Part shown: positions 1 through 64,000 of the stretch, in pieces
Numbering within the stretch: position 1 is the stretch's first letter
Layout: the number at the start of each line of letters is the position of its first letter
NCBI GenBank assembly: GCA_030765605.1
Contig: JAVCCG010000072.1
Span: 1 to 64,000 of the forward strand
Source: Candidatus Alcyoniella australis
GTDB lineage: Bacteria > Lernaellota > Lernaellaia > JAVCCG01 > Alcyoniellaceae
Direction of reading: 5' to 3'
DNA length: 64,000 nt
Made by a program: the position numbers and the translations under genes
Notes under the pieces: generated by a model
Told to the model about the DNA's origin: nothing
Database searches by the model: none
What the model saw: the letters and a program-made list of their open reading frames with translations, nothing else

Positions 1-247
1 GGCACAGCTGTGCCACCAGCTCGTCCGCCGAATCCAGGTAGGCCGGAAAGGCGATGCCCAGGGCCGCGGCGCTGTCGCGCAGGCGTCGAATGTGCCGTTC
101 GAGCAAATAGACCCGCTGGTTAAAAGCGCAGAAGGTCTCGAACAGCCCGTCGCCGAACAGCAGTCCGCGGTCGTCGGCCCGCACCCTCGCCCAGGCCGCG
201 GGCAGGAACTGCCCGTCGAGAAACACCACGCGCTGCGCTCCGCTCAC
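1..247 (-). CDS. pabC: Class IV aminotransferase, probably 4-amino-4-deoxychorismate lyase (3' part missing)
   Basis: Only the first 82 codons are inside the window; the rest lies beyond position 1. Reading from GTG at 247, the protein shows the N-terminal signature of pyridoxal-phosphate fold-type IV enzymes: a short beta hairpin (FLDGQFLPA), then DRGLLFGDGLFETF near residues 26-39, and an ERHIRRLRDSAAALGI helix. The family includes ADC lyase (PabC), D-amino-acid and branched-chain aminotransferases, which this fragment alone cannot separate. The GTGA overlap with the pabB stop, directly after pabA and pabB, makes ADC lyase (4-amino-4-deoxychorismate to para-aminobenzoate plus pyruvate, folate synthesis) the best reading. 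The start is chosen because it gives the same 4-bp overlap seen at the pabA/pabB junction. Confidence 0.75.
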   Translation of the reverse strand, partial: MSGAQRVVFLDGQFLPAAWARVRADDRGLLFGDGLFETFCAFNQRVYLLERHIRRLRDSAAALGIAFPAYLDSADELVAQLC

Positions 248-1665
248 CGACCGACGCGCTCGATGGTCTGGATCAAGGCCGCAGCCTTGTCCAACGTCTC
301 GTCGAACTCGGCCTGGGGCTCGGAGTCGGCGACAATCGCGCCGCCGACCTGGGCATAGATCTTGTCGTCGGCAATCACCATCGTGCGAATGGCGATGTTC
401 AAATCCGCGCGGCCGTCGAACCCGAGGTAGCCGATCGAGCCGGTGTAGGGGCCGCGCAGTGTCGGCTCGAGCTCGTCGATAATCTGCATCGCGCGGATCT
501 TGGGCGCGCCGCTGATCGAGCCGCCGGGGAACGTGGCAAGCAGCAGGTCGACCAGATCAACGTCAGGGCGCAGGGTGCCCTCGACGGTCGAAACCGAGTG
601 AAACACCGTGGCGTATTCCTCGATCGCCGCGTGCTCGACCACGCGCACCGAGCCGTACTCGCAAACCCGTCCCAGGTCGTTGCGCTCCAGATCGACGATC
701 ATCGCCAGCTCGGCGCGGTCCTTGGCGCTGGCCGCCAGCTCGTCGCGTAGCAGCTCGTCCGACAGCGGATCGGAGCCGCGGGGGCGCGTGCCCTTGATCG
801 GCCTGGTCTGCACTTGACGGCCGTCGACCTTGAGAAAACGCTCGGGGCTCGAGCTGCAGATCACCGCATCGGGCATGTTCAAATAGCACGAAAACGGCGC
901 GGGATTGATGCGGCGCAGCCGGGAGTAGACATGCCAGGGGTGCTCGAGCAGCGGCGCCTCGAGCCGTTGCGAGATGTTGACCTGGTAGATCTCCCCCTCG
1001 CGGATGTAGTGCAGCGCCGCGGCCACGGCGTCGAGGTACTGTTCCTGGGTGAAGTTCCACAAGACGTGCGGACGATCAGCGGCCAGCCGGGGCAAGGCCG
1101 GATCGGGCAACGACGAGCGGCCGCCCACGACCCGTTCGAGCAGCGTCGAGTGTTGCGGGTCGGCCCCCGGTCCGACCAAGTGCCAGTGTCCGCTGTCGTG
1201 GTCCACGGCCAGCACCTCGGGATAGAGCCCCAGACACATCCAGGGGACCGCCATGTCGTCCATGCGGGTCAGCGGCAGCCTCTCGATCCATCCGCCCAAT
1301 TCGTACCCCAGATAGCCGACCAACCCGCCGCAGAACGGAATCTGGTCGGAGACCCGCTGGGCGTCGAAGCGACGCGTGAGCGCGCGCAGCAGCTCGAACG
1401 GATTGTCGCTTTGCGCCAGGATGCCGCTATCGTTGTGCAGTCGCGCGCCCGAGCCGTCGGCAGTCAGCAGCGCCGCGGGATCGCAACCAATGAAGCTCAG
1501 CCCCGAGTGCGGGCCGGCGCTGAGTGACGAGTCGAGAAAGAAGCTGCCCGGCCGACGGCAGATGCGGCCGAAGGCCTCCTCCGGTTCGAGCATCAGCCCC
1601 ACCTCGTGGATTGCCAACCCAGCGCTGAAAACGCCTCTGAGCAGCGCATCGATCCGAGGACTCAC
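244..1665 (-). CDS. pabB: Aminodeoxychorismate synthase component I
   Basis: Chorismate-binding enzyme that aminates chorismate to 4-amino-4-deoxychorismate with ammonia from PabA, in the cytoplasm. About 473 residues, normal for the family. The N-terminal Anth_synt_I_N-like part carries GGLVGYLGYELG; the C-terminal chorismate-binding part carries VNISQRLEAP, SPERFL, the diagnostic PIKGT (about residues 289-293; anthranilate synthases have Ala in place of this Lys), IVDLERNDLGRV, a catalytic His in ATVFHSV and GSISGAPKIRAM. The Lys in PIKGT is the main reason to call PabB rather than TrpE. A TTG lies two codons upstream at 1671, but GTG at 1665 is preferred: it has GGAGGG six bases upstream and overlaps the pabA stop as GTGA. 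Translationally coupled to pabA upstream and pabC downstream. Confidence 0.93.
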   Translation of the reverse strand: MSPRIDALLRGVFSAGLAIHEVGLMLEPEEAFGRICRRPGSFFLDSSLSAGPHSGLSFIGCDPAALLTADGSGARLHNDSGILAQSDNPFELLRALTRRFDAQRVSDQIPFCGGLVGYLGYELGGWIERLPLTRMDDMAVPWMCLGLYPEVLAVDHDSGHWHLVGPGADPQHSTLLERVVGGRSSLPDPALPRLAADRPHVLWNFTQEQYLDAVAAALHYIREGEIYQVNISQRLEAPLLEHPWHVYSRLRRINPAPFSCYLNMPDAVICSSSPERFLKVDGRQVQTRPIKGTRPRGSDPLSDELLRDELAASAKDRAELAMIVDLERNDLGRVCEYGSVRVVEHAAIEEYATVFHSVSTVEGTLRPDVDLVDLLLATFPGGSISGAPKIRAMQIIDELEPTLRGPYTGSIGYLGFDGRADLNIAIRTMVIADDKIYAQVGGAIVADSEPQAEFDETLDKAAALIQTIERVGR

Positions 1666-2255
1666 CAGCAACCCTCCAGGAAGTTGCGCAACAACCGACC
1701 GCCGTCTTCGGTGAGGAAGCTCTCCGGATGAAACTGCACGCCGAACAGCGGGTGCTCCAGGTGTCGCAGGCCCATGATTGAACGCGTGTCATCGGCGCAA
1801 CGCGCGCTCACCTCCAGTTCGGCGGGTAGCTCGGCGTCCCGGACCATAAGGCTGTTGTAGCAGCCGGCCGTAAAATTTTGATCAAGGCCATCGAACAACC
1901 CCTTGCCGCAATGCTCGATCCTGACCGTCTTGCCGTGGACCATCCGCGGCGCGTGGACGATTGTGCCGCCGTAGAGCTGCGCCAGGCATTGATGGCCCAA
2001 ACAGACGCCGAGCAGCGGAACGCGTCCGGCCGCAGCCTCGATCAGCGGCATGCTGATTCCGGCGCCTTGCGGTCGACCCGGTCCGGGGGAGATCACGATC
2101 CGCGACGGATCGAGGTCGAGGACTTTGCCGACCGTGATCCGGTCGTTGCGGAAAACAACGACCCGCGCACCCATGGCGCCAAACGCCTGGACCAAGTTAA
2201 AGCTAAACGAATCGTAGTTATCGATCAGGATCAGTGGCCGGCTCAACACCCGCAT
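1662..2255 (-). CDS. pabA: Glutamine amidotransferase component of aminodeoxychorismate/anthranilate synthase
   Basis: Class I glutamine amidotransferase that supplies ammonia to PabB. 197 residues, typical size. It opens with LILIDNYDSFSFNLVQ and has the oxyanion-loop ISPGPGRPQGAGI; the catalytic triad is visible as Cys85 in GVCLGHQ and His176/Glu178 in FHPES. PabA and TrpG are often one bifunctional protein, so a role in tryptophan synthesis is possible; the neighbouring PabB with PIKGT favours folate. The ATG at 2255 lies inside the last codons of the upstream Kelch gene (13-bp overlap), and no Shine-Dalgarno sequence precedes it because that stretch encodes the Asp tract. Alternative starts are GTG at 2249 or TTG at 2246 (the latter would give a 4-bp overlap). 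Confidence 0.92.
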   Translation of the reverse strand: MRVLSRPLILIDNYDSFSFNLVQAFGAMGARVVVFRNDRITVGKVLDLDPSRIVISPGPGRPQGAGISMPLIEAAAGRVPLLGVCLGHQCLAQLYGGTIVHAPRMVHGKTVRIEHCGKGLFDGLDQNFTAGCYNSLMVRDAELPAELEVSARCADDTRSIMGLRHLEHPLFGVQFHPESFLTEDGGRLLRNFLEGCW

Positions 2256-4207
2256 CCGCAGTGGTCATCATCGTCGTCGTCGCCTGAGCTGTCGTCCCAC
2301 GCGTCCTCGCTGTGAGGCTCGTCGTCGTCATCATCGTCGCCGGTTAGAGCAACCGCCTCGACCACGTCGGTTGGCGTGCCCGAGGAATCGACCATTCCGC
2401 CCGGCGCGAAGATCCAATCGCCGAGCAGCGCCGCGTCGAAACGAAACCGCGGCGTCTCCAGGCCGGGGATCTCGATCCAGAGATTCTCGATCGAGTCGTA
2501 GGTCAGCGCGGAGCCGGTGGGGCCTTCGAAATTCATGCCGCCGATCAGCAGCAGCTGCCCGTTCTGCACCACGCTTCCGCCGCCCCACAACGGCTGGGGC
2601 AGATCGGCCATCTCCAAGTCGAACCAAGCGTCGGCGTCGACATCGTAGACCTCGCTGGAACTGAGCATGGTCTCCGATGTGTCCAAACCGCCCGCCACGT
2701 AGATCAGGCCGTCGCGGGCCCAGGCATAGTGGAAGGCGCGCGGCACGTTCATCGACGCCAGGGCCGACCACACGTCGCGCTCGGGATCGTAGGAGAACAG
2801 CGTGTCGGTACTCGTGCGATCCAACCCCCTGCCGCCGATCATGTACAGCAGGCCGCCGTCGACTACAGCCTCGTAGGCATAGCGCGCGGCCGGCGCGGGC
2901 GTCGACTCGCTCCAATCGTCGTCAGCGGTATCGAACACGAACAGCGTGGGCAGCAATCCCTCGCCATCGAACCCACCGGGAATCATGATTCGGCCCTCGA
3001 TCACCGCCGCGTCGGCCAATGCCACTGGAACCGGCATCTCCGGCCCGGAAGACCACGAGCCCCGACGCTCGAGGCTCAGCACCTCGACCGTGCCCTCGAC
3101 TCCACTGACAAACGAGTTGTGGCCGATGACGTAGAGTTTGTCGTCCACCGCGGCCACGCAGTGATCCTGGCGCGGGCGCAGCAGCGACGATGCGTCGACC
3201 CACTGGTCCGAGAAGATCGTCACGACCTCGGCCTGGGCCGACTGACCCGAGTTGAGGCCCTGCACCTGCAATGTCGACTTGTCCAGCGACCAGAGCAACG
3301 CGTCAGCGGGGATCTGGACCTCGATCGTCACGGTGCGCTGCTCGCCTTCGGGCAGCTGGACCTGCTCGCTGTCAACGCTGGTCGGCCAATCCGCGCCATC
3401 GAAGCTCAGCTCGAAGTCCTCGGCTACGCCGGTCAGGTTCTGCAACCGCACATCGTAGCTCACGGTCTGGCCCGAGCGGGCGTTGCCGTGGAACAGGTCG
3501 GGCAGCACCGAGATCGACGAGGGGTAGGAGAACTCGACGCAGGTCGAATCGGGAATCGACCCTGCGCTGTTGCACGCATAGCTCAGCCCGGAGACGCCCT
3601 GCGGGCCCTCGATACCCGTGGTCGACGCGGCGCCCTGGGCGCCGCCGGTGGTCTGGACTTGAATTCTGATGCGGTTGCCCGGTTCATAGAGGATCAGCTG
3701 CACTGAGACCAAGTCCGAAGTGCCGTAGAACGGGACGTCCTCGTAGCTGATGATCAGCTTGCGTCCCGGATCCTCGCCCATGACCTCATAGCTGACTTTG
3801 CCGGCGGACGAGGGATCGAGGTCGTCCCACACCGCGGCGATCAGGTTGTTGGGCTCGGCGGCGTTGGGCAGCGGGCACTGGTTGAACTCGGTGTTCACTC
3901 CCTGTTCGAAGCTGATTATACCGTTGCTGCCGATGTAGAACTGCTGGTAGAGCTCGGCGTAAAACAGAAAGCTGAAACCCATCGGCAACGGGCCCTCGTA
4001 GCCGTCGTCCGGCAACTCGACCTCGGTGGCCAAGCTGGTGTCGGTCCATTCGTAGGCGCACTCGTCGGACCAGGTATAACCAAATGTATCCGGACCGCCG
4101 GTGGCGGCGAAGGCCGGCGCCGCTCCCCACAGGAACACCAGGGCCACAAGGGCTGGGGCCCAACGAATCGTACTATGGCCCTTGACGCGCACAACAAGCG
4201 TTTTCAC
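2243..4207 (-). CDS. Exported Kelch-repeat protein with poly-Asp and CGCGC C-terminus
   Basis: Predicted exported protein of 654 residues. Start GTG at 4207; a Sec signal peptide with a hydrophobic core ends at an AFA site near residue 34. Residues about 38-225 resemble the N-terminal beta-sandwich common in bacterial surface proteins (FYIGSNGIISF, AAVWDDLDP, VQLILYEPGNRIRI). Residues about 235-330 look like an Ig/NEW3-type domain. Six Kelch-like blades follow (YVIGHNS, MIPGGFDGEG, YMIGGRG, YVAGGLD, LLIGGMNF, FAPGGMV), giving a beta-propeller. The C-terminus is unusual: two runs of six Asp (DNA 2321-2338 and 2264-2281), separated by an acidic linker and followed by HCGCGC and stop. No C-terminal membrane helix. 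Kelch propellers usually bind proteins or sugars; the ligand here is unknown. It overlaps pabA by 13 bp, which is odd for an exported protein. Confidence 0.85.
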   Translation of the reverse strand: MKTLVVRVKGHSTIRWAPALVALVFLWGAAPAFAATGGPDTFGYTWSDECAYEWTDTSLATEVELPDDGYEGPLPMGFSFLFYAELYQQFYIGSNGIISFEQGVNTEFNQCPLPNAAEPNNLIAAVWDDLDPSSAGKVSYEVMGEDPGRKLIISYEDVPFYGTSDLVSVQLILYEPGNRIRIQVQTTGGAQGAASTTGIEGPQGVSGLSYACNSAGSIPDSTCVEFSYPSSISVLPDLFHGNARSGQTVSYDVRLQNLTGVAEDFELSFDGADWPTSVDSEQVQLPEGEQRTVTIEVQIPADALLWSLDKSTLQVQGLNSGQSAQAEVVTIFSDQWVDASSLLRPRQDHCVAAVDDKLYVIGHNSFVSGVEGTVEVLSLERRGSWSSGPEMPVPVALADAAVIEGRIMIPGGFDGEGLLPTLFVFDTADDDWSESTPAPAARYAYEAVVDGGLLYMIGGRGLDRTSTDTLFSYDPERDVWSALASMNVPRAFHYAWARDGLIYVAGGLDTSETMLSSSEVYDVDADAWFDLEMADLPQPLWGGGSVVQNGQLLLIGGMNFEGPTGSALTYDSIENLWIEIPGLETPRFRFDAALLGDWIFAPGGMVDSSGTPTDVVEAVALTGDDDDDDEPHSEDAWDDSSGDDDDDDHCGCGC

Positions 4208-4356
4208 CGCGATATACTCCCCGGCCCCGGTCGTTCACAATCCAAACGGCCGTATACCCCAGAGGATCGATTCAAGTGTATCACTGCCGTTCCCGGCGTA
4301 TCAAGAATGTATCAACGCAATCCGACCGTGGAATGGATCGAGGGGGGTCTTGCGGC

Positions 4357-5934
4357 TCATGTCTGGTGCTGGGCGCGAACCGCCTCCCTGGCCTCGGCAC
4401 AGTCGCGGTTGAGCTCCAAGGACTTGATGAAATACAGCTCGGCCATCGGAACGTCGCCCTCGTTTTTATAGATCCGTCCGAGGATCAGGTAGGGCAGAAA
4501 ATTGCTGGTGTCGACCGCGATCCCCTGCCGCATCAGCTCGGTGGCTTGGGCAAAGGCCTCTTCCCCCTCGGCGCTGCGGTAGATGGCCCAACCCAGTTGG
4601 GCGTAGCTCTCGGCGGTCTTCAGGCCGCGGTCGACGGCCTCCTGCAGGGCGATGTGGGCATAGTCGTAGGACTCCTGATCCAGATAGCTCATGCCGATGG
4701 CGAAGATGTCCTCGGGGGTGTCCTCCTGGGTGAACTCCAGATCTGCGGGAGCCTCCTGCACTTCCTCCTCGACCTGATCCAGTAGCGTGTCCTGCTCCTC
4801 CTCGAGAAAAGAGAACGGATCCTCCGCGCCCTGGGCCGGTTCCTCGAGCGCGGGCGCCTCGTCCACGTCGGGCTCGATCTGGGCCTCCTCGAGACTTTCC
4901 TCGTCGGGCTCGACCTGGGCCACGGGCTCCTCGGGCTGTTGCTCGACGTCGACCTCGAACAGCGGCTCCTCATCCAGATCGGGTTCCGGCGCGGGAGCGG
5001 ACTTCTCCGGCTTGGCGGCCGCGGCCGACTCGTACTCGATGGATCCCAGCTGCGCGGCGAGATGCGCCTCCTCATGGATGCGCTCCACGCTGGATTGGGC
5101 ATCGTGTAACGCGCGTTCCAGTGCCGGGCTGACGTAGCCGTAAGTACCCTTGGATTTGCGTCGGCTGACCTTCTTGCTCTTCTTGGACGTCCGCTCTTCG
5201 TCGCTGACCCTGAACTTGATTATCTCCAGGCTCAGGGCGGTGAACAGCAGATGCAGGGTCTGCGAAAAGCTGATCTTGGTCGATTCGACGATCTGCTCCG
5301 GGCTCATCCCGCGGTTGACCATCTGTAGGATCGGCCGGTCCGTATCGCTCACGGGCAGCAAGTCCATGGAAAAGATCGAACGTCGGTTGAGCATTAAGGG
5401 CTTGCTCCAACGCCGCGCAAGGCGCCGCTGGATGAACGTGGTGGAGTAGTTTTGCACACCACGGTAGATCAACTCGGGGAACCGGTTTTTATTCGGTACG
5501 GCGTTGATCTCCAACTCGCGGAATCGATATTTTCCGTGCGTAAAGCTGAATATCTCCTCAATGTTACGATCAAAGCTCTCGCGGGCCGCACGCTCCCACT
5601 CGTCGGCCGTTGTCAACGAGGAGTCGATCAGCGCCTCGCGCAGGCTCATCTTGCGCGATGCGGCCCAACTGCGTTTGAGATTGGCGTCCTGGGCGCTGAG
5701 CTTGCCCAGATCGATCAGCACGCGCGCCACTTCGAACTGGTCCATGTAAGCCAGCGGATCAAAGGCGGGCATGCCGTCCTTGATCGGCACGGCCAATTCC
5801 CGATTGTTGTGCTCGGCGATCAGCAGTCCGCTTTTATTGGCCTTGAAAAGTGAATACAGCAGTCGAACCGGATGCAGGTCCTCAAACTTTCCTTTGAATT
5901 CCAAGGGGGTTACAGGCTGCTTGTTTGTATCCAT
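4357..5934 (-). CDS. DUF4388-like (PATAN) domain protein with acidic linker and C-terminal TPRs
   Basis: Cytoplasmic protein of about 525 residues with three parts. Residues about 10-190 resemble the DUF4388/PATAN region of myxobacterial regulatory proteins (FKGKFEDLHPVRLLYSLFKANKSGLLIA, then a helical MSLREALIDSSLT... segment). Residues about 300-415 are a very acidic, Pro/Glu-rich, probably disordered linker. Residues about 415-520 hold TPR-like helices (AYAQLGWAIYRSAEGEEAFAQA-type repeats). In this family the N-terminal part is linked to signalling and gliding/polarity systems; no kinase or receiver domain is present here, so it is more likely a scaffold or adaptor. Start is GTG at 5937 or ATG at 5934; neither has a Shine-Dalgarno sequence, and a strong promoter at 5946-5974 would start the mRNA almost at the codon. 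Single gene, separated from both neighbours. Confidence 0.8.
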   Translation of the reverse strand: MDTNKQPVTPLEFKGKFEDLHPVRLLYSLFKANKSGLLIAEHNNRELAVPIKDGMPAFDPLAYMDQFEVARVLIDLGKLSAQDANLKRSWAASRKMSLREALIDSSLTTADEWERAARESFDRNIEEIFSFTHGKYRFRELEINAVPNKNRFPELIYRGVQNYSTTFIQRRLARRWSKPLMLNRRSIFSMDLLPVSDTDRPILQMVNRGMSPEQIVESTKISFSQTLHLLFTALSLEIIKFRVSDEERTSKKSKKVSRRKSKGTYGYVSPALERALHDAQSSVERIHEEAHLAAQLGSIEYESAAAAKPEKSAPAPEPDLDEEPLFEVDVEQQPEEPVAQVEPDEESLEEAQIEPDVDEAPALEEPAQGAEDPFSFLEEEQDTLLDQVEEEVQEAPADLEFTQEDTPEDIFAIGMSYLDQESYDYAHIALQEAVDRGLKTAESYAQLGWAIYRSAEGEEAFAQATELMRQGIAVDTSNFLPYLILGRIYKNEGDVPMAELYFIKSLELNRDCAEAREAVRAQHQT

Positions 5935-5945
5935 CACTTTGGGGA

Positions 5946-5974
5946 AAATTACCAGAGGCCGCCAACCTTGTCAA
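5946..5974 (-). promoter_or_regulatory. Sigma-70-type promoter for the DUF4388/TPR gene
   Basis: On the minus strand a perfect -35 TTGACA (5974-5969) is followed after exactly 17 bases by TAATTT (5951-5946). Transcription would start near 5939, only 2-5 bases before the GTG/ATG start codons, so the mRNA would be leaderless or nearly so. Seen directly in sequence; activity not proven. Confidence 0.6.
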
Positions 5975-6065
5975 TTTGCAACTGGATGACAGATAAAGTT
6001 CCCGCTGCGGCTCCTGATTTACCTTTAACTAAACAGTGTTTTGCGGAGCAGTCCGGCTCAGCCGA

Positions 6066-6575
6066 TCAAGGGGTTACCAGATAGGCCACCGATTCGCTGC
6101 CCTTGTCGTTAAAGTAAGTGAGAATCACCAGTCGTCCCGGAACGCTCCAGATCGCGGCCTGTTCGGCGGTCGATGGATCGCCGTTGGCCATCGCCGGTTG
6201 GCCCAGACGTCTGCTGGTCTCGTGAAACAGCTCGGAGTACTGCGCGCGCGTGCCATGTCCCGCAAGGCTGAACAGGCCGACGTAGTTCAACCTGTTGTGG
6301 GCAAAGCCCACGCGCGGCGAGCCCCACAGCTCGTGGCGCAGGTCGATGCTGTAAATCGTGTCGCAGATCTTGGCCTCGTCGCCGACCCGGTTGCCGTCCT
6401 TGTAGGCCAGCGGATTGGAGGACAGAAACGCCGACTCAAGCATCCCCAGATCGAGGGTGCCGATCCCCGGCGGCAGCAACGCGCCCTGCGCCTCGGGGCC
6501 GGCATCCTCGGCCGCGGCCGGCCACGCGGTCAGCGCGACCAGCAGCGTCAATATGAACAATAAGGTAGATCTCAA
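6066..6575 (-). CDS. Small secreted protein of unknown function
   Basis: 169-residue protein with a clear Sec signal peptide (hydrophobic LLFILTLLVALTAW, likely cleavage after AAA near residue 22). The mature part has DLGMLESAFLSSNPLAY, a central FAHNRLNYVGLFSLAG and an IWSVPGRLVILTYFNDKGSESVAYLV strand pair near the end. I do not recognise the family. The start is TTG at 6575, supported by AGAGGGG five bases upstream. It lies only 12 bp after hutU and so is probably the last gene of the amino-acid catabolism operon; a periplasmic role there is only a guess. After its stop a short CGGCTGAGCCG palindrome (about 6054-6064) is present without a T run. Confidence 0.7.
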   Translation of the reverse strand: MRSTLLFILTLLVALTAWPAAAEDAGPEAQGALLPPGIGTLDLGMLESAFLSSNPLAYKDGNRVGDEAKICDTIYSIDLRHELWGSPRVGFAHNRLNYVGLFSLAGHGTRAQYSELFHETSRRLGQPAMANGDPSTAEQAAIWSVPGRLVILTYFNDKGSESVAYLVTP

Positions 6576-6587
6576 TTTAACCCCTCT

Positions 6588-8246
6588 TCAGCCGAGTTTG
6601 ACGCCGCGTTCGCGAGCGGTCTGTTTGGCCAACTCGTAGCCCGCATCCGCATGACGCATCACGCCCGTGGCCGGGTCGGCGGTCAACACGCGTTGCAGTC
6701 TGCGCCCCGCGGCCTCGCTGCCGTCGGCCACGATCACCATTCCGGCGTGCAGGCTCAGTCCGATGCCCACGCCGCCGCCGTGGTGGAAGCTGACCCACGA
6801 CGCTCCGCAGGCGGTGTTGGTCAACGCGTTGAGGATCGGCCAGTCGGCGATCGCGTCCGAACCGTCGCGCATCGCCTCGGTCTCGCGGTACGGGCTGGCC
6901 ACGGAACCGCAGTCGAGATGATCGCGGCCGATCACCAGCGGCGCCTTGACCTCGCCGGAGGCCACGAGCCGATTGAAAATCTCTCCGGCCCGGGCCCGGG
7001 CTCCGTACCCCAGCCAGCAGATGCGCGAGGGCAGCCCCTGGAAACGAACTTTCTCGTTGGCCAGCTCGAGCCAGCGCCGCAGGGTTTGATCCTCGGGAAA
7101 CGCCTCGAGCAACGCGCGGTCCGTGGCGCGGATGTCCTCGGGGTCGCCCGAGAGCGCGGCCCAGCGAAACGGACCCTTGCCCTCGCAGAACAGCGGCCTG
7201 ATGTAGGCCGGCACGAATCCCGGAAAGTCGAAGGCGCGTTCGAGCCCTTGTTTGGCGGCCTGGGCGCGGATCGCGTTGCCGTAGTCGAACACGTGCGAGC
7301 CGCTATCGAGCATCGCCAACATCGCTTGCACCTGGACGACGATCGCCTCGTAGGCCAACCGCTGATAGCGCTCGGGGTCGCTACGGCGTAACGCGAGCGC
7401 CTCGCCGTAGGGCAGTTGGTTGGGCACGTACCCCTCCAACGCGTCGTGGGCGCTGGTCTGATCGGTCACCAGGTCGGGTACTATCCCGCGCCGTGCGATC
7501 TGGGGGTAGACGTCGGCCGCGTTGCCCAGCAGCCCGACCGACAGCGCGCGGCCCTGCGCCTTGGCCTCGAGCACCAACTCCAGCGCCCGGTCGAGATCCT
7601 CGACCAGCATGTCGCAGTACCCGGTCTGGATCCGCCGCGCGATCCGTTCGCGATCGACCTCCACGCCGAGGAACGCCGCGCCGTTGAGCGTGGCGGCCAA
7701 CGGCTGAGCGCCGCCCATGCCGCCCAGGCCCGCCGAGAGCACCAGCCGCCCGCTGAGGTCCGAGTCGAAATGTTTACGCGCGGCCGCGGCGAACGTCTCG
7801 TAGGTCCCCTGGACGATCCCCTGGGTGCCGATGTAGATCCACGAGCCCGCGGTCATCTGGCCGTACATCATCAGGCCCTTGCGCTCGAGCTCGCGGAAGT
7901 GTTCCCAATTGGCCCAGGCGCCGACCAGGTTGGAGTTGGCGATCAAGACCCGCGGCGCGTCCTGGTGGGTGCGCACGATCCCCACCGCCTTGCCCGATTG
8001 CACTAGTAAGGTCTCGTCGTCCTCCAGGTCCTGCAGCGCCTCGACAATGGCGTGATAGGCCTCGATGTTGCGCGCCGCTTTGCCCCGTCCGCCGTAGACC
8101 ACGAGTTCCTCGGGCTTCTCGGCCACGTCCGCGTCGAGGTTGTTGATCAGCATCCGCAAGGCCGCCTCCTGGGCCCAACCCTTGCAATGCAGCTGCGTGC
8201 CGTGGGGCGCGGGCATGCCCGGTTTAGGTGAGACTATGCGGGGCAT
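6588..8246 (-). CDS. hutU: Urocanate hydratase
   Basis: Converts urocanate to 4-imidazolone-5-propionate, second step of histidine degradation, cytoplasmic, with tightly bound NAD+. 552 residues, the normal length, and collinear with studied urocanases: NAD-binding [10 protein letters not shown] at 173-182, TDQTSAHD near 261-268, and Cys410 in [10 protein letters not shown], the same number as the active-site Cys of the Pseudomonas putida enzyme. ATG at 8246 has GGGAGGT eight bases upstream. hutH, hutI and hutG are not in the window; instead the gene follows a P5C dehydrogenase/FAD oxidoreductase set, so the operon appears to collect routes that end in glutamate. Confidence 0.96.
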
Positions 8247-8276
8247 CTGCCATACCTCCCGGTATTGAAGCGCGGA

Positions 8277-8555
8277 TCAGCCGCCATCGGCCTCGTCGTC
8301 TTGCCCGATGAAGAAATCGAGCGGCGTGGGGATCAGCGGCGGTCGCGGCGTGATCGGCTGAATCTGCTCGCACGGCACCCCGGCCTGCTCGAGCATCCGC
8401 GCCACGATCACCAGGCAGTTCTTGCCCTGACAGGGGCCGGTGCCGATCGCCAAGTAGCGCTTGAGCGACTCGATGTCGCGCATGCCGTCCTTGATCGCTT
8501 GTTCGATCTGGGCCTGGGTCACGTCCTCGCAGCGGCAGACAATGGTCTTGGACAT
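8277..8555 (-). CDS. BFD-like [2Fe-2S] protein, small subunit of an amino-acid dehydrogenase
   Basis: 92-residue protein with the Fer2_BFD pattern: Cys7 and Cys9 (CRC), then Cys42 and Cys47 (GPCQGKNC), followed by a short tail. In heteromeric sarcosine oxidase, octopine/nopaline oxidase and archaeal-type proline dehydrogenase complexes, a domain of this kind carries electrons between flavin sites. The start is ATG at 8555, one base after the stop of the upstream FAD subunit; a longer reading frame into that gene exists but is only its shadow. The tight spacing to the ferredoxin-FAD subunit makes a complex with it very likely. Confidence 0.85.
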   Translation of the reverse strand: MSKTIVCRCEDVTQAQIEQAIKDGMRDIESLKRYLAIGTGPCQGKNCLVIVARMLEQAGVPCEQIQPITPRPPLIPTPLDFFIGQDDEADGG

Positions 8556-8556
8556 C

Positions 8557-9978
8557 TCAGCCTCCGGCAGCGGCCAGGCCCGCGCGCCGGGCACTATCGA
8601 CGATCTGGTCCATGCGGTGCAGGCCCACGACCTGGCCGCAGGCATAGCAGCCCTCGACGCTGGTGGCCCCCGTGGAATCGACTTGGACTGCAAAGCCTCC
8701 GGCCGCCCGATCGTATTTCACCGCGGCCCCGGCCATTGCCGCGATCTCGAACGCCGGTGCCGGCGTCTGGGACACGGCCAGCATGTCGACCCGATTGTAG
8801 AGCGACTCGCCGCCCGGGCCGTGGGGCACGAAGTTCGCCGCCTTGAGTTTGAGCCTGCCGCGGGCCGACTCCAGGCCGTAGTTGAGGAACAGCGGCACGC
8901 CGTGATCCTGGACCGTCAGCGCAACCTCGCGGCTGCCCGTGATCGTCTCGCCGGGCTCGACCACACCCATCACGCGCACGCCGATCTTGAGCAGGCGTAG
9001 CGCCAGCGACAGCGCGGTGTCGTCCGAGCCGTAGATATAACAGCGCACCGCCGGGCAGATCCCGTAGAGATTGATCAGCCGCGCCACTCCGGCGGCGGAG
9101 AATACGCCAAGCAGGTCGTTGCCCGGGAAGGTCCGATTCTGGTCGTAGGCGCCGGTGGCGAAAATCAGCTTGTCGGCATGCAAGGTGCTCAGCCCCTCGG
9201 GCCCGGCCAGGCCGATCAGCCCCTCGGCGTAGAATCCAACCGCCGTGGTGTCGCACAAAATGCGCGCGCCGTTTTGTTCGAGGATCTTGCGTGCGCCGTG
9301 CGCCACCTCGAATCCGCGCTGCCCCGCGAAGTCGTTGCTGAACGCCGGTTGCACGTCCACGTCGTGGACCAACCTGCCGCCCACCCGCGGCTCGGACTCG
9401 ACCAGCAGCACCTCGGCGCCCGCGCCCTGGGCGGCCAGGGCCGCGCTGAGACCGGCCGGTCCCGCGCCGATTATCGCCACGTCGGCCTCGAGGGTCTTGA
9501 TCCCGCGCGGTCGGCGCTCGCCGTCGGGCAACCGCTGCGACGAGACGAAACGCCTCACCATCGACTGCATCGCCTTGTTCAGCGCCCGCGGTCGGGTCAG
9601 CAGGCCGTGGTACTCGAAGCGCTCGGAGAGCAGCAGGTCCGCGGCGGACATCAGGTCGTTTTGGGTCGAGGACAGTCCGCCCTGGCGTTCGACGCGCATG
9701 CCCTCGCGGCACAGCACCTGGCACGAGCGCACGCCGGGCACACCGTCGATGCGCATCACGCATGAGGCGCAGACCCCGCGCACGCAGAACATGCCGCGCG
9801 GACGGTGGTACTTGAGGCTGCGCGCCAGCAGCGGCTGGCCCGCTGCGAACAGCGCCACGGCCACGGGCTCGCGCGTAAATCCTCGCAACGGCCGGCCCTC
9901 GAAATCGAGGGTCACCTCTTGGCCGCGGTCGAACTCGAGGTCATCCAGCGGCGTGTAGATTCGTAGATCTTTGCTCAT
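8557..9978 (-). CDS. Fused [2Fe-2S] ferredoxin / FAD-dependent oxidoreductase (HcnA-HcnB, sarcosine oxidase alpha type)
   Basis: 473 residues. Residues about 15-100 are a Fer2_4-type ferredoxin domain with Cys65, Cys70, Cys73 and Cys86. Residues from about 164 form a pyridine-nucleotide-disulfide-type FAD domain (AIIGAGPAGLSAA at 169-180, GRLVHDVDV, and a C-terminal GCYACGQVVGLHRMDQIVDSARRAG that closes the flavin site). Related subunits occur in hydrogen cyanide synthase, opine oxidases, sarcosine oxidase and heteromeric L-proline or hydroxyproline dehydrogenases. In those complexes substrate oxidation is done by a separate DAO-family flavoprotein, which is not encoded nearby. Being 18 bp from P5C dehydrogenase suggests proline, hydroxyproline or a related imino acid as substrate. 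Expected in the cytoplasm or on the inner face of the membrane. Confidence 0.85.
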   Translation of the reverse strand: MSKDLRIYTPLDDLEFDRGQEVTLDFEGRPLRGFTREPVAVALFAAGQPLLARSLKYHRPRGMFCVRGVCASCVMRIDGVPGVRSCQVLCREGMRVERQGGLSSTQNDLMSAADLLLSERFEYHGLLTRPRALNKAMQSMVRRFVSSQRLPDGERRPRGIKTLEADVAIIGAGPAGLSAALAAQGAGAEVLLVESEPRVGGRLVHDVDVQPAFSNDFAGQRGFEVAHGARKILEQNGARILCDTTAVGFYAEGLIGLAGPEGLSTLHADKLIFATGAYDQNRTFPGNDLLGVFSAAGVARLINLYGICPAVRCYIYGSDDTALSLALRLLKIGVRVMGVVEPGETITGSREVALTVQDHGVPLFLNYGLESARGRLKLKAANFVPHGPGGESLYNRVDMLAVSQTPAPAFEIAAMAGAAVKYDRAAGGFAVQVDSTGATSVEGCYACGQVVGLHRMDQIVDSARRAGLAAAGG

Positions 9979-9996
9979 CGTAGTTGTGCTCGGCCG

Positions 9997-11556
<1,560 letters not shown>

Positions 11557-11577
11557 TATCGCCTCCTTGTGATTCAG

Positions 11578-11636
11578 TTAATCCGGGTTCGGTTTATAAG
11601 CTGAGGAAAGCGACATCAAAACCCGCATTATTAATG
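11578..11636. repeat. Imperfect inverted repeat around the pruA promoter
   Basis: Left arm TTAATCCGGGTT (11578-11589) and right arm AACCCGCATTATTAA (11620-11634) are inverted relative to each other with one mismatch and a short insertion. It may be a regulator's paired operator. The right arm plus two bases (AACCCGCATTATTAATG, 11620-11636) also matches the end repeat of the element at 58314-58495 in 15 of 17 positions, so it could be a relic of that family. Confidence 0.45.
11593..11620 (-). promoter_or_regulatory. Candidate promoter of the pruA operon
   Basis: Minus strand: TTTGAT (11620-11615), 16-base spacer, TATAAA (11598-11593), then about 37 bases to the pruA ATG including AAGGAGG. The -35 is weak. 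The promoter lies between the two arms of an inverted repeat (CCGGGTT at 11583-11589 and AACCCG at 11620-11625), placed as operator half-sites might be. Confidence 0.4.
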
Positions 11637-11681
11637 AGGGTTAATTAAACTCAGTATACGCCCACCGCGTCTGATATCAAC

Positions 11682-12524
11682 TCAGCGCGAGACCCCGGAT
11701 TTACCCTTACGATCCAGGTGCAACGGCAGCTCGCCGTAGGGGGTCTCGAGCCTGAAATCGAGGTCAAGGTCGTAGCGTACGTCGCCGCGTTGCAGGGTGC
11801 GCTCCAGGGCCCGGCCCAGCTCGTCCAGGCCGACCTTGAGCTCGAGTTCGACCACGGCCCGCCCCTTGGCCGGGATAATCCGACCCTTGAGGCGACGGCC
11901 GCTGAACAGCCGACTGCCCTCGAGGCCGACCTTCCAGCTCAGTCGCTGGATCTTCAGATCAAAGTTGTTCGGATTGTCGATCCGCAGCCGAAGCTCCAGA
12001 CGCGCGCCGGACAGGTCGAGCTTGCGCACCCGCACGTCCTCCAGCCGAACCTGGGGCGGGCGGATCAACGGCAGTTCCCCCTCGCGCTTGAACGGCACGC
12101 GCAGGTCGCCCAGCGGCGTACTGAAGGTAATGCCGCCCGTGAGTACGTAGGGCAGCTCGTCGCGATCCGTGTCGTTCTCGATTATCGCCAGCGCCGCGGG
12201 TACGTCGAAGGTCACGGGCAGCCTTAGTTCCACGCGGTCCCGAGCCGCGACCTCGATGCGCTGCCGAAGCTCGCCGTCGGCCAGCCCTCGGCCGTTGACC
12301 GACAGCTCGTAGTCCAGGCCATCGGCCCGCAATCCGTAGCTGTTGGGGTTGTTCACCTGCACCACAAAGGTGGTGTCGATCCGCTCGAAGCCCACGCTGT
12401 CAAGCTCGACGTCCTGCACATCGGCCGAGGGGCTGCGAAACGCGCAGCCGCCCAGGGTCACCAGCGCTACGGTCGCCATGCAAATCAGCGCGATAGTCGG
12501 CAGTCGATCGATCGGGCCGGACAT
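11682..12524 (-). CDS. Lipoprotein with two WHy/LEA2-like domains
   Basis: About 280 residues. Start ATG at 12524 is chosen because GAGGTG lies five bases upstream and it yields a lipoprotein signal peptide with the lipobox LGGC (Cys27); a longer in-frame reading from 12659 would bury the signal. Residue +2 is Ala, compatible with outer-membrane sorting by the enterobacterial rule. Two LEA14/WHy-type beta-sandwich repeats follow: one with FVVQVNNPNSYGLRADGLDYELSVNG, the second with LELRLRIDNPNNFDLKIQRLSWKV. Such domains occur in bacterial desiccation- or stress-related proteins; the biochemical role is not known. Divergent from the CHASE2 gene and sharing a 128-bp intergenic region. Confidence 0.8.
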   Translation of the reverse strand: MSGPIDRLPTIALICMATVALVTLGGCAFRSPSADVQDVELDSVGFERIDTTFVVQVNNPNSYGLRADGLDYELSVNGRGLADGELRQRIEVAARDRVELRLPVTFDVPAALAIIENDTDRDELPYVLTGGITFSTPLGDLRVPFKREGELPLIRPPQVRLEDVRVRKLDLSGARLELRLRIDNPNNFDLKIQRLSWKVGLEGSRLFSGRRLKGRIIPAKGRAVVELELKVGLDELGRALERTLQRGDVRYDLDLDFRLETPYGELPLHLDRKGKSGVSR

Positions 12525-12592
12525 CAGCACCTCGGAGAACGAATCCGCGTCAATTTCGCACATCGGTCGCGGATAATCCAGGGTTGAATGTC

Positions 12593-12614
12593 GGTAAAAA
12601 ATTGCGTTTTTACC
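12593..12614. promoter_or_regulatory. Perfect 8-bp dyad in the divergent intergenic region
   Basis: GGTAAAAA (12593-12600), six-base ATTGCG, TTTTTACC (12607-12614). It lies between the divergent LEA2 lipoprotein and CHASE2 starts, 69 bp from the former and 39 bp from the latter. It could be a shared operator or a hairpin in the 5' leader of the CHASE2 mRNA. Confidence 0.4.
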
Positions 12615-12652
12615 TATATTATGGAGACTGGTCCCATGGAAACGGGAGGCGA

Positions 12653-13939
12653 GTGACAAACCGCCGAGGTCTATTGCTCGGGGCGATCGTCGGACTGGCG
12701 ATGGTCCTGTTCTACTTCAGCGCTCCCAACGCCTTCGAGCTGTTCGAGCTGCAGCTGCTCGATTATCGCCTGCGCAGTCGGCCGGTGGAGCCGGGCCCGG
12801 AGAAGATCTCGGTGATCCTGGTCGACGAACGGGCAATGGGCCGCTACGGCCTGGGTGAGAAGTTCAAGTTTGCCCTGGCCGAGCTGATCGAGGAACTGAC
12901 CTCCGAGGGTGTCAAGGTGATCGCCCTGGACATCATTTTCCCCACTCCGCGCGATAACGAATCGAGCTCCTCCGATCGACTCAGCCTCGCGATTCACAAC
13001 GCCCAATGCGTTGTGCTCGGATACCGTTGGGACATCCCGGGCTTCATTGAGCCGTTCAACAACCTGGAACGAGCCGAGCGGCTACGCGTGGTGCTCGGCG
13101 AGCATGGATGGCGCTACGGCTACCGTGAGAATATCCCGCAGGCGGTCTATCCTACTCCCAAGCGCGCACTCATCAGCGACATGCGCATTGTCAGGTCCGC
13201 CTGTTCCCAGGGCTATGTCTCGGTGATCGCCGGACTCGACCTGTCGGTGCGTACGGTCCCGATGGCGATCTCGATGCAGCAGCATTTCCTACCGCCGTTC
13301 TCGGTAAGCATCGTGCGCAAATTCCGCGACAACGAAGAATTCGTGGTCCAGGCCGAGGATGGCGTGGTCCAGAAGATCGTCCTGGGAGATCGCGAGCTGC
13401 CCGTGGACATGGCCGGACGCTTGCTCCTGCTGCCGCCAGGTCCGCCCTCTTCGATCCAGACCTACGACTTCATCAGCGCATTGGCCGGAGAGATCCCCTC
13501 CTACCGCCTCAAAGACGGCATCGTGCTGATCGGCGTCTCGGCCATGGGCGGACACGACAACTTCACCACCAGCTACGGCCCAAACACTCCCGGTGTGTAC
13601 GTGCACGCCGAGGCCGTGCACAACATGCTCGACGGCCGGTTCCTCAGGCGCGATCTGCCGATCAGACGCGCCGAGACCCTGATAATGCTGCTGCTGCCTA
13701 TTATCCTGGGGCTGCTCATTGCCCAAGTCAGACCGATCTTCGCCCTGCTGCTGCCGCCGATAATCGCCATGGCGCTGATCTACATGGCGCAGCTGTTTTT
13801 AGAACGATGGGGCCTATGGTTCCTGACCAGCTACGCCGTAGTGGCGCTGTTCAGCGCGCAGATCGTGATCCTCGGCGCGCGGCTGGCCGTGGCCGACAAG
13901 ATCATCCGCTGCGGCCAGGAGCGAGAAAACTCGGCATAG
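12653..13939 (+). CDS. CHASE2-domain membrane protein without an output domain
   Basis: About 428 residues. An N-terminal membrane helix (LLLGAIVGLAMVLFYF) is followed by the CHASE2 signature FELFELQLLDYRLRSRP, a long extracytoplasmic sensor region (ISVILVDERAMGRYG, VKVIALDIIFPTPRD, KDGIVLIGVSAMGGHD, TPGVYVHAEAVHNML) and three closely spaced C-terminal helices, the usual CHASE2 ending. In most relatives an adenylate cyclase, kinase or GGDEF domain follows; here only about 15 residues follow the last helix (VADKIIRCGQERENSA). The start is GTG at 12653 with GGGAGG three bases upstream; an in-frame TTG at 12584 is less likely. It presumably signals through a partner encoded elsewhere, or is a truncated sensor. 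Confidence 0.82.
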   Translation: MTNRRGLLLGAIVGLAMVLFYFSAPNAFELFELQLLDYRLRSRPVEPGPEKISVILVDERAMGRYGLGEKFKFALAELIEELTSEGVKVIALDIIFPTPRDNESSSSDRLSLAIHNAQCVVLGYRWDIPGFIEPFNNLERAERLRVVLGEHGWRYGYRENIPQAVYPTPKRALISDMRIVRSACSQGYVSVIAGLDLSVRTVPMAISMQQHFLPPFSVSIVRKFRDNEEFVVQAEDGVVQKIVLGDRELPVDMAGRLLLLPPGPPSSIQTYDFISALAGEIPSYRLKDGIVLIGVSAMGGHDNFTTSYGPNTPGVYVHAEAVHNMLDGRFLRRDLPIRRAETLIMLLLPIILGLLIAQVRPIFALLLPPIIAMALIYMAQLFLERWGLWFLTSYAVVALFSAQIVILGARLAVADKIIRCGQERENSA

Positions 13940-13961
13940 CCCGCATTCTTCATGCCGGCTA
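13937..13961. terminator. Hairpin between convergent CHASE2 and sugar-transferase genes
   Basis: TAGCC-c-GCAT, loop TCTTC, ATGC-c-GGCTA: five plus four base pairs with one C/C mismatch. It overlaps the stop codons of both convergent genes, so it may end transcription from both sides; TTTTT follows on the plus strand at about 13969. Its left part (AGCCCGCATTCTTCATG) is similar to the end repeat of the element at 58314. Confidence 0.45.
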
Positions 13962-15365
13962 ATAAGCGTTTTTAGCGATTAAACCCTTCCAGACGGTGAG
14001 AAAGATAATCCTCAGGTCCAGGCCGAACGACCAGTTCTCGATGTAGTACAGGTCGCACTCGATGCGCTTGTTCAGGTCGGTGTCGCCGCGCCAGCCGTTG
14101 ACCTGGGCCCAGCCGGTGATCCCGGCCTTGACGCTGTGGCGCAGCATGTAGCTGGGCACCTCGTGGCGGAACTTCTCGATGAACACCGGGCGCTCGGGTC
14201 GCGGCCCGACAACGCTCATATGCCCCAGCAGCACGTTGATGAACTGCGGCAGCTCGTCCAGGCTCGTGGAGCGCAGCAGCGCGCCGAAGCGCGTGCGCCG
14301 CGGATCGTCTTTCTTGGCCCAGACCGCGCCGGTCTGGGCCTCGGCGTTCACTCCCATCGAGCGAAACTTGAGCATCGCGAACGTCCGGCCGTCCAGGCCC
14401 ATTCGCTCCTGGCCGTAGAACACCGGGCCGGGGCTGGTGAGCTTGATCAGCACGGCGATCAGCAGCAGCAGCGGCGAGATCATCGCCAGCGTCAGCAACG
14501 CGAAGGCGACGTCGAACAGCCGCTTGCCCACCGCGCGCCAGCCGTAGAGCGGCGAGACCTTGAGGCTGATGATCGGCAGCCCCTCGAACTCCTCGACCCC
14601 GCCGCGCAGGGTGATGTACTGCACGATGTCCGGCACGATCTTGACGTCCACCAGCTCGCCGGAGAGGTGCTTGAGCACCGCGTCCACGCGCCCCGCGGCG
14701 TGCAGCGGCAGCGCCACGTAGACCTGGTCCACGTGCAGCTCGTCGCACACGCGCTGCACGTCCTCGATCGCGCCCAGGATCGGCGGCCCATCGCCCGTCT
14801 GCGCCTCGACGAGCGGCTCGTCGGTGATAAAGCCGACGATAATTTTGCCCAGCTCGCGATGGCGGCCGAAACGCCGCGCCAACTCGCGGCCCAGTTCGCC
14901 CGCGCCGACGATCAGCACGCGCGAGCTGATCACGCCGCGCCGCGTCAGGGTCACCAGCACCTGGCGGAAGATCACCCGCGAGAGCCACAGCATCACGCCG
15001 GAAAGCGCGAAGAACAGGGCGTAGACCACGCGCGAGGGGCGATACTCGGCGATAAAAAACGTGACCACGATAAACAGCAACATCGCCAGGATGTGCGCGC
15101 GCAATACGCGGAACACCTCACGCGTCAGGCTCGGGGTCTCGGCGGGCTGGTAGATGTTGACCCACCAGAAGACCGCGGGCCAGACCAGGGCCACGGCGAG
15201 GGTCAGCGGCAGGAACTTGTCCAGCCGCGGCACGTGCGGCGGGGGGAGTACTCCGGCCAGCAAATTAAAGCGGATGTAGTAGCTGGCGATCCACAGCAGC
15301 ACCAGCAACAGCAGGTCGCTGACGAACTTAATCGACAGCAGAAACTGACGCTCGCGACGAATCAC
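13959..15365 (-). CDS. Undecaprenyl-phosphate sugar phosphotransferase (WcaJ/WbaP-type initiating enzyme)
   Basis: Starts surface-polysaccharide repeat-unit synthesis by moving a sugar-1-phosphate from a nucleotide sugar to undecaprenyl phosphate at the inner membrane. 468 residues with the PNPT arrangement: four or five N-terminal helices, a cytosolic Rossmann-like CoA_binding_3 part (VLIVGAGELGRELARRFG), another membrane segment near 285-310, and the C-terminal bacterial sugar transferase domain (GQERMGLDGRTFAMLKFRSM, TSLDELPQFINVLLG, MSVVGPRPERP, KAGITGWAQVNGWRGDT). Sugar specificity cannot be read from sequence. GTG start overlapping the preceding GT4 stop as GTGA. Last gene of the polysaccharide operon in transcription order. 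Confidence 0.92.
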   Translation of the reverse strand: MIRRERQFLLSIKFVSDLLLLVLLWIASYYIRFNLLAGVLPPPHVPRLDKFLPLTLAVALVWPAVFWWVNIYQPAETPSLTREVFRVLRAHILAMLLFIVVTFFIAEYRPSRVVYALFFALSGVMLWLSRVIFRQVLVTLTRRGVISSRVLIVGAGELGRELARRFGRHRELGKIIVGFITDEPLVEAQTGDGPPILGAIEDVQRVCDELHVDQVYVALPLHAAGRVDAVLKHLSGELVDVKIVPDIVQYITLRGGVEEFEGLPIISLKVSPLYGWRAVGKRLFDVAFALLTLAMISPLLLLIAVLIKLTSPGPVFYGQERMGLDGRTFAMLKFRSMGVNAEAQTGAVWAKKDDPRRTRFGALLRSTSLDELPQFINVLLGHMSVVGPRPERPVFIEKFRHEVPSYMLRHSVKAGITGWAQVNGWRGDTDLNKRIECDLYYIENWSFGLDLRIIFLTVWKGLIAKNAY

Positions 15366-16474
15366 TGTGCCAGCTCCATATAAACCTCGCGCGTGCGGCG
15401 CGCCACGTCGTCCCAGCTAAACTGCGCCGCGCGTTGCAGGCTGTATTCCACCTGTTGCCGGTAGTACTCGCCATCGCCCAGCAAGTGCTCGATGGCCGCG
15501 GCCAGCGCGGCCGCGTCGTGGGCCCCGACCTTGATCCCCTGCTCGCCGACCACCTCGGGCAGGCTCGAGCTGTCCGAGACGATCGCCGGGGTGCCGCAGG
15601 CCATCGCCTCCAGCGGCGGCAGGCCGAAGCCCTCGTAGAGGCTGGGGAACAGAAACACGTCGGTCAGATTGTACAACATCGGCAGCCGTTCCCAGCCCAC
15701 GTAGCCGATGAACTTCACGTGTTCGCCCAAGCCCAGCTGCTCGTGGCGCTGGAAGATCTGCTCGTAGTTCCAGCCCGGCTCGCCGGCGATCACCAACTTG
15801 TGCGAGTCAAAGCCCGCGTCGAGCAGCAGCCGAAACGCGTCGAGCAGCAGGCCGATGTTCTTGCGCGGCTCGAGCGTGCCGACGAACAGGCAGAAGCGCT
15901 CGGGCAGCCCCAGCTCAAGGCGCAGGCGTTCAAGCCCCTCGCGGTCGTCGATCGGCTGGAACACGTCGCCGGGCGCGCCGTAGATCACGTGCACCTTCTC
16001 CGGCGGCAGGCCGATGTGGCGCACGATGTCGGCCTTGGTGTGCTCGCTTACCGCGATCACGCCCCGCGCCTTGCGCGCCGCGGCCGGCACCAGGCGCTGG
16101 ATGATGTTGTTGGCCCGCTTGTGCACGCGCGGCATCAGCGCCGAGGAGATGTCGTAGATCGTGGTTACGCTCGGCGTGCGTCCCCACAGCGGCACGATGA
16201 AGTTGGTGCCGTGAAACAGGTCCACGCCATCGCGTTTGAGGGTCCGCGGCAGCCGGGTTTGCAGCCAAAGGTTGCTGATCGGCATCGGCTGCACTCGCTG
16301 CACGAAGTTTGGCTGGTCCACGAAGCTCAGGTCGATCGGTCGGTTGGAATACAGGTAGTACAGGTTCTCGCGGTCGATGCGCGCCAAAGAACGGATCAGG
16401 CTGTAGGTCCAAAAGCCCACCCCGCTTTTATTGCCGTCGCACGGACGCGCGTCGATACCGATCTTCAGCGTCAT
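15362..16474 (-). CDS. GT4 glycosyltransferase (type A of two paralog pairs)
   Basis: 370-residue GT-B fold retaining glycosyltransferase, cytoplasmic face. The N-terminal part has ARPCDGNKSGVGFWTYSLIR; the C-terminal nucleotide-sugar-binding half has LFVGTLEPRKNIGLLLDAF and the E-x7-E motif region FPSLYEGFGLPPLEAMACGTP. It is clearly paralogous to the gene at 19314-20453 (VGTLEPRKN against VGTLQPRKN, SLYEGFGLPPLEAMACG against SLFEGFGLPLLEAMSCG, SLPEVVGE against SMPEVVGD). Donor and acceptor are unknown. It lies between the O-antigen ligase and the initiating transferase. Confidence 0.9.
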   Translation of the reverse strand: MTLKIGIDARPCDGNKSGVGFWTYSLIRSLARIDRENLYYLYSNRPIDLSFVDQPNFVQRVQPMPISNLWLQTRLPRTLKRDGVDLFHGTNFIVPLWGRTPSVTTIYDISSALMPRVHKRANNIIQRLVPAAARKARGVIAVSEHTKADIVRHIGLPPEKVHVIYGAPGDVFQPIDDREGLERLRLELGLPERFCLFVGTLEPRKNIGLLLDAFRLLLDAGFDSHKLVIAGEPGWNYEQIFQRHEQLGLGEHVKFIGYVGWERLPMLYNLTDVFLFPSLYEGFGLPPLEAMACGTPAIVSDSSSLPEVVGEQGIKVGAHDAAALAAAIEHLLGDGEYYRQQVEYSLQRAAQFSWDDVARRTREVYMELAQ

Positions 16475-16513
16475 CTCATCCCTGTGATCATCGGTAAATG
16501 CTGATTATCGGCC

Positions 16514-18115
16514 TCAGCTCGATTTTTTCAAGTTGGACGAGCCGCGTTCGCCGCGCGACTCAACCCCCAGCAGGGCGATCATCGTGGCGATCAGCACGCT
16601 GTCGCTGTAGTAGTCGAAGCTCAGCACGTCGAAGGTGTTGGTGATCAGGTAGACGAACAGCGCGCCGAGCAGAGCCACGTGACGCGGCTCGAACAGCGGC
16701 CTGCGCCACATGCGCCAAGCCAGCCGCGCCAGGGCCGCGAAAAACAGCAGCAGCGTCAGGCCGCCGGCCACCCCGCCCTCGGCGAGAAAGTTGAGCAGCA
16801 GGTTGTGCGGCCGGTAGATGCCTTTACTAATGTACAAATCGTAGTTAAAGCGCTGCAACTCGCTATGGAACAGCATGCGGTAGTTGTCCGGCCCCACCCC
16901 GAGCCAGGGGTGCCGCAGAAACAGCCGCCAGGCCGCCTTCCACAGCTGCACGCGGGAGAACAGACTGCCGCCGGTCTCGAAGGTCATCGGGCTGGCGTCA
17001 GGCGAGCGCAGCTCGAAGCGTCCGGCCCACGCCGCGTCCTGCGCCGTGGGGCTCAACCCCTGATCGCCGCGCAGCTCGATATCGCGTAACGCCAGCTTGC
17101 GCTCAAGACTCAACGCCAGCCGATCCGCGTCGGCCCGTGCCTCATGCTCGATCCCGCCGTTGCTCGCCAGCGCCAGCAACTCGCCGAAGTTGGAGCCGAT
17201 GCGCGCGAAGAAACCCAGGTTGATCAGCAGCAACGCCGCAAGCACCGCCGCGGTCCAGCCCAGTTGCCGACGCAGCCCAACCGCGGCGCTGATGGTCGAG
17301 CGAAAGCGCGCCAACCCGATCAGTCCGCACAGCGCCAGGCTGATCAGTAGCGTGGCGAACGCGCCGCGGCTGAAGGTCAGCGTCAGCACGTAGAGGCAGA
17401 ATCCGAGCCCGATCAGCCGGAATGGCGTGCGCTGCCTGGCTCGCTCGTCGCCGATTAAATAGAGAATGAAGAAAATGACCATCACCAGGAAGTAGGCCAG
17501 GCTGTTGCAGTAGACGAACACGCTCGAGGCGCGCACGATCAGCCGCTGGTCCTCCCAAAAAGCGCCGGAGGAGTAGCTGAGGTTGGCCGAGATGTCGGTG
17601 CCGATGAAGCGGCTGGACTTGAACAGCGCGAAGAATCCGTTGAGGTTCTCGTAAAAAAAGTGCTCGACCAGGCCCAGCGCTGCGATCACCAGGGTCGCGC
17701 CGAACAGCGTACGCAGAGCCAGCCGCCGGACGCGGCCGTCGCGAAACAAGTCGGACAGCGCCACGGTCAACGCCATCACCGCGAAGTAGCGCACCGTGTA
17801 CTTCAACGCCAGGTCGCGGTGATAATCGCCGGCCAGGCTCGAGGCGGCCATCGCCAGTCCGACCAGCAGCAGCGCCGCGGCCATCGGTCGATCGACGCAC
17901 GGCAGTCGTCGTTCGTAGAGCAGCTTCAGCGCGTAGAGTCCGACCACCAGGCCGATGATCAGCTCGGAGTCGGTCAGCCGCACCGGCCCCACCGGCAACA
18001 GCTCGAACTCCCACCACGACAGGCCGTAGAGCAAAATCAGCGCCGCGCCCAGCGCCCGGCGCAGAGCCCGCCCGCCGCGGTTCGTTCTGTGGACCCTCTG
18101 GTAGTCCGTGGGCAT
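16514..18115 (-). CDS. O-antigen ligase/polymerase family membrane protein
   Basis: 533 residues, about 11-12 hydrophobic segments with a long periplasmic loop (about 310-400) before the last group. The Wzy_C/WaaL signature sits at its end: PWLGVGPDNYRMLF and RPHNLLLNFLAEGGVAGG. Enzymes of this fold either ligate lipid-linked glycan to lipid A core or polymerise repeat units; both Wzy and WaaL roles fit and only one such gene is in the locus. ATG at 18115 is preceded by AAGGAGAAG. Sits between the type A and type B glycosyltransferase genes. Confidence 0.85.
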   Translation of the reverse strand: MPTDYQRVHRTNRGGRALRRALGAALILLYGLSWWEFELLPVGPVRLTDSELIIGLVVGLYALKLLYERRLPCVDRPMAAALLLVGLAMAASSLAGDYHRDLALKYTVRYFAVMALTVALSDLFRDGRVRRLALRTLFGATLVIAALGLVEHFFYENLNGFFALFKSSRFIGTDISANLSYSSGAFWEDQRLIVRASSVFVYCNSLAYFLVMVIFFILYLIGDERARQRTPFRLIGLGFCLYVLTLTFSRGAFATLLISLALCGLIGLARFRSTISAAVGLRRQLGWTAAVLAALLLINLGFFARIGSNFGELLALASNGGIEHEARADADRLALSLERKLALRDIELRGDQGLSPTAQDAAWAGRFELRSPDASPMTFETGGSLFSRVQLWKAAWRLFLRHPWLGVGPDNYRMLFHSELQRFNYDLYISKGIYRPHNLLLNFLAEGGVAGGLTLLLFFAALARLAWRMWRRPLFEPRHVALLGALFVYLITNTFDVLSFDYYSDSVLIATMIALLGVESRGERGSSNLKKSS

Positions 18116-18126
18116 CTTCTCCTTGA

Positions 18127-19317
18127 TCAGACCGGCAGCGGCGTTCTACTGCGGTCGAGAAACGCCGTCCAGACCTGCTCCACGTGCTGCGCCATCTCGT
18201 CCTTGAACCGCTCGCGGTTGAACGAAGTCGCGTGCTTGCGGATCGCCTGCGGATCGAATCGCCCCTCATGGGCCTCGAAATAACGCAGAGCTCGTACCAG
18301 GTGCTCGCTGCTCTGCTCGGCAAAGAACAACCCGGTGATCGCGTCCGTTTCGCCCTCAAGGGGATCGGGCCGGCCTGGAGCCGGCACGTGCCGGCCCAGG
18401 ATCGTCTCCAGGGCTCCGCCGCGGCCAAAGGCGATCACCGGCCGGCCCGAGGCCTGGGCCTCGAGCGGAGTAATGCCGAAATCCTCTTCGCCGGGGAAGA
18501 TGAACGCACGGCAGCCCGCGTAGAGCTCGCGGATCTGTTCGTCTTCCTGCCAGCCGAGCATCTCGACGTTGGGCTTGGCGATCCGCCGCAGCTTCTCCAG
18601 GTCCTCGCCGATGCCGACGATCTTCAGCGGCCAGCCCAGTTCGTTGAAGGCCTCGATCGCCAGGTCGATCCGCTTGTAGGGCGTGAGCGCCGAGACCATC
18701 AGGAAGTAGTCGCCGCGTTCGCCGCCGATGTCGAACATCTCGGTGTCGACCGGCGGGTTGATCACGACCGAGGGCCGGTCGTAGTGCTTCTGGATTCGCC
18801 GCGCCACGTGCTTGGAGTTGGCGATGAAATCGTCCACCCGATGGGCCGAGGCCACGTCCCACATCCGCAGGTAGTTGCTGATCGGCGGAATCACCAACCG
18901 CCGCAATCCGCGGACCCGCTCGGGCCCGAAGTAGACGTCGTACATCTCCCAAACGTAGCGCATCGGGGTGTGGATGTAGCTTACGTGCAACGTGCTGGGC
19001 TGCGTGATGATCCCCTTGGCCACGCAATGGCTGGTCGAAATCACCAAGTCGTAGCCGCGCATGTCGAACTGCTCGATCGCCACGGGAAACAGCGGCAGAA
19101 AGTTGCGGTAGTAGCGCGCGGCCCGCGGCATGCGCTGGATGAAACTGGTCTTGATTTTGTGGCGTTCGATGGTCGGGCTGACCTTGCCCTTGACGTGCAG
19201 CAGGGTCAGCAGGTCGGCATCGGGCCACAGCTCGCACAGGCATTCGAGCACCTTCTCGCCGCCGCGCATGCCGGTCAACCAGTCGTGAACCAGTGCGATT
19301 TTCACGTTCTTGTTCAT
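18127..19317 (-). CDS. GT4 glycosyltransferase (type B of two paralog pairs)
   Basis: 396 residues from ATG at 19317, which overlaps the upstream stop as ATGA; an in-frame codon 15 residues upstream would lie inside the neighbour. N-terminus HDWLTGMRGGEKVLECL, then SPTIERHKIKTSFIQR and SHCVAKGI; the C-terminal half has FIFPGEEDFGITPLEAQASGRPVIAFGRGG, the acceptor-loop/E-x7-E region of WbaZ/mannosyltransferase-like enzymes. Strongly paralogous to 20453-21622. Likely adds one residue of the repeat unit on the lipid carrier; the linkage is unknown. Confidence 0.9.
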   Translation of the reverse strand: MNKNVKIALVHDWLTGMRGGEKVLECLCELWPDADLLTLLHVKGKVSPTIERHKIKTSFIQRMPRAARYYRNFLPLFPVAIEQFDMRGYDLVISTSHCVAKGIITQPSTLHVSYIHTPMRYVWEMYDVYFGPERVRGLRRLVIPPISNYLRMWDVASAHRVDDFIANSKHVARRIQKHYDRPSVVINPPVDTEMFDIGGERGDYFLMVSALTPYKRIDLAIEAFNELGWPLKIVGIGEDLEKLRRIAKPNVEMLGWQEDEQIRELYAGCRAFIFPGEEDFGITPLEAQASGRPVIAFGRGGALETILGRHVPAPGRPDPLEGETDAITGLFFAEQSSEHLVRALRYFEAHEGRFDPQAIRKHATSFNRERFKDEMAQHVEQVWTAFLDRSRTPLPV

Positions 19318-20453
19318 GATTGTGCCATCTGTTTGTAGATCTCCAACGTACTTTGCGCGCACTTGCGCCAGCTGAACTCGCGGCTGCGTTCCAATCCCCT
19401 GTTGCGCAGATCCGCGGCCAGTTCTCTATCGGACAACGCGCGCTGGATCTGTAGGGCCATATCGTCGACGTCGTTGGGGTCGACCAGCAGCGCCGCGTCG
19501 CCCACCACCTCGGGCATGCTGGTTGTGTTGGAGCTGACCACCGGCACGCCGCAGCTCATCGCCTCGAGCAGCGGCAGGCCGAAGCCCTCGAACAGGCTGG
19601 GGAAGACGAACAGCTCGGCGCAATTGTAGAGCAGCGGAAGCTGCTGCTGGGGCAGCGATTCAATGAAGCGCACGCGCGCGGTAAGCCCCGAGCGTTCGAC
19701 CTGGCTGAAGATCTCGTCGAAGATCCAGCCGCGTTCGCCGCAGATCACCAAGTCGTGCTCCACGGCCTTGCGCTGCACCAGCTCGGCGTAGGCGCGCACC
19801 AGGCCGGTCACGTTCTTGCGCGGCTGCAGCGTTCCCACGAACAGGATGTAGCGCTGGGGCAAATCGTGCTGCCTACGGAAGTCGGAGAGCAGCTTCTGGT
19901 CCTGAATTACGCGGAACTCGCCGTCAATCCCGTTGTACACGACGCTGACCTTGTCCGGGTCCGCGCCGGTGATCTCGAGCACCTCCTGCCGCGTGTATTC
20001 CGAGACCGCGATCACGCGGTCGGCGCGCCGAATCGAGCGCGGCGAGACCAGGCTCTTGTAGATCCGGCGGCTGCGCGTGTACGCCTCGGGGTGGCGGAAA
20101 AATGCCAGGTCGTGGACCGTGATCGCTGTGGGCACCGGTTTGCCAATCATGCTCAGCGTGTGGTCGATGTAGTGGAACACGTCGAGCTTGCTGCGGCGCG
20201 CGCGGCCGGGCAGCCCCAGTTGCTCCCAGAGGATGCGCCGCGGGTTCGAGCCCTTTGCGCCGTATTGATCGAGCTCGACGTTGGGCCCCGCGAGCCACGG
20301 CTCGCCCGCGTAGCACCCGGCGTCGCTGTGAAAGAACAGCACGTAACGATTGTCGCGGTCGATCTCGAGCAGGCCGCGCACCAGGTTGTAGGCGTAGCAG
20401 CCCACGCCGGTGGTGCGCTCGAGCACCTTCTCGGAGTTGAGCCCGATACGCAT
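19314..20453 (-). CDS. GT4 glycosyltransferase (type A paralog)
   Basis: 379 residues. N-terminus MRIGLNSEKVLERTTGVGCYAYNLVRG; then AITVHDLAFFRHPEAYTR, VIAVSEYTRQEV, and the donor half with LFVGTLQPRKNVTGLVRAY and FPSLFEGFGLPLLEAMSCGVP. The closest relative in the window is 15362-16474. Its start shares one base with the stop of the upstream type B gene (TGATG) and its stop overlaps the next type B start (ATGA), so B-A-B are translated as a coupled block. Confidence 0.9.
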   Translation of the reverse strand: MRIGLNSEKVLERTTGVGCYAYNLVRGLLEIDRDNRYVLFFHSDAGCYAGEPWLAGPNVELDQYGAKGSNPRRILWEQLGLPGRARRSKLDVFHYIDHTLSMIGKPVPTAITVHDLAFFRHPEAYTRSRRIYKSLVSPRSIRRADRVIAVSEYTRQEVLEITGADPDKVSVVYNGIDGEFRVIQDQKLLSDFRRQHDLPQRYILFVGTLQPRKNVTGLVRAYAELVQRKAVEHDLVICGERGWIFDEIFSQVERSGLTARVRFIESLPQQQLPLLYNCAELFVFPSLFEGFGLPLLEAMSCGVPVVSSNTTSMPEVVGDAALLVDPNDVDDMALQIQRALSDRELAADLRNRGLERSREFSWRKCAQSTLEIYKQMAQS

Positions 20454-21622
20454 CAGCCGACCGCGCCTCCCGGACCGAAAAAACGCTCGACCTGCCCTTG
20501 GGCGTAGTCCGCAAACTCGCGCTTGAAGCGCTCGCGGTTGAAGCGCTGGGCGCGCTCGCGGATCACGGCCGGGTCGAAGCGCTCGACGTTGCCCTCGAAA
20601 AAGCGCACCGCCTCGATCAGCGATTGCACCGACTGCTCGGCAAAGAACACGCCGGTGCGGTCGCCGCGCGCCAACTGCTCCACGGCGCGGTCCGGGTCGC
20701 CCGTGAGGTGCACGCCGTTGACGCTCTCGATCACTCCGCCGCGGCCGTAGGCGATCACCGGCTTGCCCGAGGCCTGGGCCTCCACCGGCGCGATGCCGAA
20801 GTCCTCCTCCGCGGGGAAGACAAAGGCCCGGCAGCGCGAGTAGATCTCGGCCACCGCCTCGTCGGGTTGCCAGCCGAGGAACTCGATGTTGTCCGCGGCC
20901 ATTTTACGCAGCCGCCGCGCGTCGGGCCCCACGCCCACCAGCTTCAGCGGCAGGCCCAGGCGGTTGAAGGCCTCGATCGCCAGGTCGATCCGCTTGTAGG
21001 GGGCGAAGGCCGAGACGATCAGGTAGTAGCCCTCGTCGCGTTGACCCTCGCCGAACAGGTCGGTGGAGACCGGCGGGTGGATCACGTCCGACCCGCAGCG
21101 GTAGTGCTTGTAGATCCGCCGCCGGATGTGCTCGGAGATCGAGACGAAGCGGTTGACGCGGTTGCACGACAGCGCGTCCCACATCCGCAGGTAGTTCAGG
21201 AAGAACGGGATCACCGGCCGGGTCAGCCAGTGCCGGCCCTGGCCGAAGTAGATGTGGCTCATGTCCCAGACGTAGCGCATCGGCGTGTAGCAGTAGCACA
21301 GGTGGAGCTGGTCGGGCCGCGAGCGCACGCCCTTGGCCACGCAGTGGCTCGAGGAGACCACCAGGTCGTAGTCGCTCAGGTCGAAACGTTCCATGGCCGT
21401 GGGGAACAGCGGCAGGTACGAGCGGTACCACCAGCGGGCCATCGGCAGGCGCTGGACGACGCTGGTGAAAATCCGGTGGCGCTCGATGGTCGGGCTGACC
21501 GAGCCGGGCAGGTGCAGCAGCGTGTACAGGTCGGCCTCGGGCCACAGCTCGCAGAAGACCTCGAGGCACTTCTCGCCGCCGCGCATTCCGGTGAGCCAGT
21601 CGTGGATGATCGCAACCCTCAT
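20453..21622 (-). CDS. GT4 glycosyltransferase (type B paralog)
   Basis: 389 residues from ATG at 21622. A much longer open frame (to 22078) exists, but its extra 152 residues are Arg/Pro-rich shadow of the neighbouring gene. N-terminus MRVAIIHDWLTGMRGGEK, SPTIERHRIFTSVVQRLP, SHCVAKGV; C-terminal AFVFPAEEDFGIAPVEAQASGKPVIAYGRGG. It shares most of these blocks with 18127-19317, so the pair arose by duplication. ATGA overlap with the upstream glycosyltransferase. Confidence 0.9.
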   Translation of the reverse strand: MRVAIIHDWLTGMRGGEKCLEVFCELWPEADLYTLLHLPGSVSPTIERHRIFTSVVQRLPMARWWYRSYLPLFPTAMERFDLSDYDLVVSSSHCVAKGVRSRPDQLHLCYCYTPMRYVWDMSHIYFGQGRHWLTRPVIPFFLNYLRMWDALSCNRVNRFVSISEHIRRRIYKHYRCGSDVIHPPVSTDLFGEGQRDEGYYLIVSAFAPYKRIDLAIEAFNRLGLPLKLVGVGPDARRLRKMAADNIEFLGWQPDEAVAEIYSRCRAFVFPAEEDFGIAPVEAQASGKPVIAYGRGGVIESVNGVHLTGDPDRAVEQLARGDRTGVFFAEQSVQSLIEAVRFFEGNVERFDPAVIRERAQRFNRERFKREFADYAQGQVERFFGPGGAVG

Positions 21623-22815
21623 CTGCCCAGCTCCTCGATGCGCCGCTGTACGGAATCGCCGATCTGCTCGACCCGGCGCTCCCAGTCGTTGTCGCGCGCC
21701 ACGTTGATGCGTTTCTCGATCAGGTCTTGGCGGCCGGCGTCCTGCAAGCTGTGTTCGATCATCTCGACGAACTGCTCGTGATTCGCGGCGATCCGGCACA
21801 GGTCCGGGTCGCGGCCGAACTCGGCCAGAGCGTCCAGCGCCGTGCTGACCACCGGCTTGCCCAGGGCCAGGTATTCGAAGAACTTCATTGGGAAGCTCGA
21901 CTGGGTGCTCTCGGAGACGCGGAACGGAATCAGCGCCACGTCGAACGCCGCCACATAACGCGGCAGCCGCTCGTAGTCGATCCGGCCCAGCAGGTGGACG
22001 TTGGGCAGGCTCTGAAGCAATCGGGTGTCGGTGCCCGGGTCGCCCCAGCCCGTGGGACCGACCAGCACCAGCGACCACTGCGGTCGGCTGCGCGCCACAT
22101 GCAGCAGCAACTCCAGGTCGGTCTTATAGGAGCTGATGTTGCCCTGATAGCCGATGATCGGTCCGGAAATCTGCGCCAGTTCATCCGGCGGCCCGTCCGC
22201 GCTTTTACTATCCTCGATAAAGTGCCCGACGTTGGCCACGTTGCCGTAAAGCTCGGTATGCGGGTTGTAGACGGACTTGTCGCGGTAGAGCTTGGGGCTG
22301 GTGACGAACGCCATGTCGGCCTGCCCGAGCATCCGGCGCTCCATCTCGATGATCCGTTCGCGGGGCACCCCGGGGTTGGCCGAGTAGTCGTCCACGCAGT
22401 GGTAGATCACCAGTTTCTCGTCCAGGCCGCCGACCAGCGAGACGGCCGTGGGCAGGAAGGCCCAGAGGATCGGCCGCTGCAACCCCAGGCGTCGCTGGTA
22501 GCGGCGCAGAGTCGTGCGCAGGGCCCAGCGGTTGAAGGCGCGCGCCACGGGCGACTCGTAGAACGGCAGGGAAATCGGGTCGTAGACCCACAGCGAGTCC
22601 TCGACCCGGCGTACCCCCCGAAACCACGAGCGCAGCCGTTTGAAAACCTGTTTGAGGTCGCGTTTCTTGGCCATCGACGGCGCGCGCAGGCCCATGTTGT
22701 TGATGTAGAACACCCTGTTTTCACGGGCCAGCCTGCTCATCAGGTGCTGGGAATTGACCCACATCGCCTCCCAGTTGCTGCTGGCGATACAGATGATGTT
22801 CTGGCCCTTTAGCAT
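21619..22815 (-). CDS. GT1/TuaH-like glycosyltransferase
   Basis: 398 residues. ATG at 22815 has GGAG five bases upstream; a GTG lies one codon earlier. N-terminal IICIASSNWEAMWVNSQHLMSRLA and VIYHCVDDYSANPG, then VTSPKLYRDKSVYNPHTELYGN and GPIIGYQGNISSYKTDLELLLHVA; the C-terminal part has IPFRVSESTQSSFPMKFFEYLALGKPVVST. This pattern matches the TuaH/teichuronic-acid-type group of GT-B enzymes, more distant from the other GT4 genes here. Cytoplasmic; donor unknown. An intergenic gap of 51 bp separates it from the GT4 gene upstream. Confidence 0.85.
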   Translation of the reverse strand: MLKGQNIICIASSNWEAMWVNSQHLMSRLARENRVFYINNMGLRAPSMAKKRDLKQVFKRLRSWFRGVRRVEDSLWVYDPISLPFYESPVARAFNRWALRTTLRRYQRRLGLQRPILWAFLPTAVSLVGGLDEKLVIYHCVDDYSANPGVPRERIIEMERRMLGQADMAFVTSPKLYRDKSVYNPHTELYGNVANVGHFIEDSKSADGPPDELAQISGPIIGYQGNISSYKTDLELLLHVARSRPQWSLVLVGPTGWGDPGTDTRLLQSLPNVHLLGRIDYERLPRYVAAFDVALIPFRVSESTQSSFPMKFFEYLALGKPVVSTALDALAEFGRDPDLCRIAANHEQFVEMIEHSLQDAGRQDLIEKRINVARDNDWERRVEQIGDSVQRRIEELGR

Positions 22816-22866
22816 CACTGCTCCGGGTCGATGGCTGCTGCGGTTCGTCGGTCGATCAGGGGGTCA

Positions 22867-24051
22867 TTATAGGGGCGGTTGTGGAGGCTGTCCACGGAGC
22901 GGCTCCGCAGATTTATTGGCTTTTTTCCAAAGCTCCTCGTAGAGGTCCATGTAGCCGCCGACCATCCGCTGCAGGGTAAAACTCTCGCCGACCTTGGCCC
23001 GCCCCCGCTTTGACATCGCGTGGCGGCGATCGGGGTCGGCCAGCAACGCGGCGATGGTCTCGGCCACGGTGCGGTGGTCGTCGAAGTCCAGCAGCAGGCC
23101 GTCTACATCCTGGTCCACCACCTCGGCGGATTGCGGCAGGTAGTGGCAGACTGCGGGGCAGCCCGCGGCCAGCGCCTCGATCACCGCCGTGGGCAAACCC
23201 TCGCGGCGGCTGGGGAGCACGAACAGGTCCGAGGCCGCCAGCAGATCGTGAACGTCGTTGCGCTCGCCGAGCATCATCAGCTGATCGCTGACCCCCTTGC
23301 GCAGGGCTTGGCGTTCGATGTGCTCGCGCTCGGGCCCTTCTCCGGCGAGCACGAACAGCACGTCGGGCACGCGCATACCCAGTAGCGCCAGCGCATGGAT
23401 GAACCCCGCGTAGCCCTTCTCCGGGATCAGCCGCGCCGCGCTGAACAGCACCGGCCGCTGTTGATCGATTCCCAGTTCGGCGCGCACCTGTTCGCGCGGC
23501 CGCGTGTTGCGGTACAGCTCGATCTCCAACCCGTTGTAGATCACGGTCAGCAGCTCGGGCGGCAGGCTTTCCTGGTTGATGGTGAAGTCCTTGACCGTCT
23601 GCGAGACCGCGACGATCCGCTGGCAGTGCTCGGCCAGTCGGCGGTCGATCGCCTTGTGCACCACGGTCTTGTCGTAGTAGGTCGAATGTTCGGCCGCGAC
23701 CACCACCGGCACACCGGCGCGCGCCGCGGCGAGCCTGCCGATGGTGTTGCCCAGAAACAGCCGGGTCTGCACCACGTCGATCTCGAGCCTCTCGATCAGC
23801 CGCGCCAGCTCGATCACCCGGCCGGGTCTGATCCACTTCAGCGGCCCGGCCTTGCTGATGCTGCGCACCACGTGCACGTCCACGCCCAGCTCGCGCAACG
23901 GCTCGACCAGTGGTCCGCCGGCGCAGACCAACGCCAGGTGCGGCTCAAAGCGCTCGAAGTCCAGCCCGCGGAAATAGCCCAGGATGTTGCGCTGCACCCC
24001 GCCGATGAGCATGTCGTTGCTCACCACCATCAGCTTAAGCGGCCTGGACAC
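22867..24051 (-). CDS. GT4 glycosyltransferase
   Basis: 394 residues from GTG at 24051, supported by GGAGGT six bases upstream; longer in-frame readings run into the neighbour. N-terminus VVSNDMLIGGVQRNILGYF, then PVVVAAEHSTYYDKTVVHKAI; donor half with FSAARLIPEKGYAGFIHALALL, DLFVLPSRREGLPTAVIEALAAGCPAV. These are standard GT4 (WaaG/PimB-like) features. It overlaps the upstream GT4 gene by 17 bp. The acceptor sugar cannot be inferred. Confidence 0.9.
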   Translation of the reverse strand: MSRPLKLMVVSNDMLIGGVQRNILGYFRGLDFERFEPHLALVCAGGPLVEPLRELGVDVHVVRSISKAGPLKWIRPGRVIELARLIERLEIDVVQTRLFLGNTIGRLAAARAGVPVVVAAEHSTYYDKTVVHKAIDRRLAEHCQRIVAVSQTVKDFTINQESLPPELLTVIYNGLEIELYRNTRPREQVRAELGIDQQRPVLFSAARLIPEKGYAGFIHALALLGMRVPDVLFVLAGEGPEREHIERQALRKGVSDQLMMLGERNDVHDLLAASDLFVLPSRREGLPTAVIEALAAGCPAVCHYLPQSAEVVDQDVDGLLLDFDDHRTVAETIAALLADPDRRHAMSKRGRAKVGESFTLQRMVGGYMDLYEELWKKANKSAEPLRGQPPQPPL

Positions 24052-25189
24052 CAATAACCTCCAATACGTTGCGCACGGTCTGGGACCAGCTTCCCGGCCC
24101 CTGGGCGTAGGCGCGTCCGCGCCGCCCCATTTGCCCACGCAATTGCTCGTCGCCCAGCAGACGCTCAAGCGCTTCGGCCAACGCCGTCGGATCCTCGGCA
24201 GCGGCGGTTAAGCCCAGCCCGTTCTCGGCCACGATCTCGAACCCGGGAAGGTCCGAGACCACCACCGGCCGTCCGCAGGCCAAGTACTCGAACAGCTTGA
24301 TCGGAGAGTAGCCCGAGGTCAATGGCCGCTTGGGCACCACGCAGACGTCCATCGCCGCGATGTGTTGTTCGACCAAATCGTGGGATACCGCGCCGGTGAA
24401 TAGACAGCGCTCGTACACGCCGCGCTCGCGGGCCAGCGCCGTGACCTGCTCAAAGCGCGTGCCGCTGCCCACGATCAGCGCGGTAAATCGCACGCCGCGC
24501 CCGTTGAGCAGGGCCAGCGCCTCGATCAAGGTATCCAGATCTTGGTAGGGCTCGAAGTTGCCCAAATAGCCCACCGCCAGCTCGTCCGGATCGATCTTCA
24601 GCGAACGCTTGGCCTCGGCCGCGTCTCTGGGTTGCAACCTCTGGGGGTCCGCGCCGTTGGGCACCACAAAAACTTTTGGTTCAGGCACGCTCAAATCATT
24701 CACCACATGTTGTTTGATTCCCTGGGTCACGGTCACTATCCACTGAGCCAGGGAGTAGGCCGTGCGCTCGAAACGCCGCTGCAGCGCGATCTCCCAGCGC
24801 GGCCGCCCGGCCATCTTCAGCTCGGCGGCGATGACCCCGTTCTGTTCCACTGCCGCGGGCACGCGCAGTAGACGCGCGGCGACCAGCGGCAGCAGGCAGA
24901 ACAGCCCGTGCCGCAGATAGACGCGCCGCGGCCGCTCCTTGGACGCCAGCCGCAGCATGGTAAAAAACGCGGCCAGCTCGAACAGCAGGTGCGCGGCCCA
25001 AAACGAGCGTCCACCGGAGGGCAGCAGGCTGCAATCGCACGGCAGCTCGGGCAGTTTGCCCACGGGCCGCGGCATAAACAGCCGCACCTCGTGACCCCGG
25101 GCGCAGACCTCGCGCACGAAGTGCTCCACGTGGGACGCCCCGCCCTTGCGCGAGCTCAGATCGACCCGGGCTACGACCCAGATCCTCAT
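24035..25189 (-). CDS. GT4 glycosyltransferase
   Basis: 384 residues. N-terminus MRIWVVARVDLSSRKGGASHVEHFVREV, a hydrophobic patch FWAAHLLFELAAFFTMLRLA that may dip into the membrane, EQNGVIAAELKMAGRPRWEI, and the donor half VFVVPNGADPQRL, VGYLGNFEPYQDLDTLIEAL, IKLFEYLACGRPVVVSDLPGFEIV. A typical GT4 enzyme working at the inner face of the cytoplasmic membrane. The start overlaps the upstream kinase-like stop as ATGA. Confidence 0.9.
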   Translation of the reverse strand: MRIWVVARVDLSSRKGGASHVEHFVREVCARGHEVRLFMPRPVGKLPELPCDCSLLPSGGRSFWAAHLLFELAAFFTMLRLASKERPRRVYLRHGLFCLLPLVAARLLRVPAAVEQNGVIAAELKMAGRPRWEIALQRRFERTAYSLAQWIVTVTQGIKQHVVNDLSVPEPKVFVVPNGADPQRLQPRDAAEAKRSLKIDPDELAVGYLGNFEPYQDLDTLIEALALLNGRGVRFTALIVGSGTRFEQVTALARERGVYERCLFTGAVSHDLVEQHIAAMDVCVVPKRPLTSGYSPIKLFEYLACGRPVVVSDLPGFEIVAENGLGLTAAAEDPTALAEALERLLGDEQLRGQMGRRGRAYAQGPGSWSQTVRNVLEVIGVQAA

Positions 25190-25971
25190 TGGTCCACCAT
25201 CAAACGCACGACCTCCAGCGCCCTTTGCGCGGGCTCGAGCTTTGCGCCGCGCCAGGCCGAGAGCGCGTTGGAGCCTTTGCGCAGACGGTTGAACGCCTCA
25301 TAAAAATGCAGGCCGTACTGCGCGGATTTGAGCACATCGACGCAGCGCGTTGACTGCCGCGCGTAGCTGCGCACGAAGTACCCGCGCAGGGAGTAGCGGC
25401 CGTAGAGCCGCGCGCCGACCGAGGTCAGCAGCGAGTACGAGGCGTTGAGCAGGTCGTGCTCCAGGCTCAGCGCCTTGACCCCGGCGTAGTCGATCAGCAC
25501 CAGGCCCGCGGGCGCGCGCAGCACGTTGCGCGCGTGCAGATCGTCGTGCACCAACGCCGCGAACATTCGCTTAGGCGTCAGCGCCATCAGCCGTTGCGCC
25601 AGTTGGTCCGCCTCAGACTGGTCGAGCAATCCGGCCTCGATGTAGCGCTGCAAATAGTTTGCGCTCTGCTCGCGATAGCCCGCCAGCCCCTGTTCAAGGG
25701 GCAGGTCGAGCTCGCGCAGACCGTGGATTTGCGCCATCAGCTCGGCCAACGTGCGTCTGCCCGATAGTCCCAAACGTCCGCTGAGCGGCTGGGCGTCCAC
25801 GTATTCCATGATCAGACGCGCGCCTTGGCGTTCGATCAATCGCGGCGATCCGACCTTGGCCACGTTAAGCACCGACAGGTAGCGCTCGGCCCGGGCCGCG
25901 TCGCGTTCTGAGGCGAACTCGCGGATTTTATATCGGCCGTCCGCACTGATCTCAAAACGCTGCTCGCTCAT
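25186..25971 (-). CDS. Kdo/WaaY/APH-like small-molecule kinase
   Basis: 261-residue protein with the protein-kinase-like fold used by lipopolysaccharide and aminoglycoside kinases. The catalytic loop is HDDLHARNVL (Asp144, Asn149) and the metal-binding motif is LIDYAG (Asp161). The N-lobe is short, with a beta hairpin RYKIREFASERDAARAERY and LIMEYVDAQPL as the hinge. Standing inside the polysaccharide operon with ATGA overlaps on both sides, it probably phosphorylates a sugar of the glycan or of the LPS core, as WaaP/WaaY/KdkA do. Substrate and product are inference. Confidence 0.78.
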   Translation of the reverse strand: MSEQRFEISADGRYKIREFASERDAARAERYLSVLNVAKVGSPRLIERQGARLIMEYVDAQPLSGRLGLSGRRTLAELMAQIHGLRELDLPLEQGLAGYREQSANYLQRYIEAGLLDQSEADQLAQRLMALTPKRMFAALVHDDLHARNVLRAPAGLVLIDYAGVKALSLEHDLLNASYSLLTSVGARLYGRYSLRGYFVRSYARQSTRCVDVLKSAQYGLHFYEAFNRLRKGSNALSAWRGAKLEPAQRALEVVRLMVDQ

Positions 25972-27437
25972 CGGGCGCTGCGTCCCAGGGCATCGCGGAT
26001 CAGGCTCAGCGCCCGGCGCGGATCGATCGCGCCCAACGCCTTGAGCAACCAGAAGTAGCCGACCAGCACCGCGGCCTTAATTGCCAGCGGCGCGAGCAGC
26101 TGGTCGGGCCGCAGCTGGATCAGGTGTACGCCCAGGCCGATGACCGCGTAGGAGCCCAGCACCAGGGCGACACGGCGCAGGCGGTACGGCATTGGGTTGA
26201 GCCGCTGGCTCCACAGATAGACGATCAGCGTCAGCAGCAGATAGCTGGCGCAGGTGGCGGCCGCCGCGCCGACAATGTTCCAACGCGGGATCCAATACAG
26301 GTTGAGCAGCACGTTGAGTCCGGCCGACGCGGCCGTGGCCAGGGGAATCATCCCCGTGCGTTTGAGCAGCAGCAGGTTGTTGATCAGCGGGTAGTACATG
26401 CCGTGGGCCAAATAGCCGCCGATGACCCAGGGCACCACGCGGTGCGCCTCGTAAAAGCGCTCGGGCGTGAGCAGCATGATCCCCTCGCGCGCGAACAGCA
26501 CGCCAAAGGCCGCGGCCAGCCCCAGGTAGGCCCAGTAGTCCTCGGCCACGCGCGCCAGGTGCCGCTTGGCATCGGGATTGTTCTTGACCTCGCGCAGGTG
26601 GTAGGGCAGGAACGCGCGGTTGAAAGCCAGGTTGATCGCCGACATCAGCATGCCGATGTTGTAGCCCAGCGAGTACAGCCCCACGCGGTCCAGCGACGTC
26701 ATCCGTTCGAGCAGCACGCGGTCCAGAAACGTCTGCGACCAGTTGGCCACGGCGTGAGCGGTCAGCGGCAGACCGTAGATCAACGAGCGTTTGAGCATCG
26801 GCAAATCCAGCGCCGGACGCGCCTTGCGCCAAATCAGCACGCTCATGATTACGAAGAACACCGCCACCGCAATAAAACGCGCCCACAGCGCTGCCCGCGC
26901 CGAACGCTCGATTCCAACCAGCGCCAGCACCACCAGCCCGGCGATCAGCAGGTATTCGCCGATCTGCAATATTGCGTAGAGCCCGGCGCGCTCGCTTGCA
27001 CGCAGCATCGCCATCGGCACCACGTGGCTCAGCTGGCAAAAGGCAATCAGCACGCCCAGGGCCAGAAACGGCCAGAAACCCATGGACGTATCTTTGACCA
27101 GCAGCGGGCCCCAGTATTTGCCGGTAGCCAGGGCGGCCACGGTCAGCAGCAGACCGACCGCGATCAGAAATCCGGCGCTGGTCCCCAGAAAGCGCTTGAG
27201 ACGCGCCGGATCGCCCTCGTAATCGAAATAGAAGCGCAGCACCGACGAGCGAAATCCCAGCTCGGTCAGCGCCAGCATGATCGCGGCCAGCGAGGTGACG
27301 TAGGTGACGATCCCGTACTGGCGCTCGCTGAGCAGGTAGGTGTAGATCGGGATCAGCGCCAGGGCCATCAGCTTGGGAGCCAGGTTGCCCAGCGCGTAAA
27401 ATCCCGAGCCGCGCAACAGGCTTGCGGCCCTGCTCAT
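25968..27437 (-). CDS. Oligosaccharide flippase (Wzx/polysaccharide biosynthesis protein)
   Basis: 489 residues from ATG at 27437, overlapping the wecB stop as ATGA; a longer frame upstream is shadow. Twelve to fourteen hydrophobic segments in the MOP-exporter layout: SGFYALGNLAPKLMALALIPIYT at the N-terminus, TYVTSLAAIMLALTELGFRSSVLRFYFDY near 60-90, and VPWVIGGYLAHGMYYPLINNLLLLKR near 370. Moves undecaprenyl-diphosphate-linked glycan from the cytoplasmic to the periplasmic face for Wzy/WaaL. Together with the ligase-like gene at 16514 it indicates a Wzx/Wzy-type rather than an ABC-transporter route. Confidence 0.9.
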   Translation of the reverse strand: MSRAASLLRGSGFYALGNLAPKLMALALIPIYTYLLSERQYGIVTYVTSLAAIMLALTELGFRSSVLRFYFDYEGDPARLKRFLGTSAGFLIAVGLLLTVAALATGKYWGPLLVKDTSMGFWPFLALGVLIAFCQLSHVVPMAMLRASERAGLYAILQIGEYLLIAGLVVLALVGIERSARAALWARFIAVAVFFVIMSVLIWRKARPALDLPMLKRSLIYGLPLTAHAVANWSQTFLDRVLLERMTSLDRVGLYSLGYNIGMLMSAINLAFNRAFLPYHLREVKNNPDAKRHLARVAEDYWAYLGLAAAFGVLFAREGIMLLTPERFYEAHRVVPWVIGGYLAHGMYYPLINNLLLLKRTGMIPLATAASAGLNVLLNLYWIPRWNIVGAAAATCASYLLLTLIVYLWSQRLNPMPYRLRRVALVLGSYAVIGLGVHLIQLRPDQLLAPLAIKAAVLVGYFWLLKALGAIDPRRALSLIRDALGRSAR

Positions 27438-28558
27438 CCAAGCCGCTCCAGCAGCTGTTCGAGGATCAGCCGCGAGGCGTCGCCCCGGCCGTAGTGGCGC
27501 TGCGGATCGCCGCGACTGAACCACGATTGATCGAGGACGCGGTCCGCGATCAACTGCGGATCGTCATCGGCCAGCACGTTGGCGCGATCGTCCACGGTCT
27601 CGACCCACTCGGTGTTCCCGCGCACCGTCACGCACGGCACGCCGAGCACGTAGGCCTCCTTCTGCATCCCGCCCGAGTCGGTGACCAACGCCGCGGCCTC
27701 TCCCAGCAGCGCCAGGGTTTGCAGATAGCCCAGCGGCTTGACGATCCGCAAGCCGGGCATGCTGCGCAGATCGGGCGCGTCGGGCGCGTCGAGCCGTTGC
27801 CTGGTGCGCGGATGGAGCGGCAGCAGCACCGGCATGCGCTGGGCCACGCTGCCCAGGCCCTGGAAGATCCGGCCCAGTCGCAGCGGGTCGTCCACGTTCT
27901 TGGCGCGGTGGCAGGTGGCCAGCACGTAGCCGCCAGGCTCGAGCCCCAGCTCGCTGATCAGCCCGCCGTACTGCCGCGCGCGCTCGGAGAAAATGCGGAT
28001 CGCGTCGTACATCACGTCGCCCACCAGCTTTACGCCGCGGGTGATTCCCTCGCGCTCGAGGTTTTGCACCGCGGCCGCGGTGGGCGCAAACAGCAGTGCC
28101 GAAAGCCGGTCGCACAGCACGCGGTTGAGTTCCTCGGGCATCGAATCGTCGAACGAGCGCAGCCCGGCCTCAACGTGGGCCACGGGGATGCGCAGCTTGG
28201 CCGCGGCCAATGCTCCGGCCAGTGTCGAATTGGTGTCGCCGTAGACCAGTACCGCGTCGGGTCGCCTGGCGAGCAGCTCGGCCTCCAGGGCGATCAACAT
28301 CCGGCCGGTCATCTCGCCGTGTCCGCCGCTGTGCACTCCCAGGTTTACGTCGGGCGCGGGAATGCCCAGCTCGTCGAAAAACGTGCGGCTCATCTCGGGG
28401 TCGAAGTGCTGACCGGTGTGCACGATCACGTGCTCGATCAGCGGACCGGACTCCTGCTGCGCCAGTTGCAGTCGATGGCACAGCGCGGCAGCCTTGACGA
28501 ACTGCGGACGGGCCCCGAGTACAGTCAGGACCCGCGGAATCGATTTGTCGTTACTCAT
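27434..28558 (-). CDS. wecB: UDP-N-acetylglucosamine 2-epimerase (non-hydrolysing)
   Basis: Interconverts UDP-GlcNAc and UDP-ManNAc. 374 residues, normal length. Motifs: GARPQFVKAAAL (Lys22), YGDTNSTLAGALAA (Asp108), HVEAGLRSFD (Glu130), PEELNR (Glu142), CHRAKN where WecB enzymes have GHR, and VTDSGGMQKEAYVLGVP. In pathways for 2,3-diacetamido mannuronic acid a WecB homolog (WbpI) acts on a 2,3-diacetamido sugar instead; the adjacent fused WbpB/WbpD-like gene makes that reading possible here. It overlaps the fusion gene by 8 bp. Confidence 0.9.
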   Translation of the reverse strand: MSNDKSIPRVLTVLGARPQFVKAAALCHRLQLAQQESGPLIEHVIVHTGQHFDPEMSRTFFDELGIPAPDVNLGVHSGGHGEMTGRMLIALEAELLARRPDAVLVYGDTNSTLAGALAAAKLRIPVAHVEAGLRSFDDSMPEELNRVLCDRLSALLFAPTAAAVQNLEREGITRGVKLVGDVMYDAIRIFSERARQYGGLISELGLEPGGYVLATCHRAKNVDDPLRLGRIFQGLGSVAQRMPVLLPLHPRTRQRLDAPDAPDLRSMPGLRIVKPLGYLQTLALLGEAAALVTDSGGMQKEAYVLGVPCVTVRGNTEWVETVDDRANVLADDDPQLIADRVLDQSWFSRGDPQRHYGRGDASRLILEQLLERLG

Positions 28559-30116
28559 CCTTTAATAACAGCAGGCCGTCCTCGATCTGGTAGTTCGCAC
28601 CGCAGGCCTTGCACTGCAGCGTGAGGCCCTCGGGCAGGCGCACGCCGCAGGCGCAGGTCCAGCCCACGCGGCGCGCGGGATTGCCCATCACCAGCGCAAA
28701 ATCCGGCACGTCGCGGGTGACCACCGCACCGGCGGCGATAAAAGCGTAGCGGCCTATTTTATAGCCGCAGAGGATCGTGCTGTTGGCCCCTAAAGTCGCT
28801 CCGCGCCCCACGGGCGTGGGCTTGAATTCATCGCGCCGCGACACGGCGCTGCGCGGATTGGTGACGTTGGTAAAGACCATGCTCGGTCCGCAAAAAACGT
28901 CGTCCTCGAGGGTCACGCCCTTGTAGACGCTGACGTTGTTCTGGATCTTGCAGTTCGCGCCGATGGTCACGTCGGGTCCGATCACGCAGTTCTGGCCGAC
29001 GTTGCAGCGCGGGCCGATGCTCGATCCGCCGAGCACGTGGGTGAAGTGCCAGATCCGCGTGCCCGCGCCGATGGTCACATCCGGGTCGATCACCGCGCTG
29101 GGATGCACGAAGACGCCCGCGTCCTGCGCGATCACGCCCGCGACCTCCACCGGTCGGCCGCCGGCCTCCAGGCTGCGTTGGCAGGCTGTGAGCAGGGTCA
29201 AGACCTCGATCCCGGACGCGGCGTCGGTGCGCGGCTTGGTCCCGTTGGCGGCGCACTGGAGAAAGTGCAGGCACTCGTTGCGCAGTGGCTCGTCCTCGCC
29301 GAACTCGACGCTGACCACGTCCTTGGAGCGCGGCACTGGTTTGCGATCGACCCAGTCCACACCCTTGTCGTAGAGCATCAGCTTGTGCTCGCGCTGGGCC
29401 ACATCGTCGAAGACCGCCATCTTCCGATCGCCGATCACGACCAGCCGCTGTTCCTTGTAGGGGTGCAGCCAGCTGACGTGGATGTGCGCGCGCACGCCGT
29501 GGGCGAACTCCAGCGTGCTCAGCGTGACGTCGGCCACGCGGTCGTCGAGGTAGGCGCCGCCGACCGAGGTCACGTTCAGCGGCATCTCGCCCAGCATCAG
29601 CAGGATCACCGACAGGTCGTGGGGCGCGAAGCTCCAGAGGATGTTCTCCTCGGTGCGGATTCGGCCAAGGTTCAGCCGGTTGGAGTAGATGTAGTTCAGC
29701 TTGCCCAGGACGCCCTCGTCCACCAGCTGCTTGAGCTTAAGTACGCCCGGATGGTAGGCCAGCAGGTGGCCGACCATCAGCGTCAGGCCGCGGGCCCGGC
29801 TTATCCGGGCCAGTTCGCGCGCCTGGCCCAGCTCGAGGCACAGCGGCTTTTCGACCATCACGTGCTTGCCCGCCTCGAGCGCGGCGCGGGCCAGCTCAAA
29901 ATGCGTCGGAGCCGGCGTGGCGATCACCACGCCGCCGATCGCATCGTCGCCAAATACCTGCTCGGGGCTTTGCGCCACCGGCACGTTGAATTGCTCGACG
30001 ATCCACTGTCTGCGCTCGGGATCAGTGTCCCAGACGCAGGCCAGTGCACCCAGCTCGTTGAAGTTACGCACCAGGTTCTTGCCCCAGTGCCCCCCGCCGA
30101 ATACTGCTACCTTCAT
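28551..30116 (-). CDS. Fused Gfo/Idh/MocA dehydrogenase and hexapeptide N-acetyltransferase (WbpB/WlbA plus WbpD/WlbB type)
   Basis: 521 residues in one frame. Residues 1-325 are an NAD-binding oxidoreductase (VAVFGGGHWGKN, EKP at 89-91, GHLLAYHPGVLKL). Residues about 333-485 are a left-handed beta-helix acyltransferase with hexapeptide turns (VTIGAGTRIWHFTHV, PRCNVGQNCVIGPDVTIG, GNPARRVG). A short Cys pair tail (Cys488, 490, 502, 505) may bind zinc, as in WbpD-like proteins. In Pseudomonas and Bordetella the two activities are separate proteins that make UDP-GlcNAc3NAcA: the dehydrogenase gives the 3-keto sugar, an aminotransferase (WbpE) aminates it, and WbpD acetylates it. The UDP-GlcNAc 6-dehydrogenase and the aminotransferase are not in the window. 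Confidence 0.88.
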   Translation of the reverse strand: MKVAVFGGGHWGKNLVRNFNELGALACVWDTDPERRQWIVEQFNVPVAQSPEQVFGDDAIGGVVIATPAPTHFELARAALEAGKHVMVEKPLCLELGQARELARISRARGLTLMVGHLLAYHPGVLKLKQLVDEGVLGKLNYIYSNRLNLGRIRTEENILWSFAPHDLSVILLMLGEMPLNVTSVGGAYLDDRVADVTLSTLEFAHGVRAHIHVSWLHPYKEQRLVVIGDRKMAVFDDVAQREHKLMLYDKGVDWVDRKPVPRSKDVVSVEFGEDEPLRNECLHFLQCAANGTKPRTDAASGIEVLTLLTACQRSLEAGGRPVEVAGVIAQDAGVFVHPSAVIDPDVTIGAGTRIWHFTHVLGGSSIGPRCNVGQNCVIGPDVTIGANCKIQNNVSVYKGVTLEDDVFCGPSMVFTNVTNPRSAVSRRDEFKPTPVGRGATLGANSTILCGYKIGRYAFIAAGAVVTRDVPDFALVMGNPARRVGWTCACGVRLPEGLTLQCKACGANYQIEDGLLLLKDE

Positions 30117-30171
30117 AGTGAGCGGATTATATTGGAAATACCGATGGGGGCCAACAAGCTCCCTGAAACGC

Positions 30172-31176
30172 CTACTTGGGAAACAGGTAGACGTCGAGGG
30201 ACGAGCGCGTGGCGCTCATCCGCGACTGGATCTCGCGCCGCTTGCGCCTGATCTTGCCGCTGCCGCGCAACGATTGCCACAGCGCGGAGAGCGCGACGTG
30301 CAGGCCGTAGTGTTTGATGAAGCGTCCCAAGCCGCGCAGTTCCGAACGGATGATCCGCGCGCGGTGGACTTTCCACTGGCCCGCGGAGAGGTTCTTAAGC
30401 AGCATCCAGTAGCGGTTGCGCACGCTCCAGATCAGGTACTGCCGACGGCGTTCGGCGTTATTGTGCCGGGTCGCCCCGCGGTAGTGCACGCCCGTGGCCT
30501 CGGGGGTGTAGACCGCGCGCCAGCCGCGCAGCCGCGCGCGCCAGGCCAGGTCCACGTCCTCGACAAACGCGAAGAAGTCCTCGTCAACGTACTGGCCTTG
30601 CAGGCGCAGATCCTCGAGCATCTCGCGGCTGTAGAGCGCCGCCGCGCCGCTGGGGCCGAACACGTAATCGGTCTCGTCGTAGCGGCCGTCGTCCTCCTCG
30701 CCCTGGCCGCGGTCGGCCATGAACAACTCGTTCATCACGATGCCGGTGGTGTCGATTATCCGCGGATCGCTTCCCGCAGAACTGCCCCACAGCTTGCCGC
30801 TGACCATCCCGATCTTCGGTCCCTTGTCAAAGGCGCTCAGCGCCCGATCGAGAAAGTCCGGCGCGAGCTCGACGTCGAAATTCAGCGCCAGCACGTATTG
30901 GCCATCGGTCTGATCGATGCCGCGGTTGAGCGCGGCCGAGTACCCGATGTTGTTCTTGAGCAAGATCACCCGCGTCTGGGGGTAGTGCGCCTGCACCTTG
31001 CGGATCGAATGATCAAAGCTGCCGTTGTCCACGACCGTGATGTCGAAATCCTCGTCCAGACGCTGACCGTAGACGAAGTCCAGGCAACGCGGCAGCATGT
31101 CGCCGCCGTTGAGGTTGACGATCACCACCGAAACTTTCGGCGGCGCGTCTAGAGCTTGCCTGTCCTGTGCATCCAC
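30172..31176 (-). CDS. GT2 family glycosyltransferase (rhamnosyltransferase-like)
   Basis: 334 residues from GTG at 31176; the open frame runs further but into the neighbouring gene, and the GT-A domain begins a few residues later with KVSVVIVNLNGGDMLPRCL. GT-A signatures: ITVVDNGSFDHS, ILLKNNIGYSAALNRGI, ALNFDVEL at the DxD position, FGPSGAAALYSREML, FFAFVEDVDLAWRARLRGW and GVHYRGATRHN. About 70 basic C-terminal residues follow (RRKRREIQSR). This matches WbbL/RfbN-like rhamnosyltransferases, donor not certain. It overlaps the DPM1-like gene by 28 bp and lacks a clear ribosome site, so the exact start is uncertain. Confidence 0.82.
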   Translation of the reverse strand: MDAQDRQALDAPPKVSVVIVNLNGGDMLPRCLDFVYGQRLDEDFDITVVDNGSFDHSIRKVQAHYPQTRVILLKNNIGYSAALNRGIDQTDGQYVLALNFDVELAPDFLDRALSAFDKGPKIGMVSGKLWGSSAGSDPRIIDTTGIVMNELFMADRGQGEEDDGRYDETDYVFGPSGAAALYSREMLEDLRLQGQYVDEDFFAFVEDVDLAWRARLRGWRAVYTPEATGVHYRGATRHNNAERRRQYLIWSVRNRYWMLLKNLSAGQWKVHRARIIRSELRGLGRFIKHYGLHVALSALWQSLRGSGKIRRKRREIQSRMSATRSSLDVYLFPK

Positions 31177-31862
31177 CAAAGCGTAAGTACCTTCAGATAG
31201 CCGTCGATCAGTCTGCCGACGGTCAGTTCGCTGCTGCCGCGCCGACGCTCGACAAAGCGGATCGGCACCTCGGCGAAGCTCAGTCCGGCCAGCCGGGCGC
31301 GATAGTTGATCTCGTGCACGATGCTCGGCCCGGCCGAGAACAGCGCACGCGGATCGACCCGCTGGAAGACCCGCCTGTTGAACAGCCGATAGCCCGAGTT
31401 GATGTCGCCCACCGGCACGCGCAGCACGCTGCGCGCGTAAAAACAAGACAGCGCCGTGAGCATCCGTCTGAACCACGGCCGGCCCTCGTCGCGACCGCCG
31501 CGCACGGTGCGGCTGCCGATTATCACGTCGGCTTGCCCCGCGGCCGCGATCAACGTCGGCGCGTCCTCGGGACGGTGGCTCAGGTCGCCGTCCATCTCGA
31601 TGATCAGCTCGGCCCCCATCTCGAACGCCTCGGCCAGACCCTCGGCCCCCGCATAACCGCGCCCCTTGCGCTGGGTGCGCAGCAACAGGTGAACGCCCGG
31701 ATCGCTCTGCGCTCGCTCGCGTACGACCTGCGCCGTGCCGTCGGGCGAATTATCGTCAGCCACCAGCACCTCAACGCCCTGGGGCAGTCCGCGCAGGCGA
31801 TCGATCAGCTCGCCGACGTTCTGGGCCTCATTATAAGTCGGCACTACCGCGATAATTCTCAT
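31149..31862 (-). CDS. Polyprenyl-phosphate mannose/glucose synthase-like GT2 (DPM1 type)
   Basis: 237 residues, soluble, without the C-terminal membrane helices of GtrB-type enzymes. MRIIAVVPTYNEAQNVGELIDRL opens the GT-A domain; VLVADDNSPDGTA, GRGYAGAEGLAEAFEMG, IIEMDGDLSHRPED, INSGYRLFNRRVF and PIRFVERRRGSSEL are the DPM1-family blocks. Expected to transfer a hexose from a nucleotide sugar to polyprenyl phosphate on the cytoplasmic face, producing a donor for GT-C membrane transferases such as those at 34724, 54312 and 61939. ATG at 31862; an in-frame TTG precedes it. First gene of the polysaccharide run; about 140 bp of non-coding DNA separates it from the divergent FAD gene. Confidence 0.88.
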   Translation of the reverse strand: MRIIAVVPTYNEAQNVGELIDRLRGLPQGVEVLVADDNSPDGTAQVVRERAQSDPGVHLLLRTQRKGRGYAGAEGLAEAFEMGAELIIEMDGDLSHRPEDAPTLIAAAGQADVIIGSRTVRGGRDEGRPWFRRMLTALSCFYARSVLRVPVGDINSGYRLFNRRVFQRVDPRALFSAGPSIVHEINYRARLAGLSFAEVPIRFVERRRGSSELTVGRLIDGYLKVLTLWWMHRTGKL

Positions 31863-31940
31863 CAAATGTCGGCTTCCCCTGCGTTCGGCCCGCGATTGTA
31901 GCGATAATGCACGTCGGCGACCAGATTTTACGTATTTTAC

Positions 31941-31968
31941 TTGTCAGTCTTCCGCTACTGAGTATACA
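31941..31968 (+). promoter_or_regulatory. Sigma-70-type promoter for the FAD oxidoreductase gene
   Basis: TTGTCA (31941-31946), 16-base spacer, TATACA (31963-31968), then about 37 bases to the ATG at 32006, which has AGGGGC upstream. The region 31863-32005 is otherwise empty. Confidence 0.5.
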
Positions 31969-32005
31969 TTACTTTCCCGACGACCTTTAACAACAGGGGC
32001 ATTAG

Positions 32006-33310
32006 ATGGACGTGCTGGTTGTCGGCTCCGGATACGCGGGACTCACGGCCGCGGCACTGCTTGCGCGGCGCGGTCTGGAAGTCGAGTTGATCGAACGTTC
32101 GCGGGTCTGCGGCGGCCGCGCTCGGGCAATCCAGCGCGACGGCTGGATTGTCGATTACGGCATCCACGGCCATCGGCTGGGCCAGAGCGGATCCGCGGCC
32201 CAGGCCCTTAATCTGGCGGGCGAATGCATCGAGTGGATCGAGGAAACGGTCCACGACAGCTACATTAAATTCGGAGACAATCGGCAACAGCAGTTCCACG
32301 GCATCGGCCCGTTCTTGCTCGGCGAGGACTACAGCACGCTGCAAAAACTCTCCGTGGCCGGGGTCTTCGCCCATCTGCTGGCCATCGATCCTCAGCGCAA
32401 CTCCGGGCGCAACGTGGCGCACTTCCTGCGCTGGCACAGCGACGAGCAGGTGCGCGGCCTGATGCGTTTCCTGTGCTTTGGCATGATCGCGCCCGAACTG
32501 GAGCGAGCGAGCCTGGGCGAGCTGGTCGACTTCGTGCGACGAATGATCCGCACGCCGGTCGAGCAACGGCTGGGCACGCCCGTGGGCGGCGACGCCCAGC
32601 TGATCGGCAAGCTGCGAGGGGCCATCGAGCATGCCGGGGGCAAAATCAAACTCTCCGAACCGCTGAAAAGCTTGGAGATCCAGAACGGCCGCGTAACCAG
32701 GGCGCTGACCGGCAAGCGCGAACTCGAGCCGCGGGCTGTGGTCTTCACCCCGCCGTTGCAGCAGCTTCACAAATACCTGCCCCAGGGGGCGCTCGATGCA
32801 CAATTCGTGGAGCGCGCCTCGATGATCGAGCCCACGGCCGGCGTGAGCATCGACTTCGGGCTCAAGCACAAGGTCAGCGATCTGTGCGGCACGGTTATCG
32901 ACCTGGACCTGCCGAGCTTCGGCAAGTTCCCCAGCAACTCCGATCCGAGTCTGGCCCCCCCGGATAAGCAACTCGCCACGTTCCTGATCGTGATCCCGGC
33001 GCAACAGATCCGCAGCCGGCAAGCCGTGGCCGAGGCCGAGCACCGACTGCGCGAACACATCCGCAGCGAGTTCCCAGGATTCTTCGAAGCGGTCGAATGG
33101 GAGCGCCGCCTGGTGGTGCCGATCCTCGACGGCGCACTCTTGCGGCCGGGCCAATCGCGCTGGGATCGACCGGGTCTTCGTGCGCCGGGAGTGGACAATC
33201 TTTTCTTCGCCGGCGACACGACCTGCGGCGATGGCTGCTCGGGCGATATCGCCTTTGACTCGGCGATCCGGGCCGACAAGATCGCGGCCGAATTTCTCCG
33301 ATCCTGCTGA
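32006..33310 (+). CDS. FAD-dependent amine oxidase/phytoene-desaturase-like oxidoreductase
   Basis: 434 residues. The N-terminal dinucleotide fold is VLVVGSGYAGLTAAALLARRGLEVELIER (GSGYAG at 7-12) followed by VCGGRARAIQRDGWIVDYGIHGHR, the GGR region of the amino-oxidase/carotenoid desaturase superfamily. The C-terminal flavin-closing block is GVDNLFFAGDTTCGDGCSGDIAFDSAIRADKIA. Substrate unknown: relatives act on carotenoids, protoporphyrinogen or amines, and there is no carotenoid or haem gene alongside. A long minus-strand frame that covers it (31955-33976) is its shadow. Confidence 0.85.
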   Translation: MDVLVVGSGYAGLTAAALLARRGLEVELIERSRVCGGRARAIQRDGWIVDYGIHGHRLGQSGSAAQALNLAGECIEWIEETVHDSYIKFGDNRQQQFHGIGPFLLGEDYSTLQKLSVAGVFAHLLAIDPQRNSGRNVAHFLRWHSDEQVRGLMRFLCFGMIAPELERASLGELVDFVRRMIRTPVEQRLGTPVGGDAQLIGKLRGAIEHAGGKIKLSEPLKSLEIQNGRVTRALTGKRELEPRAVVFTPPLQQLHKYLPQGALDAQFVERASMIEPTAGVSIDFGLKHKVSDLCGTVIDLDLPSFGKFPSNSDPSLAPPDKQLATFLIVIPAQQIRSRQAVAEAEHRLREHIRSEFPGFFEAVEWERRLVVPILDGALLRPGQSRWDRPGLRAPGVDNLFFAGDTTCGDGCSGDIAFDSAIRADKIAAEFLRSC

Positions 33311-33376
33311 TTCTCTTGTAAACTCCTGTAAAACGTTATAGAAATTCGATGCAAAGAGGGTAAGAGGACAGTCAAC

Positions 33377-34687
33377 TTGCGCATCATCCCCCGCTCCGAA
33401 CATCCGATCTCCAGAAAAAACATTGATCCCGACGCCCTGAAGGTTCTCTATCGGCTGCACCGTTACGGCTTTAAAGCCTACCTTGTCGGCGGCAGCGTGC
33501 GCGACATGCTGCTGAGCAAGCGGCCCAAGGACTTCGACATGAGCACCGACGCTCACCCGTACGAGGTCAAGAAGCTGTTTCGCAACTGTCGCATCGTCGG
33601 CCGCCGCTTCCGGCTGGCCCACGTGTTCTTCGCCCAGAACAAGATCATCGAGGTCAGCACCTTCCGCCGCAAGGCGGAGTTCGACGCGGCACAAGTCGGC
33701 GGCGTGCAGACCGAGAATACTTTTGGCACTCCCGAGGAAGACGCGTTCCGCCGCGACCTGACGATCAACGGATTGTTCTATAACATCGCCGACCACACGG
33801 TGATCGACTACGTCAACGGCCTGCGCGATTTGCGCGATGGCGTGGTGCGGATGATCAACGATCCTTACGCAAGCATCGTCGAGGACCCGGTGCGGATGAT
33901 CAGGGCCATCCGGCATGCGGCGCGCAGCAACTTCGTGATTCACGCCAAGACCTGGGAGGCGATTAAGGCCGAGCACGCCTTGATCAACAACTGCCCCGAA
34001 TCGCGACTGCGCGAAGAGTTCCTGCGCGATCTGCGCGGCGGCGCAGCAGCCGTGGCGATCCGGCTGATGTCGCGTAGCGGACTGTTGTTCGAGCTGATCC
34101 CCGAAATGCGCTCGCTGGTGGGCGACGAGCCCGAGCCGGAGATGCCCGAGTCGGCCTTGGCCAACCTACGCGTAACCGACCGCATGATGCGCGAGGGGCG
34201 CGACGTCAGCGATTCGATTTTAGTCGCGGCGCTGCTCGCACCGCTGGTGCTGCAGACCCTGGGTCGGGCCAGGCTGCCCGAAAATCCAAGCCGCGCCGGC
34301 CGGGTCAACGTGCTGATCCGCGATCTGGTCAAACCGCTGTCGCAGAAGCTGAACATGCCCAAGAGGGTCACCGAGCAGGCCTGTCAGATCCTGTTCGCCC
34401 AGCACCAGATTCACAGCGCCATCGACAGCGGCGGCATCCCCTCACGCCTGCGCGCCAAGCAGTACTTCAACGCCGGAATGCAATTTTTTGAGATCGAGAA
34501 GCGCGCCCAGGGCGCAGACGAGCCCTACTCCGCGGCCGGGGAGCCGGCCCACCCCCCGACGTCCCAACCGCGTTACGCGGCGATCTCGACACAGAGCAGC
34601 GGGCCGGACGGGAGCTCGCCCCAGCGCAGTCGGCGCAGGCGCAGGCGTCCGCGCAGACGCAACCCCGCAACGCCCCAGGATTCTTGA
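33377..34687 (+). CDS. pcnB: Poly(A) polymerase I
   Basis: Adds 3' poly(A) tails to RNA and so promotes decay. 436 residues. It starts with TTG at 33377, preceded by GAGGAC. Sequence blocks typical of bacterial PcnB: IPRSEHPISRKNIDPDALKVLYRLHRYG, nucleotidyltransferase GGSVRDMLLSKRPKDFDMSTDA with catalytic Asp52/Asp54, RRFRLAHV, RRDLTINGLFYN and EDPVRMIRAIRHAARSNF. These specific blocks separate it from CCA-adding enzymes. The C-terminus ends in an Arg-rich tail (SRRRRRRPRRRN) as in other PcnB proteins. The 66 bp before it hold two short TTGTAAACTCCTGTAAAAC-like tandem copies and no obvious promoter. Confidence 0.92.
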   Translation: MRIIPRSEHPISRKNIDPDALKVLYRLHRYGFKAYLVGGSVRDMLLSKRPKDFDMSTDAHPYEVKKLFRNCRIVGRRFRLAHVFFAQNKIIEVSTFRRKAEFDAAQVGGVQTENTFGTPEEDAFRRDLTINGLFYNIADHTVIDYVNGLRDLRDGVVRMINDPYASIVEDPVRMIRAIRHAARSNFVIHAKTWEAIKAEHALINNCPESRLREEFLRDLRGGAAAVAIRLMSRSGLLFELIPEMRSLVGDEPEPEMPESALANLRVTDRMMREGRDVSDSILVAALLAPLVLQTLGRARLPENPSRAGRVNVLIRDLVKPLSQKLNMPKRVTEQACQILFAQHQIHSAIDSGGIPSRLRAKQYFNAGMQFFEIEKRAQGADEPYSAAGEPAHPPTSQPRYAAISTQSSGPDGSSPQRSRRRRRRPRRRNPATPQDS

Positions 34688-34723
34688 CCCCACGTCCGAT
34701 TACATTGACCATTGATCGATCCG

Positions 34724-36313
34724 ATGAACGCTGAACCTCAAAGCCCAAGCAGCGGCAGGCGCGGCCCAATAATCGCGCTGGCCGCGTTGTGTCTGGGATA
34801 CGTCGCGCTGGTGCTGCTGTTCAACCTGGGCAACCACGATCTGGTGTGGGCCAACTGCGAGGAGGACTTACACTTCCGCAACGCCTACTGGCTGTCCCAC
34901 GGCCATCCGCTGCTCGACCCCAATCGGCCGCCTCTTTACTACTATCTGTCGATCGCCGCTTCCCTGGGTTGCGGCAGTACGTTTCGCGGCGGACAACTGA
35001 TCAGTGCGATCAGCGCCGGGCTGCTGCTGCTGCTAAGCACGCTGCTGGTGCGCCGGTTGCTCGGCACACGCGCGGCAGCCGTTGCCCTGGCGCTGTGCGC
35101 GGTCAACTCCACGATCTTCGAGTACGCCGGATCCAACTGTACCGACATGCTGTTCGCCGCATTGGCCGCGGGCGCGCTGCTTGCCGCATCGGGCAGGCCC
35201 GACGAGGTCCCGGCCACGGGCCGCAGCTTCGGCGCGGGCTGCCTGCTGGGGCTGGCCACGGCCGCGCGCTTTCAGGGCTACGTGCTGCTGGCGTGCCTGC
35301 TGCTGTGGCTGTTGCTGCGCCGCGAGATCAATCTGCGGGAACGGCTGCGCCACGCCGGAGCCTTGATCGAGGGTTTCGCGTTGTTGTTCGTGCCCCTGGT
35401 GCTGCCCATGGTGCGCCTGGGCGGAGTGCAGCCGCTGGACGCCCTGGGGCTGGCCACGGTCTCGATCAACCTGGGCGAGCCCCAACGCTGGGCCGAGTTC
35501 GGGGCGCTGGGATTCGTACTGAACATTTTACGCTCCTATGGCCAGTCGTTTCTCAAGCTCGTCCAGGCCGGCGACCTGCTGGCGCTGGTGGGACTGGCCT
35601 GGCTGTTCAGCGCGCGTTCGCGACGCGTTCCGGCCGACGACCAGCGGCGGCTGCTGCTGGTGGTCTGTCTGGGAATGTTCGTCGGTCTGGGATTGTTCCG
35701 CGGCTCGGCCTGGGATCTGCGGCGCAGTTTCCTGCTGCTGCTGCCGCTGCTGCTGGGCCTGTTCGGCCAGGCGGCCGACCGCGCGCTTTCCCGTTTGGGT
35801 CGAGCCGTACCCGGCGCTGGTCAGCCGATGGTTGCTGGCCTGCTGTTGGCAGCCTTGACCCTGGGGCTGCTGGTGTTCAACGCCCGGCAGTTCCTCACCT
35901 GGCGCGAAAGCCAGGCGCGGCCCGCACTGGCCGCCTTCATCGAGTTTGACGAGCAGTGGCGCAGGCCGCACGCGGGCGATGGCCTGCTGCTGACCAACGT
36001 CCACCACTACCTGATCGAGGCGGGCAACGGCTTCCACAGCCAGCAGTGCTGCTTTGACGAGCAACAGTTCCGCTACTGGATCGCTTTGCTGGTCGAGCCC
36101 AACCCGGTGCGCGCGATCTTCATCGAACTTGGCGACAAGCCGTTGCCGAGCCTGGAGTGGCAGCGCGCCGACGACTACTTCCATTTGCGCCGCGTGCCCA
36201 CCACGCCGGGCTTCGTCGGGTTCCTGGTGAACTACAGCCAATACCCGGACGACGCCCTGACCCGCCTGTCCGAACGCGGGATCGATGCGCCCAAGCTGAC
36301 CCCGGTCGAGTAG
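34724..36313 (+). CDS. ArnT/GT39-like polyprenyl-phosphate-dependent membrane glycosyltransferase
   Basis: 529 residues from ATG at 34724. A GT-C style protein: a first membrane helix (IIALAALCLGYVALVLLF), then a periplasmic loop with the acidic pair characteristic of the family (WANCEEDLHFRN, where the Glu/Asp sit after helix 1), PNRPPLYYYLSIAASLG, and about ten further helices. The C-terminal 110 residues are soluble and probably periplasmic. Family members transfer sugar from a polyprenyl phosphate to lipid A, proteins or glycans outside the cytoplasmic membrane. The acceptor is unknown. It follows pcnB by 36 bp but has no functional link with it. Confidence 0.8.
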   Translation: MNAEPQSPSSGRRGPIIALAALCLGYVALVLLFNLGNHDLVWANCEEDLHFRNAYWLSHGHPLLDPNRPPLYYYLSIAASLGCGSTFRGGQLISAISAGLLLLLSTLLVRRLLGTRAAAVALALCAVNSTIFEYAGSNCTDMLFAALAAGALLAASGRPDEVPATGRSFGAGCLLGLATAARFQGYVLLACLLLWLLLRREINLRERLRHAGALIEGFALLFVPLVLPMVRLGGVQPLDALGLATVSINLGEPQRWAEFGALGFVLNILRSYGQSFLKLVQAGDLLALVGLAWLFSARSRRVPADDQRRLLLVVCLGMFVGLGLFRGSAWDLRRSFLLLLPLLLGLFGQAADRALSRLGRAVPGAGQPMVAGLLLAALTLGLLVFNARQFLTWRESQARPALAAFIEFDEQWRRPHAGDGLLLTNVHHYLIEAGNGFHSQQCCFDEQQFRYWIALLVEPNPVRAIFIELGDKPLPSLEWQRADDYFHLRRVPTTPGFVGFLVNYSQYPDDALTRLSERGIDAPKLTPVE

Positions 36314-36340
36314 CCCCGGGGCCACAGCCCTGCCGCCGCC

Positions 36341-36580
36341 CTATATTTCAACAGTCCAGCAATCGGCGGTTGCATCGTAGATCAACAGCGCCCGCAGGCC
36401 GCAATCAGTATCAACGCGGAATTTCCGACGCTCCACGCCGCCCTCGTCGCGCTCGATCCACGAGCCGAGCACCTTGGACACCAAATATTCGCGCTGTTCG
36501 TCCTCGATAGTGAAGCGCAACGGAATGCGATGCAGGTCGCCCGCGCTGTGGGTTTGGGCGTGCGCGACGCGAACCCTCAC
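36341..36580 (-). CDS. Small hypothetical protein
   Basis: 79 residues, GTG start at 36580. The body reads as a compact beta-rich domain: IPLRFTIEDEQREYLVSKVLGSWIE, KFRVDTDCGLRALLIYDATADCWTVEI. The pattern of a short strand pair, a WIE turn, and a C-terminal strand ending in W-x-V resembles small proteins described as DUF6504-like in genomes, often near DNA repair genes, but I cannot confirm it. An AlkD-like repair gene lies upstream on the same strand, 117 bp away. Codon use fits a real gene. No ribosome site is obvious. Confidence 0.55.
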   Translation of the reverse strand: MRVRVAHAQTHSAGDLHRIPLRFTIEDEQREYLVSKVLGSWIERDEGGVERRKFRVDTDCGLRALLIYDATADCWTVEI

Positions 36581-36697
36581 TTGTTTCTCAGGTGCTTTTT
36601 CGATTCGTGTATTGATTCGCAGATCGGCAGCAAGACAGCCAATCTTCCGGTAAAGGCGCGCATCGATTCTCCCTTCACTGGAATCCGAACCAATGCC

Positions 36698-37417
36698 CTA
36701 CTTCCGCATTGCCTGTGCTTTGAGTTCCTTGGGCATTTTCTCGATAGCGTAGCGCAGGGCCGTGCGGGGCATCTTCGCTTTATGGGCCATGACGTAATCA
36801 AAGACCTCGCGCTGATGCTCCCGGCTGGCCGCCTTAAGCATCCAGCCGTAGCCTTTGCGCACCATATCGTCCTGGTCGGTAAGCAGGATGTCGGCGATCT
36901 GGAAGACCGTGCTCAGGAAGTCCCCGCCCTTGGCCGGAACGATCAGCGACACGGCCGCGGCGCGGCGCATCCAGCGGTTGGACGATCTTGCCCAGCGTCC
37001 AAGCTGGGGCAGATACTCGGGGAAGGTTTGCAAAAACGCGCCCACCGTATGGTTGCAAAGGGTGTCGCAGGCCGCCCAGTTGCCGACGTAGCGCTCGACC
37101 CAGCGTTCGAACAGCGCAAAGTCCGCGGGCTCGTAGCGCTTGCGCAGGGCGTAGGACCACTGGCAGGCAATCGCCGCCTCCTCTAAATATCCCGAGCGCC
37201 AAAGCTCTTCGCACAGCGCGAAGACCTCCGTCTTGGACCGTTCCTTGAGAACCTTGAAGCGCTCCTTGGCGATCTTTCTCACGGCAGCCGTTTCCAGGCC
37301 GTGAACCTTGACCTGCTCCTTAAAGAATCGCTGTGCACTCTCCCGGTATTTCTCTCCAGCGTTGCGCTTAAACTCCTCACGAATCTCGCGGATCAGCGCC
37401 CTGCCCTGACTATTCAT
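36698..37417 (-). CDS. DNA alkylation repair protein (AlkD-like HEAT-repeat family)
   Basis: 239 residues, all-helical, matching the AlkD/AlkC group of DNA glycosylases built from HEAT-like repeats. The N-terminal helices read REIREEFKRNAGEKYRESAQRFFKEQVKVHG; the middle has ERYVGNWAACDTLCNHTVGAFL, the position of the catalytic Asp in AlkD-type proteins; WMRRAAAVSLIVPA follows; and the C-terminal part is DQDDMVRKGYGWMLKAASR. Such enzymes excise bulky or positively charged alkylated bases without flipping them out. It overlaps the downstream end of the methyltransferase gene by 8 bp and was probably co-transcribed with it. Confidence 0.88.
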   Translation of the reverse strand: MNSQGRALIREIREEFKRNAGEKYRESAQRFFKEQVKVHGLETAAVRKIAKERFKVLKERSKTEVFALCEELWRSGYLEEAAIACQWSYALRKRYEPADFALFERWVERYVGNWAACDTLCNHTVGAFLQTFPEYLPQLGRWARSSNRWMRRAAAVSLIVPAKGGDFLSTVFQIADILLTDQDDMVRKGYGWMLKAASREHQREVFDYVMAHKAKMPRTALRYAIEKMPKELKAQAMRK

Positions 37418-38159
37418 CTGATTCCTGCTGCGGCGTTGGCGTTTGCGATCCCAGGGGTCCGGTCATCGGCACGAAGCTCACGGGAATCAGATCGCGCGTG
37501 ACCACGCCGTCCGCGCCCTTACGCACCAGCACCAGCTTTTGAAATCCCTCGCCCACGGGCAGCACCATGGTGCCGCCCACTGCCAGCTGCTCGATCAACG
37601 GCGCGGGGATCGTAGGCGGCGCGGCTGTAACGATGATCGCGTCGAATGGCGCGCGCTCAGGCCAGCCCAGATAGCCGTCGCCGCACCTGACATTGACGTT
37701 GTCGTATCCCAGGCGCGTCAGGTCGGCCCGGGCGCGGTCGGCCAGCTGGCAGAGGATCTCGATGGTGTAGACCTGCGGAACCAGGCGCGAGAGCACGGCC
37801 GCCTGATAACCCGAGCCGGTGCCGATCTCCAGCACCCGCTCGTGGCCGCGCAGTCCAAGCGCCTGGGTCATGTAAGCCACGATGTACGGCTGGCTGATGG
37901 TCTGTTCCAAACCGATGGGCAGCGGCGTGTCCCAATAGGCCATGGCGCGCACGTTGGCGGGCACTAACTCGTGGCGCGGCACCTCGCGCATCGCCGCGAG
38001 CACACGACCGTCGCGCACGCCGCGGTCCTCGATCTGAAACTTGACCATCTGTAGGCGCTGCTGCTGCCAGTTCTCGACCGTGCGCGGCGAACCGGCGCAG
38101 CACAGTCCCCACAGCAGACAAGCCGCGGCCAGAGCAACGATTACAATTCGAGGACGCAT
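37410..38159 (-). CDS. pcm: Protein-L-isoaspartate O-methyltransferase with N-terminal export signal
   Basis: Uses S-adenosylmethionine to methylate L-isoaspartyl residues and start their repair. 249 residues, about 30 longer than cytosolic PCMTs. The extra N-terminus is a signal peptide (PRIVIVALAAACLLWGLCCAGS). The enzyme core is complete: MVKFQIEDRGVRDGRVLAAMREVPRHELVP, TISQPYIVAYMTQAL, the SAM motif VLEIGTGSGYQAAVLS, and GTMVLPVG. The signal could be cleaved by signal peptidase I or could give a lipoprotein; the lipobox is not canonical. The nearby AlkD-like gene overlaps its stop. Export would place repair in the periplasm, where SAM is not expected. Confidence 0.88.
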   Translation of the reverse strand: MRPRIVIVALAAACLLWGLCCAGSPRTVENWQQQRLQMVKFQIEDRGVRDGRVLAAMREVPRHELVPANVRAMAYWDTPLPIGLEQTISQPYIVAYMTQALGLRGHERVLEIGTGSGYQAAVLSRLVPQVYTIEILCQLADRARADLTRLGYDNVNVRCGDGYLGWPERAPFDAIIVTAAPPTIPAPLIEQLAVGGTMVLPVGEGFQKLVLVRKGADGVVTRDLIPVSFVPMTGPLGSQTPTPQQESDE

Positions 38160-38179
38160 GGGACGATTATTTCAGATCG

Positions 38180-38198
38180 GCGGCTGATGACAAGCCGC
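38180..38198. terminator. Hairpin downstream of the GH2 gene
   Basis: GCGGCT (38180-38185), seven-base loop, AGCCGC (38193-38198): a perfect 6-bp stem lying between the end of the GH2 gene (38216) and the start of pcm (38159), both on the minus strand. There is no T tract on the minus-strand side, so it may be a weak terminator or an mRNA 3'-end stabiliser. Confidence 0.35.
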
Positions 38199-38215
38199 TT
38201 TAATCGACGCGCAAA

Positions 38216-40336
38216 TCAGACCACGGTCAGATCGTAGTTGTTGACCAGCTTCGAATCGCCGATACGCAGCACGATCTCGAACTTGTAGTCGCCGATACGC
38301 TCGACCTTACCGTCGAACAGCGCCAGGCGCACGGCCTTGCTGTCGGCAGGCAAGTCAACCTTGAGCGTCTGGGACCACAGCTCGTTCCCCGCCGGATCGC
38401 TGAAACGCACGTCGACCTCGCCAACCATCGGCTCGAACTTATCGTTGACCGCGTAGACCGGCAGCGGCGCGATCTGGCCACGATTGAACGCCGGGCGCTC
38501 GAACACGGTGAAGGCGTACTGCGGACTCATCGCGCGGGCAAAGGGCTCGAAGCTGCCCTTGGGCACGCGCCAATAGTCGACGATCGACCAGAGGATCGCC
38601 GGGTTGGGATCGCTGAACATGAACGGCACCAGGCCGCCGGCGGGCTCGTATTTGGCCAGGCGGATGCGGTCGATGTAGAAACGATTGAGCTTGGACTGGT
38701 AGTCCTGACTGGCCTCGATCAAGCGGTCGAGGTCGGCAAACGGTGCATCGCCAAGCCAGTGCCGCAGCAGCTCGGGCTGGGCGCTGTGGCGCAGTTCCAG
38801 ATGGTCCCAGTCGATCTTGGACGCGTCGCCGTCGGGCGCGATGAACTTCAGCGCCGACTCGCGGTTGGGCAGGCTCTGGGCGCCGAACTCCGAGATCAGC
38901 CGCAGGTTGCGCGGCGCGTATTTGCGCACCTTGTCAAAGGTCCACATGCTCTTGCCCATGGCGCGGTACCAGCCGAAATAGAAATGCGTGTCGCCACCGC
39001 GTTTGAGCAAATCCAAATCGCCCGATGAGCGGAACGTCTCGCGCGTGGGGTCAATCCGCCGCAGCTTGTCGGCCATGGCGCTGTCCATCACATCGCGGTT
39101 CCACGAGTAGACCGTGGCCGAGAAACTCAGCCGCAGCTTGCTCCAGGTGTCCTCGTCCTTGGTATCGACGATGTGCACCGGCTCGTTGTGGCAGCACCAG
39201 ATCACGATGCTCGGGTGGTTGTAGAGCAGCCGCACCATCTGCTCGGACTGGCGCAGGCACTCGGGCATGATCGACTTGTCGTAGAGCCACTGCAGGGGGA
39301 AGTCCTGCCACAGCAAAATCCCCGCGCGGTCGGCCGCATCGTAGAGCAGCGGGTGATCGATATGGGCATGCACGCGCAGCAGATTGAGGTTGGCGCGCTT
39401 GGCCAGCTCCATGTCGGTCTGCACGCGCTCGGCCGTGGTCGTGGCCAGGCGCGTGTCCGACGGCGGATAGTTGTTGCCGCGCAGGAAATAGCGGTGGCCG
39501 TTGATGTAGGCGATCAGGTCGTTCATCTCGAACGTGCGCACGCCGAACAGGGTCGAGCGCTCGTCGCACTTGGTGCGGCCGCGACTGAGCTTGAGCTTGG
39601 CGCTGTAGAGGTTGGGCTCGCCCACGTCGTGGGGCCACCACAGCTTGTAGGGCGCAAGCTGCACGGTCTGGCGCACCACGTTCTCGCCCTGGTGCAGCGC
39701 CACGTCGAACTCGAAGCGCTGCGCCTCGCCCTTGAAATTCTCCGGCGCGAAATCGAGCGCCAGCTTGGCCGCGCCGGGCTCCAGCGCGTCGATCCGCGCC
39801 GAAACCTCGATCGTGGCTTGCTGCTCGTCAAAGTTGCGCGTGGCCAGCATCAGCTCCGAAATCCGCGCGGCCTTGAACGGCTCGATGGTCACCGGCAGCC
39901 AGATCCCGCCGGGGTTGGTCAGCGGGTCGAGGCAGTCCCAGTGGCTGAACACGCCGGTGATCAGCTTCTTGCCGACCTTGACCTTCTCGTCCGGGCAATC
40001 GAGCTCCACGATCAGCTCGTTGTCAGCCTTGAGCAGATCGGTCACCACATACTCGCGCGGCGTAAAGTAGCCCTGGTCCGAGCCCTGGTCCGCGCCGTTG
40101 AGCAGCACCCGCGAGTAGTAGAAGACTCCCCCAAGCCGCAGCAGATATTGACTGCCCTTGGCCTTTTTATGCTTGAAACGCTTGCGATAGACCGCCTTGC
40201 CCGCGTGGCGCTCGAGCCCCTCGCATAGCTGCCAGTGCCCAGGCACCTGCGCCGCGACCCAGCCCTGCTGCTCGCTGTAGCTTGGGTTAAAACCCTCGAC
40301 GGGCAGGACTTCCCATTCGCCGCTAAGATCGATCAT
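38216..40336 (-). CDS. Glycoside hydrolase family 2 protein (beta-mannosidase/glucosaminidase-like)
   Basis: 706 residues, no signal peptide, so cytoplasmic. Family 2 order is visible: an N-terminal sugar-binding jelly roll (VPGHWQLCEG, YRKRF, LNGADQGSDQGYFTPREYVVTDLL), an Ig-like middle (ISELMLATRNFDEQQATIEV), then the TIM barrel with FLRGNNYPPSD, LLRVHAHIDHPLLYDAADRAGILLWQDFPLQW, the acid/base Glu385 in CCHNEP, and the nucleophile Glu483 in LISEFGAQSLP. The N-x-NNY-P and WQDFP blocks suit the beta-mannosidase/exo-glucosaminidase branch more than LacZ. Substrate not certain. The start is ATG at 40336; a stand-alone gene with the AT-rich island immediately upstream. Confidence 0.87.
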   Translation of the reverse strand: MIDLSGEWEVLPVEGFNPSYSEQQGWVAAQVPGHWQLCEGLERHAGKAVYRKRFKHKKAKGSQYLLRLGGVFYYSRVLLNGADQGSDQGYFTPREYVVTDLLKADNELIVELDCPDEKVKVGKKLITGVFSHWDCLDPLTNPGGIWLPVTIEPFKAARISELMLATRNFDEQQATIEVSARIDALEPGAAKLALDFAPENFKGEAQRFEFDVALHQGENVVRQTVQLAPYKLWWPHDVGEPNLYSAKLKLSRGRTKCDERSTLFGVRTFEMNDLIAYINGHRYFLRGNNYPPSDTRLATTTAERVQTDMELAKRANLNLLRVHAHIDHPLLYDAADRAGILLWQDFPLQWLYDKSIMPECLRQSEQMVRLLYNHPSIVIWCCHNEPVHIVDTKDEDTWSKLRLSFSATVYSWNRDVMDSAMADKLRRIDPTRETFRSSGDLDLLKRGGDTHFYFGWYRAMGKSMWTFDKVRKYAPRNLRLISEFGAQSLPNRESALKFIAPDGDASKIDWDHLELRHSAQPELLRHWLGDAPFADLDRLIEASQDYQSKLNRFYIDRIRLAKYEPAGGLVPFMFSDPNPAILWSIVDYWRVPKGSFEPFARAMSPQYAFTVFERPAFNRGQIAPLPVYAVNDKFEPMVGEVDVRFSDPAGNELWSQTLKVDLPADSKAVRLALFDGKVERIGDYKFEIVLRIGDSKLVNNYDLTVV

Positions 40337-40432
40337 GCCATGGCTCCATTGATGGGTCTTGAACAGAAGTCGGGAAGGGAATTATCGTGTCCGCAGCGCA
40401 GAAATGTCAAACCTCCCTATTTATTCCGGGGC

Positions 40433-40461
40433 TTGCAAACATTATCAGGGCGTAGTAGATA
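40433..40461 (+). promoter_or_regulatory. Promoter candidate of the pentapeptide-repeat gene
   Basis: TTGCAA (40433-40438), 17-base spacer, TAGATA (40456-40461), about 18-40 bases before the possible ATG codons at 40480 and 40501. The AT-rich background raises the chance of a false match. Confidence 0.4.
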
Positions 40462-40479
40462 ATACGTTTATACTCTTGA

Positions 40480-41907
40480 ATGAAAAATGAGAGCTGCCCA
40501 ATGTCCAATGAAAATAAATCAGAACAGGCCCGGAGGGGTCGAATTGAACTCGATCAAAAAATAATCGCCAAGACTATCGGCCTTGGGGTTATTATTGGTG
40601 TCGGCCTTGTTATTGACCTTTTATTCGCTATTTGGGATTTAAGTCTTCTTTGCGATTGCTCAGCGCTTCCGAAATATTTTAATCTGTGCGCGATCCCAAT
40701 GATGGTCAAAGAGAATCCGCCCTGGACCGTTATTACTGCCCTTGTTACTGCCCCTGCTTTGATTCTGCTTTGGTATTGGCGCACAGTGCATAGTCGGGCC
40801 AATCTTTGTAATACTCAAGAGCAAATTGTACTTGACAGAGAACGTAACACTAATGACCTCAAGAGACAGTTTAACGACCGTTTCTTAATTGCCATAGATT
40901 TATTAGGTAAAGATAATGAAGATACACAACGGGGGGCCATTTATGCACTTGAGCTTTTAATGAGAGATGCCCCGAGTTATCAACCAACAATAATCGAGAC
41001 TCTTTCAGATTTTATCCGCCGAAACGCACCATATCCCCCAATCGATGGAAAAGACAAAAAAGACGAGGAAGGGCATCTAGAGAACCGATCTTCAAACATT
41101 CGCACGGATATTCAAGCAGCACTGACAGTAATAGGAAGGCGAAACGTTAAATTCGATCGTACGAACTATGTGATAAATCTCTCTCATGTATGTTTAGAAG
41201 GATATAATTTCGATAATGGTATGTTTAATAGCGCGACTTTTTATCAATCTAATTTAAAGAATGCGTCTTTGTGTAAAACCAATCTAATAAATGCATCCCT
41301 CGTCAGGGCGAAAGTCAACAATGCGTATCTTATCGCCGCTAATCTCCAAAATGCGAACCTTTCGGTTGCCGATTTACAAGAAGCAACCCTTGAAGGGTCC
41401 GATCTCGAAAAGGCAATATTATCCGGAGCAAACTTATATAATGCAAGCCTTACATACACCAATTTCCGGGGGGCTAGGCTATTAAGAGCCAATCTACAAG
41501 AGGCGACTCTTGAAGGAGCCCAGCTCCAAGGCTCGAACCTCCAAGAGGCCAACCTCCAAGAGGCGTTTCTTGTTGACGCCAGTCTCCAAAACGCAAATCT
41601 CTCAAGAGCCGACCTCCAAAACGCGGATCTTGGTCTTGCCAATCTTCAAAATGCCAACCTTAATAAAGTTAACCTCAGAGATGCCATACTATACGGAGCC
41701 CGTTTTGTTGGAACACGTCTAGGAGGAGCAGATATTAGCAACGCTCAAATATCAGAGGAGACATTATGGTCTAGTGCTATATATAATACTGACACAAAGT
41801 TTCCTGACGGTTTCGATCCAAAGACACATCAAATGATTAATACGGCTGTTAGCAAAGTTCCATTTATGTCGATAGAATTTAAAAATCAAAATCAAGAAGG
41901 AGAATGA
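40480..41907 (+). CDS. Membrane-anchored pentapeptide-repeat protein on an AT-rich island
   Basis: 475 residues (or 468 from ATG at 40501). Two hydrophobic segments near the N-terminus (IGLGVIIGVGLVIDLLFAIW and PWTVITALVTAPALILLWYW), a middle region RQFNDRFLIAIDLLGKDNEDTQRGAIYALELLMRD of a type often found before pentapeptide repeats, and then about 40 A(D/N)LxX pentapeptides from residue 220 to 430 (ANLQNANL, ADLQEATL, SNLQEANL). These form a right-handed quadrilateral helix. The function of such proteins is mostly unknown; some mimic DNA and bind gyrase, but membrane ones do not clearly do so. The gene is far richer in A+T than its neighbours, with many AAT/TTA/ATA codons that surrounding genes avoid, which points to recent transfer. 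Confidence 0.85.
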   Translation: MKNESCPMSNENKSEQARRGRIELDQKIIAKTIGLGVIIGVGLVIDLLFAIWDLSLLCDCSALPKYFNLCAIPMMVKENPPWTVITALVTAPALILLWYWRTVHSRANLCNTQEQIVLDRERNTNDLKRQFNDRFLIAIDLLGKDNEDTQRGAIYALELLMRDAPSYQPTIIETLSDFIRRNAPYPPIDGKDKKDEEGHLENRSSNIRTDIQAALTVIGRRNVKFDRTNYVINLSHVCLEGYNFDNGMFNSATFYQSNLKNASLCKTNLINASLVRAKVNNAYLIAANLQNANLSVADLQEATLEGSDLEKAILSGANLYNASLTYTNFRGARLLRANLQEATLEGAQLQGSNLQEANLQEAFLVDASLQNANLSRADLQNADLGLANLQNANLNKVNLRDAILYGARFVGTRLGGADISNAQISEETLWSSAIYNTDTKFPDGFDPKTHQMINTAVSKVPFMSIEFKNQNQEGE

Positions 41908-42048
41908 TGGACAGTCCTCGTCTATTTATTCTCCAACCATCAAATTCGTACGCAGGTTTTGAGTCGTATTAAACACCTAAAATCCTAATAATTGTTTACC
42001 CCGTCCATGGCATTGGATAGGATGATTCCTCAAACTAGGGGGTGTCCC

Positions 42049-44463
42049 ATGGGCTCAGCGGAAAAGGGCGTGCAGCAGGCTCAGCCGCGGCGCAGGAAGT
42101 TCGTCTGGCGTGTTGCGATCGGCACTTGTCTGCTGATCGTGGCGCTGTTCTTCGGCATGCGGCTTTACGTGGCTCGCGGCTACCCGCAGACCAGCGGAAC
42201 CTTCGAGCTGCCGGGATTGCTGGCCGAGGTCGAGGTATTGCGCGACCAGTGGGGCGTACCGCACGTCTACGCGCAAAACGAGCACGACGCGCTGTTCGCC
42301 CAGGGCGTGGTCCACGCCCAGGACCGCCGCTTCCAGATGGAGGGAATCAGCCGCACGGTGTTCGGCGAACTCTCGGCCCTGGCCGGGCCCATCGCTCTGG
42401 AGCAGGACAAGATTTTCCGCTCCTACGACATGCGCGGCATTGCGCGACGAGTGGTTGGGGAAATGCCCGAGCGGCTGCGCGAGGGCATGCAGGCCTATTG
42501 CGACGGGGTCAACGCGGTGCTCGCGGACGATCCGACGCGCCTGCCGCTGGAATTTCGCATGATGGACGCCCAACCCGCGCCCTGGACGCCCGAGGACGTG
42601 GTCGGCGTGTTCCTGCTCAACTGCTGGTACCTCTCGCTGAACTTCCCGGAGGAGCGCCTCGCCGCCGACCTCTCGGCCACGCTGACCCAGCAGGAGATCG
42701 AGCTGTTGTTCGGCTTTGAGGAACCCGGCGCCATCGAGCCCGGCGCGCCGCCCGATCAACAGGAGCTGGCCGCGCTTGAAACCCTGTTGCGCTTCTCCGG
42801 GCCCGCGGCGAGCAACAACTGGGCCGCGGGCATGGGCAAGACCAAGAGCGGCGAGCCGATTTTGGCCAACGACCCGCATTTGGGGCTGACCCTGCCCTGC
42901 ATCTGGTATGAGGTGCATATCCAGTGCCCGCAGTTTCGCTTTGCCGGGTTCTCGATCCCGGGCGCGCCGTTCGTTGCCATCGGCCGCAACGCGGGTGTGG
43001 CCTGGGGCTTCACCAACGTGATGACCGACAACGCCGACCTGGTGCTCGAAAAAGTTCGGCTCGAAACAGGCGAGGTGCTGACCCCCGATGGCTGGCAGGC
43101 GCTGGAGCAGCGGAGCGAATCCTTTGAGGTGCGCGGCGGCGAGACCTTGGTGCGCAAGATGTATCGTGGGCCCAACGGTCCGATCGTGCGCATGCCAAAG
43201 CAAGAGAATCTGGACGCCGAGGGCATGGGCATCGCCTATGCCCTGCGCTGGGTCGGCCAGGATGAGCGCGACAGCCTGGCGGCGTTCGAGGCAATGGTCC
43301 GTTCGCGCAACTCCGCGGAGTTGATCCAGGCCGTGCGGCTGTTCCAGGGCCTGAGCCAGAACCTGGTCTACGTCGATCTCGAGAGCCACTACGGCTGGCA
43401 GCCGTTTGGCAGCGTGCCGCGGCGCACGGGATACTCGGGCAAGTATCCGGTGCCGGGCTGGGAGTCGGACACCAAGCGCTGGACCGGCTACGTGCCGTTC
43501 GAGATGCTGCCGCACGAACGCGATCCGGGCCGGGGCTACGTGCTCTCGGCCAACACCGACTCGGACGATGGCCTGGACTACACCATCAGCCACAGCTTCG
43601 TGCGGCCCTATCGCTATAACCGAATCAACGAGCTGCTCGACAGCGGCCACCAGCTCGACCTCGAGGCGATGGCCAAAATCCAGGGCGATACGCAGAGCCT
43701 ACAGGCGCCGGTCTACCTCGCGGTCGTGTTCGCCGAGGCGGGCGACGATCCGCAGCTCAGCGGGATGGTCGAGCTGCTCGAGCAGTGGGACCGCAACCTG
43801 GCACCGGACTCGGCGGCAGCCGCGGTGTACGAGGTGTTCCTAGGCAAACTGTGGCGGCTGTGGATCGGCGATGAGCTCGGCGAGCTGTTCGAACCGTTCG
43901 CCCGGCGCAAGATGCCGCTGGACAGCCCGCTGGACGCGCTGGTGGGCGATCCGTCCAATCAGTTCTGGGACGACCGCAACACCGAGGGCGTGGTGGAGAC
44001 CCGCCGCGAGATCGTGCGCGCGGCCCTGATGCAGACCAATGACGAACTCAGCGCGCTGCTGGGTCCGGATATGTCCAAGTGGAGCTGGGGCGCGATCCAC
44101 GGTGCGATCTTCCAGCACCCGGCGGGCGCGGGCGGACTGGCCGGACGGCTGCTGGACTTCGGCCCGCTGATCGTGGGCGGCGACGCTCACACGATCAACG
44201 CCAACGCCTGGTCGATCGGCAGCGGCTGGCGCGTGGCGCACTACCCGAGCCTGCGCTTCCTGTTCGACGCGGCCGACCCGGACCATCCGCGCAGCGCGAT
44301 CACCACCGGCCAGTCGGGCCATCCAGGCAACGAGCACTACTCGGACCAAGCTCCGTTGTGGGCCGAGGTGAGCTACAAGACCCAATTGTGGAATCGCGAG
44401 GAGATCGAGCAGGCGAGCAAGTCCAGACGCCTGCTGCTGCGGCCCGTTGAAGAAGCTCAGTGA
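42049..44463 (+). CDS. Penicillin acylase family Ntn-hydrolase, membrane-anchored
   Basis: 804 residues from ATG at 42049, chosen because AGGGGG lies seven bases upstream; an in-frame ATT-rich extension upstream is AT-rich island DNA. An N-terminal membrane helix (WRVAIGTCLLIVALFFGMRLYV) holds the protein at the periplasmic side. The alpha part has VEVLRDQWGVPHVYAQNEHDALFAQGVVHAQDRRFQME. Autocatalytic cleavage is expected before Ser255 in PAASNNWAAG, the new N-terminus of the beta chain; LANDPHLGLTLP, FSIPGAPFVAIGRNAGVAWGFTNV and AGGDAH-type (VGGDAHTINANA) blocks follow. The family hydrolyses amide bonds of beta-lactams, acyl-homoserine lactones or other acyl amides; the substrate here is unknown. 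GTGA overlap with the alpha-galactosidase gene. Confidence 0.88.
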   Translation: MGSAEKGVQQAQPRRRKFVWRVAIGTCLLIVALFFGMRLYVARGYPQTSGTFELPGLLAEVEVLRDQWGVPHVYAQNEHDALFAQGVVHAQDRRFQMEGISRTVFGELSALAGPIALEQDKIFRSYDMRGIARRVVGEMPERLREGMQAYCDGVNAVLADDPTRLPLEFRMMDAQPAPWTPEDVVGVFLLNCWYLSLNFPEERLAADLSATLTQQEIELLFGFEEPGAIEPGAPPDQQELAALETLLRFSGPAASNNWAAGMGKTKSGEPILANDPHLGLTLPCIWYEVHIQCPQFRFAGFSIPGAPFVAIGRNAGVAWGFTNVMTDNADLVLEKVRLETGEVLTPDGWQALEQRSESFEVRGGETLVRKMYRGPNGPIVRMPKQENLDAEGMGIAYALRWVGQDERDSLAAFEAMVRSRNSAELIQAVRLFQGLSQNLVYVDLESHYGWQPFGSVPRRTGYSGKYPVPGWESDTKRWTGYVPFEMLPHERDPGRGYVLSANTDSDDGLDYTISHSFVRPYRYNRINELLDSGHQLDLEAMAKIQGDTQSLQAPVYLAVVFAEAGDDPQLSGMVELLEQWDRNLAPDSAAAAVYEVFLGKLWRLWIGDELGELFEPFARRKMPLDSPLDALVGDPSNQFWDDRNTEGVVETRREIVRAALMQTNDELSALLGPDMSKWSWGAIHGAIFQHPAGAGGLAGRLLDFGPLIVGGDAHTINANAWSIGSGWRVAHYPSLRFLFDAADPDHPRSAITTGQSGHPGNEHYSDQAPLWAEVSYKTQLWNREEIEQASKSRRLLLRPVEEAQ

Positions 44464-46478
44464 GCCTGCTTCCGCTGAAGGTCCTGCGCCGCCCGGACAA
44501 CGGCCCGTGGCGCATTGAGGCTGACGGCGATCGGGCAGCCTACATCCAGTTCCCGCAGATCAGGCTGACCTACCAGACCGAACACGGCCGCGTGGAGTTG
44601 CGCAGTCCGGACGCGGCCCAGGACCCGATCGATGGCATGCAGCGCTGGTGTTTCGAGAATTGCGGAGTGCGGGTGGACGCCAAACTGCGCATCGACGAAC
44701 AGCGCAACTGCCTGCTGATCGAAGCCCAGGTACACAACGATTCCGACGCGTCCCTGCGCCTGCAAAGCCTTGACCTGCTGCACCTGGACGGCGATCACGG
44801 GGCCGACCTGGTGCTCGGCGAATCGCGCAATGATTGGGCCGTGTTCCAAAACGGCTGGCAGTCGTGGTCCGCGTCCGAGACGCTCTCCATGGATGACGCG
44901 GACACCAGCCCGCGCATCGGCCTGATCCGCGTACAGGAGGAGGACTACCTCAACCCCGGCGCGGCCAAGCCCGGGCGTGTGCGCTCGGACGGCGTGACCG
45001 CAATCGTCGATCGCCAAAGCGGCTGCGGCCTGCTGCTGGGCTTTATCAGCGGTGCGCGCCAGTTCGGCGACATGCTGCTCGAGCTGGGGCGTCCGCGGCT
45101 GCTGCTCAAACGGCTGAGGGCCACGTTGCGTTTCGACGGCATGCTGCTCGAGCCAGGGCGCAGCGTGCGCTCCGAGACGCTGATGCTCGGGTTTTTCGGC
45201 CCGGGCGCGCAGCCGCTGGAGCTGTGGGCCGAGCTGTGCGGCGAGCGGATGGCGGCGCGCGTGCCTAAGCGTAAACCCGTGGGCTGGTGCTCGTGGTACC
45301 ACTATTTTCGCAATATCGACGAGCAAGAGATGCGGCTGAACATCGAACGTATCGCCGCGTTGCGCGACCGGCTGCCGATCGAGATCATTCAGCTCGACGA
45401 CGGCTACCAGGACCGCCTGGGCGACTGGCTGGAGATCAACGACAAGTTCCCCGCAGGCCTCGACGATCTGGCGCAACGCATCGACCAGGCCGGGTTCACG
45501 CCGGGCATCTGGACCGCGCCCTTCTCGTGCATGCGTAAAAGCCGCGTGTTCCGCGAGCATCCCGAATGGGTGCTGCGCGACGCGCGCGGCAAACCGATCA
45601 GCGGCGGGATCAACCCAATGTGGGGCGGGCGCTACTACGGCCTGGACATGACCCATCCCGGCGCGCTGGAGTACGTGGAGCGCTGCCTGGGGCAGATGCG
45701 GCAATGGGGATTCCGCTTCTTCAAGATCGACTTCCTGTTCTGCGCCTGCCTCGACGGAGTGCGCCACGACCCGACCAGCACGCGCGCCGACGCCCTACGT
45801 CGCGGTCTCGAGGCAGTGCGACGCGCCATTGGCGACGGATTTCTGCTCGGCTGCGGCTGCCCGCTGCTGCCCGCGGTGGGGATTGTCGACTGCATGCGCA
45901 TCGGCCCGGACGTCACGCCGCTGTGGGACCGGCCGCTGGTGCGCAGACTGCTCAGCGACCGACACATGCTCTCGGCCAACAACGCGCTGCGCAACACGAT
46001 CACGCGCGCGTTCATGCATCGCCGCCTGTGGTTCAACGACCCGGACTGCCTGATGATCCGCCGCGTGGACAACAAACTGAGCGAGGACGAAACGCGGACC
46101 CTGGCCGCGATCATCGCCGCCTCGGGCGGAATGCTGCTGGTCTCGGACAACATGTCCAAGGTCGATCCCGACCGTCTCGAGCTGGCGATTGCCGCGGCTG
46201 CACTGCAAAGCGAGAACTTCCTCGCGGTCGACCTGTTCGCACGTCGCAGACCCGAGCTGATGTTGGCGCAAACTCCCGAGGGTCCGCTGGCCGTGCTGGC
46301 CAACTTCGAGGAGCGCAGCCGCGAGCTGAGTTTCGATGTGGCGACCCAGCTGGGCTGCTCCGGGCGCGAGCTTTGCGGTCGCGAGTTGTTCGACGGCCGC
46401 GAGGTCCGCGCGCCGGGCGGAGTGCTGCGCGCAAAGCTCGAGCCGCACGCCTGCCTGGCCGTGGTATTTGATCGCTAG
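44460..46478 (+). CDS. GH36-type alpha-galactosidase
   Basis: 672 residues, no signal peptide. N-terminal beta-supersandwich (NDWAVFQNGWQSWSASETL, a GH36 signature), then a TIM barrel with PVGWCSWYHYFRNIDEQE, QLDDGYQDRLGDW, GIWTAPFSCMRKSRVFREHPEW, the nucleophile Asp424 in FFKIDFLFC and acid/base Asp484 in CMRIGPDV. These residues match retaining alpha-galactosidases of clan GH-D, which release terminal alpha-galactose. The start GTG at 44460 overlaps the penicillin acylase stop as GTGA. A C-terminal beta domain (EERSRELSFDV, RELFDGREVRAPGG) closes it. Confidence 0.9.
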   Translation: MSLLPLKVLRRPDNGPWRIEADGDRAAYIQFPQIRLTYQTEHGRVELRSPDAAQDPIDGMQRWCFENCGVRVDAKLRIDEQRNCLLIEAQVHNDSDASLRLQSLDLLHLDGDHGADLVLGESRNDWAVFQNGWQSWSASETLSMDDADTSPRIGLIRVQEEDYLNPGAAKPGRVRSDGVTAIVDRQSGCGLLLGFISGARQFGDMLLELGRPRLLLKRLRATLRFDGMLLEPGRSVRSETLMLGFFGPGAQPLELWAELCGERMAARVPKRKPVGWCSWYHYFRNIDEQEMRLNIERIAALRDRLPIEIIQLDDGYQDRLGDWLEINDKFPAGLDDLAQRIDQAGFTPGIWTAPFSCMRKSRVFREHPEWVLRDARGKPISGGINPMWGGRYYGLDMTHPGALEYVERCLGQMRQWGFRFFKIDFLFCACLDGVRHDPTSTRADALRRGLEAVRRAIGDGFLLGCGCPLLPAVGIVDCMRIGPDVTPLWDRPLVRRLLSDRHMLSANNALRNTITRAFMHRRLWFNDPDCLMIRRVDNKLSEDETRTLAAIIAASGGMLLVSDNMSKVDPDRLELAIAAAALQSENFLAVDLFARRRPELMLAQTPEGPLAVLANFEERSRELSFDVATQLGCSGRELCGRELFDGREVRAPGGVLRAKLEPHACLAVVFDR

Positions 46479-46507
46479 TTGTACGGCTTGGGGGGCGCAG
46501 CTAGAAT
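46479..46507 (+). promoter_or_regulatory. Sigma-70-type promoter for the Lon-like protease gene
   Basis: TTGTAC (46479-46484), exactly 17 bases, TAGAAT (46502-46507), with transcription expected near 46514 and GGAGGT at 46533-46538 just before ATG 46543. It begins immediately after the alpha-galactosidase stop. Confidence 0.55.
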
Positions 46508-46542
46508 GAGTGCGGTCATCTTCAACTGAACCGGAGGTATTC

Positions 46543-49071
46543 ATGCCGGGCAAAAAAGTTTCCAAAAAGCCGTCCGTCGATCATCCCGAGCTGACCACCG
46601 AACAGTTGCGCTGGCGCTGCGATCACACTTGCCTGGATTTCACCACCACGGCCAAGGCCGAGCCGCTGGACGGGATCCTCGGTCAGAAGCGCGCGGTGGA
46701 GGCTCTCGATCTGGGGCTGGACCTGTGGAGCCCGGGATACAACATCTACGTCGCGGGCATGGCCGGCACCGGCAAGATGACCACGATCCGCGCGCTGCTG
46801 GCCAATCGTGCGCGATCCGACGTGAACCTGCAGGACATCTGCTACGTCAACAACTTCAAGGACCAGAACAAGCCCTGCGTACTCAAGCTCCCGGCGGGCA
46901 AGGGCAAGCTGCTCAAGCGCGAGATGGCCGAGCTGGTGGACTTCCTTAAAAAGACCGTGCCCGAGATCTTCGAGTCGGACGACTTCAAGACCAAACGCGA
47001 CGGCCTGGTCTCGGCCCACCGCGAGGCGCAGAAGCAGCTTTTTAAAGAGCTGGAGACCAAAATCAAGGCCGAGAACTTCGTGCTGGTCCAGGTACAGATG
47101 GGAACGATGGTCCAGCCGATGGTGATGCCGGTAATCGAGGAACAGCCAGTTGCCTTTGACAAGCTCGAATCGCTGGTCGAGCAGGGGAACTTCCCCAGAA
47201 AAAAATTCGACGAGCTCAAGAACAAGCACCAGGAGCTGCACGTCCATCTCGAGACCGTGATGACCCAGGCGCGCAACATCGAGAAACAGATCAAGACCGA
47301 CCTTAAAACCCTCGAACGCTCGTACATGCACGAGATGATCCAGCGGCTGATCGCGGAAATCGCAGAGAAGTTCGTCAACGGCCAGATCAAGCAGTACCTC
47401 GACGCGGCGTTCGAGTTCATCCTGGACAACCTCGACCGCTTCCGCGAGGGCGAGCAGCAGACCCCGGCCAACCCGATGGCCGCGATGATGATGCAGGGGC
47501 AGGCGGCCGAGGATCTGTTCACCGAGTTCGCGGTCAACGTACTCGTGGACCGCGACGGCGAGAGCGGTCCGCCGGTGATCGTCGAGAACGTGCCGACCTA
47601 CAGCAACCTGTTCGGCACGATCGAAAAGACGATCTCACGCGGCGGGATCTGGATGACCGACTTCACCAAGATCCGCGCCGGCAGCATCCTCAAGGCCGAC
47701 GGCGGCTACCTGGTGATCAATCTGCTCGACGCCGTGACCGAGCCCGGAGTATGGAAGAGCCTCAAACGCACGCTCAAGACACGCAAGCTCGAAATCGAGG
47801 GATACGACCCCTACTATTTCCTCTCGGCCTCGGCGATGAAGCCCGAGCCGCTGGGAATCGACCTCAAAATCGTGGTCGTGGGCGACAACCACCTGTACAA
47901 CCAATTCTACGCCTGGGACGAAGATTTTAAGAAGATCTTCAAGATCAAGGCCGAGTTCGACCACGAGCTCGACCGCTCCAAAATCGAGATCGCCAAGTAC
48001 GCCGGCTTTGTCAAGAAAATCGTCGAGGACGAGGAGCTGCGGCACTTTAACCGCCAGGCCGTGGCCCTGTTGGTCGAGGAAGGCGTGCGGATGTCCGGAC
48101 GCCAAAAGAAGATGACCGCGCGCTTCACCGTGCTGGCCGACATCATCCGCGAGGCCGACGCCTTTGCCGCGCGCGCACGCAGCAAAGTCGTGAGCACCAA
48201 ACACCTAGAAACGGCGATCGAGGCTCGACGCTTTCGATCCTCGCTGATCGAGGAAAAGATGCAGGAGTACATCGACGAAGGGATCATCCGCGTCGAGGTC
48301 AAGGGCAAGGTCGCGGGGCAGGTCAACAGCCTGGCGGTCTACCAGGTGGGCAGCATGCGCTTCGGCAAGCCCGGCCGGGTCACGGCCCAGGTCGGAATGG
48401 GGCGCGGCGGCCTGACCAACATTGAGCGCGAGGCCAAGCTCTCGGGCAGCACGCACGACAAGGGCGTGCTGATCCTCTCCGGGTTCCTGCGCAGCCGCTT
48501 CTGCCAGGACAAGCCGCTGGCGATCAGCGCCTCGATCTGCTTCGAGCAGAGCTACTCGCACATCGACGGCGACTCGGCGAGCAGCACCGAGCTCTACGCC
48601 CTGCTCTCCGCGCTGTCCGGCAGGTCGATCAAGCAATCGATCGCGGTCACCGGCTCGGTCGATCAATACGGCAACGTCCAGGCGATCGGCGGGGCCAACG
48701 AGAAGATCGAGGGCTTCTTCGACACCTGTAAGGCCCGCGGACTCAGCGGTCGCCAGGGGGTGATGATCCCGCGTAGCAACGCCGGCGACCTGATGCTCAA
48801 GCAGCAGGTGGTCGACGCGGTGGCCAAGGGCCGCTTCCACATTTGGCCGGTGGAGCACGTCGACCAGGGGATCGAGATCCTCACCGGCGTACCCGCGGGC
48901 AAACGCGAACGCGACGGCTCGTGGACCAACGGTTCGATCATGGCCAAGGTCGACCAACGGCTGGTTAAACTGGCGCGCGGGCTGCGCGATTTCGAGCGCA
49001 CCAAGTCGGGCAAGAACAATAAATCCAAATCAAACGCCGACAACAATCAGAGTAAGGACAACGCCGAATAG
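46543..49071 (+). CDS. LonB-like ATP-dependent protease (AAA_32/Lon_C)
   Basis: 842 residues from ATG at 46543 with ideal GGAGGT spacing. The bacterial AAA_32 type of Lon: DGILGQKRAVEALDLGLDL, Walker A GMAGTGKM (72-79), a long helical insertion about 170-290, GGIWMTDFTKIRAGSILKADGGYLVINLLDA (Walker B/sensor region), and the proteolytic Lon domain near the C-terminus with the Ser678/Lys721 dyad (GDSASSTELYALLSALSG and GGANEKIEG). The dyad spacing matches classical Lon. It degrades damaged or regulatory proteins using ATP; lack of an N-terminal Lon substrate-recognition domain separates it from LonA. The tail is Lys/Asn/Asp-rich and probably disordered. Confidence 0.92.
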   Translation: MPGKKVSKKPSVDHPELTTEQLRWRCDHTCLDFTTTAKAEPLDGILGQKRAVEALDLGLDLWSPGYNIYVAGMAGTGKMTTIRALLANRARSDVNLQDICYVNNFKDQNKPCVLKLPAGKGKLLKREMAELVDFLKKTVPEIFESDDFKTKRDGLVSAHREAQKQLFKELETKIKAENFVLVQVQMGTMVQPMVMPVIEEQPVAFDKLESLVEQGNFPRKKFDELKNKHQELHVHLETVMTQARNIEKQIKTDLKTLERSYMHEMIQRLIAEIAEKFVNGQIKQYLDAAFEFILDNLDRFREGEQQTPANPMAAMMMQGQAAEDLFTEFAVNVLVDRDGESGPPVIVENVPTYSNLFGTIEKTISRGGIWMTDFTKIRAGSILKADGGYLVINLLDAVTEPGVWKSLKRTLKTRKLEIEGYDPYYFLSASAMKPEPLGIDLKIVVVGDNHLYNQFYAWDEDFKKIFKIKAEFDHELDRSKIEIAKYAGFVKKIVEDEELRHFNRQAVALLVEEGVRMSGRQKKMTARFTVLADIIREADAFAARARSKVVSTKHLETAIEARRFRSSLIEEKMQEYIDEGIIRVEVKGKVAGQVNSLAVYQVGSMRFGKPGRVTAQVGMGRGGLTNIEREAKLSGSTHDKGVLILSGFLRSRFCQDKPLAISASICFEQSYSHIDGDSASSTELYALLSALSGRSIKQSIAVTGSVDQYGNVQAIGGANEKIEGFFDTCKARGLSGRQGVMIPRSNAGDLMLKQQVVDAVAKGRFHIWPVEHVDQGIEILTGVPAGKRERDGSWTNGSIMAKVDQRLVKLARGLRDFERTKSGKNNKSKSNADNNQSKDNAE

Positions 49072-49092
49072 CCACCGGCACGGAGGGATCGA

Positions 49093-49584
49093 GTGAGGCG
49101 TACACTGACAATCTTCCTGATGCTCGGGCTGCTGGGCCTGCTGCTGGGCCTGGCCTGCGAGGAGGGGGAGCCCGCCGAGGTGATCGAGTACCCTGTGGGC
49201 GAGCCCTCCGACGACCTTGGCGACGACGACGATGACGACGACGATGGTGAGATCGCCTGCGGCGAACAGGCCTACGACTACAGCATGATGCTGGTTCAGC
49301 TGGACAACGACGGCGACGGCCTGCCCGACATCGACGATCCGGACGACGACAACGACGGCGTTCCCGACGCCGACGACAACTGCCCGCGGATTGCCAACCA
49401 GGATCAGGCCGACTCGCTGGGCGATGGCGTGGGCGACGCCTGCCGCGACGGCGACGCGGCGCTGGGGCTGACCTCGGCGGTCGCCCTGCCCCCGCGGAGT
49501 TTGAGCCTCGAGCTCGGAGCTCTGCTGATCGGCCTGGCCGCGCTGCTGTTGACGCGCCGTCTGTTCAGGACCGACGCAGGGTGA
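49093..49584 (+). CDS. Lipoprotein with thrombospondin-3 calcium repeats, poly-Asp tract and C-terminal membrane helix
   Basis: 163 residues, start GTG at 49093 with GGAGGG five bases upstream. A signal with lipobox-like LGLAC (Cys22) is followed by an acidic stretch, an eight-Asp run (DNA 49222-49245), and a calcium-binding TSP3-type segment ([44 protein letters not shown]). After that comes a hydrophobic segment ([15 protein letters not shown]) and TRRLFR, an arrangement like a C-terminal sorting signal or stop-transfer helix. Whether the protein is lipidated, C-terminally anchored, or processed is open. GTGA overlap with the GNAT gene. Confidence 0.75.
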
Positions 49585-50708
49585 GCGTCGAAATCGTTCC
49601 GGTGCGCACCTGCGCCCAGCGCCGGGCTTTCATCCGCCTGCCTTTCGATTTTTACCGCGACGATCCGCACTGGGTGCCGCCGCTACTGATGGAGATGCGC
49701 GAGCGGATCGATCCGAAAAAAAATCCGTTCCTCGACCACGGCCGCACCGCGTATTTCCTCGCCCGGCGCCACGACATGGTCCTGGGCCGCATCAGTGCCT
49801 CGGTCGACGATAACTTCGTCGAGTTCCAGCAGACCAAGACCGGCCAGTTCGGCTTTTTCGAGTCGATCCGCGATCCACAAGTGGCCGCGGCGCTAATCGA
49901 GGCGGCCCGCAACTGGCTGCGCGATCAGGGCATGGAACGCGCCACGGGTCCGCTGGCCTACAACGGCAACGACAACGACTACGGCTGCCTGATCGACGGC
50001 TTCGACGGCCCGCCGGTAATGATGTACAGCTACAACCCGCCGTGGTACGCCGACCTGCTCGAGGGCTGTGGCCTGACCAAGGCCCGGGACGTCTACGGCT
50101 ATCGCATGGACACCACGGCTCAGGCGCCGGAGATCGTGCATCAGGTCGCCGAAGAGTGCCTGGCGCGGCCCGAGGTCGTGGTGCGGCCGGTGAACCTGCG
50201 CGACTGGAACAACGAGCTAGATCGTTGGGTCGAGGTCTACAACGAGGCCTGGGCGCGCAACTGGGGCTTCTCGCCGATGACCCCCAAAGAGTTCCGGCAC
50301 CACGCGGCGCTGCTCAAATACGTGATCGACCCCGAGTTGATGATGTTCGCCCATGTCGACGGCGAGTTGGCCGGAGCCGCGCTGACGATCCCCAACATCA
50401 ACGAGGTGCTGATCCGCAACCGCGGGCGGCTGTTCCCACTGGGTTGGCTGACCATGCTCTGGATGATCAAAGGCCACCGCGTCCGCTCGTGCCGCGTGAC
50501 AACCCTCGGGGTCAAACGGCCTTACAGACGGCTGGGCATCGGCGCCGTATTTTACCTGCGCACCCTTGAGGCAGGACGCCGCCTAGGCTACCAATGGGGA
50601 GACATGGGCTGGATTATCGAGGACAACGACGCGATGAACCGCGCGATCATCCTGATGGGCGGCCGTCGCTATCGCACCTGGCGCGTCTATCAAACCGATT
50701 TACCCTGA
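49581..50708 (+). CDS. GNAT-fold acetyltransferase-like protein
   Basis: 375 residues, GTG start overlapping the TSP3 lipoprotein stop. It begins [30 protein letters not shown], then [30 protein letters not shown], and [51 protein letters not shown]: a repeated GNAT-like half. A second half has [25 protein letters not shown] and [30 protein letters not shown], the acetyl-CoA loop. Two GNAT halves in tandem match a family of bacterial acyltransferases of unknown substrate. Followed by the PHP gene after 16 bp. Confidence 0.78.
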
Positions 50709-50724
50709 TCCCGTTTCGGCACTA

Positions 50725-51444
50725 ATGATTAAAGTCGACCTTCACTGCCACACGCACCACAGCCCCGATTGCTGGACCAGCCCGCGTCAGCGTGTGGAGC
50801 AGGCGCTTGCAGCCGGACTGGGCGGCCTGGCAATCACCGACCACAACACTATCGACGGCGCGCTGGAGGCCGCGGCCTGGGCCGATGGCCGCTTGCGGCT
50901 GATCGTCGGCCAGGAGACCAGCACGCGCCAAGGCGAGCTGCTCGGGCTGTTCCTCCAGCAAGAGGTGCCCTCCGGCCTTGAGCTGCGAGACACAGCCGAG
51001 CTAATCCGCGAACAGGGCGGCCTAGTCTATCTGCCGCACCCGATGGCAATGCTGGCCTGGGACCGGGTCAAGCGCCGCGACCACGGTCGGATCATCGACC
51101 TGGTCGACATTGTCGAAGCGGTCAACGGCCGCAACTTCATCCCGCGCCACGACGCCATGGCCTGGGCCTGGGGCGCGGCCGCACAAAAGGCTCTCGCCGC
51201 GTCCACCGACGCCCACACGTCCAACGCATTGGGCCGGATCTACCAGCGCATCGAGCCCTTCGAGGGTCCGGCCGATTTTCTCGATAAAATGCAGCGAGCC
51301 CAGCTGGTGATCGAGCGTCGCGCCAACCCGTTGTACACGGCGCTGACCGTGCTCTACCTCTACCCCAACCTGTGGTACCGCAGGCTCTATCGCATGCTTT
51401 ACGGCCGCTCGCCGGTCAGGCCCGAGACGCCCCCGCCTCAGTAA
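50725..51444 (+). CDS. PHP-domain metal-dependent phosphoesterase
   Basis: 239 residues. The PHP active site is fully visible: DLHCHTHHSPD (His7, His9), AITDHNTIDG, VGQETST, YLPHPMAML, VDIVEAVNGRN and ASTDAHTSNALG, which bind a metal cluster. Stand-alone PHP proteins hydrolyse phosphoester bonds (for example histidinol phosphate, nucleoside 3',5'-bisphosphates or cyclic dinucleotides); which one applies here is unknown. The C-terminus carries basic aromatic residues (LYPNLWYRRLYRMLYGR) and could touch the membrane. It converges with the radical SAM gene, overlapping it by 7 bp at the 3' end. Confidence 0.85.
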   Translation: MIKVDLHCHTHHSPDCWTSPRQRVEQALAAGLGGLAITDHNTIDGALEAAAWADGRLRLIVGQETSTRQGELLGLFLQQEVPSGLELRDTAELIREQGGLVYLPHPMAMLAWDRVKRRDHGRIIDLVDIVEAVNGRNFIPRHDAMAWAWGAAAQKALAASTDAHTSNALGRIYQRIEPFEGPADFLDKMQRAQLVIERRANPLYTALTVLYLYPNLWYRRLYRMLYGRSPVRPETPPPQ

Positions 51445-52901
51445 TCTTTGCCGAACGCCAGCTCAAAGGCCCACTTGGCCAGCGGCAGTCCCAGCCGGTG
51501 GCGAAACAGCCTATAGCGCGCCACGGGCCGAAACAGGCGCGCGGCCAGGCGCACCAGCGTGTTGGAATGGTAGTGGGCAATTTTGCCGTCGATGAAGATC
51601 GAATAGAAGTACAGCCGTCCCAACTCGCGCCGCGTGCGCTCGTCGATCCAGGGAACCTGGGGGTTGGACCAGTGGAATCCGGCCATCCCCTCGATGTCCT
51701 CGGGGTAGCTCGCGCCGAGCTCGCGCGCACGCTCAAAGAGCTTGGTGCCGGGGTATGGCGTGTAGGAGTAGATCGGGCTGATCTGGGTCTGCGGGTTGAT
51801 CCGTAGCGCGTCGCGAGCAAAGAGCACGGTGGAGCGTCGCTCCTGCGCGGTCTCGTCGGGAAAGCCGAGGATCAAGTTGCACCAGGGGATAATCCCGGCG
51901 CGCCGCAGACGGACAAGTTGCGTTCGGGCCGACTCCAGGTCGACTCCCTTGTTGATCAGCTTCTGCACGCGGTCCGAGCCGCTCTCGACTCCGAGGTCCA
52001 CGCGCCTGACCCCGGCGCGCGCCAGCAGCGCCAGCTGCTCGTCATTCATGAGCGCAACGTTGCGCACCTCGACCCCTTGCAGTTGCATCGGCACCTGCGG
52101 CCCGCGCTCTATCTTGAGTTCCATGATCCGCAGCCCGCGCTGCAGATCGTGGAAAAACGAATCGTCGACCACCTCGAGCAGACCGAGGTTTGGAAACTCG
52201 CGCTGCACCGCCAGCATCTGCTCCACCGCGCGCTCGGGCTCCAGCGCGCGCCACTTGGTGGTGCCCGCGCCTGAGTGGTAGCAATAGCCGCAGCGCTTGA
52301 GACAGCCGCGGCTGGTCTCGACAAACACCGTGGTGCTCTTGCCCGGCGGGCTGTAGATCGCCTTATCCAGAAGGTTGTAGGGCACCTGGGGCAGCTCGTT
52401 CAGATCGACGTAGGGCGCGTCGGGGTTGCGCACCACCTCGTTGCCTCGCTTGAACGCCACGCCGGGCACGTCGGCCAAATCGCATTGTCCGCGCAGCGCC
52501 TCGATCAGCGAGGGGAGCACGGCCTCGGCCTCCCTGCGCACGGCCACGTCCACGTGCGGGGAACGCGCGGTCTGCTCGGGGAACAGCGTGGGATGCTTGC
52601 CACCCCAGACTACGCTTACGCCCGGCGCGCGTTGACGCACAAAGCGCGAGATCTCCAGCGCCGGCGCAATCGGATGACCGGTGAGCACCGAAAGCCCCAC
52701 GCCGATCACGTCCCCACGCTCGAGGATTGCGGCCAGCCGGGCGCGCCAGTCGGGCTCGAAACGCTGGTCGATCAGCAGCGGCTCCACGTCCGGCGGCAAC
52801 CCGCGGCAGGCCGCGAGAATCGGCAACGGAACCGTGGGCGCCTGCTTGAAACGGTCGAGCAGCGTGGTACGCGGGAAGATCAGCACGAAGCGCTCGGCCA
52901 C
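51438..52901 (-). CDS. Radical SAM protein with N-terminal B12-binding-like domain (first of pair)
   Basis: 487 residues from GTG at 52901, supported by AGGGGG seven bases upstream; longer frames go into the neighbour. Residues 1-130 form a cobalamin-binding-like Rossmann domain (VIGVGLSVLTGHPIAPALEISRF, VVWGGKHPTLFPEQ), although the DxHxxG B12-ligand motif is absent. The radical SAM cluster is Cys200, Cys204 and Cys207 in TSRGCLKRCGYCYHS; LGVESGSDRV and NLILGFPDETAQERR follow. Such proteins often methylate or rearrange unactivated carbons; the substrate is unknown. Its start is two bases from the stop of the second radical SAM gene upstream, so they are co-transcribed. Confidence 0.85.
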   Translation of the reverse strand: MAERFVLIFPRTTLLDRFKQAPTVPLPILAACRGLPPDVEPLLIDQRFEPDWRARLAAILERGDVIGVGLSVLTGHPIAPALEISRFVRQRAPGVSVVWGGKHPTLFPEQTARSPHVDVAVRREAEAVLPSLIEALRGQCDLADVPGVAFKRGNEVVRNPDAPYVDLNELPQVPYNLLDKAIYSPPGKSTTVFVETSRGCLKRCGYCYHSGAGTTKWRALEPERAVEQMLAVQREFPNLGLLEVVDDSFFHDLQRGLRIMELKIERGPQVPMQLQGVEVRNVALMNDEQLALLARAGVRRVDLGVESGSDRVQKLINKGVDLESARTQLVRLRRAGIIPWCNLILGFPDETAQERRSTVLFARDALRINPQTQISPIYSYTPYPGTKLFERARELGASYPEDIEGMAGFHWSNPQVPWIDERTRRELGRLYFYSIFIDGKIAHYHSNTLVRLAARLFRPVARYRLFRHRLGLPLAKWAFELAFGKDY

Positions 52902-52903
52902 GG

Positions 52904-54226
52904 TCAAGCCCCCTTGCCTGTCAGCAGCGCCAGGCCGCCGCGCAGCAGCCCCCGCGCTCCGGCGGGTGATGTCGCGGCCGCACGGCGCCAGGTCCGCGGC
53001 CGTAAATAGAAGCGTCGATTGGCCCGGCGCACGAACTCGAGCACCTGCGGCAACATGGGTTGCACTGCGTGCGATCCGTCCATCTGTTCCAGTCCTCCGC
53101 CGGGCTCGAGCCGCGAGCCGTAGCGCGGCGTGGCCAGGTTGAACGAGGCGTAGACCAGGGGCAACTCCAGCGCCAGCCGCAACGTGGCCGCGCGCTGGGC
53201 GTCGCTCTCGCCGGGCAGTCCGACCACGAAGTGCCCGCCGATAGGCACGCCCGCGCGATCCAACTGCGCACAGCCGCGCCTGATCGCCGCCAAGTCGATC
53301 CCCTTGCCCTGGCCCGCGAGCAGCTCGTCCGACCCGCTCTCGATCCCGAGCTGGGCCACAACGCATCCGGCCTTCCGGAGCAGCCGCGCCAGCCCGTCGT
53401 CGATGCGGTCGGGGCGCAGATACGCGGCGAAACGAAAACCGTAGTTGCCGGCAATCATCCGCTGCAACAGATCAGCGCAACGCTTGGGATCGGCGTTGAA
53501 CGTCATGTCCTTGATGAACAGCCAGCGCAATCCGCGCTCGGCCAGGGCCTCGAGCTCGGCAAACAGATCGTCGGGTTCGCGTTGCATCCAGCCCGGGCGA
53601 CCCGAGTTGCAAAACGCGCAGCCAAAGGGGCAGCCATGATCGGTCAGCAGCGAGGCGAAGGGCCAACCAAGGAACGGATGTCGATAGGGCAGCGGCCAGA
53701 ACAGTTCGTGCAGGGGCAACGGATAGCGAAACTCTCCTTTGAGCGGACCATCGTCCAACGGTCCCCCTCGCAGCCACAGCCCCTGGCCCGGCTCTTCGTC
53801 GGCGAGCCTTCGCGCCAGGCCATCGGAGGCCAGGTCGCGCAGGATCCCCTCGGCCGTGGGGATTGCGGTAAACACCTCCTGGGGCCGAAAGCGCGCCACG
53901 TCACCCGAGAGAAACAGCCTGCCCGCGGCCGCGCCCAACTCGTTGTAAAATTGCACGTCCGAGTCCAGCGCCGCCGCACCGATCAATCCCAACGTGGCCT
54001 GCGGTTTGAGGCGCTCGATCTCCCGGAGCACCTTTTGCGCGGTTTGTCCGCTGATTGCCGCGTCGATCAACGTCAGTTCACGCGCGCCGCGCAGCCAGCC
54101 GCTTTGCACCACTAGGTCCAGCGGCTGCCAGACCGTGCGTCCTTTGCTCGAGGACGAGCAATAGTAATCGCGCATGGTCGGCCTGTCGGCCGGTGGATTG
54201 AGCAGCAGCAGCCTGTCTCTGGACAT
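52904..54226 (-). CDS. Radical SAM protein with degenerate B12-binding-like domain (second of pair)
   Basis: 440 residues, ATG at 54226. Residues about 1-130 resemble a B12-binding fold (LLLLNPPADRP, LTLIDAAISGQTAQKVLREIERLKPQ, LFLSGDVARF). The radical SAM motif is Cys199, Cys203, Cys206 in DHGCPFGCAFCNSG; LFIKDMTFNADPKRCADLLQRM and VVAQLGIESGSDELL are the later core blocks, and GGHFVVGLPGESDAQRA the SAM-binding end. The radical SAM core is related to, but not close to, that of the first gene. The neighbouring GT39-like membrane protein starts 85 bp away in the other direction. Function not known. Confidence 0.85.
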   Translation of the reverse strand: MSRDRLLLLNPPADRPTMRDYYCSSSSKGRTVWQPLDLVVQSGWLRGARELTLIDAAISGQTAQKVLREIERLKPQATLGLIGAAALDSDVQFYNELGAAAGRLFLSGDVARFRPQEVFTAIPTAEGILRDLASDGLARRLADEEPGQGLWLRGGPLDDGPLKGEFRYPLPLHELFWPLPYRHPFLGWPFASLLTDHGCPFGCAFCNSGRPGWMQREPDDLFAELEALAERGLRWLFIKDMTFNADPKRCADLLQRMIAGNYGFRFAAYLRPDRIDDGLARLLRKAGCVVAQLGIESGSDELLAGQGKGIDLAAIRRGCAQLDRAGVPIGGHFVVGLPGESDAQRAATLRLALELPLVYASFNLATPRYGSRLEPGGGLEQMDGSHAVQPMLPQVLEFVRRANRRFYLRPRTWRRAAATSPAGARGLLRGGLALLTGKGA

Positions 54227-54311
54227 GCACGAATTCTAGCAGAGTGTCGCGGCGCATGATAACCGCGCACGTGCCCCGGCCCTCTTGCGCGTGCTACCAT
54301 GCTTGCTCGAT

Positions 54312-56027
54312 ATGAACGAGCAGCACGCGCCCAAACGATTGCTGGTCGTCCTCTGGGCGGCAGTGGCCCTGGTTGGTCTAGGGGTCCGTTTTTACCTGGC
54401 CTGGGAAACGCCGCTAAACGAGGACGAGCTGCGCAACTGGGTCGGCGTGGCCCGCCTCGGGGCCGATTGCACGCTGTGGCCGGTCCTGCTCTACACCACG
54501 GTCAACTCCGCACTGTACTACTACGGGGCCGCACTGTACTGGCTGCTCGGGCCACGCGACGATTTGATGTGGCTGCTGCGCTTGGCCTGGGTGCTTTCGC
54601 TGATCCCCGCGGGCTGGGCGCTCAAGCGCATTGCCGACCTGCTGCTCGGACGCGGCAGCGGCTGGGCCGCGTTGGCCGTGGGCTCGGGATTCAGCTACCT
54701 GCTGTGGAAAACCGTCGAGGCGCGCCAGGTGATTCCGGCCCTGGTGCTGGGGCTGATCGGCCTGTGGCTGGCAGCCCAAACTTACGCCGGTGAACGGCCG
54801 GACACGCCGCGACGCTTCGGCCTGATCGGGCTGGTGCTGGGCACGGCGCTGTTTCATCACTACGACGCGGGCCTGATCGGCCTGGCTCTAGGGCTGTACG
54901 AGATCACGCTGCTGTTGCGCGGCCGCCGCAGCTTTGGAGCATTCGCCGCGCGCATCGCCTGTCTGGCCGCGGGCTCGCTGGCCGCGTTCATGGTCGGGCC
55001 GCTCTCCTACGGCTTTCCCCACGGCACACGGCTGATGCTGCACGCGATGTTCGTCTCGGGCCTGAGCTACGTCACGTCCGCGCCGCTCCAGGTACCCGAG
55101 GTGTTCGACACCGCCTGGTACGATTTCGTGGCCTGGGCCGCGGCCGCGGTGGGGCTGATCTGGTTCTGGTACGCGGCCCGGGGCCGACGCGATCTGCCGG
55201 GCGCCGGGCTGTTGCTGATCTTCACCTTGCTCTCGCCGCTGCAGATTTTCGGCCGCACCGAGGTCTGGGAGCACACCTTCATCACGCCGATGCTCGCCGC
55301 GAGCCTCTGGGCCGGCTGGCTGCTGACGCGCCTGGCACGCAGTTGGATCGGCGCCCTGGCCTCGCTGGCCCTGCTGACCACGATCTGCCTGTGCGGACCG
55401 CGGCTGATTATGGAGCGCCTGGGCGAGGTCGAGTTCGCCAACGGCAAGTACCATCAGCAGATACAGGAAAGCTTCAGCCCCGGCATGCGCGGTCCGTTCA
55501 CACTCAACCAGCTGCGCGATCTGACCGAGCCCGAGCGCGGCGCACAGGCATCGCCGTTCAGCTTCTTCGTACCCTACTCCAAGGCCGATCAGCAGGCGGT
55601 TGTCGGCTGGAGCCTGGAGACGTTCGGCACTGACGCGCGCGCCTGGGACAGCACGGGCTACGCGCCCTACCTCCGACCGCCGCTGCACTACCAGCACAGC
55701 TTTTACATGAACACCGTCCAGTACGTGGACCTGTGTATGAGCGTGGCTGCGCGCCGCCTGCTGCAACCTCAGGTCGGACTGCCGTGCTCCGACCGGCTGC
55801 GAGCGCTGGGCGAGGACCCGGGCGGCGAGGCGCTGATGCGCGCCGAGCTCGAGCTGTTCCCGCCTGACTTGGTGATCTACGATCGCTATGCCGAGAACCT
55901 GCTCAACGCCTGGCCCACGGTGGCCGATTTTCTGGCCCGCGATTATCGCTACTACGTATTGCCCGGCCCGGACTTTTTCGTCGGCGTGCGCGCCGACAAC
56001 GACCCGTTCGACGGCCGATCTCCCTGA
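54312..56027 (+). CDS. GT39/ArnT-like membrane glycosyltransferase
   Basis: 571 residues from ATG at 54312. Helix 1 (LLVVLWAAVALVGLGVRFYLAW) is followed by ETPLNEDELRNWVGVARLG, with the family's conserved acidic residues near the periplasmic side, then NSALYYYGAALYWLLGP, an aromatic helix, and about eight further hydrophobic segments to residue 400. The last 170 residues are soluble, with FSPGMRGPFTLNQLRDLTEPERG. This is the GT-C layout of enzymes that transfer sugars from polyprenyl phosphate outside the cytoplasmic membrane. The downstream GT2 gene at 57482 could make that donor. Acceptor unknown. Confidence 0.78.
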   Translation: MNEQHAPKRLLVVLWAAVALVGLGVRFYLAWETPLNEDELRNWVGVARLGADCTLWPVLLYTTVNSALYYYGAALYWLLGPRDDLMWLLRLAWVLSLIPAGWALKRIADLLLGRGSGWAALAVGSGFSYLLWKTVEARQVIPALVLGLIGLWLAAQTYAGERPDTPRRFGLIGLVLGTALFHHYDAGLIGLALGLYEITLLLRGRRSFGAFAARIACLAAGSLAAFMVGPLSYGFPHGTRLMLHAMFVSGLSYVTSAPLQVPEVFDTAWYDFVAWAAAAVGLIWFWYAARGRRDLPGAGLLLIFTLLSPLQIFGRTEVWEHTFITPMLAASLWAGWLLTRLARSWIGALASLALLTTICLCGPRLIMERLGEVEFANGKYHQQIQESFSPGMRGPFTLNQLRDLTEPERGAQASPFSFFVPYSKADQQAVVGWSLETFGTDARAWDSTGYAPYLRPPLHYQHSFYMNTVQYVDLCMSVAARRLLQPQVGLPCSDRLRALGEDPGGEALMRAELELFPPDLVIYDRYAENLLNAWPTVADFLARDYRYYVLPGPDFFVGVRADNDPFDGRSP

Positions 56028-56069
56028 GACACATCCCGGGCAATCGATTTGGGATATATTAGGGGATAG

Positions 56070-57485
56070 ATGGCCAACGTCCTGCTACTCCGACCCGGTC
56101 CCGACAAACTTGCGTCGCGACGCAAGTTCGTGCCCGACCTGGGCATCGGCTATTTGAGCTCGACGCTCAAGGCTCACGAGCACCGGGTGTGCTTCGTCGA
56201 TCTCAATGCTCCGGGATTAGGCCCCGACGCCCTGGCCAACGTACTGCGCTCGGAGTGCTTCGACCTTGTCGGGATCAAGGCCTTTAGCAACGAGACCCCG
56301 CACGTGGTCGACTGTCTGCAAACCGTGAAAAGCCTCAGCCCGCAAAGCGTGAGTATCCTCGGCGGTCCGCATCCCTCGGGAATGGGCGTGCGCGTGCTCG
56401 AGCAATTCCCGCAGCTCGACCTGGCGCAGGTCAGCGAGGCCGAGAGCGGCCTGCCGATGCTGGCCGCCCTGGTTGCGGAACACGGCCGCGACGCGCTGGA
56501 GCGCGCCGACGATCTGGCGTCGATCCCGGGCCTAGTCTATCGCAGCGACAACGGAGCGCAGGCCAACGAGCGCGCGCTGGTCGAGGACCTGGACAGCCTG
56601 GGCCTGCCCGACTTCGAGGCGATGAACCTGCGCTGGTTCGTCAAGCATCCGGCGTGCTTCTTCGGCCAGTACATCCCGCTGATGACCGGCCGCGGCTGCC
56701 CCATGCCCTGCACCTACTGCGCGGCGCGGCTGATCAGCGGCAGGCAACGCCGGGTGCACGGGCTGGACTATCTGCTCGAATACCTGCGCCGCGTGCGCGA
56801 CGACTACGGCGCGTCGAGCTTCTCGCTGATCGACGACCACTTCCTGGCCGAGTCGCAGTTCGCCCTGGCGTTCTGCAACCGGCTGGTCGATGAACAGATC
56901 GGCCTGCGCTGGCAGTGCGCGTCCAACGGCGTGCGCGCTGAGATGCTCAGCGAGGAGCTGGTGCGCGCCATGGAGCGCTCGGGCTGCCGCTTTATCTCGG
57001 TGGGCATCGAGTCCGGCGCGCCGCGGGTACTCGAGCTGATGAAACGCCGGGTCGACGTGCAAACCCTCTACGAGAAGATCGCGATGGTGCGACGCGTCAG
57101 CTCGATCCGCGTCTGCGGCTTCCACGTGCTGGGCTTCCCCGGCGAGACCGAGCAGGAGCGCGAGCAGACCCTGCGCGGCTCGTTGCGCAGTCGGCTGGAC
57201 TACGCCGACTTCCTGATCTTCCAGCCCTTCCCCGGCTCGGTAATCGGCGATCGCATGCTGGGCTCGATGGCGCTGGAGACCCTGGCCAACATCGACTACG
57301 ACCGGCCGACCACCGCGATGGACCCGCAGACCGCGCTCCAGGTCAAGCGCTTTCAGCGCAAGGCCTATTTGCGCTTCTACCTGCGACCGCGGGTGCTGTT
57401 CGGCGCGCTGGTGCGCGGGCCCTCGCTACGGATCATGTTTAAAAATTTACTCTCGGTATTCATGCCCAGCCGGGGCGGCCGATGA
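56070..57485 (+). CDS. B12-binding radical SAM protein
   Basis: 471 residues, ATG at 56070 preceded by AGGGGATAG. Residues about 1-135 are a cobalamin-binding-like domain (VLLLRPGPDK, LGIGYLSSTLKAHEHRVCFVDLNAPG, SVSILGGPHPSGMG), followed by a radical SAM core with Cys210, Cys214 and Cys217 in TGRGCPMPCTYCAAR, SFSLIDDHFLAES, RFISVGIESGAPRVLELMKRRV and VCGFHVLGFPGETEQERE. Similar proteins make methylations in lipid, hopanoid or antibiotic pathways, but no specific match is claimed. ATGA overlap with the GT2 gene downstream, so the two are translated together. Confidence 0.87.
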   Translation: MANVLLLRPGPDKLASRRKFVPDLGIGYLSSTLKAHEHRVCFVDLNAPGLGPDALANVLRSECFDLVGIKAFSNETPHVVDCLQTVKSLSPQSVSILGGPHPSGMGVRVLEQFPQLDLAQVSEAESGLPMLAALVAEHGRDALERADDLASIPGLVYRSDNGAQANERALVEDLDSLGLPDFEAMNLRWFVKHPACFFGQYIPLMTGRGCPMPCTYCAARLISGRQRRVHGLDYLLEYLRRVRDDYGASSFSLIDDHFLAESQFALAFCNRLVDEQIGLRWQCASNGVRAEMLSEELVRAMERSGCRFISVGIESGAPRVLELMKRRVDVQTLYEKIAMVRRVSSIRVCGFHVLGFPGETEQEREQTLRGSLRSRLDYADFLIFQPFPGSVIGDRMLGSMALETLANIDYDRPTTAMDPQTALQVKRFQRKAYLRFYLRPRVLFGALVRGPSLRIMFKNLLSVFMPSRGGR

Positions 57486-58213
57486 GCGAACCGCGCAAGC
57501 TGAGCATCGTCATCCCCTGCTACAACGAGCAGCTCTACGTCTACGAGGTGCTGCGCCGCGCCTGCCACGTCGATCTGGACGAGCCGAACATGCAACGCGA
57601 GGTATTGATCGTGGACGACGGCTCCAGCGACGGATCGGTGGAGCAGATCGAAGCGTTCATCGCCGAGCATCCAAGCGCGCCGGTTAAGCTGCTGCGCCAC
57701 GAGCGCAACCGCGGCAAGGGAGCCGCAATCCGCAGCGCCCTGGCACAGGCGACCGGCGATTTCCTGATCGTGCAGGATGCGGACCTCGAATACTCGATCG
57801 AGGACTACCCCAAGCTGCTGCGGCCGCTGCTCGAGGGCAAACCCGTGGTCTACGGCACGCGCCACTCGGGGCGCATCTGGCGTACGCACATCTCGGGCAC
57901 GATCTTCGCCCTGGGCGGAGCGCTGGAGAACATCTTCTTCCGCCTGCTCTACCCACGCGGCCCGACGATGACCGACATCGCCACCTGCTATAAGTGCTTC
58001 CGCATGGACGTGATCAAGAGCCTGCCGCTGCGTTGCGAGGGGTTCGAGTTCTGCCCCGAGGTCTCGGCGATGCTCGCCAACCGCAAGCTGCCGATCCACG
58101 AGGTGCTGGTGAGCTACACCCCGCGCAAAGTCTGGCAGGGCAAGAAGATCCGCACCCGCGACTTCTTCATCGCCATCGCCACCCTCTGGCGCGTGCGCAC
58201 ACGGCGTTTGTAG
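57482..58213 (+). CDS. GT2 glycosyltransferase, polyprenyl-phosphate sugar synthase-like
   Basis: 243 residues. GT-A domain with LSIVIPCYNEQLYVYEVLRRA, EVLIVDDGSSDGS, LRHERNRGKGAAIRSAL, FLIVQDADLEYSIEDYPKLLRPL (metal-binding DxD position) and MTDIATCYKCFRMDVIKSLPLRCEGFEF. No membrane helices apart from a hydrophobic ISGTIFALGGALENIFFRLL segment. Close in style to dolichyl/undecaprenyl-phosphate sugar synthases, which make donors for GT39-like transferases; one lies two genes upstream. The donor sugar is unknown. The plus-strand run ends here: a small GG-CACCT/AGGTG-CC hairpin (58213-58230) follows the stop. Confidence 0.85.
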   Translation: MSEPRKLSIVIPCYNEQLYVYEVLRRACHVDLDEPNMQREVLIVDDGSSDGSVEQIEAFIAEHPSAPVKLLRHERNRGKGAAIRSALAQATGDFLIVQDADLEYSIEDYPKLLRPLLEGKPVVYGTRHSGRIWRTHISGTIFALGGALENIFFRLLYPRGPTMTDIATCYKCFRMDVIKSLPLRCEGFEFCPEVSAMLANRKLPIHEVLVSYTPRKVWQGKKIRTRDFFIAIATLWRVRTRRL

Positions 58214-58273
58214 GCACCTTTGAGGTGTCCGCAAAACTCGCGCATCACGATCTTCATTTAACAGCGATAGACC

Positions 58274-58295
58274 CCGCGACGCGGAGATTTTCTTT
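58274..58295 (+). terminator. Weak terminator candidate after the GT2 gene
   Basis: CCGCG-A-CGCGG palindrome (58274-58284) followed by ATTTTCTTT (58287-58295) on the plus strand. The stem is short (four pairs if a three-base loop is allowed). This is the only recognisable structure between 58231 and the inverted-repeat element. Confidence 0.3.
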
Positions 58296-58313
58296 ACGCC
58301 AACGCTGCGTGTT

Positions 58314-58495
58314 AGCCCGGATTATTAATGGAGATTCGTATACGAGGCGTGCAAGATGCCGCAAGAACTAGGAAGCCGAGTCGATACTCCGCAGGCGTAC
58401 CCGCTGAGGTACGTCGAGGATGGATCGACGAGGATGACAAAGTTATTGCGCGCAGATTGTGCGCCGCAGTAGAAGCCTCATTAATATTCCGGGCT
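58314..58495. repeat. 182-bp structured element with 17-bp terminal inverted repeats
   Basis: The ends are AGCCCGGATTATTAATG (58314-58330) and CATTAATATTCCGGGCT (58479-58495), inverted with 16 of 17 pairs; a T/A pair adds one more outside. Inside, several self-complementary stretches follow each other: TCGTATACGA (58336-58345), GGCGT/ATGCC (58346-58360), GAGT/ACTC (58378-58389), an 8-bp stem GGCGTACC/GGTACGTC (58394-58415) with loop CGCTGA, an alternative CGTCGA/TCGACG (58412-58430), and GCGCGCA/TGTGCGC (58448-58464). There is no coding potential. It sits between convergent genes and its right end touches the stop codon of the minus-strand lipoprotein. It may be a miniature mobile/intergenic repeat or a structured RNA. 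Confidence 0.65.
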
Positions 58496-60737
58496 ACCGC
58501 ACCCAGCCGTGGTAGCGTCCGCCCCAGTAGACCATCAGCCACTCGGCCCCGGCATAGCGGTTGTACGGCCCGCCGCGAGGCGTGGCTTTCCAGTCCGGCG
58601 CGTAAGACCAGTAGTACTCTTTGGCCGGCCGGCGCTCGATGGGGATGTAGACGTCTCCGGCCGAGTAGTCCTGATTGACCGTGGCATACCAATAGCCGTT
58701 ATCGAGCATCGGCACGTCGGTGCGCTGCAGTTCGTTGAGCGCGATCAGCCCGCCGTTGGAATCCGGGTTGTGCGCGCGATGGGTCAGGTTGGCCGCCGCG
58801 TTGCCGAAGTCGTGGCTGCCGGCGTAGATGTAGTCCAGCACCCGCGCCAATTCGCCGTAGATCTGCGGATCCTCCTCGTAGGCCAGCAGGTGGTAAAACC
58901 CCGAGTCGAGGAAGTGCTGGCCGCCGTACTTGCGCGCGATGTTGTGCATCGCGTAGTAGACCAGCAGCGTGGCCTGATCCATCCGTTCGCCGTAGTAGAT
59001 ATCGAGGAACTTATCGCGGAAGCGCTGCTCGCCGGTGATGTGCCAGGCGATCTGTAAAAAGCACAGTGCCAGCGAGGGCGAGGCGCGCAGGTTGCCGAAG
59101 GTGGCGTTCTGGCCGTCGAACTGCACGGCCCGTAGGCCGTTATCCACGATCAACGTCATGATCTCGTGTACGTCCTGGCGGATGGTGGCGCGCTCCTGCT
59201 CGTCGGCCACCAGGTCGTAGTAGTTGGCGATCCCCGGCAGATAGCCCGCGAGCTGGTCGATCGAGATGTCCCCCACCCAGTACAGCTCCTTGACCGGGTG
59301 GCGGTGCCAACGCTTGATCGTGTCCGAATTGGGTTGCAGCGGCACGAGCTGCTCAAAGAAGTATGTGGTGTAGTTGCGCACTACCTCGCCGGGCAGCGGC
59401 GTGGTGTGCGACATGTTGTGCAGGGTCTGCCAGGCGCGTCGCGCATACTCCGCGGCCTCGGGATCGCCCGTGACCGCGTAGCGGAAGCTCTGGGCCGAGC
59501 AGTAGATCCCGGTCAGCCAACAGGCGTCCTCCTGCCACCAGTTGGAGCCCGCGTCCACCGGCCACTGGCCGTCGCGCACCGTGACGATCTGACCGTCGCG
59601 CCAGCACTTGGCGTGTAAATGCTCGTCGATCCACAGCGCGCTGTCCTCGAGTTCGACATCGGCCGCCAGGGCCGTGTCGGGCTGCTGCGCCTGCTCGTCG
59701 AACAGATCCCAACTATAGCCCACGGCGCGCCCCGTATAGCGTTGCGCAAGCTCGATCTGTTGCTCCACGCGCTCGGGGTCGGCCGGTCCGGGCCAGGGAC
59801 GCAGCGTCCCTTGGTCCACCGTGTCGAACAGCTCGACCTGCGCGGCCAGCTCCACTTGTGCGCCGAGCATCGTGCGCGCCTCGAGCAGCGAGGCGTAGTC
59901 GCGCTCGAGGGTAATCCAGTTGTTGCGATGTGCGCCGATCCGGTCGGCGATCAGCAGCACGTCGACCCCGCAGGCCATCGCCGCCTCGATCCAGCTGCGC
60001 GCCCAAAACGCGCGAAATTGCGAGTCGTCGATTTCTTCAATCTGCACGTCGCTGTCGCGTCGCAAAATCTCATCGACCATCAGGGTCAGCGGCGGTCCGG
60101 GGTAGCACGCGCTGATCCACAACTGTTGGTCGGGCGCCGCGTCGTGGCATGCGTCAGCGACCTTGGTCAGCAGCGAGAGCCACTGCGGTCCGGGCTCGGC
60201 CGTCAGCTCGTAGTTGAGGTAGAACCCGAGCAGCGCCGGATGATCGGCGTACAACGCGCTGAGTTCCTGGACCAGCGCGGTCTGGCGCGCGACCTCCGCG
60301 GCCTCGGGATCGAGGTTGATCTCCGCGGCGTTGCGCGCGGCGCTCAGGCCGATCACTACTTGCATCTGGTTTTCTTGCGCAGCGTCGAGCAGCGCGGTCA
60401 CCAAATCGTCCACTGCCAGACCGTCCATCCGCTCGAAGCGCGACGAGGCGTAGAGCGCCTCGTCGTGCAACAGGGTCCAGGGCAAAATCACAATCTTGGC
60501 TTGCAGCTCCTGTTTCGCGCGACCGAGCTTGGCCGACAGCTCGTCGGCCTCGAGCCCGGTGTTCCACAGCGGATCGAGAAACACGCCGTCGAGCTGCAAC
60601 ACGATCGTCTCGTCGTCATCGTCAGCGTGGTCGCCGCCGTCGTCGTCGTCATCGTCAGCGTCGCACGCGGCAAGGCCCGCGACGATCAGGCACAGCAAGG
60701 CGAGCAACAGCCAGCGTAAAATCGCGCGCGCGCTCAT
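58494..60737 (-). CDS. Poly-Asp lipoprotein with glycosidase-like (DUF4434-type) N-terminal region and helical barrel
   Basis: 747 residues. The signal ends with a canonical lipobox LAAC (Cys25); Asp at +2 would keep an enterobacterial lipoprotein in the inner membrane. Cys25 is followed at once by an Asp-rich stretch (DNA 60612-60662). Residues about 45-330 form a TIM-barrel-like region (LDGVFLDPLWNTGLEADEL, DHPALLGFYLNYELT, LWISACYPGPP, VGYSWDLFDEQ) similar to DUF4434 glycosidase-like proteins. Residues about 350-740 are helical, in the style of an alpha/alpha barrel (EYARRAWQTLHNMSH, RATIRQDVHEIMTLIVDNGLR, RFRDKFLDIYYGERMDQATLLVYYAMHN). I cannot assign an enzymatic activity. ATGA overlap with the BNR protein upstream. 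Confidence 0.78.
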   Translation of the reverse strand: MSARAILRWLLLALLCLIVAGLAACDADDDDDDGGDHADDDDETIVLQLDGVFLDPLWNTGLEADELSAKLGRAKQELQAKIVILPWTLLHDEALYASSRFERMDGLAVDDLVTALLDAAQENQMQVVIGLSAARNAAEINLDPEAAEVARQTALVQELSALYADHPALLGFYLNYELTAEPGPQWLSLLTKVADACHDAAPDQQLWISACYPGPPLTLMVDEILRRDSDVQIEEIDDSQFRAFWARSWIEAAMACGVDVLLIADRIGAHRNNWITLERDYASLLEARTMLGAQVELAAQVELFDTVDQGTLRPWPGPADPERVEQQIELAQRYTGRAVGYSWDLFDEQAQQPDTALAADVELEDSALWIDEHLHAKCWRDGQIVTVRDGQWPVDAGSNWWQEDACWLTGIYCSAQSFRYAVTGDPEAAEYARRAWQTLHNMSHTTPLPGEVVRNYTTYFFEQLVPLQPNSDTIKRWHRHPVKELYWVGDISIDQLAGYLPGIANYYDLVADEQERATIRQDVHEIMTLIVDNGLRAVQFDGQNATFGNLRASPSLALCFLQIAWHITGEQRFRDKFLDIYYGERMDQATLLVYYAMHNIARKYGGQHFLDSGFYHLLAYEEDPQIYGELARVLDYIYAGSHDFGNAAANLTHRAHNPDSNGGLIALNELQRTDVPMLDNGYWYATVNQDYSAGDVYIPIERRPAKEYYWSYAPDWKATPRGGPYNRYAGAEWLMVYWGGRYHGWVR

Positions 60738-61942
60738 GGTTCGACCTCCTCGATCACGGCTAAATACACGTCGTAGTCGCCCCCGCGGTCATCCTGCCAG
60801 ACCACGTAGGCCCGACCCTGATCCACGTCCACCGCGGGCCAGGTCTTCTCGGCCCGGCGCTCGTCGTCGTCCAGGCGCTGCTCCTGATCAAGGTCGCTAC
60901 GCCAAACGTAGATGTGGAAATCCCCCACCTCTCGGTCGTCACTGAACGCCACCACCGCGAATCCGTCCTGCGCATCCACGTCGGGCCGCAGTTGATACAT
61001 CAGCTGCGTGGGATTAACGCGGAAATCCGCGCCCCAGTTCTGGCCGTTGTCGACGCTGATGTCGGCGTAGACGTCCAGCGGGGCGTAGTTGCTAAATACC
61101 AACGTCGGATCGCGGCCGGCCGCGGCCTCGCGGCTGTCGGACCACACGGCCCAAACCTGATCGCCATCCACCGCCACCCGCGGCTGGACGTGCCCGCCAC
61201 CGCCGTCCGACACGGCCTTTGCCGCGCCGAAGCTCGCTCCGCCATCGAGGCTTGCGGCGTGGAGGATCGCGCCGCTGTAGTCACGATAGAGCACGTGGAT
61301 CGTGCCGTCGTCGCCCACGGCCACGTCGGGCCACAACGCGTAGCTGTAGGCCGCGTTGTCCACGCGCACCGCCGGAGCAAAGCTCGCGCCATTGTCAATG
61401 CTCAGCGCAGCGTAGACGTTCCAGACCACGCCATAGTCGTACTCGGTAGTGTCGCGATTGTCGGCCCAGACCACCACCAGCTCGCCCGAGGGGCCGCGGG
61501 CGATGCGCGGATCAAGCTGGCTGTTGCGCGCCCCGGCTGCGAGCAACACTTCGCGCTCGAAGTTACGGCCACCGTCAGTGGAGCGCGCGCAGTACACGTC
61601 GTAATTGAGTTCCGAACGGCGGTCGGCCCAAACCACCCAGACCGCGTGGCCGTGTGCCGCCACGTCGGGCCGCAGCTGCGGCTGGGGCGTGCTCTCGCCC
61701 ACGCGCACGGACTCGCCGAAGCTTATGCCGCCGTCGATCGAGCGCGCAATACGCACCTCGGGCTCGTAGTTCGACCAGTCCTCCCAGACCACGTAGACCT
61801 TGTCGCCGTCCGCCGCCACCTGCGGCCGCACCTGCTGGTGGGCGGTCACATCGCAAACCAACACGTTGTCCGGCGGGTCGGCCGCCAGACAGTAAGCTGC
61901 CATCAAGATCACGGTCAACGCCGAAATCAGGATTGTTCTCAT
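60734..61942 (-). CDS. Secreted sialidase-like/BNR-repeat protein
   Basis: 402 residues from ATG at 61942, with GGAGGA three bases upstream; the longer open frame enters the GT39 gene. Signal peptide RTILISALTVILMAAYCLA. The mature protein is a beta-propeller made of about seven repeats of the type RPQVAADGDKVYVVWEDW, RPDVAAHGHAVWVVWADR, PRIARGPSGELVVVWADN and RPDVDAQDGFAVVAFSDD, five of which carry Asp boxes (SIDGGISFG, STDGGRNFE, SIDNGASFA, SLDGGASFG, SVDNGQNWG). True sialidases need an Arg triad, which I cannot see, so it is more likely a structural or binding propeller. Start overlaps the GT39-like stop as ATGA and the stop overlaps the next start, so the three genes form a coupled run. 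Confidence 0.8.
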   Translation of the reverse strand: MRTILISALTVILMAAYCLAADPPDNVLVCDVTAHQQVRPQVAADGDKVYVVWEDWSNYEPEVRIARSIDGGISFGESVRVGESTPQPQLRPDVAAHGHAVWVVWADRRSELNYDVYCARSTDGGRNFEREVLLAAGARNSQLDPRIARGPSGELVVVWADNRDTTEYDYGVVWNVYAALSIDNGASFAPAVRVDNAAYSYALWPDVAVGDDGTIHVLYRDYSGAILHAASLDGGASFGAAKAVSDGGGGHVQPRVAVDGDQVWAVWSDSREAAAGRDPTLVFSNYAPLDVYADISVDNGQNWGADFRVNPTQLMYQLRPDVDAQDGFAVVAFSDDREVGDFHIYVWRSDLDQEQRLDDDERRAEKTWPAVDVDQGRAYVVWQDDRGGDYDVYLAVIEEVEP

Positions 61943-63585
61943 GGTTCCTCCAAGCTTTGTCTCGGCGCGAAAAAGCGGATCGCGCCGATGCGTCCCGCGG
62001 GCTGATATCCCGCCTGCGCCAGTTGCCGCGCCAGTCCGTCCGGCCTCAGCTCGGGCGGCACCGGGAACTCGTCGTAGGCCTCCCGCGACCAAAATCCCAC
62101 GGCCACTTGGATGTCGCTGGGCCAAAACGTCAGCACCAGATCGACCGGCCGCCCGATATCGAGCTGCACGTCGATGTCGTTGACCATTCGCACCAGGCGC
62201 AGCCGCGGATCGCGGACCATCACGCAGTACGATATCGGATCGAAATCGTAGTTGGGATACTTGGCCAAGCCGATACGCAGCGGATCGCGGTCAGGATAGA
62301 GTTCGCGAGCGCGTTGGACGATCTGTTGACCGACGTGCTGATAGAGCAGACCGTCGCGCGGCGCTTCGATCGGCCAGTCGTAGCGATCGACGTTGAGCGG
62401 CAGCATGCTGCGTTTGATCGTTGACGGGCCGCCGCCGGGCTCGAGGGTGCGTTGCAGCCCGAGCAGCAGCAGCGCGCAGAGCGCCACCGCACTCAGCCAT
62501 GCTTTCCAGCGCCCGCCGGGGATCCGCTCCCAGCCCACGGCGGCCAGCAGGGCCAACGGCGGCAGAAAGCCGATGCCGTACATGTCCTGCTTCTTGCTCA
62601 GCGCCAGCAGCACAAACCACGGGACCAACAGCCAGATCGCCAACAGCCGTCGACCCGGCGCGCGACGGACAAAGGCCCAGGGCGCGCAGGCCGCCACGCA
62701 CAGCAGGCCCCACAATCCGACGTGCGAGACGAGCATTGCGTAAGGGTAGTACAGCAGCGCGTAGAACGGATGAGCGGTCAGCGACGTGACCTCGTACTCG
62801 GGGTTGGCGAACGCCTCGTTCGTATAGTAGCCGGCCAGGGACGCCAGCTGATCGCGCAGCTCGGCCTGGATCGAGCCCAGGCAGATCACCGCCGCCCCGA
62901 GCGCCGCAGCCGCGGTCCAGGCCAACGCTCGCAACCGCAACGGACGTTCGCGCATCGCAGGGAACAGCAACGCCGCGACCATCGCCGGTCCCACGAACAG
63001 CAACTGGATGATCAGGTAGGTGATCTCCTTGGGCCACAAATAGTCCAGCACCAGCAGCGCGCACAGTGGCACGGCCCAAGCCGCGCCCGGTCGCCGCGCC
63101 AATCCCAATGTGCAGACCACGGTCCAGACCGCCAACGCCGCGTCGGGCACCTGCTCCTCGAGCAGACGCGACAGGCCCCAAACCATGGGGAACGACGAGA
63201 GCAGCGCCGCGGCCGCCAGTCCCGCGCGCTCCGAGGCGAGCATCGAACCCAAAACGTATACGCCGATCAGCAGCGCGATCAGCCCCAGGCTCGAGATCAG
63301 GCAGACGCTGAGGTAGCTCGGGCCCAGGGCGCGCACGATCAACGCGGCCGCGCCGATCATCAGGTTGAAGCGCCGGTTGGTCGACCAGACCTGGTCCGCG
63401 CTCAGTTGCTCGCCCAGGGTGTAGGCCTTGAGCAGCACCGCGCTGTGGGTAAAGTGCGGATAGGACGCCGGGGGATAGTCGATGCTGAGCAGCACCAGCA
63501 CGTTCTGCGCCAGCAAAAAGGCGATCAGCAGCGCCAGCAGCAGACGCCACCGCGCTTTACCGGGATTATCGCCGCCGGGGTTCAC
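61939..63585 (-). CDS. GT39/ArnT-like membrane protein
   Basis: 548 residues, GTG start at 63585 with only a weak ribosome site. Helix 1 (LLLALLIAFLLAQNVLVLLSI) leads into a periplasmic loop with YPPASYPHFTHSAVLLKAY, where usual GT39 proteins have an acidic pair; here Tyr/His take part of that place, so catalysis may differ. About ten further hydrophobic segments follow (LIVRALGPSYLSVCLISSLGLIALLIGVYVLGSM). The last 160 residues are soluble, with ARELYPDRDPLRIGLAKYPNYDF and PVDLVLTFWPSDIQ. Its C-terminal region resembles the truncated gene at 63604-64000, suggesting tandem duplication. Confidence 0.75.
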   Translation of the reverse strand: MNPGGDNPGKARWRLLLALLIAFLLAQNVLVLLSIDYPPASYPHFTHSAVLLKAYTLGEQLSADQVWSTNRRFNLMIGAAALIVRALGPSYLSVCLISSLGLIALLIGVYVLGSMLASERAGLAAAALLSSFPMVWGLSRLLEEQVPDAALAVWTVVCTLGLARRPGAAWAVPLCALLVLDYLWPKEITYLIIQLLFVGPAMVAALLFPAMRERPLRLRALAWTAAAALGAAVICLGSIQAELRDQLASLAGYYTNEAFANPEYEVTSLTAHPFYALLYYPYAMLVSHVGLWGLLCVAACAPWAFVRRAPGRRLLAIWLLVPWFVLLALSKKQDMYGIGFLPPLALLAAVGWERIPGGRWKAWLSAVALCALLLLGLQRTLEPGGGPSTIKRSMLPLNVDRYDWPIEAPRDGLLYQHVGQQIVQRARELYPDRDPLRIGLAKYPNYDFDPISYCVMVRDPRLRLVRMVNDIDVQLDIGRPVDLVLTFWPSDIQVAVGFWSREAYDEFPVPPELRPDGLARQLAQAGYQPAGRIGAIRFFAPRQSLEEP

Positions 63586-63603
63586 CTGGCACCGAGCATA
63601 GCG

Positions 63604-64000
63604 TCAGCGCACGCGCCGGAAAAATGTGAACGGGCCGGCCGCGCCCGCGGGCTCGAAGCGCCCGTCATCGCGCACCCAGCCCAGCATCTGCTCGCGCGTC
63701 GGCGGGTCGATGATCTCGCCGAAGTGCGGCTGATGATCGCGCGCGCCCGAGCGATAGACCAGGTCGCCGGGCCAGACCACCACCAGCAGGTCAAAGGGGT
63801 CGAACGGCGCGAGCTCGCCGCTGTGCTCGTCGACGGCCGATTCGATCCGCGCCCGTTTCTCGCCGTGCAGCTTGAGGTAGTACTCGATCAACGAGGTGCC
63901 AAAGCCCGGCACCTTAAGCATGCCGATGCGCGTGATCCCCGCGGGCCGTTGCAGACCATCGAGCTCATCCTGGATCAGGCCCGCGGCGTGGGAGTACAGC
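63604..64000 (-). CDS. C-terminal part of a second GT39-like protein (5' end beyond the window)
   Basis: The frame is open from the window edge to TGA at 63604, giving 131 residues. A Met lies at 63921, but the frame continues upstream without stop (LYSHAAGLIQDELDGL, PAGITRIG), so an internal start is not needed. The order of blocks follows the end of the gene at 61939: LY-HxxGxxI (LYSHAAGLI against LYQHVGQQI), ITRIGMLKVPGFG against LRIGLAKYPNYDF, PFDLLVVVWPGD against PVDLVLTFWPSD, GPFTFFRRVR against GAIRFFAPR. It is therefore most likely the soluble C-terminal domain of another GT-C membrane transferase, with the transmembrane part outside the window. Confidence 0.6.
   Translation of the reverse strand, partial: LYSHAAGLIQDELDGLQRPAGITRIGMLKVPGFGTSLIEYYLKLHGEKRARIESAVDEHSGELAPFDPFDLLVVVWPGDLVYRSGARDHQPHFGEIIDPPTREQMLGWVRDDGRFEPAGAAGPFTFFRRVR

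Follow-up and report, generated by a model that had tools for sequence, protein, structure and literature searches.

What is the 182-bp palindromic stretch at 58314–58495, which lies between two converging genes of the window (the whole stretch of DNA analysed, 64,000 nucleotides)? A preliminary description had seen in it two 17-bp complementary ends that enclose a chain of hairpins, and had proposed either a miniature inverted-repeat element or a folded RNA. We suggest that the stretch, taken as a whole, is best explained as a non-autonomous transposon of the IS1380 type with a conserved folded core, and we put the probability of this explanation at about 0.8. The features of the locus are given below; A2 is an alignment of 35 elements and R2 is a covariance model, both of which are taken up later.

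57482–58213, + strand: family-2 glycosyltransferase gene.
58312–58315, no strand: left flank TTAG, remnant of a 4-bp target duplication (YTAR type), assigned from the family-wide 4-bp duplication.
58316–58331, + strand: left terminal inverted repeat CCCGGATTATTAATGG, IS1380 type; the motif CCYGSATTATTCATGA is common to the IS1380 elements L084, L087, L184, L186, and L187.
58343–58345, + strand: C-GA, the 5′ half of the basal GA/GNA internal loop (in A2, C28 in 33/35, G29 in 31/35, A30 in 32/35).
58346–58466, + strand: conserved structured core of about 120 nt, matched by R2 with 59.9 bits, E = 1.2e-12.
58394–58415, + strand: apical hairpin GGCGTACC-CGCTGA-GGTACGTC, then conserved GAGG; recognised by fixed offset and motif, with compensatory changes.
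58466–58469, + strand: GCAG, the 3′ half of the basal internal loop (in A2, G186 in 32/35, A188 in 31/35, G189 in 35/35).
58478–58493, − strand: right terminal inverted repeat; the minus strand reads CCCGGAATATTAATGA.
58494–58497, no strand: right flank CTAC; its CTA provides the stop codon, TAG, for the gene on the minus strand at 58494–60737.
58494–60737, − strand: DUF4434 protein gene.

The ends, AGCCCGGATTATTAATG and CATTAATATTCCGGGCT, pair at 16 of 17 positions and lie where the preliminary description had put them, and the 8-bp stem with the loop CGCTGA that it mentioned was located at 58394–58415. The neighbouring genes, for a glycosyltransferase (+) and a DUF4434 protein (−), do converge. 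When about 40 copies from the same genome were aligned with their flanks, the boundary was found at CC...GG, giving a transposon of 178 bp, 58316–58493; the outer AG and CT of the 182-bp stretch are part of the 4-bp flanks and are outside the transposon. The element had been said to reach into the stop codon of the minus-strand gene, which is not correct, as the TAG at 58494–58496 sits in the flank, just outside. The 182 nt fold with −87.8 kcal/mol, compared with −53.2 ± 4.3 kcal/mol for dinucleotide shuffles (z = −8.1; 0/200 as good). The self-pairing of the "at least five" local hairpins described earlier is present, and it is better read as one imperfect hairpin, with internal loops, that extends from end to end.

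The host genome (G000, 4.29 Mb in 157 contigs, 98% complete) contains about 40 diverged relatives of the element, most of them full length, and the comparison with the parent genome that had been proposed as a check gave about 36 matches to the 182 bp at E < 1e-25. These dispersed copies have no transposase reading frame. The mean pairwise identity of the 31 full-length copies is 82%, with a range of 72–96%, so none of them is fresh. Size variants of 268, 115/116, 73, 39, 26, and 22 bp all keep both ends, while sequence around the hairpin tip is lost in the shorter variants and gained in the longest. The end motif has 205 matches in the host genome at ≤3 mismatches, compared with 7 for the reversed motif. 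Among related genomes of one clade, the copy numbers are 41, 15, 2, and 0, a patchy spread.

Two mini-palindromes in the window, at 11621–11643 and 13938–13960, consist of little beyond the end motif, for example TA-GCCCGCATTCTTCATGCCGGC-TA. They resemble the 22–26 bp ends-only elements elsewhere in the genome and look like collapsed copies. Partial copies were also found directly beside full copies (L017:1434–1682 and L031:3947–4220), which suggests insertion next to or into an older copy.

Could the stretch be only a chance palindrome, or an ordinary intrinsic terminator between convergent genes? Its position between such genes, abutting a stop codon, is what a terminator might have. However, there is no T-run after the stem, and only 6 of 37 copies in the host genome are located between convergent genes. 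The copy number has already refuted a chance palindrome, and the z score of −8.1, the roughly 40 relatives in the genome, and the homologues in other phyla leave practically no room for either form of this explanation. Thus, the earlier view that this is not simple terminator DNA stands. It had been conceded at the outset that a single copy, without relatives and without covariation in the stems, would refute the idea of an element; none of the three is the case.

Insertion sequences of the IS1380 family have the same 16-bp ends, CCYGGATTATTCATGA, and in other genomes these ends bound complete IS1380 transposase genes. When public genomes were scanned for exact matches to TAGCCYGSATTATTCATGA, at least 118 stretches were found. 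Among the matches listed are Nitrospirota, Planctomycetota, Myxococcota, Acidobacteriota, Proteobacteria, Cyanobacteria, and others, and many of those listed are inverted pairs with a spacing of 160–240 bp. Two cyanobacterial pairs of ends, spaced 1.62–1.63 kb apart, enclose an IS1380 transposase of 449 aa. L084 and L087 match PF13701, the IS1380 transposase, at 2e-129 and 3e-120, and are far over the cut-off of NF033539; further IS1380 genes with such ends are found in L184, L186, and L187. Among the 386 sampled genomes, with the host genome excluded, PF13701 is present in 13 of the 20 that have four or more end motifs, compared with 61 of the 365 others (p = 5e-6).

The flanks give a second line of evidence. 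Within the family, insertion is at YTAR sites, mostly CTAG, with 4-bp duplications. In the host genome, an exact 4-bp duplication flanks 10 of 42 elements, compared with 3.8 by shuffling (p = 0.001), and the flanking 4 bp agree at 113 of 168 positions, compared with 95 for shuffled pairs. In other phyla, 40 of 73 elements have exact 4-bp duplications, with 27.8 for shuffled pairs. The window copy itself, with TTAG and CTAC, has a degenerate duplication in which 2 of 4 positions match. Duplications also flank the 22–26 bp ends-only elements, and around IS1380 elements we observed TTAG/TTAG (L184) and CACA/CACA (L187). A reading of the flanks as a 2-bp TA duplication was dropped for the 4-bp one once the IS1380 elements had been seen. 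The TA target dinucleotide of the ERIC/NEMIS type is not a criterion that the family meets, with copies between CAAG/CAAG, CTTG/CTTG, and CTGG/CTGG duplications. Two contigs classed as viral in IMG/VR (L180 and L181) carry perfect IS1380-type ends with CTAG/CTAG duplications; their interiors do not cluster with that of the window element.

Based on the ends, the duplications, and the co-occurrence, we propose that a DDE transposase of the IS1380 family would have bound the 16-bp ends and spread the element in trans. The transposase gene may then have been lost, leaving an element that no longer moves, as inferred from copies that are 72–96% identical. PF13701 was not found in the host genome at E ≤ 0.01, and an assembly in 157 contigs could have dropped one. 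In the absence of an autonomous IS1380 element, mobilisation in this host is not demonstrated; such an element in the same genome is not required of a relic MITE. IS630 (DDE_3) was rejected as a partner, being absent from the host genome. The core was not found in the IS1380 loci L084, L087, L182–L184, L186, and L187, so the MITE did not arise from one of these simply by internal deletion; an interior derived from the parent insertion sequence is true of some MITEs only. The proposal of a miniature inverted-repeat element is thus supported by the multiple copies, the IS1380-type ends, and the 4-bp duplications, without direct observation of mobility or of an empty site, and we regard the element as a non-autonomous IS1380-type transposon (MITE) that is probably stranded, or nearly so, in its host.

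A different transposase is available in the host genome, which has exactly one Y1 transposase gene, a RAYT (L041:1351–1923 (C95), NF047646 6.8e-43). The element could then be REPIN-like, mobilised by a RAYT that recognises single-stranded DNA hairpins. GTAG adjoins its right end, and in the outer stems of the stand-alone hairpins described below a C.C or G.A mismatch recurs, which may also be a feature of REP hairpins. Genomes that bear the core are enriched for Y1 genes (27/29 and 29/35), but such genes are present in 60% of genomes anyway, and G209 and G212 are rich in the element and yet have no Y1 match. There is no core, end motif, or REP-like element near the host RAYT, and no core or end motif near 30 other RAYT genes. 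The 4-bp duplications and IS1380 ends point instead to a DDE transposase, and we consider mobilisation by a RAYT unlikely.

What, then, is the interior of this IS1380-type transposon? By ordinary sequence comparison, the elements of other phyla are only weakly related to it. Nevertheless, the core, about 120 nt long, has homologues in Nitrospirota, Desulfobacterota, Proteobacteria, Acidobacteriota, and Planctomycetota. The elements of these phyla have in common an apical hairpin, GGCGTAC-loop-GTACGTCGAGG, which in most related elements begins 77–80 nt from the left end, whatever the total length. In several lineages, the apical stem has been rewritten with the pairing kept, as GGCATAC/GTATGTC, GGCATCC/GGATGTC, GGCAACC/GGTTGTT, and GGCGACC/GGTCGTC. 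The 40 proposed pairs tested in A2 hold in 91.9% of cells, and 28 of the 40 show two-sided (compensatory) change. The covariation score is 0.363, compared with 0.155 ± 0.008 for shuffled alignments and ≤0.09 for slid partners; the shuffle controls ignore relatedness, and the slid control carries more weight. Two G(N)A/GA internal loops, one basal and one apical, are nearly invariant in A2, and the basal loop has C28 G29 A30 opposite G186 N A188 G189. No match above the gathering threshold was obtained with 4227 Rfam families for the window element and related elements, and scans judged by E-value gave none either.

Compensatory changes in a palindrome could also arise by palindrome correction. 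Among the host copies alone, two-sided change is found in 26 of 57 predicted pairs, and the counts of G.U vs. A.C at pairs predicted on both strands, 20 vs. 16, do not differ significantly; only the cross-phylum counts, 21 vs. 3, are significant. The apical hairpin has a G.U wobble in 27 of the 35 elements in A2. Palindrome correction is disfavoured as the sole source of the compensatory changes, given the persistence of this wobble, of the G(N)A/GA loops, and of the strand bias described below; for the outer repeats it is not excluded.

A covariance model, R1, was built from A2, and matches 29 of 386 sampled genomes. It also matches, in about ten genomes and in Nitrospira, hairpins of about 120 nt that lack IS1380 ends. 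The outer stems of these stand-alone hairpins vary in sequence from genome to genome, but their pairing is maintained, in most cases with a single C.C or G.A mismatch. Their covariation score is 0.588, compared with 0.199 ± 0.017 when shuffled and ≤0.20 when slid. The second model, R2, was built only from 21 stand-alone hairpins of other genomes, and its sole match in the window is the core of the element. It has no match in 141 kb of control loci (RAYT and IS1380), and it matches 35 of 318 genomes, often with 10 or more copies in each. These counts are lower bounds, obtained with strict filters, and the model E-values are rough. PF13701 is enriched with the IS1380-ended type (11/20) and not with the stand-alone type (2/9).

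Attachment of the core to plasmids or phages was considered and rejected. The only plasmid copy of the stand-alone core is in Trichlorobacter lovleyi pGLOV01 at 26234–26318 (L272:4001–4085), between cobN and a DUF2149 gene; the phage search gave no match to the core, and the exact motif of the apical hairpin was absent from the viral contigs scanned. In one genome (G261; L302 and L238), stand-alone core hairpins are located between the tRNA genes of a tRNA cluster.

The same core is found with other ends. In G262 it is in 179-bp elements with GAGCCAATTGCAAAATT ends, and 4 of 6 copies have exact 4-bp duplications. G048 has near-identical copies of the core with TACTAAGTTGC ends (TACTAAGTTGCATTC) and TA on both sides. 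In Nitrospira (L161, L174, and L128), the same core is also found in a second family of palindromes, CAGGATGCTGAAAAAG...CTTTTTCAGCATCCTG, of which one member, in L128, is just upstream of tmRNA. Different transposon ends are compatible with the core, which therefore behaves as a passenger module, captured by or having captured several kinds of ends. We tentatively extend this, at somewhat less than even odds, to an undescribed pan-bacterial family of hairpins of about 120 nt with a transferable core, found stand-alone and inside MITEs with unrelated ends (the IS1380 type with CTAG, a second 4-bp class, and a TA class), and acting as a selfish RNA or single-stranded DNA module that exploits whatever transposase is available.

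These findings also bear on whether the stretch is a host gene for a structured RNA, or a host cis-element, whose copies were scattered by gene duplication and whose outermost helix is formed by the terminal repeats. The covariation across phyla would fit, as would the outer stems of the stand-alone hairpins, which vary between genomes and stay paired. In G127 (L348–L355 and L368–L375), a repeated gene family has the hairpin at the 3′ end of its genes, after the stop codon. Judged by eye from their translation, these genes look like autotransporters; identity is high in both the hairpin and the gene end, and the two may have spread together by duplication or conversion. However, the end motif of the window element is letter for letter that of transposase-bearing elements, flanked by duplications; copy number is patchy among related genomes; and there are the 22–26 bp elements that have only ends with flanking duplications. 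A host RNA gene is therefore improbable. The folded RNA of the preliminary description gains support in the form of a conserved folded core with strong covariation, with no RNA product shown, and the evidence supports the view that a MITE and a folded RNA do not exclude each other.

In which form might the core of the transposon be used? The strand oriented by the motif (+) folds better in 31/31 host copies, 34/35 cross-phylum elements, and 21/21 stand-alone hairpins, 86/87 in total. This nearly constant preference for one strand suggests selection for a single-stranded form, whether RNA or single-stranded DNA. With DNA parameters, the + strand is again better in 31/31, 31/35, and 19/21, respectively, so the two forms are not separated. 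Nearly all host copies (35/37) are intergenic. Gene starts are at a median of 11 bp from the right end, compared with 65 bp from the left, and, with host and other genomes pooled, the right end coincides exactly with a gene's stop codon in 14/31 cases and the left end in 3/26 (p = 0.008). The gene calls are from a simple codon model, and the polarity of the right end was examined after the fact. The TAG of a CTAG target supplies or preserves a stop codon at the right end, as at 58494–58496 in the window. In the host copies, the gene that abuts the right end is often antisense to the better-folding strand, so a simple 3′-UTR role of that strand does not fit.

The function of the core is inferred from conservation only, not demonstrated, and there are no transcript data. 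The most likely role, with roughly an even chance, is at the ends of mRNAs, where the core, transcribed by read-through, would act as an RNA hairpin for protection or processing. Our second choice, possible but doubtful, is a single-stranded DNA hairpin used in mobilisation.

The interiors of MITEs are usually regarded as dispensable filler. Here, an interior of filler size is conserved across phyla in sequence, loop motifs, and base pairs and has persisted while its ends were replaced, and it therefore probably does something for the element or the host. The two covariance models make the family findable in any genome, and the mobilising transposases become testable. Environmental bacteria, Nitrospira among them, have many intergenic repeats without annotation that the core family may account for. 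We are not aware of any reported MITE with an interior that is homologous and covaries between phyla, or with several unrelated ends. In the open-licence literature, as far as it was searched, we found no report of an IS1380-linked MITE of this kind or of this core; one may exist in a subscription journal or in ISfinder.

How does the element compare with known systems? Among IS1380 elements, IS1247 is given as 1672 bp with IR 16/13 and DR 5 (PMC3281130, Table 2). The window element is like the IS1380 elements in its 16-bp inverted repeats of the same type and short target duplication, and the complete elements of about 1.62–1.63 kb share its ends; it differs in being 178 bp long without a transposase gene, and its core is not in the IS1380 loci tested. 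The bacterial MITEs with strong folding listed in one paper (ERIC, NEMIS/Correia, RUP, YPAL, Nezha, EFAR, and Bcr1; PMC3733652) are similarly 70–300 bp long, non-coding, intergenic, and multicopy, with terminal repeats and a foldback structure, whereas their ends and target site are different. REP/REPIN elements with RAYT or TIRYT transposases (PMC3733652, PMC2817692, PMC3116915) resemble it in being palindromic and intergenic, with one RAYT and GTAG near one end. Unlike them, it is 120–180 nt instead of 20–40, has target duplications, and does not flank the RAYT gene; a GTAG-tagged palindrome of 20–40 bp, the REP/REPIN criterion, is not met by a 178-bp unit with IS1380 ends and GTAG at one end only. 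With Rfam families, it has in common a conserved secondary structure with compensatory changes. Thus, the MITE is of a known kind, and the conserved, end-swapping core is the new part.
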